Source: Chitinophagaceae bacterium (GTDB lineage: Bacteria; Bacteroidota; Bacteroidia; Chitinophagales; Chitinophagaceae). From it: DNA of 36,276 nucleotides. Made by a program: the position numbers and the translations under genes. The notes beneath the pieces are model-generated. The model was given only the letters and a program-made list of their open reading frames with translations, made no database searches and was not told where the DNA came from. Below are positions 1 through 36,276 of the stretch, piece by piece. Positions within the stretch are counted from its first letter, which is position 1, and each line of letters opens with the position of its first letter. The stretch is from positions 1 through 36,276 of the forward strand of contig JADZFY010000281.1 in assembly GCA_020854215.1 (NCBI GenBank). Reading direction: 5' to 3'.

Positions 1-92
1 AAGAAGCATACAAAAGAGAACGGGAAGTAAAAAAATGGAAAAGCAGAAAACTGTTACAACAGCTTATTGGTTCAGTGCATTCCGGCTCATAA
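1..92 (+). CDS. GIY-YIG-type endonuclease, C-terminal end (partial, runs off window)
   Basis: Frame 3 from nt 3 translates to EAYKREREVKKWKSRKLLQQLIGSVHSGS*, the typical C-terminal E-A-x-K-R-E-x-E-x-K-x-W-K-S-R-K signature of single-domain GIY-YIG (YhbQ/UPF0213-like) proteins. Confidence 0.75.
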   Translation, partial: EAYKREREVKKWKSRKLLQQLIGSVHSGS

Positions 93-134
93 GCCGGAAG
101 GGTCCGCGGTTCGAACCCGTTCCGTTTTACGGAA
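80..134 (+). other. tRNA-like/T-arm-like sequence overlapping the GIY-YIG stop codon
   Basis: TTCCGGCT-CATA-AGCCGGAA hairpin (80-99), GGTTCGAACC T-loop-like palindrome (108-117), TTCCGT-TTT-ACGGAA hairpin (120-134). No credible acceptor stem or D-arm. Confidence 0.5.
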
Positions 135-155
135 CAAGTGGTGCTCCCATATTTT

Positions 156-196
156 AAAGGTTTTGATTAGTTTTAATCAAAACCTTTTTTATTATT
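156..196 (+). terminator. Rho-independent terminator
   Basis: 14-bp perfect stem AAAGGTTTTGATTA / TAATCAAAACCTTT (156-169 / 174-187), GTTT loop, followed by a T-rich tract. Confidence 0.8.
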
Positions 197-227
197 TGAA
201 CTTTCTATATGTGCTACTCCCCTTTTG

Positions 228-833
228 TTAAGCAGGTTCTGTATAAGCGATACGTATTCCTCTCAATAATCTTTCTTCAGTGGCAGTTTTCATCGTTGTG
301 CCAATTTCTATATGGTACATATACTTATCCAATATTTTTCCTCCGGCATCAAAATGATTAATTACTGTTTGCAGAAAATTGTCTGGTGCTGCAATTCCGG
401 GAGGACAGGCTTCATAAGTTACCTCCACTTCACCTGAATAAGCATGGTGATCAATATGGTGCTTCAATATCCATACAGTTAAATCTTCAGCGGTATTATT
501 CTTATAGTAAATAGTGACGGTTTTCATTACCGATCCCACCTGCAGTAGAATTGGAGCAATCAACATACCATTGGCTGAGTATCTTCCGTCCTGATAATTA
601 TCCGTATATCCTCCGTTACCCGGCGGAAAGAAAAAAGAAGCGTCAATGTACAGCACTTTCGTTTTTTTAACAACAGGTGCTAAAATTGGTTTCTTTAACA
701 CACTTTTTGATTTTTTTGCGCCAATGAAGGGGCCTGGCTTTTTTAAGGGAATACTTTTAGTAAGTTTCTTTTTCGTAATAGCCCCTGATTTGCTATTAGC
801 TTTTTTCCCGGTTGCACTTTTTTTTACTGCCAT
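228..833 (-). CDS. Hypothetical protein with Lys-rich N-terminal tail
   Basis: 201-aa ORF; N-terminal ~55 aa Lys/Ser/Pro-rich, remainder beta-rich globular-looking. Confidence 0.65.
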   Translation of the reverse strand: MAVKKSATGKKANSKSGAITKKKLTKSIPLKKPGPFIGAKKSKSVLKKPILAPVVKKTKVLYIDASFFFPPGNGGYTDNYQDGRYSANGMLIAPILLQVGSVMKTVTIYYKNNTAEDLTVWILKHHIDHHAYSGEVEVTYEACPPGIAAPDNFLQTVINHFDAGGKILDKYMYHIEIGTTMKTATEERLLRGIRIAYTEPA

Positions 834-1128
834 GTTTATGAGTTTTAAAACAAAAAAATACGAAACCTTAAATTAGTGATCAATACCACTTTAGGGTGAT
901 ATTACCATTAGCCATTTTCCACCAGTATTGCAAATACTGGTAGCATCAGTTATTGCTACCCGTTTTTAAGATTTCAAATTCCTGGTATTCGTTGTTTTTT
1001 AAAACTCGTTGCATCACCAAGGGTGCTTAAAATATGCAAAGATGGGGAGCTAACCGTTTATAGTCGTGCTCCCACCCTTTTCAAAGGTTTTGGTTAGTTT
1101 TTAATAAAATTTTTTTTGAATCTAAAAA

Positions 1129-2283
1129 CTAATGCTGCTGAATGAGATTTTCGAATAGCAGTTTAGCAACAGATTGCAAGAAGGGATTCCAGCCGTCTGT
1201 GTCAGGAGTATTACAGCCATTGGTGATCAGCACCATTCCAAATTTTTCCTGAGGACTGAAAAACATGGCGCTGTGCAGGCCATAAGCCAAACCAGTATGG
1301 CCGATCAGTATTTTACCCGGAAGAAAGGTATCGGTTTTCATTAATGCCAATCCGTAGGTCTGATCTCTATTTACCGGAGTTTGCATTTGTTCGGCACTGA
1401 ATGGGCTGATGATGTGCTTTTCGTTAAAGACGCCCATATTCATATGCATCTGCATGTATACTGCAAGATCCCTCGCAGATATCTTCATTCCACCTGTTGG
1501 AGAAAAAATTGGAGTGGAATATCCCATTTTGTAATTGCGTATTTCGTCTCTCCTCGGATTATAAGCATCAGCAGCAGCATTATACTTTTGTGTGGCAGAA
1601 TCATATTCGTATAGCGTGGCAAAAAGGGAGTTATCCAGCGAATCAATACAATATCCTCCATACAAATGCATCGGTTGTAAAATATGACGCACGATGTATT
1701 GATCAAAACGCTCTCCACTCAGTCTTTCTAACAAAGTACCCACCATATTAAAATTAAGGTTACAATAGCGGTAGCCTTCACCCGGCGCATAATCGCTGTA
1801 GCACGCTGCAAAATCGGGATTAACAGCCGGATTGATAACGTCTAATTTAAAATAACCCTGGCTATCATTGATACTTGAAGTATGGGATAACAACATTCTC
1901 AGAGTAATAACCACATCCGGATATTTTGGATTTCGAACCGCGAATCCAATGAGTTTGCTTACATCGTCATCCAGCGATAACTTTCCCGCATCTACTAATT
2001 GCATAATGGCAGTTGCAGAAAATGATTTGGAAATAGAAGCAATGCGGAAAATATTCTTTGGTTTCAGCGGTTGGTCCAGGGCAATATCCTTTAAGCCAAA
2101 AGAATGAGTATATACGATTTTATTTTGTTTTACTACCGCCACCGATAACCCCACAGCATCATACTCCTCCATGATTCTTTTGATTTCCTTCCGCAGATAG
2201 CGCTGCTGGCCGTATGTTTCAGGAGATAATGCTGCAGTAAGGAAAAATGCAAAAAGTATAATTTTTATAAAAGTCGAATGCAT
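1129..2283 (-). CDS. Serine hydrolase, beta-lactamase class C/PBP-like family
   Basis: N-terminal signal peptide; SxxK motif in RIASISKSFSA; YxN-type motif YRYCNLNFN; HTG-like GHTGLAYG. Confidence 0.9.
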   Translation of the reverse strand: MHSTFIKIILFAFFLTAALSPETYGQQRYLRKEIKRIMEEYDAVGLSVAVVKQNKIVYTHSFGLKDIALDQPLKPKNIFRIASISKSFSATAIMQLVDAGKLSLDDDVSKLIGFAVRNPKYPDVVITLRMLLSHTSSINDSQGYFKLDVINPAVNPDFAACYSDYAPGEGYRYCNLNFNMVGTLLERLSGERFDQYIVRHILQPMHLYGGYCIDSLDNSLFATLYEYDSATQKYNAAADAYNPRRDEIRNYKMGYSTPIFSPTGGMKISARDLAVYMQMHMNMGVFNEKHIISPFSAEQMQTPVNRDQTYGLALMKTDTFLPGKILIGHTGLAYGLHSAMFFSPQEKFGMVLITNGCNTPDTDGWNPFLQSVAKLLFENLIQQH

Positions 2284-2412
2284 ATCCGTTCCGGTATTTG
2301 TGTGCTTGTTAAATCATTCAACACGAATCAAGTTTGAGCGAAAAACAATCAAAGCGCCGTACCAATATCATCCGTAAATGGCAAACACCTATTACGAATT
2401 ACGCAGGAAATA

Positions 2413-3696
2413 CTAAACCGTCCAATCGGCAACGGTATTTACCAGCTTATCCTGATACGGTGCCAATATCTTAATATAATTGTCGGTATAACCTTCCATC
2501 ATACCACTTTTGTTCCGGCTTTCAAACAACACCTTGCGAACTTGTCCGGAATGTTGTCCGGTAAACTGCCGCATTTTTTTATACGACAAGTTGCGCAGAA
2601 TTTTATTGCGTTCATGACGAGCCGACACGGGTACTACAGGCTTAATAGCTAAGGCTGCGGTATTGTCTCTTTCGGAATAGGTAAAAACATGGAGATACGA
2701 CACCTCAATAGCATTGAGAAAATCAACGGTCATCTGAAAGTCGTTGTCTGTTTCCCCCGGGGAGCCTACTATAACATCAGCGCCAATACAGCAATGCGGC
2801 ATTAATGTTTTAATGACTGCCACACGATCGGCATACAATTCCCGTTTATACCGCCTGCGCATTAAGCCTAAAATATGATTGCTACCGCTTTGCAACGGAA
2901 TATGAAAATGCGGCATAAACTTTCTGCTTTCCGCAACAAATGCAATGATGTCGTTAGTGAGCAGGTTAGGTTCGATGGAAGAAATGCGATAACGTTCAAT
3001 TCCGTCCACTTTGTCTAACTCCTGAACCAATTGAAAAAAGTTTTCAGTACGACGCCCATGAGATGCATCCGTGTTTTCATTGATACCGAAATCACCCAAA
3101 TTCACACCTGTTAAAACAATCTCTTTTACACCTTTTCCTGCCAGTTCGTTTGCGTGACGGATTACATTTTCAACGGTATCACTCCTGCTTTTTCCGCGAG
3201 CCATGGGAATAGTACAAAAAGAGCAATTATAGCTACACCCATCCTGCACTTTCAGGAAAGTACGGGTTCGGTCGTGCAATGAAAAGGAGCTGTTGAAACC
3301 AGACACTTCATCAATATCGCAGCTGGATATTCTGGCAGAATCTCCTTTAGTGATTTCTTTCAGATGGGAGGCAATATTGAATTTTTCCGCAGCACCGAGT
3401 ACCAAATCAACCCCTTCAATTTCGGCAATTTCCTTAGGTTTTAACTGTGCGTAACAACCCGTAATCACTACCATGCTTGACGGAGCTTTCCGCTGAATGC
3501 GGCGCACCAGTTGCCGGCATTCTTTATCTGCATTATCTGTAACGGAGCAAGTATTGATTACATACACGTCTGCCACTTCTTCAAACGCCTTTTTCTCAAA
3601 ACCCTCATTCTCCAACATACGGGAAAGTGTTGAAGTTTCTGCAAAATTAAGCTTACATCCCAGCGTATGAAAGGCAACTGTTTTACTATTATTCAT
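2413..3696 (-). CDS. mtaB: tRNA (N6-threonylcarbamoyladenosine(37)-C2)-methylthiotransferase MtaB
   Basis: HTLGCKLNFAE N-terminus; radical SAM CSYNCSFCTIPMARGKSRS; MiaB/MtaB-family architecture. ORF track start 3705 is TTG; the ATG is at 3696. Confidence 0.92.
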   Translation of the reverse strand: MNNSKTVAFHTLGCKLNFAETSTLSRMLENEGFEKKAFEEVADVYVINTCSVTDNADKECRQLVRRIQRKAPSSMVVITGCYAQLKPKEIAEIEGVDLVLGAAEKFNIASHLKEITKGDSARISSCDIDEVSGFNSSFSLHDRTRTFLKVQDGCSYNCSFCTIPMARGKSRSDTVENVIRHANELAGKGVKEIVLTGVNLGDFGINENTDASHGRRTENFFQLVQELDKVDGIERYRISSIEPNLLTNDIIAFVAESRKFMPHFHIPLQSGSNHILGLMRRRYKRELYADRVAVIKTLMPHCCIGADVIVGSPGETDNDFQMTVDFLNAIEVSYLHVFTYSERDNTAALAIKPVVPVSARHERNKILRNLSYKKMRQFTGQHSGQVRKVLFESRNKSGMMEGYTDNYIKILAPYQDKLVNTVADWTV

Positions 3697-3743
3697 AAGC
3701 GCCAAAGATACTTGAAATATGGCAATGCCGGGTTGCGAAACCC

Positions 3744-4145
3744 TTAGGGTTCGATTATAACGCCTTTTCCTAAAAAAATAGTACCACTGTGTACGGCATA
3801 AATAGCAGGAAGAAGATCCTCCACCACTGCATACTTAAAAATGTACCCGCGTGCACCGGCCGCAAGCATCTTTTTAATATAAACCGAAGAAGTGTGAAAT
3901 GAAACACCGATTACTTTAACGCCAGGATATTTTTGGGTAAGAATTTGCGTGGCTTCAATACCCGACATCGGTTTCATATTGATATCCATTAGTATGATAT
4001 CCGGATTCAATTCCGGCACCCTGTCAATTGCCTCGGGTCCATTGGTACACTCCCCCACTACAGAAATATGCTCGTAGCGTTGTAAAAACATTATCCATGC
4101 CTTCCTCACTTCCGGATGGTCGTCAACAATTACAATTCTGATCAT
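3744..4145 (-). CDS. Response regulator, receiver domain only
   Basis: IVDDHPEVR, DIILMDINM (phospho-Asp), conserved Lys in YIFKY; ORF stops at 133 aa with no LuxR-type HTH. Confidence 0.88.
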   Translation of the reverse strand: MIRIVIVDDHPEVRKAWIMFLQRYEHISVVGECTNGPEAIDRVPELNPDIILMDINMKPMSGIEATQILTQKYPGVKVIGVSFHTSSVYIKKMLAAGARGYIFKYAVVEDLLPAIYAVHSGTIFLGKGVIIEP

Positions 4146-4259
4146 TTGCCTGGTGTGTTTAGGGTAACTATTCTACAATAATCGTATAAATACGTAGAAA
4201 AATCCCCATCACCCAATCTTTATGTCAAAATCCGGCTGCTTTTTTATCAAACATCAATG

Positions 4260-6668
4260 CTAAACCAAACTGATGTCCAAAACCTGTTGCATATTTTTCA
4301 CATAATGAAACTTCATGCCTTTTATAAATTCAGCATTGATCTCCTGTACATCTTTTTCATTTTGCCAGCACATCACTACTTCTCTCATCCCTGCACGGCG
4401 GGCTGCGAGCACTTTTTCTTTGATACCTCCTACCGGTAGTACCTGCCCGCGAAGCGTAATTTCGCCGGTCATGGCCAAATAGGGCTTCACCTTTCGTCCG
4501 GTAAGTGCAGACGCGATTGCAGTCATCATCGTAACACCGGCACTCGGCCCGTCTTTAGGCACAGCTCCTTCGGGAACATGCACGTGGATATTTCTTTTCT
4601 GAAACAACTCCGCATCAATTCCGTATTTGCGGGCATTCGCCTGCAAATAGGTCAATGCTGTTGTAGCACTTTCTTTCATCACGTTTCCCAGGTTGCCGGT
4701 GAGTTTCAATTCACCCTTACCTTCGCTTTGCGTGGTTTCAATAAACAATATATCGCCGCCCACATACGTGTAGGCAAGTCCTACTGCTACACCGGGCATA
4801 TTAGCAATTTTGTACAGATCGTTGCTGTACCTGGGGCGCCCCAATATTTTTTCGATATCTCTGCCTATTAATGAAGGCTTCAACTTACTCTTTACTGCAT
4901 ATTCTTTAGCCTGCGACCGCATGATAGACGCCAATTGTCTGTCTAACTCCCGCACACCACTTTCGCGGGTATAATCTTCAATTATTTTTTCTAATACCGA
5001 ATTGCTGATTTTGATACTCTGGTTCTTCAAACCATGCAGCTCTTTTTGTTTGGGCAACAGGTGACGTCTGGCAATCTCCACTTTTTCTTCAACGGCGTAA
5101 CCATTCAGGTTCACAATTTCGAGCCGGTCTCTCAGTGCCGGCTGGATATGTTGCAGGTCGTTAGCCGTGGCAATAAATAGCACTTTACTCAGGTCATATT
5201 CTAATTCCAGGTAATTGTCATAAAAGGAATGGTTCTGCTCGGGATCCAGCACTTCCAGCAGTGCAGAAGAAGGATCACCTCTAAAATCGTTACCCACTTT
5301 ATCTATCTCATCCAAAATAATCACCGGATTACATGACGCTGCCTTGCGGATAGACTGAAGAATACGCCCCGGCATAGCACCGATATACGTCTTACGGTGC
5401 CCCCGTATCTCACTTTCATCGTGCATTCCTCCAAGGCTCAACCTCACAAATTTACGGTTGAGCGCTGCAGCGATACTTCTGCCCAACGATGTTTTACCTA
5501 TACCCGGAGGCCCCACAAAACAAAGAATCGGGCTTTTCATATCTCCCTTCAATTTCAAAACGGCGAGGTATTCGAGTAACCGCTCCTTTATTTTATTCAT
5601 ACCATAATGGTCATGATCCAATACTTTCTTTGCTTTGGTCAAATCATAGGAATCCACGGTACCTTCTTCCCAGGGCAGTTCCAGCATCAAATCAAGGTGG
5701 TTGTATACTACCGAGTAATCTGGTGTGGACACGTGCATGCGCTCGAGCTTCTCTATCCCTTTCTTAAAGGCTTCCTTCGCAGCATCGGGCCATTTTTTCA
5801 GTTCAGCCTTTTTCTGCATTTCCCGAATTTCACGCTCATTGGCGTCGCCCCCCAGCTCTTCTTTTATGCTTTTCAGTTGTTGCTGTAAAAAGTATTCCTT
5901 TTGTTGTTTGTCTAATTCAGTTTTGGTACGGTTGGTAAGTTGGTTTTTTAACTCGGCAAACTGGAGCTCCCGATTGAGCAGTTGCATAAGTTTCTCCGCC
6001 CTGAGTTTCAGGTCGTTCATCTCCAGTAATTCCTGTTTTTCTTTTAGATCGCTGTTGATATTACTGCTTACAAAATGTATAAGGAAGGCCGGATTTTCAA
6101 TATTCTTCAGAATAACTGATGCCTCGGAAGGCATATTGGGTGAAAGCAGGATAATCTGGGAAGCCAAATCTTTTATGGAACTAACCGTAGCCGCAAAATG
6201 GCGGTCATCTTCAACACTAATCTTTTCTTCTTCCAACAATTGAATAGTAGCCCGAAAATAAGGTTCTTCGGCAATGATCTTTTCAATTGAAAACCTTTTT
6301 TTACCCTGAATGATGATGGTTGTTCCCCCATCAGGCATTTTGATGAGTTTAATAATTTTTGCAACGGTACCTGTTGTTTCCAGATCTTTTACAGCCGGAT
6401 CTTCCACGGTACTGTCTTTTTGTGCAATAACACCTACCAGTTTGTCAGTCTTATAAACGTCATTCACGGCTTTTATGGAGCGGTCTCTTCCTACTGTTAT
6501 GGGTAATACCACACCCGGAAATAGTACGGTATTACGCAGGGGTAACAAAGCCAATTCAGTTGGAATGCTGATCTCATCATTATTCTCTGCTTCATCTTCA
6601 TTTAAGGGAATGATGGGCATAAACTCCATTTCCTCTTCTGTACGTACATAAATTTCGCTTCTTTTCAT
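4260..6668 (-). CDS. lon: Endopeptidase La (Lon protease)
   Basis: Walker [16 protein letters not shown]; catalytic [14 protein letters not shown] track start 6689 is TTG; likely ATG start at 6668. Confidence 0.97.
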
Positions 6669-6762
6669 AATATTCCTTTCAAAAGTCAATATGACATAAT
6701 TTCAAGATAATAATACCCTGAAAGCCTTCCGTACTACGTTGGTCAAGATTAATGCCAGTAAA

Positions 6763-6792
6763 AAAAATCCGGAGACGATGATCCGGATTTTT
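6763..6792 (-). terminator. Rho-independent terminator of the 6813-7403 gene
   Basis: On the minus strand: AAAAATCCGGA-TCATCGTC-TCCGGATTTTT followed by further Ts. Confidence 0.8.
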
Positions 6793-6812
6793 CGATATAA
6801 CCTGTTTTTTGA

Positions 6813-7403
6813 TTATAGGGCAATTCCAACGCCCAGTTGTATGGATTGGCTTTTCCAGTTATCACGATTGTCTATATCATTAATATTCGACAAACCAATT
6901 CCATACCTGCCATATACTCTCAGTTTCAGGATGTTGATCTGGGCCCCGCCCACCATAGAAAAATCACCTTTCGTAAAGGCATCACCCCCGTTTTCGAGTA
7001 ATGTATTTTGCTTGTTCATTAATATGCTGAATTGCGGACCGGCCTGCAATGTAAAGAATGAAAACGGCCTGTACGACAACATCAATGGAATGCTCAGGTA
7101 GTTCAGTTTTACTTCCTTAAGTTCATTAATGGATACTTTATACAAATCGTCAAATTCTGTGGAGGTAGTGGTATTCGTTTGACTGAACATCACTTCAGGC
7201 TGAATACCCCACTTGGAGGAGAACATAATTTCCGGGGCAATTCCCACATGGTATCCCAACTGGTATTCGTCTTTAAAAGATTTGCCGTCTAATTTGCCCA
7301 TGTTGGCGCCGGCATGAATGGCCAGTTTTACACCTTGTGCAGCGGACGAAGTGGCAATAAAAAGAAAACTCACAAAAGCGATTGGAAGAATGAATCGTTT
7401 CAT
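6813..7403 (-). CDS. Outer membrane beta-barrel (PorT-like) protein
   Basis: Signal peptide, GYHVGIAPEIMFSSKWGIQPEVMFSQ, LGVGIAL barrel-type C-terminus. Confidence 0.8.
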   Translation of the reverse strand: MKRFILPIAFVSFLFIATSSAAQGVKLAIHAGANMGKLDGKSFKDEYQLGYHVGIAPEIMFSSKWGIQPEVMFSQTNTTTSTEFDDLYKVSINELKEVKLNYLSIPLMLSYRPFSFFTLQAGPQFSILMNKQNTLLENGGDAFTKGDFSMVGGAQINILKLRVYGRYGIGLSNINDIDNRDNWKSQSIQLGVGIAL

Positions 7404-7544
7404 ATGATTGCGTTTTATAACCTAAATCTAAATCAATGAGCAGGGGCTTACAACTTTTGCTTCAGAGTATTTTGTTAAGTAAATGAAATGGAAATGTTAT
7501 AGTTTCTTCTCCTGACGACAGGTGCTGAGAAAATTTACCTTCTA

Positions 7545-8792
7545 TTAGGCCAACTCAATTACGGTAATCTCAGGAAGAATTCCTACTCTGCCCGGATAGC
7601 CTAAGAATCCGAATCCACGGTTGATGTATAACTTTTGCTTATCCTGCTCGTATAAACCGGCCCATTGTTTATACACGTATTGTACAGGGCTCCATTTGAA
7701 CCCTGGAAGTTCAACACCAAACTGCATACCGTGTGTGTGACCGCTAAGCGTCAAATCAATGTCCTTGTATTCCGGTATCACCTGGGCGTCCCAATGGCTT
7801 GGGTCATGACTCATTAATATTTTAAAAGGGTAAGCTTCTGTACCGGCATACGCTTCATGCAACTTTCCATATTTGGGAAAATTAGCTTTGGCGCCCCAGT
7901 TTTCAATACCCAATAACGCAATCTGTTGACCCTGCTTTTCCAATACTACGTGTTCGTTCATTAGCAGGCGCCATCCCATATCAGCCTGCACCTGTTTCAA
8001 TTTCTCCAGGTTTTGTACTTTTTCTTCGGGGTTCGACCATCTTTTGTAATCGCCATAGTCATGGTTTCCCAAAATACTATAAACACCCATGGGCGCCTGA
8101 AGTCTGCTAAACATTGCTGAATATTCTTTCATTTCTACTGCCTGGTCGTTCACAAGATCACCGGTAAATAAAATAATATCTGCCTGTTGTTTCATAATCA
8201 TCTCCACACCATGAGCCACAGCGCTTTTATCGGTAAAACTCCCGGAATGTATGTCTGAGATATGCAGCACTTTCATCCCCCTAAAAGCGTCGGGAAGATT
8301 AGGAAATCTGAGTTTAATTTTTTTCAACTGATAGCGATATTTATTGGAAAATCCCACCATCATCACGGTCATTAAACTTCCACCGATTGCCAGTCCAAGC
8401 CAACTCATAAAAACCGACCTCGAAATGCCGGCAGCTTTAAACGGTTCACCTTCTACATACTGGTAAAAAAGTCTGCCCCCACCCCATTGCAGCAGGCGGC
8501 GTAAGTCATCAACCAATAAAAATATTACTGTTAGCGATTTAGAAAGAAACAATCCAATAATAGTTGCCATCCAGTAGGTGCGAAAGCTTTTAGGCCAATT
8601 ATCCAAATTGAGATAAGGAAGTAAAATGAGGGTGATGATTGCAAGTGCACTAACACCCCAGTACAGTCCATATACCGTATACCGGATTTTAGGCGAAACA
8701 GATTGCAGCGTAAACTTTACGGCCTGAAAAACGTACAAATCAACGAGTAAAACAATAATAATCAGAATCCACCTCCCTGAAAAACTACGCAT
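7545..8792 (-). CDS. Metallophosphoesterase, membrane-anchored (YkuE-like)
   Basis: N-terminal TM segments; HISDIHSGS, FTGDLVND, LGNHDYG, LSGHTHGMQ motifs. Confidence 0.92.
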   Translation of the reverse strand: MRSFSGRWILIIIVLLVDLYVFQAVKFTLQSVSPKIRYTVYGLYWGVSALAIITLILLPYLNLDNWPKSFRTYWMATIIGLFLSKSLTVIFLLVDDLRRLLQWGGGRLFYQYVEGEPFKAAGISRSVFMSWLGLAIGGSLMTVMMVGFSNKYRYQLKKIKLRFPNLPDAFRGMKVLHISDIHSGSFTDKSAVAHGVEMIMKQQADIILFTGDLVNDQAVEMKEYSAMFSRLQAPMGVYSILGNHDYGDYKRWSNPEEKVQNLEKLKQVQADMGWRLLMNEHVVLEKQGQQIALLGIENWGAKANFPKYGKLHEAYAGTEAYPFKILMSHDPSHWDAQVIPEYKDIDLTLSGHTHGMQFGVELPGFKWSPVQYVYKQWAGLYEQDKQKLYINRGFGFLGYPGRVGILPEITVIELA

Positions 8793-8889
8793 ACGAAATC
8801 ATTAAGATTGAATTAAATTTCTTCATAAAAGGACTACAATGTACCACGCCAAAAACAACAAATTACACATCCCCCATTGTAAAAAAAAC

Positions 8890-9402
8890 CTAAAACCGGA
8901 TAAACTCATCCAGTTGGTCGCCCATCACTTTTAGTGTTGCGGCATCGTCAATATCTTTCTCTCCATTTAATAACTTATTCACTACGGATATAGGAAGTTT
9001 GTTATGATGAACGTTCATTTTAAGGTAATGCAAAACACCGGTTAGGTGTTCCATTCCTCTCAAATTCCCTGCGCGACCGGTGGATACCCCGGTTAACAAG
9101 GCCTTCTTGTCCCACCATACTTTTTCAATATCGGTATTGTCAATCATTGCTTTTAACACTCCCGGAAAACTGCCGTTGTATTCCGGAACAACAAAAATAA
9201 ATTTATGGGTAGGTATCAATACTTCCTTTTCTAAATCTCTCAACTGATCGTTTCTTCCATTCACGTCTAATCCTTCAAGGGTAACAAAATAGGCAGCAAT
9301 GCCCTTTTTTTCAAGCAATTGAAAGTATTGTCTTGCCACTTTAATTGTATTACTGCCTGGGCGGTTGGTACCAGAAATCACCGTGTAAATATCATCATGC
9401 AT
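8890..9402 (-). CDS. NADPH-dependent FMN reductase-like oxidoreductase
   Basis: ISGTNRPGSNTIKVA and FVVPEYNGSFPGVLKAMID motifs. Confidence 0.88.
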   Translation of the reverse strand: MHDDIYTVISGTNRPGSNTIKVARQYFQLLEKKGIAAYFVTLEGLDVNGRNDQLRDLEKEVLIPTHKFIFVVPEYNGSFPGVLKAMIDNTDIEKVWWDKKALLTGVSTGRAGNLRGMEHLTGVLHYLKMNVHHNKLPISVVNKLLNGEKDIDDAATLKVMGDQLDEFIRF

Positions 9403-9555
9403 CGTTTAATCTACTGTTGCGCTTGAACTATACAATGAATATTATAACCGAAACTGTATTTTTGTCAAATTGTCACAGTTCGCAATTGAGCCATTTGGCA
9501 AAGATAAACCTGTTTCAGGCACCAAACTATATTCGTAACATTCTTAATATCACTA

Positions 9556-10236
9556 ATGCAGTTTACGTATTACGGACATTCTTGTTTTGCGGTACGCATT
9601 AAGGGCAAAAACATTCTTTTTGATCCATTTATTAGCCCCAATGCCCTGGCGTCCGCTATTGACATTAATAAAATACCTGCCGATTACATCTTTTTGTCGC
9701 ATGGACACGAAGATCATATTGCAGATTGCATCGGCATCGCCAAACGCACCGGTGCGCTGGTGGTATGCAGCTTCGAAATTCATACCTGGCTGAACAACCA
9801 GGGTATAACCCATACCCATCCCATGAACACGGGTGGCAAACGGACTTTTGATTTTGGAACGGTGAAATGTGTTGTGGCACAACATTCCTCCGGATTACCG
9901 GATGGCACCTATGGCGGAAATCCCATGGGATTCATTTTCATCAACGAAGAACGCAACTTTTATTACAGCGGCGATACTGCCCTCACCTTAGATATGCAAC
10001 TCGTACCGCAGTTTTCCCCTATAGATTTTGCCGTGCTTCCGATAGGCGACAATTTTACCATGGGTACGGCGGATGCGATTCAGGCTATGCACTTTATCCA
10101 ATGCAAGCGGGCTATTGGCGTTCATTATGATACTTTTGGATATATAAAAATTGATCACACTCAGGCTAAACTGGAGTTTGAACACCAGAATCTGGAGTTG
10201 CTTCTTTTGTCTATAGGAGAAACCTTAGACATTTAA
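9556..10236 (+). CDS. Metal-dependent hydrolase (UPF0173/metallo-beta-lactamase fold)
   Basis: MQFTYYGHSCFAV, LSHGHEDHIADC, YYSGDTALTLDM, IGDNFTMG. Confidence 0.9.
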   Translation: MQFTYYGHSCFAVRIKGKNILFDPFISPNALASAIDINKIPADYIFLSHGHEDHIADCIGIAKRTGALVVCSFEIHTWLNNQGITHTHPMNTGGKRTFDFGTVKCVVAQHSSGLPDGTYGGNPMGFIFINEERNFYYSGDTALTLDMQLVPQFSPIDFAVLPIGDNFTMGTADAIQAMHFIQCKRAIGVHYDTFGYIKIDHTQAKLEFEHQNLELLLLSIGETLDI

Positions 10237-10332
10237 TGAAAACAGCGAAATTATAAATTACATTTGCCGTTTCACAAAGCGGCATCATCAGGATAAGTAA
10301 CTAATTGAACAACAAATTACGTAAAACAACAC

Positions 10333-11160
10333 ATGGCGAGAATTATTGGTATAGCCAATCAGAAAGGAGGAGTTGGGAAAACCACGACTGCCATTAACCT
10401 GGCTGCAAGTTTGGCGGTGCTGGAGAAAAAGACCCTTCTTGTGGACGCCGACCCTCAGGCTAACAGTACAACAGGTGTGGGATTCGACCTGCATAATATT
10501 CAAAAAAGCCTGTACGATTGTATGGTGAACGAAACGCCGGCCAGTGAAACAATACTCAAAACAGAGATACCCAATTTAGATCTGATACCATCGCATATTG
10601 ATTTGGTAGGCGCTGAAATTGAAATGATTAACTATCCCAACAGGGAAAACGTACTCAAACATATTCTCGACCCCATACAGGGTGAATATGATTTTATAGT
10701 AATTGACTGCTCACCCTCCTTAGGTCTTATTACCGTAAATGCGCTCACAGCTGCCAACAGTGTAGTGGTACCTGTGCAGGCGGAGTTTTTTGCGCTGGAG
10801 GGTTTGGGGAAATTATTGAACACGATAAAAATTGTGCAGAGCCGCCTGAATACAGACCTGGTTATTGAAGGAATTCTAATGACAATGTACGATGGCCGTT
10901 TACGTTTGTGTAACCAGGTGGTCAATGAAGTAAGGCATCATTTTGAGGAAATGGTATTCGATACGATTATTCACCGTAACACGCGATTGAGTGAGGCTCC
11001 AAGCGTAGGAAAGCCTGCCATATTGTATGATGCGGAAAGCAAAGGGTCCATTAACTACCTCAACCTGGCTAAAGAAGTTTTGCAGCGCAATAACATGACA
11101 AAAATATCGCAGGAAGACAGAATCTTAACTCTTGACAATGAGCAGCACTCCGAACAATAA
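10333..11160 (+). CDS. parA: Chromosome partitioning ATPase ParA/Soj
   Basis: [21 protein letters not shown] deviant Walker [19 protein letters not shown]. Confidence 0.95.
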
Positions 11161-12061
11161 GAATAAGAAAGAAGCTTTGGGAAAAGGGATTCGCTCTCTG
11201 TTGCAAAGCATTGATGCCGATTTAAAAACTACCGGTGGCGATCACCTGAAAGGAGGCGTGGTGGAAAAAGTTACCACTACCACACGTATTCCGGTGGACG
11301 CAATTGAAGCTAACCCTAAACAACCGCGGCACGATTTTGATGAACAGGCGTTGAATGAGCTGGCAGCTTCTATCAAACTTCACGATATCATACAGCCTTT
11401 AACCGTTTCCAGATCGGGTGACAAGTACCGGATTGTTGCAGGAGAAAGAAGATGGCGGGCAGCTAAAATTGCGGGACTAAAGGATGTACCGGTGTATATC
11501 CGTCAGTCTAACGACCAGCAGTTGCTGGAACTGGCTCTGCTGGAGAATCTGCAACGTGAAAATCTTAATGCCATTGAAATCGGGCTCAGCTATAAGCGTA
11601 TGATGGAAGAACTGGCCTATACGCAGGAGCAGGTGGCAGAGCGCATGGGTAAGGAGAGAAGCACGGTTACTAACTACATCCGGTTGTTAAAACTCCCTCC
11701 GGATATTCAGATCGCTGTTCGCAACAACACCATCAGCATGGGGCATGCAAGGGCGATCATTAACGTTGATGTAGTTGACCAGCAGTTGTTCATTTTTAAT
11801 GAAATAAAATCTAAAGGGCTTTCCGTTCGCCAAACCGAAGAACTCGTTAGAAAACTCTATAAACCTGCCGTTGTTAAAAAACCGGTAAAAGCTCCTCTGT
11901 CTGCTCCGTTCAGAAAAATTGAAGATAATTTAGCCTCTCATTACGGCACGCGTGTTAAAATGCAACACAATAAGAAAGGTCATGGTGCTATTACCATTGA
12001 GTATTTTTCCATACAGGAACTCAATAATATCCTGGAAAAAATGAATGTTCCGGCCGTATAA
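11138..12061 (+). CDS. parB: ParB/RepB/Spo0J family partition protein
   Basis: [30 protein letters not shown] region. Track start 11132 is TTG; ATG at 11138; overlaps parA. Confidence 0.95.
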
Positions 12062-12074
12062 CCTAACCGTAGCT

Positions 12075-12743
12075 ATGCACAGGCGATTTGCGTTTCTGGT
12101 GTTCCTTTTGGTGTCTTTTGCCGTTGTAACAAAAGCACAAAAAGATACTGCTACTTTAAATAAAATCACCGACAGTTCCGGAGTTACCAATCAAAAAGCG
12201 CTCAAAAAAAATATAGCTTCAGCATCACCCGATACCTCAAAAAAGAGAACACCTGCGGGTACCGCCGCCCTCCTTTCAGCTATTATTCCCGGCGCCGGAC
12301 AAGTGTACAATAAAAAATACTGGAAGGTACCACTGGTTTACGGTGTACTTGCTATTCCCACCTACACATTTGTGGACAACCTGAATTGGTTTAAAAAAAC
12401 CAGACTTGCCTTTAATATTGCTTTCAATAAAGATACCGCCAGATATGACGAAGTTGATCCCAGGTTGATCTATATGGTTAAGAACGGTTACACCAGCAGC
12501 CTGCAAAATTACCGGGATGATTTCAGGCGAAATGTGGATTATTCGGCGCTCGTTTTTTTGCTCGTGTGGGGATTGAATGTGGTTGACGCAACTGTTGACG
12601 CTCATTTAAAAGATTTTAATATCACCGACGATTTGAGCCTGCAGCTCAAGTCAGGCTATATGCCAATCGCGAATACAGCCGGAATTGGTATTGTATTGAA
12701 TATTGGGAAAAACCATGTCAACCGTTCGGCTACCGGCCGCTAA
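12075..12743 (+). CDS. DUF5683-like membrane protein
   Basis: Signal peptide; AALLSAIIPGAGQVYNKKYWKVPLVYG; conserved parA-parB-X-dapB context. ATG at 12075. Confidence 0.8.
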   Translation: MHRRFAFLVFLLVSFAVVTKAQKDTATLNKITDSSGVTNQKALKKNIASASPDTSKKRTPAGTAALLSAIIPGAGQVYNKKYWKVPLVYGVLAIPTYTFVDNLNWFKKTRLAFNIAFNKDTARYDEVDPRLIYMVKNGYTSSLQNYRDDFRRNVDYSALVFLLVWGLNVVDATVDAHLKDFNITDDLSLQLKSGYMPIANTAGIGIVLNIGKNHVNRSATGR

Positions 12744-12785
12744 TTATATTTACCTTTGCCCATTAAAAATCAACCCACTTAACAG

Positions 12786-13505
12786 ATGAATATTGCATTA
12801 ATCGGATACGGAAAAATGGGGCAGGCTATTGAAGCAATAGCCCTGCAGCGTGGTCATCATATTGTATTAAAAGTTACCATAGACAATACCGACGACAATA
12901 CAGTAGAAAATATACGTAAGGCAGATGTAGCCATTGAATTTACAGGCCCCGACAGTGCGTTTGAAAATATCAACAAATGTTTCGAAGCCGCTACACCGGT
13001 AGTTTCTGGTTCAACCGGCTGGCTCAACCGCTATGAGGAAGCAGTACGGAATTGCAATGCTCTGGGCGGTGCGCTGCTCTATGCCAGCAACTTTAGCATA
13101 GGCGTGAATATTTTTTTTGAAGTCAATAAAAAGCTGGCCCGGCTGATGGCTACACAAAAAGAATACGATGTTTCCATCGAAGAAACACACCACACGCAAA
13201 AAAAAGACGCACCCAGTGGTACCGCTATTACATTGGCCGAACAAATACTCGCCGTTAACGCTTTTAAAGACCAATGGGTGAATACTGAATCCAACACAAA
13301 TTCTGACCTTCAAATTATCAGTAAGAGAATTGACCCGGCACCAGGCACCCACCGGATACAGTATCATTCCAACACCGACGACATAGAAATCATCCACACA
13401 GCGCATAATCGCTCGGGATTTGCATTGGGTGCCGTGTTGGGAGCCGAATTCCTTTACCGGAAAAAGGGGGTATTTTCGATGAGTGACGTGCTTGGTCTTT
13501 CATAA
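12786..13505 (+). CDS. dapB: 4-hydroxy-tetrahydrodipicolinate reductase
   Basis: IALIGYGKMGQAIE; EETHHTQKKDAPSGTA. Confidence 0.95.
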   Translation: MNIALIGYGKMGQAIEAIALQRGHHIVLKVTIDNTDDNTVENIRKADVAIEFTGPDSAFENINKCFEAATPVVSGSTGWLNRYEEAVRNCNALGGALLYASNFSIGVNIFFEVNKKLARLMATQKEYDVSIEETHHTQKKDAPSGTAITLAEQILAVNAFKDQWVNTESNTNSDLQIISKRIDPAPGTHRIQYHSNTDDIEIIHTAHNRSGFALGAVLGAEFLYRKKGVFSMSDVLGLS

Positions 13506-13551
13506 ATCCACTCTTCGGCATTTCGTATTTATTTATGGACGCAGAAGCGAA

Positions 13552-13583
13552 AATACCCGGCTTCCTGACGAAAATCAGGTATT
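13552..13583. promoter_or_regulatory. Inverted repeat upstream of the Rrf2 gene, candidate operator
   Basis: AATACC(13552-13557)...GGTATT(13578-13583) with nested CCTGA(13564-13568)...TCAGG(13575-13579). Confidence 0.4.
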
Positions 13584-13637
13584 CCTGGGAATTAAAATCC
13601 GGATTAAAAAATTAAATTGCCTGTTGTTTAAACCCGG

Positions 13638-14048
13638 TTGAATATGCTGTCAAAAAAAACACAGTATGCCTTTAAGGCACTCATGTATATGGCACAGGTT
13701 GAAAAGGAAGGCCCTATACTGATTGCTGAAATTGCCCGAAAGAAAAAGATACCCCTGAAGTTTTTGGAAAACATATTGCTCGAACTGAAAAACGGCGGCA
13801 TTTTAGACAGCAAGAAAGGAAAGGGAGGCGGCTATTTTTTTAAGGAACCTCCTTCCGAAATACACCTGGCAAAAGTGATGCGGCTTTTGGACGGACCTAT
13901 TGCACTCCTTCCCTGTGTAAGTCTTAATTTTTATGAACGATGTAAAAACTGTGATGAAAATAGCTGTGGCTTACGGGATACGTTGATTATGGTAAGAGAC
14001 GCCACCTTGAAAATTCTGGAGAAAAAAACCGTAGCCGACCTGGTATAA
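13638..14048 (+). CDS. Rrf2 family transcriptional regulator
   Basis: SKKTQYAFKALMYMA, AEIARKKKIPLKFLENILLELKNGGILDSKKGKGGGYF, C-terminal Cys cluster CVSLNFYERCKNCDENSC. Confidence 0.93.
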   Translation: MNMLSKKTQYAFKALMYMAQVEKEGPILIAEIARKKKIPLKFLENILLELKNGGILDSKKGKGGGYFFKEPPSEIHLAKVMRLLDGPIALLPCVSLNFYERCKNCDENSCGLRDTLIMVRDATLKILEKKTVADLV

Positions 14049-14075
14049 ATGAACTGAGTCCTCCGTTCCAAAAAA

Positions 14076-14231
14076 TCAAAATTTCAATTCTCCGTCCTTA
14101 GTCTCAATAATCAATTCCTTTTCGCCCGCGTTCTCAACGCTGCCAATGATCTGCGCGTCCACACCATAACTTTGCGCGGACTGCATAACGGTTGCAGCAT
14201 TTTTCTCCGTTGTATATATTTCCATCCGGCA
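14076..14231 (-). pseudogene. purM 3'-end remnant
   Basis: Minus-strand translation CRMEIYTTEKNAATVMQSAQSYGVDAQIIGSVENAGEKELIIETKDGELKF*, collinear without gaps with the intact PurM C-terminus CRMEIYSTERHAASVIQAANHYGVEARIIGRVEAAERKELVIQTKDEALKF*. Confidence 0.9.
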
Positions 14232-14365
14232 CTGGCACAGGTTGGGTAGCCTCGATTTGTGCCAGGCCAGACCTGCTGCCTTGCTTTTACTTATCTAAAT
14301 TTCTTAAACAAACTTTGCAGAAAATGATACACCTATTATTATTGCGAAACAAGTAACGCTTAGGC
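14229..14365 (+). repeat. Direct repeat A, copy 1 (137 bp)
   Basis: gcactggcacagg...aagtaacgcttaggc; ungapped match to 16850-16986 with about 7 mismatches counted by eye. Confidence 0.93.
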
Positions 14366-14429
14366 TTGTGTACACTTCCGTAATCCTGCCTACAGCACAT
14401 CCGCATAGCTTGTAACCACATAAACGGCA
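14366..14429 (+). repeat. Repeat B, truncated copy
   Basis: ttgtgtacacttccgtaatcctgcctacagcacatccgcatagcttgtaaccacataaacg matches the middle of the 147-bp units at 18007-18300. Confidence 0.88.
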
Positions 14430-14495
14430 TTGCGGTTGGATTAATGTTTTTATCGTTCATTACCTAAATTTACATATCCTATAAAAACAAAAAAT

Positions 14496-16706
14496 ATGAA
14501 ATCAGCACCTCTTAAAGAAATAAAACACCTATTGCCACAAGACAGCCATTATTATAAAGATGAATACTACTTGGATAAAGAAGTACTCTTGCACGAAGGC
14601 GATTGGATAATAGCTGAATCTCTTGATTTGGACCAACCGGAACTACTTCTTGCAGACGGAGATTGCCCGGAGTTTCCACCTTTTATTTTGGTGACCGGAA
14701 ATATGGTAGCTCAGAATATTTTCAATGATGAAACGGATGGCTCTACAGGCCTTATAGTATTGGGCAACCTTACTGCGGAAAACATCGTGGTGGGCGGAAA
14801 GGAATTGTATATAAAAGGCAATTTGATTGTGAATGGATTGTTTTGGGGCGACTACAATCACGGAGAATTAATTGTGGAAGGGAAAATAGCTATAAAAGTC
14901 TTTCTCAATACAGATTATCACTGCGATTATGACCGGTTTACCAACAGGCAAAATATGGAAGTGAACCATATTTTTTGGGATGATGTGGACGACGACATAA
15001 CGGATGATTCAGAGATAAGAACTTGGTTTAAACCAGAATATTTAGAAAATGAAGATGAACTATTATTGTCAGGAGACGAAATATGGAGCTGGCAATCTTG
15101 GTTGAAAAAGGAAGAGATTTTGGAAGCTTTGAAAGAAGCAAAGAACATCCTGAATGACGAACCTATTTCATCCGAAGATGCTAATAATGAAGTAATTCCT
15201 TCTTTGTTTCCTAACAATTTAATCAGTTTGGAAAACCTGAAAATCTTTACACAATCTACTTTGCCAACTAAAAACAAAGATGATGATTCGCAATGGAATC
15301 ATTATAAATACTGGGACGGAGATGTTTATCGCAAAATAAGTATTACTGATGATAAAGACCCTGAACAAACACAGGTGTTGTTTCAATACAATGAAGAGTT
15401 TTATTTACTGGCTGCTTATTATGAAGATGATAAAGAAGTACAAATTACTTATAACGGAGATATTTTCGGTTCCAATTCAACCTATTTTTTCGATTTTGAT
15501 GAATATCCCGAACGCTATATTTTCTTTCAAAAAGAATGGAAAACCTTTCAGCAGCAATTTTCCGAAGCGGTTTACTGGCAGAAAAAATTTTATGAAACCA
15601 TCACCCAAAAACGATTTGATGATTTATTGGCCCTGCCTTATGTACGAGCAGAATTGAGCGATTATGACGATGACGATTCTATTTATCATTGGAAAAATAT
15701 GGGCTGGCAATTCCGTCAGGAAGATTCCGGCAAAGATGCCCGAATAACGATTACGAAGGAACTAAATGAGCGGGACGAAAACGATGAAAGTATTTTTGAA
15801 TTTTATCATATTGAATTTGAAAACGGCAAACCTGTGTTGATGACCCAGCACGGAAATGGCGTTGAATTTGATCTGTATTATGTGCATTACAGCAAAACAG
15901 AAAAGTACAAAAAAGCCATTGCTTATTTTGAAGAAATGGAGCAAAAAATCGGGTTGCTCAATCAACAATATTTAAAAAGGTTAGAACAAAATGCCAATGA
16001 AAAAGAATTGTTGCTGGCATTTATTGAGATGGAAGATATGCAATTGCAGTCCGGTATGTTTGATGAAAAATGGTATGCAGAACATTGGGAAACATTGAAA
16101 AATACAGCCTACAGAGCAGATGACCTGGTAAACAAAGATGATTTGGAAACCTTGTATTTTCATTTGATCAGAAAAGATGCACTACTACCTTACGGAATGG
16201 AGCATTACGAACTTTTAGAAAAGGCCTACAAAAAACAAACACTCTATTTCGATACAAAAAAGTATGGTTATCCATATACCTTGATGAGCAGGTTGGAAGG
16301 GCTTTTCATCTTTGGTTTCGATGATAAAATTACCGTTGCAAAAAACAATCGTGGGCATAACGATTTTAGAAGGTTACTGACCAGTTGGCATAGAATGAAT
16401 GCCTATACTTCTATTAAAGGAATATTGGAAGCAAAAGGATCCTTAACACCTTACGCTTCGGAAGAATACACGATTACAAGAATTATCAAAACATTGGAAG
16501 GGCTTGGCTTCGTTCACGATTATCCTAAATATGAAGCAGATTATCAATACACAAATTTACCGTTTTGGGTAATGATGGCAATGCTCATACTAAATAGTTC
16601 TGAACAAGCGAAAGACTCCATAGAAAATTATAAATCATTAAATAATTTACCTTTTTACGAAAAGCAAATGGAGATTTTAAACCGGTTGGAAACGGCGTTT
16701 AAATGA
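14496..16706 (+). CDS. Large protein with bactofilin/beta-helix-like N-terminal region, function unknown
   Basis: 736-aa ORF; short-period hydrophobic/Gly repeats FILVTGNMVAQNIF...GLIVLGNLTAENIVVGGKELYIKGNLIVNGLFWGDYNHGELIVEGKI; acidic remainder. Confidence 0.85.
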   Translation: MKSAPLKEIKHLLPQDSHYYKDEYYLDKEVLLHEGDWIIAESLDLDQPELLLADGDCPEFPPFILVTGNMVAQNIFNDETDGSTGLIVLGNLTAENIVVGGKELYIKGNLIVNGLFWGDYNHGELIVEGKIAIKVFLNTDYHCDYDRFTNRQNMEVNHIFWDDVDDDITDDSEIRTWFKPEYLENEDELLLSGDEIWSWQSWLKKEEILEALKEAKNILNDEPISSEDANNEVIPSLFPNNLISLENLKIFTQSTLPTKNKDDDSQWNHYKYWDGDVYRKISITDDKDPEQTQVLFQYNEEFYLLAAYYEDDKEVQITYNGDIFGSNSTYFFDFDEYPERYIFFQKEWKTFQQQFSEAVYWQKKFYETITQKRFDDLLALPYVRAELSDYDDDDSIYHWKNMGWQFRQEDSGKDARITITKELNERDENDESIFEFYHIEFENGKPVLMTQHGNGVEFDLYYVHYSKTEKYKKAIAYFEEMEQKIGLLNQQYLKRLEQNANEKELLLAFIEMEDMQLQSGMFDEKWYAEHWETLKNTAYRADDLVNKDDLETLYFHLIRKDALLPYGMEHYELLEKAYKKQTLYFDTKKYGYPYTLMSRLEGLFIFGFDDKITVAKNNRGHNDFRRLLTSWHRMNAYTSIKGILEAKGSLTPYASEEYTITRIIKTLEGLGFVHDYPKYEADYQYTNLPFWVMMAMLILNSSEQAKDSIENYKSLNNLPFYEKQMEILNRLETAFK

Positions 16707-16751
16707 CAGAAAAATGTGTAATGACAGTTTATTTTACAGTCTCCTTTTTTT

Positions 16752-16850
16752 TAATAATCAGAAACACCTTTCAGCCCATTCTTCACTCGCGCTATAACAT
16801 GGGTGGCAGCATCCCGGATGCCGAAGCCAAACGGAACCTTTCCTTCCCCG
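16752..16850 (-). pseudogene. Possible truncated ORF remnant abutting repeat A copy 2
   Basis: Minus-strand reading GEGKVPFGFGIRDAATHVIARVKNGLKGVSDY*; no start codon; open up to the repeat A boundary. Confidence 0.3.
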
Positions 16851-16986
16851 CACTGGCGCAGGTTTGGTAGCCTTTCTTTGTGCCAGGTCAGACCTGCTGC
16901 CTTGCTTTTACTTATATAAATTTCTTAAACAAACTTTGCAGAAAATGATACACCTATTATTATTGCGAAACAAGTAACGCTTAGGC
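16850..16986 (+). repeat. Direct repeat A, copy 2 (137 bp)
   Basis: gcactggcgcagg...aagtaacgcttaggc; see copy 1 at 14229-14365. Confidence 0.93.
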
Positions 16987-17080
16987 ATCAGGTGTGCCAT
17001 CACACAATACCCGCCCTACCCACCTGCGCCAGAATGCGGTGAAATCCCCCTTGCTTACTCGACTGTACGTTCGCCCTGCG

Positions 17081-17926
17081 TCACTTTTTAAAATTTAAAA
17101 TTGTGTCAGATGAAATCTGCAAGGATTTTGGGTCGCTTGGTTGGAAGTTTGATTGGGGCTTGGTTGGCGTACAAGATTTTCCAATGGTTAGTCCTCCACC
17201 AAATGATATGAGAATTGTAAATATAAACTGAACAGCGTTTTTAATAAACTCGTCAACCCATTTTTGATACCATTTCTTTTTGGGTGCGTCTGGGTTGTTG
17301 GTTTGATTAAATGAAAGTTCTTTACCAGCAGCAGGACTATTGTCGCCATGAGTTGTGATGCTGTTGTCAATATGAACACTTGGTTTTGGTTTGCTTTGTT
17401 CGGTTATAATATCTAATGCTTCTTTGCAAGTTTGGGTGTTATAAAAGTCGGAGTTAAGATGTGTTGAGGTTAGCCCACTTGAGGATTTAGAATACAGAAC
17501 TCGCTTAGAAAGCAATAGTTCTTTTGCTACTGATAGGTTTGCCGGTTTGCCGTTGTACGAACTCTTTGTCCAAAAATGAGAATACTTGTCGTTCTTGTGC
17601 ATTTGAAAAAGTATTTCGCATGTTTGGTCTAATTCCATATTGGTAGAGTTTGTCGGGTCTAATGGCAACCCTGTCTTTTGAAAGTATTGTTCTTTTAATT
17701 GGTCAGCATACTGTAAACCTGGTTTAGTAATATGAACTATTGGATTGCTTATAGTAGGTGGCCCAGAAATGTAGCCCCTATGAAACATCGTTTGAAAAAT
17801 AAATTTGTGTATATCAGCAGGAATGGATAAGTCGGTCAATAGAGAATAAAAGTCGAAGTCTTTGTCTTGATTTTCTTGTTTAGCTAAGTGTAAGATTGTA
17901 ATGTCAATGCCTTCGACTTTGTTCAT
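17081..17926 (-). CDS. Hypothetical protein: winged-helix-like N-terminus, single TM segment near C-terminus
   Basis: 281-aa ORF; FQTMFHRGYISGPPTISNPIVHITKPGLQYADQLKE resembles a wHTH hairpin; NAVQFIFTILISFGGGLTIG hydrophobic segment. Confidence 0.7.
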   Translation of the reverse strand: MNKVEGIDITILHLAKQENQDKDFDFYSLLTDLSIPADIHKFIFQTMFHRGYISGPPTISNPIVHITKPGLQYADQLKEQYFQKTGLPLDPTNSTNMELDQTCEILFQMHKNDKYSHFWTKSSYNGKPANLSVAKELLLSKRVLYSKSSSGLTSTHLNSDFYNTQTCKEALDIITEQSKPKPSVHIDNSITTHGDNSPAAGKELSFNQTNNPDAPKKKWYQKWVDEFIKNAVQFIFTILISFGGGLTIGKSCTPTKPQSNFQPSDPKSLQISSDTILNFKK

Positions 17927-18006
17927 TTGTCTAAGAATTTATTTGTCGCCCGAGAGTATTATGCGGCTTGTTTAGGGTGACGTACAACTCATTAATTAGT
18001 GCAACA

Positions 18007-18153
18007 TTCCTTCGCCACAACGTCTCTCACCGGCTTTGTGCTTAGCCAGGATGTTGTGTGCACTTCCGTAATCCTGTCTACAGCACATCCGCATAGCTTG
18101 TAACCACATAATCGCCATGACTATTTTCCAGATAAAATTGTGCTGAGCTATGT
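18007..18153 (+). repeat. Repeat B, tandem unit 1 (147 bp)
   Basis: ttccttcgccacaacgtctctcaccggctttgtgc...gagctatgt; tandem with unit 2. Confidence 0.95.
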
Positions 18154-18300
18154 TTCCTTCGCCACAACGTCTCTCACCGGCTTTGTGCTTAGCCAGGACG
18201 TTGTGTACACTTCCGTAATCCTGCCTCCAGCACATCCGCATAACTTATAACCACATAAACGCCATGATTATTTTCCAGGTAAAATTGTGCTGAGCTGTGT
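18154..18300 (+). repeat. Repeat B, tandem unit 2 (147 bp)
   Basis: About 10 differences from unit 1 over 147 nt counted by eye (~93% identity). Confidence 0.95.
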
Positions 18301-18364
18301 TTACAGTTAACCGGACTTTCACATAAATCCCGCACTCCTTTAACTGGGTTTATCTTGTTCGACA

Positions 18365-18450
18365 CGTCCCCCGCAGCTTTGTACCTGTTCTCAACTTTTA
18401 GCTATGTGGGAGACGGGGCGGCGAAGTACTTCATAAAGAAGCCAGCCGCC
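18365..18450. other. Hairpin-rich noncoding block (block C)
   Basis: Imperfect stem CGTCCCCCGCAGCT (18365-18378) / AGCTATGTGGGAGACG (18400-18415); second stem GGCGGC (18417-18422) / GCCGCC (18445-18450) with inner CTTC/GAAG. Confidence 0.5.
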
Positions 18451-18514
18451 GAGGCGCCGACAATGCGTTTTGTTGAATATAAAGCTTAAGCCCGGGCAAT
18501 TCAATTTTTCAAAT

Positions 18515-19684
18515 TCAAAATTTCAATGCTTCATCTTTGGTTTGAATCACCAGTTCCTTTCTTTCCGCCGCTTCCACCCTGCCGATTATCCGCGCTTCTA
18601 CACCATAATGATTTGCCGCCTGAATAACAGATGCAGCATGCCTTTCGGTACTGTATATTTCCATCCGGCAACCCATATTAAACACCTGGTACATCTCATG
18701 TGCCGAGGCGCCGGATGCCTGCTGAATGATATCGAATATTACCGGTGGAGTAAAAAGATCGTCTTTTACAACCCTTACTTGTTCCGGGATATATTTTAAA
18801 CATTTGGTCTGTCCGCCACCACTACAGTGAATTAAACCGTGAATTGCCTCAAAATTCTCTTCCAGCAGCGTTTTTAATACCGGTGCAAAAGTGCGTGTTG
18901 GAGAAAGGAGCAATTTTCCGATTGAAATATCCTTACCGCCAACAGACAGACGATCCGTCATTCTGTGTTTTCCAATATAAACCACATCCCCTTCCAGGGT
19001 AGATTCGAAGGTTTCGGGATATTGTTCGGCGTAATATTTATTGAGTACATCATGCCGGGCACTGGTGAGTCCATTACTACCCAAACCGCTGTTGTATTCC
19101 TGCTCATAAGCACAGGTACCAAAGCTCGACAATCCTACGATCACATCACCCGCCTGAATTTTCTCATTGGTGATGAGTTGGTTTTTGGGCCACCGGGAAG
19201 TCATGGTGCCATTTACGGCAATCGTTCTTACCACATCGCCCACATCGGCCGTTTCTCCTCCGAGGTAGTGAATGTGGATACCGTAAGCGGACATGGTATC
19301 AAAAAACTCCTGCGAGCCTCTGATAATTTGCTCCAGCACCTCGCCCGGGATGCGTTTCTTATTGCGGTCAATGGTTGAATTAAAGATAAGATTATCATGT
19401 ACACCCACGCAAAGCAAATCATCAAGGTTCATCACAATGGCATCCTGTGCAATTCCTTTCCATACCGAAACATCGCCGGTTTCTTTCCAATACAAATAGG
19501 CCAAAATACTTTTGGTACCCGCACCATCGGCGTGCATTATGTTTACAAAATCGGCATCCTTGCCCAAAAAATCAGCATATATTTTGCAAAACGCATTAGG
19601 GAAAAGCCCCGCGTCTAAATGTTTTACTGCCGCGTGAACTTCTTCCTTCTGCGCGGAAACGCCTCTCTGGTTGTATAAACTCAT
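18515..19684 (-). CDS. purM: Phosphoribosylformylglycinamidine cyclo-ligase
   Basis: HADGAGTKSILAYLYWKETGD, VGVHDNLIFNSTIDRNKKRIPGEVL, GLSSFGTCAYEQEYNSGLGSNGLTSARH. Confidence 0.93.
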   Translation of the reverse strand: MSLYNQRGVSAQKEEVHAAVKHLDAGLFPNAFCKIYADFLGKDADFVNIMHADGAGTKSILAYLYWKETGDVSVWKGIAQDAIVMNLDDLLCVGVHDNLIFNSTIDRNKKRIPGEVLEQIIRGSQEFFDTMSAYGIHIHYLGGETADVGDVVRTIAVNGTMTSRWPKNQLITNEKIQAGDVIVGLSSFGTCAYEQEYNSGLGSNGLTSARHDVLNKYYAEQYPETFESTLEGDVVYIGKHRMTDRLSVGGKDISIGKLLLSPTRTFAPVLKTLLEENFEAIHGLIHCSGGGQTKCLKYIPEQVRVVKDDLFTPPVIFDIIQQASGASAHEMYQVFNMGCRMEIYSTERHAASVIQAANHYGVEARIIGRVEAAERKELVIQTKDEALKF

Positions 19685-19831
19685 GATATTATTTTAAGCC
19701 GCTGCAAAAGTAAATATTCGCCGTTCAATTATCAATTATCTATTAGTTTTGCAGCCCGGAAACCATTCCCCGAATAATTTTACGGGGCATATTCAAATCA
19801 ATCCGTTTTTTTTACAAAATCACCGTTTGCC

Positions 19832-20758
19832 CTGCAAATACATGATAACATAGCATTGCTCCCACCGTTTCAACGTGCCGTTATTACTATTGGCACTTTT
19901 GACGGAGTACATAGCGGACATAGGCATATATTAAACCAGCTTAAAGCTGAAGCCCAGCGTATAACAGGGGAAACCGTAATCATTACCTTTCATCCCCACC
20001 CCCGCAAAATTGTAGGGCAATCTCATCAGGTGCATCTCCTCAACACCATTGAAGAAAAAATAGAATTACTGACAAACGAAGGAATTGACCATCTTGTTGT
20101 CATCCCGTTTGACGAAGCTTTTGCCGAACAAAGTGCCGAAGCCTACATTAAAGATTTCCTGGTAAGCAGGATACATCCACACACCATCATAATCGGTTAT
20201 GACCATCGCTTTGGTAAAAACCGAACGGGCAACTACCTGATGCTCGAGCATTATGCGCCGGAACTTGGTTTTGTGGTAAAAGAAATATCTAAAAAAGTAT
20301 TGAACGAAGTAGCCGTTAGCTCCACACGTATCCGAAAAGCGCTGCAGGAAGGCGATATCATCCAGGCTAATGAACTGCTGGGCTATGATTATTTTTTTGA
20401 GGGAAGGGTAATAAAAGGAAATCAATTGGGACGAACGCTGGGATATCCCACGGCTAATTTGAAAATACAAAATGAAGAAAAACTTTTACCCGCCAACGGC
20501 GTGTATGCCGTTCAGGTGAAAGCCGGCAATAGCATGTATAAGGGGATGATGAATATCGGATTTCGACCAACGGTGGGCGGGAAGCGATTGGCTATTGAAG
20601 TGAATATTTTTGACTTTGATCAGGATATTTATGATACGACATTGCGGGTTTACGTAAAGCACTTTTTGAGAGCCGAACAAAAATTCAAAGGGCTGGATGC
20701 ACTAAAAATTCAGCTGGCGCAGGACAAAACTGCAGCGTTGCAAAAACTAACCCGTTGA
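19832..20758 (+). CDS. ribF: Bifunctional riboflavin kinase/FAD synthetase (start uncertain: CTG 19832 or TTG 19856)
   Basis: AVITIGTFDGVHSGHRHIL; GYDHRFGKNRTGNY; SSTRIRKAL; GRVIKGNQLGRTLGYPTANL. Confidence 0.93.
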   Translation: MQIHDNIALLPPFQRAVITIGTFDGVHSGHRHILNQLKAEAQRITGETVIITFHPHPRKIVGQSHQVHLLNTIEEKIELLTNEGIDHLVVIPFDEAFAEQSAEAYIKDFLVSRIHPHTIIIGYDHRFGKNRTGNYLMLEHYAPELGFVVKEISKKVLNEVAVSSTRIRKALQEGDIIQANELLGYDYFFEGRVIKGNQLGRTLGYPTANLKIQNEEKLLPANGVYAVQVKAGNSMYKGMMNIGFRPTVGGKRLAIEVNIFDFDQDIYDTTLRVYVKHFLRAEQKFKGLDALKIQLAQDKTAALQKLTR

Positions 20759-20855
20759 GTTAAGCGAAGTACCTTCTTTAATAAATCATCTCCTGCATTA
20801 ACAAAAAACGGGTAACAGACGTTTGACTTAAAATCGTTTTAAAAAACCCATGCAA

Positions 20856-21575
20856 CTACGCTGCGTTATCGCTAATAAATTTTACGAGAGATCTTTTGGC
20901 CACAGGAAGCAGCGTTTCCTCTAATGGAAAACTCAAGCCTGTTTCAATACAATACACAGCAGGATTGGGCAATTCTTTTCTGCTGCGGATCAGTTCAGTT
21001 TTTATGCGCTCTACCGTATTGACAATATTTCTTTTCCATTGGGAAATTAGGGTTGTTTTGATACTCCGGTATTTTTCATCATGTTTTTCAAAAAAACTCA
21101 ACCGGTACTGGTATACGTAGGTTTGATGAAAAGAACCATTGCATAAGAAAAAATATCCCTCCCGGTTCTCCAATGGAATGATACCTACGGGCGCTATACT
21201 CAGTTTGGCTTCCACGAATTCATAAATTTCCGCTCCGCTTTTTATGGTGGAGTTCATCGTGCTGATGGCGTAACTGATAATATCTTCGAGCTCTTTCATC
21301 AACTCGTCGTCTTCCACAATCTTTTCATACAGTAATTGCAACTTATCCAGGTTAACACCGGTAAATCGTTTGGGAAACTGCTCCTGCAGCATCTCCTTAT
21401 TGTGCTTAAAATGCAGAATGTTATTGTGATGGAAGATGATATCGGAAAGCTGGGGATAGAGTTTGTTTTGCGTGAATTCTTTATGAATCTCCTGCAGATA
21501 GGCAAGCAGAGTGTATTTTTTCAACTCAAAATCAATGTAGCCTTCCGCGAACCAGGTTTGGGATAATGTCTTCAT
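20856..21575 (-). CDS. Conserved hypothetical protein
   Basis: Long ORF; likely ATG at 21575 (MKTLSQTWFAEGYIDFELKKYTLLAYLQE); ORF track extends upstream to 21626. Confidence 0.75.
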   Translation of the reverse strand: MKTLSQTWFAEGYIDFELKKYTLLAYLQEIHKEFTQNKLYPQLSDIIFHHNNILHFKHNKEMLQEQFPKRFTGVNLDKLQLLYEKIVEDDELMKELEDIISYAISTMNSTIKSGAEIYEFVEAKLSIAPVGIIPLENREGYFFLCNGSFHQTYVYQYRLSFFEKHDEKYRSIKTTLISQWKRNIVNTVERIKTELIRSRKELPNPAVYCIETGLSFPLEETLLPVAKRSLVKFISDNAA

Positions 21576-21908
21576 AATTGTAAGGGTTAGTTTACCGAAT
21601 ATAAGAAAAATACGAAAACCTACCAATCAACTATTCGTACAATGCCATTCAAAAACCGACCCCTGTTAGAAAAGCCATTCACAATAGGATATCCATCCAT
21701 CTGAATAAACGTTACCCTATGATAACGAAATGCACGGGCTAATTATTTTAACTCAAGATTACAGTTGGCCGCATATCAACCCAAACCGGCTAACTACATG
21801 AATTGCGAATTCCCGTAAAGCCGTTATATGTCGGGGACAACTGCCAGGTTGGGCGACACAATACCGGGACACACGATGCGTATCCGCTCATCCCTACGCG
21901 AAGAAGGG

Positions 21909-23264
21909 TTAAATACTTCTGTTGATATCAAAATTTTCCATTTCGTGAGCCACTGCAGAAAGGAATGTGGCGCCGAGTGATCCATCAACAATCCGGTGGT
22001 CATATGAGAGAGACAGGTACATCATATGGCGAATGGCAATGCTGTCACCCTGTTTGGTTTCCACCACCACGGGACGCTTCTTGATGGTACCTATTGCCAG
22101 AATAGCTACCTGTGGTTGATTGATAATTGGCGTACCCATTAAACTGCCAAAGGTTCCCACGTTGGTGATGGTAAAAGTTCCGTTTTGGGTATCGTCCGGA
22201 CGAAGTCGGTTGTTTCTGGCCGCATCGGCCAAACGGTTTACCTTTTTGGCAAGTCCGGTAAGGTTAAGCAAATCTGCCTCCTGAATCACCGGCACAATCA
22301 GGTTTCCATTAGGTAAAGCCGTAGCCATCCCAATATTAATATCTTTCCGAATAATTATCTTATCACCTTCCACACTTGCATTAAGCCAGGGATGTTTTTT
22401 GATACAGCGGATTACCGCCTCAATAAACAATGGCGTAAACGTAATTTTCTCCCCTTCCTGTTTTTCAAAGCCGGCTTTTATCTTTTCTCTCCACAATACC
22501 ATGTTTGTGACGTCACATTCGGTAAAGCTGGTTACATGCGCACTGGTGCGCTGACTTTCCACCATGTGTTTGGCAATAAGCCTGCGCGTACGATCCATTT
22601 CAATTACCTCTACGTTGTCGCCAAAGGTGGATTCTGGCGCCAGTTCCGTACTCTCAACAGGTGTCGTTTCCACAGGTATGACGGAGGTTTGGGGTTCAGC
22701 TACGGTTTGAACCGGTGTGGTAGCCTGCTCCGTGGCACCTGTCGTTTGCCTTGTCTCTATCCATTGAAGTATATCCTTTTTGGTAACCCTTCCTTCGTTG
22801 CCTGTTCCGGGTATTTTTTCCAGGTCGGAGAGACTTATCCCTTCATTCGCTGCAATATTCAGAACCAGTGGGGAATAAAACCGGGCACCGCTGGTTTTAG
22901 GTGTGAAAGTTGCCGGTTGAAACGGTTGGTAGGGAATATCAACATTGGAATCCCGGACCACCGCAGTTGTTTCTGCTGTGGCAGCAGGTGTTGCCGTTAC
23001 AATAGGTTGATCTTCCACACCATTCACCGATCGAATTCTCGCAATAACCGTACCCACCGGAACCACGTCGTTTTCGCCATAAAGCAGTTCGTCTATAATT
23101 CCTTCGGCGGTTGAGGGTACTTCACTATCAACCTTGTCTGTAGCAATTTCCAAAACGGTTTCATCCATTTTTACGTGATCGCCCGGCTTTTTATTCCAGT
23201 GTAAAATGGTAGCTTCCATGATACTCTCGCCCAACTTAGGCATTATCAGGTCAACTATCGCCAT
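21909..23264 (-). CDS. 2-oxo acid dehydrogenase E2 (dihydrolipoamide acyltransferase)
   Basis: Lipoyl domain ETVLEIATDKVDSEVPS; E3-binding domain; catalytic SLSYDHRIVDGSLGATFL. Confidence 0.95.
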   Translation of the reverse strand: MAIVDLIMPKLGESIMEATILHWNKKPGDHVKMDETVLEIATDKVDSEVPSTAEGIIDELLYGENDVVPVGTVIARIRSVNGVEDQPIVTATPAATAETTAVVRDSNVDIPYQPFQPATFTPKTSGARFYSPLVLNIAANEGISLSDLEKIPGTGNEGRVTKKDILQWIETRQTTGATEQATTPVQTVAEPQTSVIPVETTPVESTELAPESTFGDNVEVIEMDRTRRLIAKHMVESQRTSAHVTSFTECDVTNMVLWREKIKAGFEKQEGEKITFTPLFIEAVIRCIKKHPWLNASVEGDKIIIRKDINIGMATALPNGNLIVPVIQEADLLNLTGLAKKVNRLADAARNNRLRPDDTQNGTFTITNVGTFGSLMGTPIINQPQVAILAIGTIKKRPVVVETKQGDSIAIRHMMYLSLSYDHRIVDGSLGATFLSAVAHEMENFDINRSI

Positions 23265-23384
23265 ATTAGAATTTTAGTTATCGTTAAGGTTCAAAGTTAA
23301 GTATTGCTGTGCAAAATGCACCCCTCCCACCGGTATGTGCATATTTTTATAATAACTCCTATTGCCTGTCGGTATTGTCGCAGG

Positions 23385-24671
23385 TCATAAAAGTGAAATA
23401 CCATCTTCCATCAAAACCTGCCGCAACATATTCAACGCATAGTTTGCCGCCATTTCAATATTGCGCGCCCGGTCGTACCGAAAATGAAAATTAGCACTTA
23501 TGGTGTGTTTTGCATTACCGGCAGCAATCCATACCGTGCCCACCGGCTTATCTGTTGTTCCACCCTCAGGCCCCATAATACCCGAAGTAGCAACTGCGTA
23601 TGTAGTCTGCATTTTTTTTCTCACACCATTCACCATCTGCCTAACGGTTTCTTCACTTACAGCACCCTTCGTTTGAAGTGTTTCCTTTTGTACGTCCAGT
23701 ACACGTTGTTTAACTTCATTAGCGTAGCTTACCACCGTTCCTTTGTACCACGAAGAGGAACCGGGCACAGATGTGATCACATGAGCAATATACCCGCCCG
23801 TACAGCTTTCGGCAGTTGCAACCGTTGCATTTCCCCGCAATAACATTTTGCCAATTACCTGAGCGATTGAAATATCTTCATCAGCGATGAGCCATTCGGT
23901 TACCAGCGCTTTCAGTTTTCCAAATTCCTGGTTAAGCTCATCGTCCAGGAGGCGTTTATTGTCGCCACTGCCGGTGATCCGAAGCCGTACCATTCCGTAG
24001 TGAGGCAAATAGGCCAGTTTGAGGTGGACAGGCAACCGGCTTTCCCAATCAGCAATCGCTTCGGCTAAAAAGGATTCTCCTATACCAAAGGTAACCAGGG
24101 TACGATGAGTAATGAACGGCAGCGTAAAAAACTGTTGAAGATGAGGGATAACGAAGTCCGTCATCATTCCTTTCATTTCATGAGGCACACCCGGCATACT
24201 GACAAAAATTTTCCCGTCTTTTTCAAACCACATACCGGGCGCTGTACCGCGGGAGTTGGGTATTACTGTGCAGTTGTCGGGCACTTCCGCCTGTTTCAAA
24301 TTGCGTTCAATAATGGGGCGATTCAACTTCGAAAAAATGGATTTTACGTTGGCGAGTGCTCCTTCATCAATGACCATTGACCCGCCGAAATATTCACAAA
24401 GTACCGGCTTGGTGATATCGTCTGCGGTGGGACCCAATCCCCCTGTAATCAAAATCACTGACGCGTACCGGCTTTCTTCATCCAGCGCATGAGTAATCTC
24501 CTGCTTACTATCGCCAACAGATATGCGCCGCCGTAACCAAAAACCCGCCTTATTCAGTTCCTGTGCCATCCAGGCACTGTTGGTATCAATAACCTGTCCG
24601 ATTAACAACTCATCGCCAATCGTAACAATAGAAACATTTACTTTAAGGGAGTGATCTAAAGAATCAGCCAT
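23385..24671 (-). CDS. cinA: CinA family protein (competence/damage-inducible; NMN deamidase-related)
   Basis: VSIVTIGDELLIGQVIDTNSAWMAQEL; ITGGLGPTADDITK; AESCTGGYIAHVITSVPGSSSWYKGTVVSYANEVKQ. Likely start at 24671. Confidence 0.93.
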   Translation of the reverse strand: MADSLDHSLKVNVSIVTIGDELLIGQVIDTNSAWMAQELNKAGFWLRRRISVGDSKQEITHALDEESRYASVILITGGLGPTADDITKPVLCEYFGGSMVIDEGALANVKSIFSKLNRPIIERNLKQAEVPDNCTVIPNSRGTAPGMWFEKDGKIFVSMPGVPHEMKGMMTDFVIPHLQQFFTLPFITHRTLVTFGIGESFLAEAIADWESRLPVHLKLAYLPHYGMVRLRITGSGDNKRLLDDELNQEFGKLKALVTEWLIADEDISIAQVIGKMLLRGNATVATAESCTGGYIAHVITSVPGSSSWYKGTVVSYANEVKQRVLDVQKETLQTKGAVSEETVRQMVNGVRKKMQTTYAVATSGIMGPEGGTTDKPVGTVWIAAGNAKHTISANFHFRYDRARNIEMAANYALNMLRQVLMEDGISLL

Positions 24672-24859
24672 CTGTTTTATCCTAAATTTAATGCAAGGTA
24701 AGGGTAATGCTGCAGAAGAAATTTGCCGCATGCCAAACACTTTCCTATTGGTTTATGGAAATGGATACGAAGAATTATAATTGTATTCTGGTACGCACTT
24801 TTTAACTTCAATGTCTATATAATTGTCAAAGTCTTTCCAGGTTTTATCATTTATCTCAT

Positions 24860-26269
24860 ATGACGCAAGCAACACAGACCCGGTCCTCTGATACCAAGGC
24901 AGCGCTCATCCTGTTTATATCTACTTTTATTTCTTTTTCGAACTTACAAGCCCAAATGCTTCCTCAAAAGATTCAAAAGGCATTTCAGCGATTTGAATCC
25001 GACAGCCAACTGGTGCACGCTATCAGTTCTCTATATGTAATAGATGCCGCCAATGGAGAAGTAGTTTTTGATAAACACTCAACAATTGGACTCGCACCCG
25101 CATCTACCCAAAAAATTATTACCAGTATTACCGCACTTGCGCTATTGGGTAAAAATTTCCGATACACCACGTCGTTCGCTTTAAGCAGCAAAGGGGACAG
25201 CCTGTATGTTTTTCCTTCGGGCGACCCTACGTTAGGTAGCGGAAGATGGGAGAACACCAAGCCGGATAAGGTTTTGACGCGAATCTCACAGGCTTTAAAA
25301 CCAAACCCAAATCGAATAGGCATTATCGCTTTAAACAATTTCAACTATACAGATGAAGCCATACCCGATGGCTGGATATGGCAGGATATAGGCAACTATT
25401 ACGGTGCAACAAGCGGTGCAATAAACTGGCGCGAAAATCAATATGATCTGCTGCTTCAATCTGGAAGCAGGGTTGGCGATCCGGTGCGGATTGTGGGCAC
25501 TAATCCGCATATATTTGGTTTTCACCTCCGATCAGACGTTCGCGCTGCCTCCAGGGGAACGGGAGACAATGCATACATATATTTCGGCTTGAACGACAGT
25601 GTGGGAAACGTTACCGGTACTATTCCCGTAAATGAGAATGCCTTTGCCATATCAGGTGCATTTCCGTCTGCTTCATCACAGTTCTGTGCAGAATTGTGGG
25701 ATCAGCTGGCCAAAACGGGTATAACAGAGCCATCGTTGAAAACGGCGTTTGTTTACAATAACAACATGGATCTATTTTCGAATATCCACACGGAAATATC
25801 CCCTTCGTTAGATTCTATCATCTATTGGTTCAACAAACGAAGCATTAATCTTTACGGTGAGGCATTGCTGAAAACAATCGCCGCTCAACAAAAACGGGGA
25901 AACACAACAGATAGCGGTGTTGCAGTTATTCAGGATTTCTGGCAATCTGAAGGGATCAATGCAGCCGAACTCAATATCGTAGATGGCTCCGGGCTTTCCC
26001 CGTTAAACCGGGTAACTACCCATGCGCAGGTTCGCATCCTGCAATACGCGATGAAACAAAGCTGGTTTCCAGAGTTTTTGCAATCGCTACCTGTGTATAA
26101 TGGAATAACGATGAAAAGCGGAACGATAAGAAACGTAAAAGGGTATGCCGGATACCATACCAACAGTGCCGGGAAAACCTTTATCTTTTCATTTCTCGTG
26201 AATAACTATAACGGATCTCCTTCCTCTCTCGTAAATAAGATGTATGTAGTGCTCAATATGCTGAAATGA
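24860..26269 (+). CDS. dacB: D-alanyl-D-alanine carboxypeptidase/endopeptidase (PBP4, peptidase S13)
   Basis: LAPASTQKIITS (SxxK); VDGSGLSPLNRVT; MKSGTIRNVKGYAGY (KTG-like). Confidence 0.92.
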   Translation: MTQATQTRSSDTKAALILFISTFISFSNLQAQMLPQKIQKAFQRFESDSQLVHAISSLYVIDAANGEVVFDKHSTIGLAPASTQKIITSITALALLGKNFRYTTSFALSSKGDSLYVFPSGDPTLGSGRWENTKPDKVLTRISQALKPNPNRIGIIALNNFNYTDEAIPDGWIWQDIGNYYGATSGAINWRENQYDLLLQSGSRVGDPVRIVGTNPHIFGFHLRSDVRAASRGTGDNAYIYFGLNDSVGNVTGTIPVNENAFAISGAFPSASSQFCAELWDQLAKTGITEPSLKTAFVYNNNMDLFSNIHTEISPSLDSIIYWFNKRSINLYGEALLKTIAAQQKRGNTTDSGVAVIQDFWQSEGINAAELNIVDGSGLSPLNRVTTHAQVRILQYAMKQSWFPEFLQSLPVYNGITMKSGTIRNVKGYAGYHTNSAGKTFIFSFLVNNYNGSPSSLVNKMYVVLNMLK

Positions 26270-26303
26270 TAGGAAGGGGAAAGATACGGCCTATTAACAG
26301 CGA

Positions 26304-26338
26304 TAGGGGAACACGCTGTGCGTTCCCCTACCCTTTTA
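26304..26338. terminator. Terminator hairpin between convergent dacB and doxX
   Basis: TAGGGGAAC (26304-26312) / GTTCCCCTA (26322-26330) followed by CCCTTTTATTTC. Confidence 0.7.
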
Positions 26339-26373
26339 TTTCAATTTTTCAAACTCAGAGGCCGATGCCTTAT

Positions 26374-26781
26374 CTATTTTCCCATCAGTTTGTCCGCGCT
26401 GACTTTGCCAGGACCAATCAGCAAAATAGCGATAAAGCCCGCGAGATAAAGCGCCGGCGTTTCACCATCGCCAAATATCTGCGCATCGTGTGCATTAAAA
26501 ACCGCAACACTCATACCAATTACAAGTGGTAATACGGCAAAACGAGTGAACAGACCTACAATAACAAAGAGGGCACAAAAGAACTCTGCAAAAAGGCTCA
26601 AAGAAAGGGACACCGTGCTCCCCATTCCAAGGAAATTCATGAATGAATTCTTTCGCTCGGCAAAGTGTACCAACTTACCGTATCCGTGTGGTAGCATCAT
26701 TACACCCATCCCAACCCGAAGTACCAGCAGGGCAATACTCACCGCCCAATCGGTATAATTTGTAGACAGCAGTTTTTTCAT
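26374..26781 (-). CDS. DoxX family membrane protein
   Basis: ALLVLRVGMGVMMLPHGYGKL...LSLFAEFFCALFVIVGLFTRFAVLPLVIGMSVAVF. Confidence 0.88.
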   Translation of the reverse strand: MKKLLSTNYTDWAVSIALLVLRVGMGVMMLPHGYGKLVHFAERKNSFMNFLGMGSTVSLSLSLFAEFFCALFVIVGLFTRFAVLPLVIGMSVAVFNAHDAQIFGDGETPALYLAGFIAILLIGPGKVSADKLMGK

Positions 26782-26973
26782 TTAGATTGATTTTGGCAGC
26801 AAAAATAACAGATACCAACCTTTTATCCACAAGAGTTTCAGAATAGTTATTGCCAAATTTTGACAGTGTACCTTAGCACCGAATTTTCACTTTAGGAAAT
26901 TTGTAACAAAAGAGCATTGAACTTCGTGCAATCTGCGAAATCACAGCTTCGTTGTACGATAATCCATACATGT

Positions 26974-29900
26974 ATGCAAGGACGTTTCAAATATATGGTG
27001 ATGGTTCTACTGTGTGTCACCACACAGTCCATTGCACAGCAATCCCGAATTCTTACCGACCCACAAGCCAACTTTAACCAGGCAAAAGCATTTTTTCAAA
27101 GAGGGGAATACAGCCTGGCCTACCCGCTTTTCCGGGAACTCAGAAATGGGATGCGTTCCACCGACCGGAGCAATAATAATATTACCTACGATGATGTTCA
27201 GTTTTACACCATCGCTTGTGAATTACAACAGAATGAAACTTTTGCCGCGGAAGAGGCTGAGCTGTTTATAGTATTGAATTACAATCCGGCACTTACCCAA
27301 AAACTGAGTTTTCACCTTGCCGAATTTTATTTTCGAAAGAATGAAATACGGAAGGCGTTGACCTACTATGAGCAAACGAATGCTGAAAACTTAAGTAACC
27401 GACAGGTTGCCGATATGAAATTCCACAAAGGGTATGCCTACTTTGCGCTGCAGGATTTTAATAAAGCTGCTCCTCTTTTGGAATCCATCTCTAAAATTCC
27501 GTCCGACCCTAACTATAAAGCCGCCAATTATTATTACGGGCTTGTTTCATACGCCAATCGAAACTACCGGGAAGGATTAACCGCGTTTCGAAAAGTGGAA
27601 AACGATGATTTGTACAAAAAAGTCGTACCCTTTTATGTAGCCAATATTTACTATGTACAGGGACAAAAAGAGGAAGCCCTGGCTTATGGGGAGTCGGCAC
27701 TTGGTAACAAGAGCGGCTATTATGACGTTCCCATGAAAGAGTTAATTGGACATGCATGGTTCGAAAAAGGTGAATATGCAAAGGCACTTCCCTATCTGGA
27801 AACCTATGTCAATAATACCCGGAAAGTGAGCCGTGAAACGCTTTATCAGCTAAGCTATTGCTATTATCAGGCTAAACAATTGTCCAAGGCGGTAGAAGGT
27901 TTAAAGCAACTGAGCGGCGGCACCGATTCGCTCAGCCAGAATGCTATGTATATTTTAGGTGATGCCTATCTGAAATTGGGTGATAAAGCCAATGCGCGAA
28001 ATGCATTTCTATTTTGTGCTTCCAACAACACCAATCCTTCCCAAAAGGAAGTATCAAAGTTCAATTATGCAAAACTCTCCTTCGAACTGGGTTTCCAGGA
28101 TATCGCGCTAACGGAATTCAAAAACTTTTTGGATGAATATCCCCAATCGGTTTATCAGAAAGAAGCAGCCGAAATAGCCGCTGCACTTTTAGCCAACACC
28201 AACAACTACCGCGAGGCCCTGAGTATTCTGGAAAACATTCCGTCGCCGTCAGAATCTGTAAAAAGGATGTTCCCCCGTGTATTGTACGGCAGAGCGATGG
28301 AACTTATCAACGATCAGGATATCAATGGCGGAAAAACACTTTTGGATAAAGCACTTACTGCACCGTATAACGCATCGGTACTACCTCTCGTAAATTTCTG
28401 GGAAGGGGAAATCGCGTACCGGCAGAACCGTATAGATGCAGCCATACTCTATTACAACGATTATTTGCGTAATCCTTCGTATTCCGGTGGGGAAGCAAGC
28501 ACTATTCATGCAAAATACAATTTGGGCTATTGTTATTACCGTAAGGAAAATTACGCGCAGGCGGCTGCTTTTTTTGAACAGGTTGCAAAAAATCCACCGT
28601 TAAATGCTCGACCCGTTATTCAGGATGCGTATCTGCGACTGGCAGATTGCTACTATATGAATAAGGAATATTCAAGAGCCAAAAGTATATTTAACACTAT
28701 TGTCAATTACTCATGGGCATCGGGCGACTATGCTACCTATCAAAATGCAATGATTGCCGGAATCAATAGCGGAAATGAAAAAATCAGTTTGATGAAATCT
28801 ATTGAACGCAAATATCCCTCATCGCCCATGATTCCGGATGTACATCTTGAAATTGCGAAAACATATCTTGCCAGCGAAAAATATCGGGAAGCCGTGCCCT
28901 ATTTAAATCAGGTGATCAATGCGCCAGTGTCCGAAAACCTGAAACCCGGTGCCCAACTGAAATTGGGTCTCGCTTATCTCAACCTCAATAATAACGCAGA
29001 AGCATTAGCGCAGTTCAAAAAGCTGGTAGCAACCTACCCTAACACTTTGGAAGCCAACGAAGCGATTGAAAACGTGAAGGCAATTTATACCAGCGAAGGA
29101 AAAACCGACGAATACATCGCGTTTATGCAGCAGTCCGGAAAATCGGTTACCGTGGACGAAGCGGACAACCTTACCTACAAAGCAGCCGAAAACAGGTATA
29201 TTGATAAAGACTTCAATGGTGCATTCACTGCCCTCAACAATTACATCAATAAATTTCCAGACGGACAACACGCCCTGGATGCCTGGTTTTTGAGAAGCGA
29301 AATTTATAATCAGCGAAAAGACTGGAAGAATGCGGTAGCCGGATATGTTGACGTTACCGATCGCGGTCCAAGCAAATATGCCGAAAGAGCCGCCTCTCAG
29401 GCCGGGCGTATTTATTATTTTGAACTCGAAGATTATCCGAAAGCAGAACAATACTTCGGACGGTTGAAATCCCTTGCAGCCAGCGGTGAAAGCCGTATGG
29501 AGGCTATGCGCGGCTTGCTGCGCAGCCAATACCAGCAAAAAAAATGGACAGAAGCCGTAGATAATGCTCAGGAGTTATTAAAAGAAAAAAATACCAGTAT
29601 AGACGACAAGGTGCTGGCTTTTATGGTTACGGCAAGAGCCGATCAGGACAGAGGTGCATATGCAGCGGCTATCAGCAACTTTAAACAGGTAGTGGGTATT
29701 AACAACGCATCGTTTGGCGCAGAAGCAAGATATGAAATAGCCAGTTGCTACTTTTCCCTGAACGACTTAAAAAATGCAGACCGCGCCGCGTTTGAAACCA
29801 TTAATAAATCCGGATCCTACGACTTTTGGATTACAAGGGCGTATATACTCCTTGGGGAAGTGTATTATAAGCAAAAAGATTATTTCAATGCAAAGGCAAC

Positions 29901-30012
29901 TTTGCAAAGCGTGGTTGATAACAGCAGGATTACCGATCTTAAAAATGAAGCAGCCGAAAAATTGAAAGCAGTAACCGAAGCTGAAAAAACAGAAAGCAAA
30001 ATAGCAGGATAA
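26974..30012 (+). CDS. Tetratricopeptide repeat protein
   Basis: Multiple TPR units (e.g. AKYNLGYCYYRKENYAQAAAFFEQVAK; LKLGLAYLNLNNNAEALAQFKKLVATYP). Track start 26917 is TTG; ATG at 26974 precedes a signal peptide. Confidence 0.92.
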   Translation: MQGRFKYMVMVLLCVTTQSIAQQSRILTDPQANFNQAKAFFQRGEYSLAYPLFRELRNGMRSTDRSNNNITYDDVQFYTIACELQQNETFAAEEAELFIVLNYNPALTQKLSFHLAEFYFRKNEIRKALTYYEQTNAENLSNRQVADMKFHKGYAYFALQDFNKAAPLLESISKIPSDPNYKAANYYYGLVSYANRNYREGLTAFRKVENDDLYKKVVPFYVANIYYVQGQKEEALAYGESALGNKSGYYDVPMKELIGHAWFEKGEYAKALPYLETYVNNTRKVSRETLYQLSYCYYQAKQLSKAVEGLKQLSGGTDSLSQNAMYILGDAYLKLGDKANARNAFLFCASNNTNPSQKEVSKFNYAKLSFELGFQDIALTEFKNFLDEYPQSVYQKEAAEIAAALLANTNNYREALSILENIPSPSESVKRMFPRVLYGRAMELINDQDINGGKTLLDKALTAPYNASVLPLVNFWEGEIAYRQNRIDAAILYYNDYLRNPSYSGGEASTIHAKYNLGYCYYRKENYAQAAAFFEQVAKNPPLNARPVIQDAYLRLADCYYMNKEYSRAKSIFNTIVNYSWASGDYATYQNAMIAGINSGNEKISLMKSIERKYPSSPMIPDVHLEIAKTYLASEKYREAVPYLNQVINAPVSENLKPGAQLKLGLAYLNLNNNAEALAQFKKLVATYPNTLEANEAIENVKAIYTSEGKTDEYIAFMQQSGKSVTVDEADNLTYKAAENRYIDKDFNGAFTALNNYINKFPDGQHALDAWFLRSEIYNQRKDWKNAVAGYVDVTDRGPSKYAERAASQAGRIYYFELEDYPKAEQYFGRLKSLAASGESRMEAMRGLLRSQYQQKKWTEAVDNAQELLKEKNTSIDDKVLAFMVTARADQDRGAYAAAISNFKQVVGINNASFGAEARYEIASCYFSLNDLKNADRAAFETINKSGSYDFWITRAYILLGEVYYKQKDYFNAKATLQSVVDNSRITDLKNEAAEKLKAVTEAEKTESKIAG

Positions 30013-30045
30013 ATCAACGCCCGCTTCCCGCATTTTATAAAATTG

Positions 30046-31722
30046 ATGAAAATGAAAAGTTGTAACTATATCAAATCTATAGTCTTTATTATACCGGGTA
30101 TCTTCAGTTTGTTCCTGACCACACAGGCGCAGGATACCCTGAAGAAACAAACCATTGATATCACTTCTTCGTTTAAACCTGAAATAAAGGAGGCTGCCAA
30201 AATCAATTTTGTTGCCGAACCCCCAACTCCGGATTCTGCAAAACCAACATTTTCCTATAACATTCCCGTTACCAGTTTATCGCTGGTATATCAACCCCTG
30301 GCCGTGAGCCCGCTGGCGTTACGCATTGATTCTGCTGCCGCAAAATGGGATGCCACGAATTTTGTTAAACTGGGCTTTGGTAATTATCTAACACCATTTG
30401 CACAAGCAGGACTTAGCTTTAACAACAGTAAAAATGCAAACCTGAACATTCTGGCGCATTATACTTCCTCTAAGGGTAAGACACCGAAATACCAGGAATA
30501 TGCAGATGCCGGAGTAAGTGCGTACGGAAGCCTCATTAATGCAGCTAAACAGGAATTGTACGGAAAGGTTTCTCTCGATAACGACAAATATTACCGGTAC
30601 GGCTACGATCATGATGCTTACCAGTTGGATAAATCAGATTTATTGCAGCGATTTATTGGATTTGATGCGAATGTTGGCTTTAGAAATACCCTGCCAACTG
30701 CGTTTGGTTTAAAATATCATCCGGATGTTAAATTGTCATTTTTTACCGACAATCACAGTGGAAGGGAGTTTAATGCTGTTGCCGACCTGCCACTGGAAAA
30801 GTATATAAATGATGAACTCAGTTTAAAGCTTGGAGTGAATGCAGACTACACCCGGTATTCATCCCAAAATACACCCCGCGATGTTAATAACACCATTTTT
30901 ACAATACCCGTTGCCGTCCGATTCAAGAACGACATGGTTAACATTCATGGCGGGTTCATTCCTTCATGGGATAATTCCGCATTCAGGCTGTTGCCCGATC
31001 TCATGACCGACTTTAAATTAGGCGGCGAGGGACTTATTGTTCAACTGGGATGGCTGATGCATTACGATAAGGGTTCCTACAAAAGATTTACTTCCATAAA
31101 TCCCTATATTGCCCAGCCGGCTCAATTGCTTAACACCCGTATTAACGAAACCTACGGCGGAATCAAAGGCACATTTTTGGAACGTTTTTTTTATAATGCC
31201 AAAGTTGGACTTGTTCAGTTTTTCAATATGCCCCTGTTTGTAAATGATTACGGCACTCCCGGAGTTCCACTTTCCGGTAACCGGTTTTCCATTAGAAATG
31301 AAGCCAAATTGAATGCTTTTCAGATGCATGGCGAAGTGGGTGTGATACAGGCTGAAGATTTTTCATTAACCGGAAGATTTAACTGGCTGCTTTTTAATAA
31401 ACAGAAAACTGAAGCCCAGGCCTGGGGCATTACCCCCAGAGAATTTAACGCCACACTTCGCTGGCAAATACTCAACGGCTTGTGGTTAAAAAGCGATCTG
31501 TTCTTTTTTGAAGGTGCAAAATATATTAACAGAAACGGCAGTGTAGGCACAGGCAGACATCCGGTAGATCTTAGCGCCGGTTTAGAGTTTAAAATAACCA
31601 GGCAGTTTAATCTATGGGTACAGGCCAACAATGTATTCAACAACAAATACCAACGTTGGAATCAATATGATGTATATGGGTTTAATATCCTGGGAGGGAT
31701 AGTGTACAACTTCTCCAAATAG
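30046..31722 (+). CDS. Outer membrane beta-barrel protein (TonB-receptor-like barrel, no plug recognised)
   Basis: Signal peptide; LWVQANNVFNNKYQRWNQYDVYGFNILGGIVYNFSK C-terminus typical of outer membrane barrels. Confidence 0.8.
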   Translation: MKMKSCNYIKSIVFIIPGIFSLFLTTQAQDTLKKQTIDITSSFKPEIKEAAKINFVAEPPTPDSAKPTFSYNIPVTSLSLVYQPLAVSPLALRIDSAAAKWDATNFVKLGFGNYLTPFAQAGLSFNNSKNANLNILAHYTSSKGKTPKYQEYADAGVSAYGSLINAAKQELYGKVSLDNDKYYRYGYDHDAYQLDKSDLLQRFIGFDANVGFRNTLPTAFGLKYHPDVKLSFFTDNHSGREFNAVADLPLEKYINDELSLKLGVNADYTRYSSQNTPRDVNNTIFTIPVAVRFKNDMVNIHGGFIPSWDNSAFRLLPDLMTDFKLGGEGLIVQLGWLMHYDKGSYKRFTSINPYIAQPAQLLNTRINETYGGIKGTFLERFFYNAKVGLVQFFNMPLFVNDYGTPGVPLSGNRFSIRNEAKLNAFQMHGEVGVIQAEDFSLTGRFNWLLFNKQKTEAQAWGITPREFNATLRWQILNGLWLKSDLFFFEGAKYINRNGSVGTGRHPVDLSAGLEFKITRQFNLWVQANNVFNNKYQRWNQYDVYGFNILGGIVYNFSK

Positions 31723-31829
31723 TGGGTATTGCCTGCGAAAAAACGAGCTATTGGGGATAGACAATTTTGGAAAATCACTTTACAAAAAACATTACCTTAG
31801 TGCCATTGCAATTCTCTTAACCGCGTTTC

Positions 31830-32492
31830 ATGTTTCAAATCCTTCATCAATACCTCATACAACATAAAACTCTAAGCTTGCCCGGATTGGGAACGCTTGT
31901 GCTACAGAATATACCGGCCATCAGTAATTTTTCGGACCACCTCATTGAGCCACCCATGCAAAAAATAATTTTTGATGATTTGCATGATGCACCGGATAAA
32001 GACCTTTTTCTATATGTTGCGAGCATTCTGCAGGTAGAAGAATGGGAAGCAATTAAGAGAGTAAATGATTTTTCGTTTGAACTAAAAAACAGACTGAAGC
32101 AGGATGGAGAAATAGTTTGGAACAGAGTAGGCGTGCTGAATTGTGAAGCCGGAGGAACAATTCATTTGGATGCAAAGACCATTACCTATGATTTTATGGA
32201 GCCGGTTCCTGCGATTCGTCTTATCAGAACGGATGCCAACCACACCATATTACGAGGCGATACAGAAGTAAAAGAGAGCTTTTTACGACATCCTTCAGTT
32301 GTTGAAGGAGATGCGTACCCGGAAGATGCAAGCATCCGCTGGTATAAGAAATGGTGGGTATGGGCAAGTATTGTTGGAGGTATTGCGTTGTGCCTTCTCA
32401 CATTTCAGCTATCCAGAACGGGATTCACATTTAACAGCCTGCATAATATTCAAAAAGTGGAAGCTAAGGAGGCGCCTTCCACTTATAAATAA
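31830..32492 (+). CDS. HU-CCDC81-like domain protein with one TM segment
   Basis: ILHQYLIQHKTLSLPGLGTLVLQ...ISNFSDHLIEPP resembles HU-CCDC81 N-terminal domains; TM WWVWASIVGGIALCLLTFQL; no SPOR domain before stop. Confidence 0.75.
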   Translation: MFQILHQYLIQHKTLSLPGLGTLVLQNIPAISNFSDHLIEPPMQKIIFDDLHDAPDKDLFLYVASILQVEEWEAIKRVNDFSFELKNRLKQDGEIVWNRVGVLNCEAGGTIHLDAKTITYDFMEPVPAIRLIRTDANHTILRGDTEVKESFLRHPSVVEGDAYPEDASIRWYKKWWVWASIVGGIALCLLTFQLSRTGFTFNSLHNIQKVEAKEAPSTYK

Positions 32493-32508
32493 ACCGCATA
32501 GCAATGTG

Positions 32509-33174
32509 TTAATATCCTGCCGTGATGAGCAGGAATGCTACTGCCAGCAAAGAAAGTGTTGCAATCATCAATACAATCAACTCCATTTTATTACTGTCAC
32601 TCAGTGCCCGTAATGATTCGTATAAATTAAACTTAGTCCGGTGTAATTCATAACCATTTGAGTACCCCCCCGTAACAGAGGAAACGGCGTGTGTTTCCGG
32701 AACTGCAATTGCGGCTTCGGAGTGCAATTCTGGTTTACCCTCCAACGAATCGTGTAATGCCGCCCGATCACGAATCTCTACTTTCACGATATTGGGTTGA
32801 GCAACAGACTTAATTGTTTTGATCTGGATATTCTCTATCCTGGGGCGAAGTGTTACAACATGCCCGTGGGTTTTGCGGCTTTCCTGTTGAACAGCAACAG
32901 TATTGGTCTCCTTTGTTAACCAGGTTTCCCTGTTTCCGTCAGGTTGAAGTTCCTCGGTCGTTTCCAGCAAATCTCCCGAGTTGTTATCTAAAACCAATAC
33001 TTCCAATGCCGGCGCAAATATCGCCAGTTCGTTAATTTCGGACGGATACTTCCAGGAATAACTCCTGTTTTCTATCCATACCAAGTCATAAGCCTTCAAA
33101 CCTAACTGCTTAAGCTCATCGAGGGAATAAGGTCCCGATTCTTTGTTGTTCCGTAGTAACAAATATTCTTTCAT
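32509..33174 (-). CDS. GYF_2-like domain protein, C-terminal TM anchor (paralog 1)
   Basis: MKEYLLLRNNKESGPYSLDELKQLGLKAYDLVWIENRSYSWKYPSEI; C-terminal hydrophobic tail. Confidence 0.7.
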   Translation of the reverse strand: MKEYLLLRNNKESGPYSLDELKQLGLKAYDLVWIENRSYSWKYPSEINELAIFAPALEVLVLDNNSGDLLETTEELQPDGNRETWLTKETNTVAVQQESRKTHGHVVTLRPRIENIQIKTIKSVAQPNIVKVEIRDRAALHDSLEGKPELHSEAAIAVPETHAVSSVTGGYSNGYELHRTKFNLYESLRALSDSNKMELIVLMIATLSLLAVAFLLITAGY

Positions 33175-33344
33175 GAACGCATCATTTATACCATAGGTTC
33201 AATGGTGAATATTTCAAAGGAACGGATAATGGTAATCAAAAAAGATATATTCAGGATGCTTGTTCACAGGAGAGGAATAAGAAGCAAACGAGAAAAACCA
33301 ATGGAACACAGTTCAAAGATATCGGAGTGTGACCAAAAAGCATA

Positions 33345-33371
33345 CAGTTTGCCGTTAAAATTGGCAAACTG
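33345..33371. promoter_or_regulatory. Perfect 9-bp inverted repeat upstream of the 32509-33174 gene
   Basis: CAGTTTGCC-GTTAAAATT-GGCAAACTG. Confidence 0.5.
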
Positions 33372-33430
33372 CACGTTAAAATACTAAACTATTTATCTAT
33401 TTCCAAGTGTCGTACACGAAACATCTTCAA

Positions 33431-34090
33431 CTACATTTTAATGTTCAGAACCGCCGATGCCAACCCAATGATTCCCATCACAGCAGCGCTAAAGTTGATT
33501 TTCAAAAAGTTGCGTTTTCTCCCCTTCCTCATTGCTCTCATCTGCTTTTTCTGCGTATGGCTCGTTGTCCAAAAAATTGATTGATGATAAACGTCAGCCT
33601 GCAATTCAGGGGTATCAATTGTCTGCCTCGTTCCCATGATCGAATAAGAATGGTTGATGATTTCACGTACAGCTTCTACCGCCTCCTGTCCAGCTTCCAT
33701 CTCTGCAGCAATTTCGCTTTCGGGCGCCAGGTCAGAAAGTTTGTAATCCTGTGCCAATATCAGATACTCAAAGCCCGGATTGATATCGTTCAATAAAGCA
33801 TCGGGCTCCTGTATAAATTCAATATTTATCTTCTTATACTCCATCTGTGCCACATGTGAATCAAAATACCGGATTTGCATTTCTTTTCGGCTATTCACCA
33901 CCGTTGCCTCATTACACTCCGCCTCGGTAACATAGGCACGAAATTCTTCCAGTTCCGAAGGATACTTCCAGGTAATGCTTTCCCCGTCTATCCATAACAG
34001 ATCCATGGGTTCTAATCCGATTTGAAGTAAGCAGGTTTTTGTGTAAAGGCCCATCTGTTTGTTGTTTCTAAGCAATTGGTACGTTTTCAT
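33431..34090 (-). CDS. GYF_2-like domain protein, C-terminal TM anchor (paralog 2)
   Basis: MKTYQLLRNNKQMGLYTKTCLLQIGLEPMDLLWIDGESITWKYPSELEEF; C-terminal hydrophobic segment. Confidence 0.7.
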   Translation of the reverse strand: MKTYQLLRNNKQMGLYTKTCLLQIGLEPMDLLWIDGESITWKYPSELEEFRAYVTEAECNEATVVNSRKEMQIRYFDSHVAQMEYKKINIEFIQEPDALLNDINPGFEYLILAQDYKLSDLAPESEIAAEMEAGQEAVEAVREIINHSYSIMGTRQTIDTPELQADVYHQSIFWTTSHTQKKQMRAMRKGRKRNFLKINFSAAVMGIIGLASAVLNIKM

Positions 34091-34240
34091 AATTTTAGAT
34101 TTTTTCCGGCTTCACAAAGGCTTTGGATGGATTTGCAGAATCAATTACAGGTGTGAAGATACACTGCTATTTCAAAGGCATGCTTCGAAATCGGCCAATG
34201 CTCGTCCTTTTTCGACTAATGGTTAATTCGTAGCGATAAG

Positions 34241-35965
34241 TTAGTAGGTTACCCTCTTATTGAAAAGGAAAATCTGTAGTAGCCATCCCAGCAATACAAC
34301 TGCAATAGCACCTATGGCATTGAGCCATAAAAAGCTGAGGGTAATGACTTTATGTTCATTCATCAGGAACAAGGTAATAACCAGCGCTTCACCGAGCAAT
34401 GCTCCCCAAAAAACGGCATTGCCTTTTACCGGTTTGCCGTAAAAAGCGAGTAAAAATACTCCCAGAATAACACCATAAAATAACGATCCCAGAATATTCA
34501 CGGCTTCAATTAAACTGTTTCCCAAATTATATGCAAACTGAGCCACTATAATGCAAAATACTCCCCATGCAAGGGTGTACCACCTGGAAACGCGATAGTC
34601 TCCGGCTTCATCGAGATTTTTGTTGATATATTTCTTATGAATATCCACGATAGTACTGGAGGCAAGCGAGTTAAGCGCAGCAGCGATACTTCCCCACGAC
34701 GAGATAAAAATAACCGCAATGAGCAGTCCGATGAGTCCTTTTGGAAGATAGTCGAGTACAAAACGGAGGAAGATATAATTCGCATCATTTGAATCTCCTC
34801 CCACTTCCGGCTTAACCACCAATGCCTTGAATTCGGTACGAAGGCTGTCGCGCTGCTGATTAAGCCTGCCAAGTGCTTCCCTGTTTACATTCGAAATTTC
34901 TGTTGTCCCTGAAGCGACAATAGATTGTACGAGGTTCTTCTTTTGCTGATCCAGTTCCTGGTAATGATCCTGGATTTTAGAAAAAGTATCGCCATATGTT
35001 GAAGCCTGTACTTTTTGAACCTGTGTTTGATTAAAAAAAAGAGGAGCATCATGAAACTGATAGAAAGCAAAGATGAGAACACCCAGCAGCAGAATCATGA
35101 ATTGCATAGGAACTTTCACCAGTCCGTTCATCAGCAATCCCATCCTGCTTTCCCGGATAGACTTAGCCGTTAGATAGCGCCCTACCTGGCTTTGGTCCGT
35201 GCCGAAATACGAAAGTGCCAGAAAAAAACCTCCAATAATACCACTCCACAAATTATACTTGTCATTCCAGTCGAATCCACCGCCCTCACGAACACCCGTA
35301 GTAATTACATTTGTCTTTCCCATTGCCCCACCAATCTTCAACGCATCAAATAACCCTACACCTTCGGGCAGATATTTAACCACCAGCCATCCGGCAATAA
35401 ACATACTGGCAAAAATAATTACGATCTGAAGCTGTTGCGTATAGGCAACTGCCCTGGCTCCTCCGGCAACGGTGTATATAATTAATAGTCCACCCATAAA
35501 AATATTCGTCCAGTAAATATTCCACCCCAGCAAAGAAGACAGAATAATGGCAGGAGCATAAATACTGATACCGGTGGATAGTCCTCGCTGTAACAAAAAA
35601 AGGAAAGAAGTAAGCGTTCTTGTTTTTGCATCAAATCGTTTTTCCAGGAACTGGTATGCGGTGTACAAACGAAAATTATGAAAGATGGGTACAAAGGTTA
35701 CACATAACACAATCATGGCTAAAGGCAGACCAAAATAGTATTGCACGAAACGCATACCGTCTGTATAAGCCTGCCCGGGCGCCGACAAAAAAGTGATTGC
35801 GCTGGCCTGGGTACCCATAATGCTAAACAGCACAATATACCACGGCATTTCGCGATTACTTAAAAAATAACCATCGAGATTTTGCGTAGTACGGCTTTTA
35901 TATACACCGTACAATATAATAATGGCAAGGGTTATCACCAGGACAAACCAATCGGGATAGCTCAT
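34241..35965 (-). CDS. Sodium:solute symporter family (SSS) transporter
   Basis: GYFLSNREMPWYIVLFSIMGTQASAITFLSAPG; multiple TM helices; ISSWGSIAAALNSLASSTIVDIHKKY. Confidence 0.93.
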   Translation of the reverse strand: MSYPDWFVLVITLAIIILYGVYKSRTTQNLDGYFLSNREMPWYIVLFSIMGTQASAITFLSAPGQAYTDGMRFVQYYFGLPLAMIVLCVTFVPIFHNFRLYTAYQFLEKRFDAKTRTLTSFLFLLQRGLSTGISIYAPAIILSSLLGWNIYWTNIFMGGLLIIYTVAGGARAVAYTQQLQIVIIFASMFIAGWLVVKYLPEGVGLFDALKIGGAMGKTNVITTGVREGGGFDWNDKYNLWSGIIGGFFLALSYFGTDQSQVGRYLTAKSIRESRMGLLMNGLVKVPMQFMILLLGVLIFAFYQFHDAPLFFNQTQVQKVQASTYGDTFSKIQDHYQELDQQKKNLVQSIVASGTTEISNVNREALGRLNQQRDSLRTEFKALVVKPEVGGDSNDANYIFLRFVLDYLPKGLIGLLIAVIFISSWGSIAAALNSLASSTIVDIHKKYINKNLDEAGDYRVSRWYTLAWGVFCIIVAQFAYNLGNSLIEAVNILGSLFYGVILGVFLLAFYGKPVKGNAVFWGALLGEALVITLFLMNEHKVITLSFLWLNAIGAIAVVLLGWLLQIFLFNKRVTY

Positions 35966-36084
35966 GAAAAGTATTTCGTGAAAAAATGAAACAAAATGAT
36001 CATCAACACCAGCATACCTGCTACTGTCAGGTACCAGGTGTTCCAGCCTTTGAATAATGGAGGACGTTCATCGGGTTCGTGCAT
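35962..36084 (-). CDS. Small single-TM protein (40 aa), start/stop overlap with the symporter
   Basis: MHEPDERPPLFKGWNTWYLTVAGMLVLMIILFHFFTKYFS*; TGA overlaps the symporter ATG (ATGA). Absent from supplied ORF track (too short). Confidence 0.75.
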   Translation of the reverse strand: MHEPDERPPLFKGWNTWYLTVAGMLVLMIILFHFFTKYFS

Positions 36085-36089
36085 AAGAT

Positions 36090-36251
36090 TTATTTAAATG
36101 ACCTGCGCAGCAATAGTGCTACAACTATTCCAACTAAAATACCGTACCCCACTTTTCTCATAACCAACGTAACTAAAATACCCAGGGCAACACCTATGAT
36201 AACCCCCACGGCTGCACCCTTATTAACATTATTCTTTTTTTGCTGTTCCAT
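36090..36251 (-). CDS. Small hydrophobic protein (53 aa), Gly-rich TM
   Basis: MEQQKKNNVNKGAAVGVIIGVALGILVTLVMRKVGYGILVGIVVALLLRRSFK*; immediately upstream of the 40-aa ORF on the same strand. Confidence 0.65.
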   Translation of the reverse strand: MEQQKKNNVNKGAAVGVIIGVALGILVTLVMRKVGYGILVGIVVALLLRRSFK

Positions 36252-36276
36252 TTATTTTTTGAAGATTAGGATTAGC

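Follow-up and report, generated by a model that had tools for sequence, protein, structure and literature searches.

Known REP-associated transposases and their hairpins

Among the TnpA_REP proteins, subclass 2.6 corresponds to the group 5 REPtrons of Bertels and is found in Bacteroidetes (Quentin et al. 2018, PMC6006769). Its members share the motifs NH[LIV]H, WQ, and YIH[QN]NP, carry SS in a C-terminal extension, and have a distance of about 82 between the HUH motif and the tyrosine; alongside their genes are atypical hairpins without GTAG, which have copies elsewhere in the genome (PMC6006769). In the proposal of Bertels and Rainey, the ends of an IS200-like ancestor gave rise to REPINs; these authors also maintained that RAYTs themselves appear to be unable to move (PMC3116915). 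In the CGTC-tagged REPs, the CGTC tag is unpaired, and no transposase was found to be associated with these repeats (PMC3733652).

A transposase remnant in a tandem repeat

We analyzed a stretch of 36,276 nucleotides from a Chitinophagaceae genome (4.2 Mb in 509 contigs); we refer to this whole stretch as the window. It holds a single tandem array, which we call repeat B: two units of exactly 147 bp, B1 (18007-18153) and B2 (18154-18300), that are 93% identical, just as a first-pass annotation of this DNA had reported. That annotation also described two hairpins in each unit. The first of these, CACAACGTC..GACGTTGTG, is real: its stem is perfect at 18163-18205 and has one changed base at 18016-18058 (GATGTTGTG), and only 2% of dinucleotide shuffles of the repeat-B unit reach an exact inverted repeat of 9 bp. 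The second, CAGCACA/TGTGCTG, is present, but an inverted repeat of at least 7 bp occurs in 25% of shuffles. It falls within coding sequence and is missing from the sister copies on two other contigs (C356 and C320). We therefore rejected it as a hairpin.

What the first-pass annotation missed is that repeat B, read on the minus strand, is the remnant of a transposase gene. The 53 codons at 18192-18350 (minus strand; NPVKGVRDLCESPVNCKHSSAQFYLENNHGVYVVISYADVLEAGLRKCTQRPG*) are the C-terminal end of a RAYT. Only the part from NP onward is kept, codons 1 to about 145 are gone, and the remnant has neither the HUH motif nor the catalytic tyrosine. Its stop codon sits within the hairpin, which is the right (3') REP of the element. 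Unit B2 consists of the 3' part of the remnant and this REP (18156-18205, minus strand; stem CACAACGTC/GACGTTGTG plus the tail GCGAAGG; E = 8.4e-14 with our right-REP covariance model, R3). Unit B1, on the same strand, consists of the last ~37 codons of the remnant, with one in-frame TAG, and a 3' REP with one stem mismatch (18009-18058, minus strand; E = 7e-13). The element is completed by a second and different hairpin, also missed at first, which forms its upstream end: the left (5') REP, GCCGCCCCGTCTCCC..GGGGGACGTGTCG, at 18355-18426 on the minus strand (model E = 1.7e-21).

Related copies have the same arrangement. On C356 and C320, repeat B stands between two different hairpins, and on C356 the stretch between them translates, on the opposite strand, to YYHLNPVKGVWNLCESPIDYKHSSAQYYLQNNQGELEVRCYAVVLETGLQNAQRPG*. 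Across 200 genomes of the family, we identified full-length genes, encoding about 195-220 amino acids, that share the C terminus of the window remnant. The closest full-length gene that we found by scanning genome contigs, L082, is from a metagenome-assembled genome of the Cyclobacteriaceae; it encodes 200 amino acids and is 76% identical to the sister remnant on C356. L082 matches the NCBIfam model REP_Tyr_transpos (NF047646) over nearly the whole profile of 146 positions, including its end, with E = 2.4e-16 and 60 bits, which is below the curated cut-off of 80 bits. The RAYTs in this set score 56-71 bits against that same cut-off of 80, and their matches to PF01797 are also sub-threshold. 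L082 has the HUH motif NHIH and the Y motif YYHINP. Together with the profile match below cut-off, an HUH motif and Y---NP are the protein features of a RAYT (TnpA_REP class 2), and the gene is flanked by REP-like hairpins that recur elsewhere in the genome. By these features, L082 is best classed as a divergent RAYT.

The window remnant itself has no match in Pfam or NCBIfam and is too short for either, and the assembly (95% complete, 509 contigs) yielded no intact RAYT with exactly these REPs. The genome does have ten matches to PF01797. These are other Y1 transposases, and the flanks that we inspected did not contain the hairpins of repeat B. When we searched the sequences of solved structures, the best match was a TnpA_REP (4ER8) at only E = 0.16, and an AlphaFold model of L082 built from two sequences had a mean pLDDT of 36 and was set aside.

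Repeat B is very probably a relic of a RAYT and its REPs. The best explanation overall, to which we assign a probability of roughly 0.88, is that it derives from a REPtron-like element with the order 5' REP, RAYT (an HUH/Y1 transposase), 3' REP.

Origin of the 147-bp tandem

In the window, unit 2 starts exactly at the end of the REP of unit 1 (GGCGAAGGAA is followed directly by ACATAGCTCAGC). Two other genera also have partial copies in tandem, and in these, too, one boundary is at the outer end of a REP and the internal boundary varies. One of these genomes (G059, locus L045) has a 293-bp unit and a partial unit 169 bp away; the other (G182, locus L048) has a complete element with 143 bp repeated on its 5' side and 175 bp repeated on its 3' side. 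It is this outer end of the REPs (the GGCGAAGGAA side), and not TTGTG, that is reproducible as a boundary.

These arrangements could arise if one copy inserts into the 3' part of the RAYT gene of another copy, or joins a REP outer end there. The resulting order would be REP outer end, internal RAYT, REP, and partial loss would follow. We lean slightly toward this origin for the 147-bp tandem, and insertion with later loss would fit the tandems in the window, in G059, and in G182. A nested insertion also predicts that the recipient RAYT should have its 5' half upstream of the left REP. This half is absent from the window, so under this scenario it must have been lost.

Alternatively, the same relic might have acquired its 147-bp tandem on the spot, when replication slipped across the hairpin. 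Hairpins promote slippage, the units follow each other head to tail without intervening bases, and there is about 2 bp of microhomology at the unit boundary, which is all the homology that the boundaries share. However, one boundary is the outer end of the REP, which is the normal end of single copies, and the same is true of the tandems in the two other genera, whose units differ in length. We consider slippage to be possible but somewhat doubtful. B1, B2, and the truncated copy at 14366 differ from one another at 4, 4, and 6 of 65 bases, and the sites that they share conflict over their order of descent.

In L048 (positions 800-1950), the complete RAYT element is enclosed by what is left of another copy, a 5' piece and a 3' piece, with codons from about 15 to about 150 missing.

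Internally deleted copies at unrelated sites

The genome of the window contains this element in several states. Contig C427 has the 5' REP and a broken long RAYT with several stops. Two copies on C356 and one on C320 retain both REPs, with the last ~56-58 codons between them. The internal deletion junction is the same in these three copies, between GCAAG and ATTATTACCAT; they are 89-96% identical, and their flanks are unrelated. The window copy also keeps both REPs, and it has its own deletion junction, near codon 146. Together, the window copy and the three copies on C356 and C320 keep ~53-58 codons. Finally, C140 and C320/C325 carry bare REP doublets of about 120 bp, without a gene, that are 99% identical (the doublets of C320 and C325 overlap at contig ends, and we took them to be one locus). 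In other genomes, we found a form with about 25 codons left (G201, same genus) and two deletion derivatives that are 97.6% identical over 327 bp and have unrelated flanks (G101, another genus). In the latter pair, homology stops at the outer end of the 5' REP.

Because one deletion form is present at several unrelated sites, movement of the unit in trans seems to be the best explanation. A RAYT acting in trans would recognize the single-stranded REP hairpins, make its cuts close to their outer ends, and move the whole unit, and internally deleted copies would spread in this way. Judging from the sequences, the odds are about even that the RAYT of these Bacteroidota, rather than being fixed and domesticated, moves with its two REPs as a unit. 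It is just as uncertain whether such units become REPIN-like doublets through internal deletion in steps, which is part of the same reading. If so, and here too we see the chances as balanced, then the forms with about 53-58 and about 25 codons left would be intermediates of this process, visible in living genomes. With the shared junction in three copies at unrelated sites and the derivatives in a second genus, the origin of REPINs becomes testable in this group, and so does the mobility of RAYT units.

Two further loci run against the usual picture of RAYTs as single-copy genes: L040 and L049 are direct repeats of RAYTs, 1025 bp (in G152) and 1330 bp (in G115) apart, that are 100% identical over at least 300 nt.

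The truncated copy and repeat A

The first-pass annotation reported a third, truncated copy fused to another repeat, repeat A, and our analysis confirmed this. The fragment at 14366-14430 (minus strand) is a RAYT 3' end that is 94% identical to both B units; it starts at TTGTGTAC, the break lies 5 nt inside the arm of the right REP, and a copy of repeat A without its right end (14226-14365) is directly before it. The complete copy of repeat A in the window (16853-17032) has 11-bp terminal inverted repeats, CTGGCGCAGGT/ACCTGCGCCAG. Elsewhere, repeat A is complete on C366 (L131, ~411-604), and it is broken on C427 (L128, ~1454-1517) as well as at 14365. Repeat A forms a MITE-like family of its own, which has hairpin ends as well as the 11-bp terminal inverted repeats. 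One copy lies inside the 3' end of a RAYT in G029 (L078, ~1630-1815), and the half copy on C427 is beside a 5' REP.

As copies of both repeats are broken, the junction at 14365/14366 joins two broken elements. The fragment at 14366 may have been produced by a later deletion in which decayed copies of A and B became fused at the margins of their hairpins. A GCTTAG hexamer is close to the junction in both parents, which is a possible but weak microhomology.

To the first-pass annotation, the junction had instead looked like site-specific or structure-driven strand exchange at G^TTGTG, resembling attC recombination, an idea that clustering of junctions at this site in other genomes would support. 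This reading is borne out in part: the hairpin is of the kind used as a single-stranded substrate by HUH/Y1 enzymes, and breaks do lie near its inner foot. Site specificity at G^TTGTG did not hold up. The third copy does start at TTGTG, and one other copy, G206:C12, ends at CACAA. However, the right-REP model has 17 matches in 13 genomes of the genus, and 16 of these are full length through the site (a contig end truncates the remaining one). Also, breaks in the arm of the 3' REP are scattered, which the first-pass annotation itself had named as the outcome that would refute it: they lie after CACAA (14366 in the window and G206:C12), 2 nt in (L061), or 9 nt in, after CACAACGTC (L082). Other breaks are in the RAYT gene, in the loop of the 5' REP, or after the 5' REP. 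The core sites of attC have the consensus RYYYAAC / GTTRRRY, and by inspection, CACAAC/GTTGTG falls outside it, so the hairpin of repeat B does not look like an attC site. Nor did we find any match over the cut-off to the integron integrase model (TIGR02249); the 14 control genomes all gave sub-threshold matches to tyrosine recombinases as well. Recombination with G^TTGTG as its specific site, attC-like or otherwise, is therefore very improbable, and the breaks in the 3' REP arm are best read as loss at the foot of the hairpin, not as one exchange site.

The hairpins belong with RAYT genes

The 5' REP of the window and C356 (CGCCGCCACGTCTCCC..GGGGACGTGGCGAACAA) also precedes L082, whose 3' REP begins with CACAACGTC. 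Just upstream of the 5' REP of L082 is a REP doublet that ends in the 3' REP type of the window. In other full-length RAYTs of the family, the stop codon is directly followed by a hairpin, often with an inverted upstream partner whose arms match (examples are CGCAACGTC, CGCAATGTC, CGCAAAGTC, CGCAGAGTC, and GGCGAGTC). In 14 right-hand hairpins, 96.8% of stem cells are paired, and 5 pairs (16 cells) show compensatory changes. None of 500 shuffles equaled the observed values, and pairing drops to 22-56% in slid registers. This covariation comes from the wider set, as the copies in the window's own genome have no compensatory change in the stem. Since the stems covary and the hairpins adjoin RAYTs, hairpin and gene belong together, with each RAYT having its own REP. 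The hairpins do lie between genes and can fold, as might ordinary intergenic palindromes, either terminators or attenuators, that chance had duplicated next to a hypothetical gene. However, they are dispersed in the genome and joined to RAYT 3' ends, RAYT genes elsewhere are flanked by the same hairpins, and the stems covary from RAYT to RAYT, so that explanation is hardly credible.

Genomic surroundings

The window holds the C-terminal 51 codons of a second PurM-like (AIR synthase) gene (14072-14231 and 18511-18670), with 65% protein identity to the resident gene (18515-19684, minus strand). In related genomes (such as G207, G200, and G206), the stop codon of the AIR synthase gene is directly followed by a convergent Rrf2 gene. 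Because these genes adjoin in the relatives, the window contains an insertion of ~4.4 kb with a duplicated gene end. Two open reading frames in the insertion, at 14496-16706 (plus strand, 736 amino acids) and 17081-17926 (minus strand, 281 amino acids), had no match in Pfam, NCBIfam, or PADLOC. Searches of the window for Rfam families, tRNAs, and tmRNA found nothing, and repeat B had no match in a plasmid collection.

Comparison with known systems

Judged by the published motifs, the nearest known group is likely to be TnpA_REP subclass 2.6. As in that subclass, we see a Bacteroidota element with NH[LIV]H, Y---NP, a C-terminal SS extension, and atypical flanking hairpins with genomic copies; specifically, NHIH, SS, and the atypical hairpins are present, and the HUH-Y distance is 85. 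Two motif details differ: L082 has WK instead of WQ and YYHINP instead of YIH[QN]NP. Also unlike subclass 2.6, fragments of the repeat-B gene appear to travel with both REPs to unrelated sites, and the elements appear to nest.

The HUH/Y1 transposase, subterminal hairpins, and internally deleted copies are reminiscent of IS200/IS605 and its non-autonomous derivatives, but the protein matches the RAYT model and not IS200 (E = 2.4e-16 versus 0.034). The repeats are not canonical GTAG REPs, which have GT[AG]G at the 5' foot of the stem: the feet here are CTTCGCC.. (5' REP) and ACACAA.. (3' REP). Like the CGTC-tagged REPs, which are also known from Bacteroidetes, they are palindromes that contain CGTC (Di Nocera et al. 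2013, PMC3733652). However, that super-family has an unpaired end tag, a stem of 8-9 bp, and a loop of 4-5 nt, whereas here CGTC is in the stem, the loops are longer, and the hairpin abuts a RAYT, so that just the four letters are in common.

The gene-less REP doublets resemble REPINs, which are presumed to be mobilized in trans by RAYTs (Bertels and Rainey 2011, PMC3116915). Dispersed inverted doublets of this kind are present on C140, on C320/C325, and at L082:2140-2270; the window copy is a longer form that has kept RAYT codons. Unlike REPINs, the doublets consist of two unequal REPs (about 72 and 50 nt), each with its own hairpin, their copy number is low, and intermediates with RAYT codons exist. 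Overall, this kind of element, a RAYT with its REPs, is already known. What seems to be new, and to depart from the literature, is the evidence that units of gene plus REPs may move and shrink to REPIN-like doublets.
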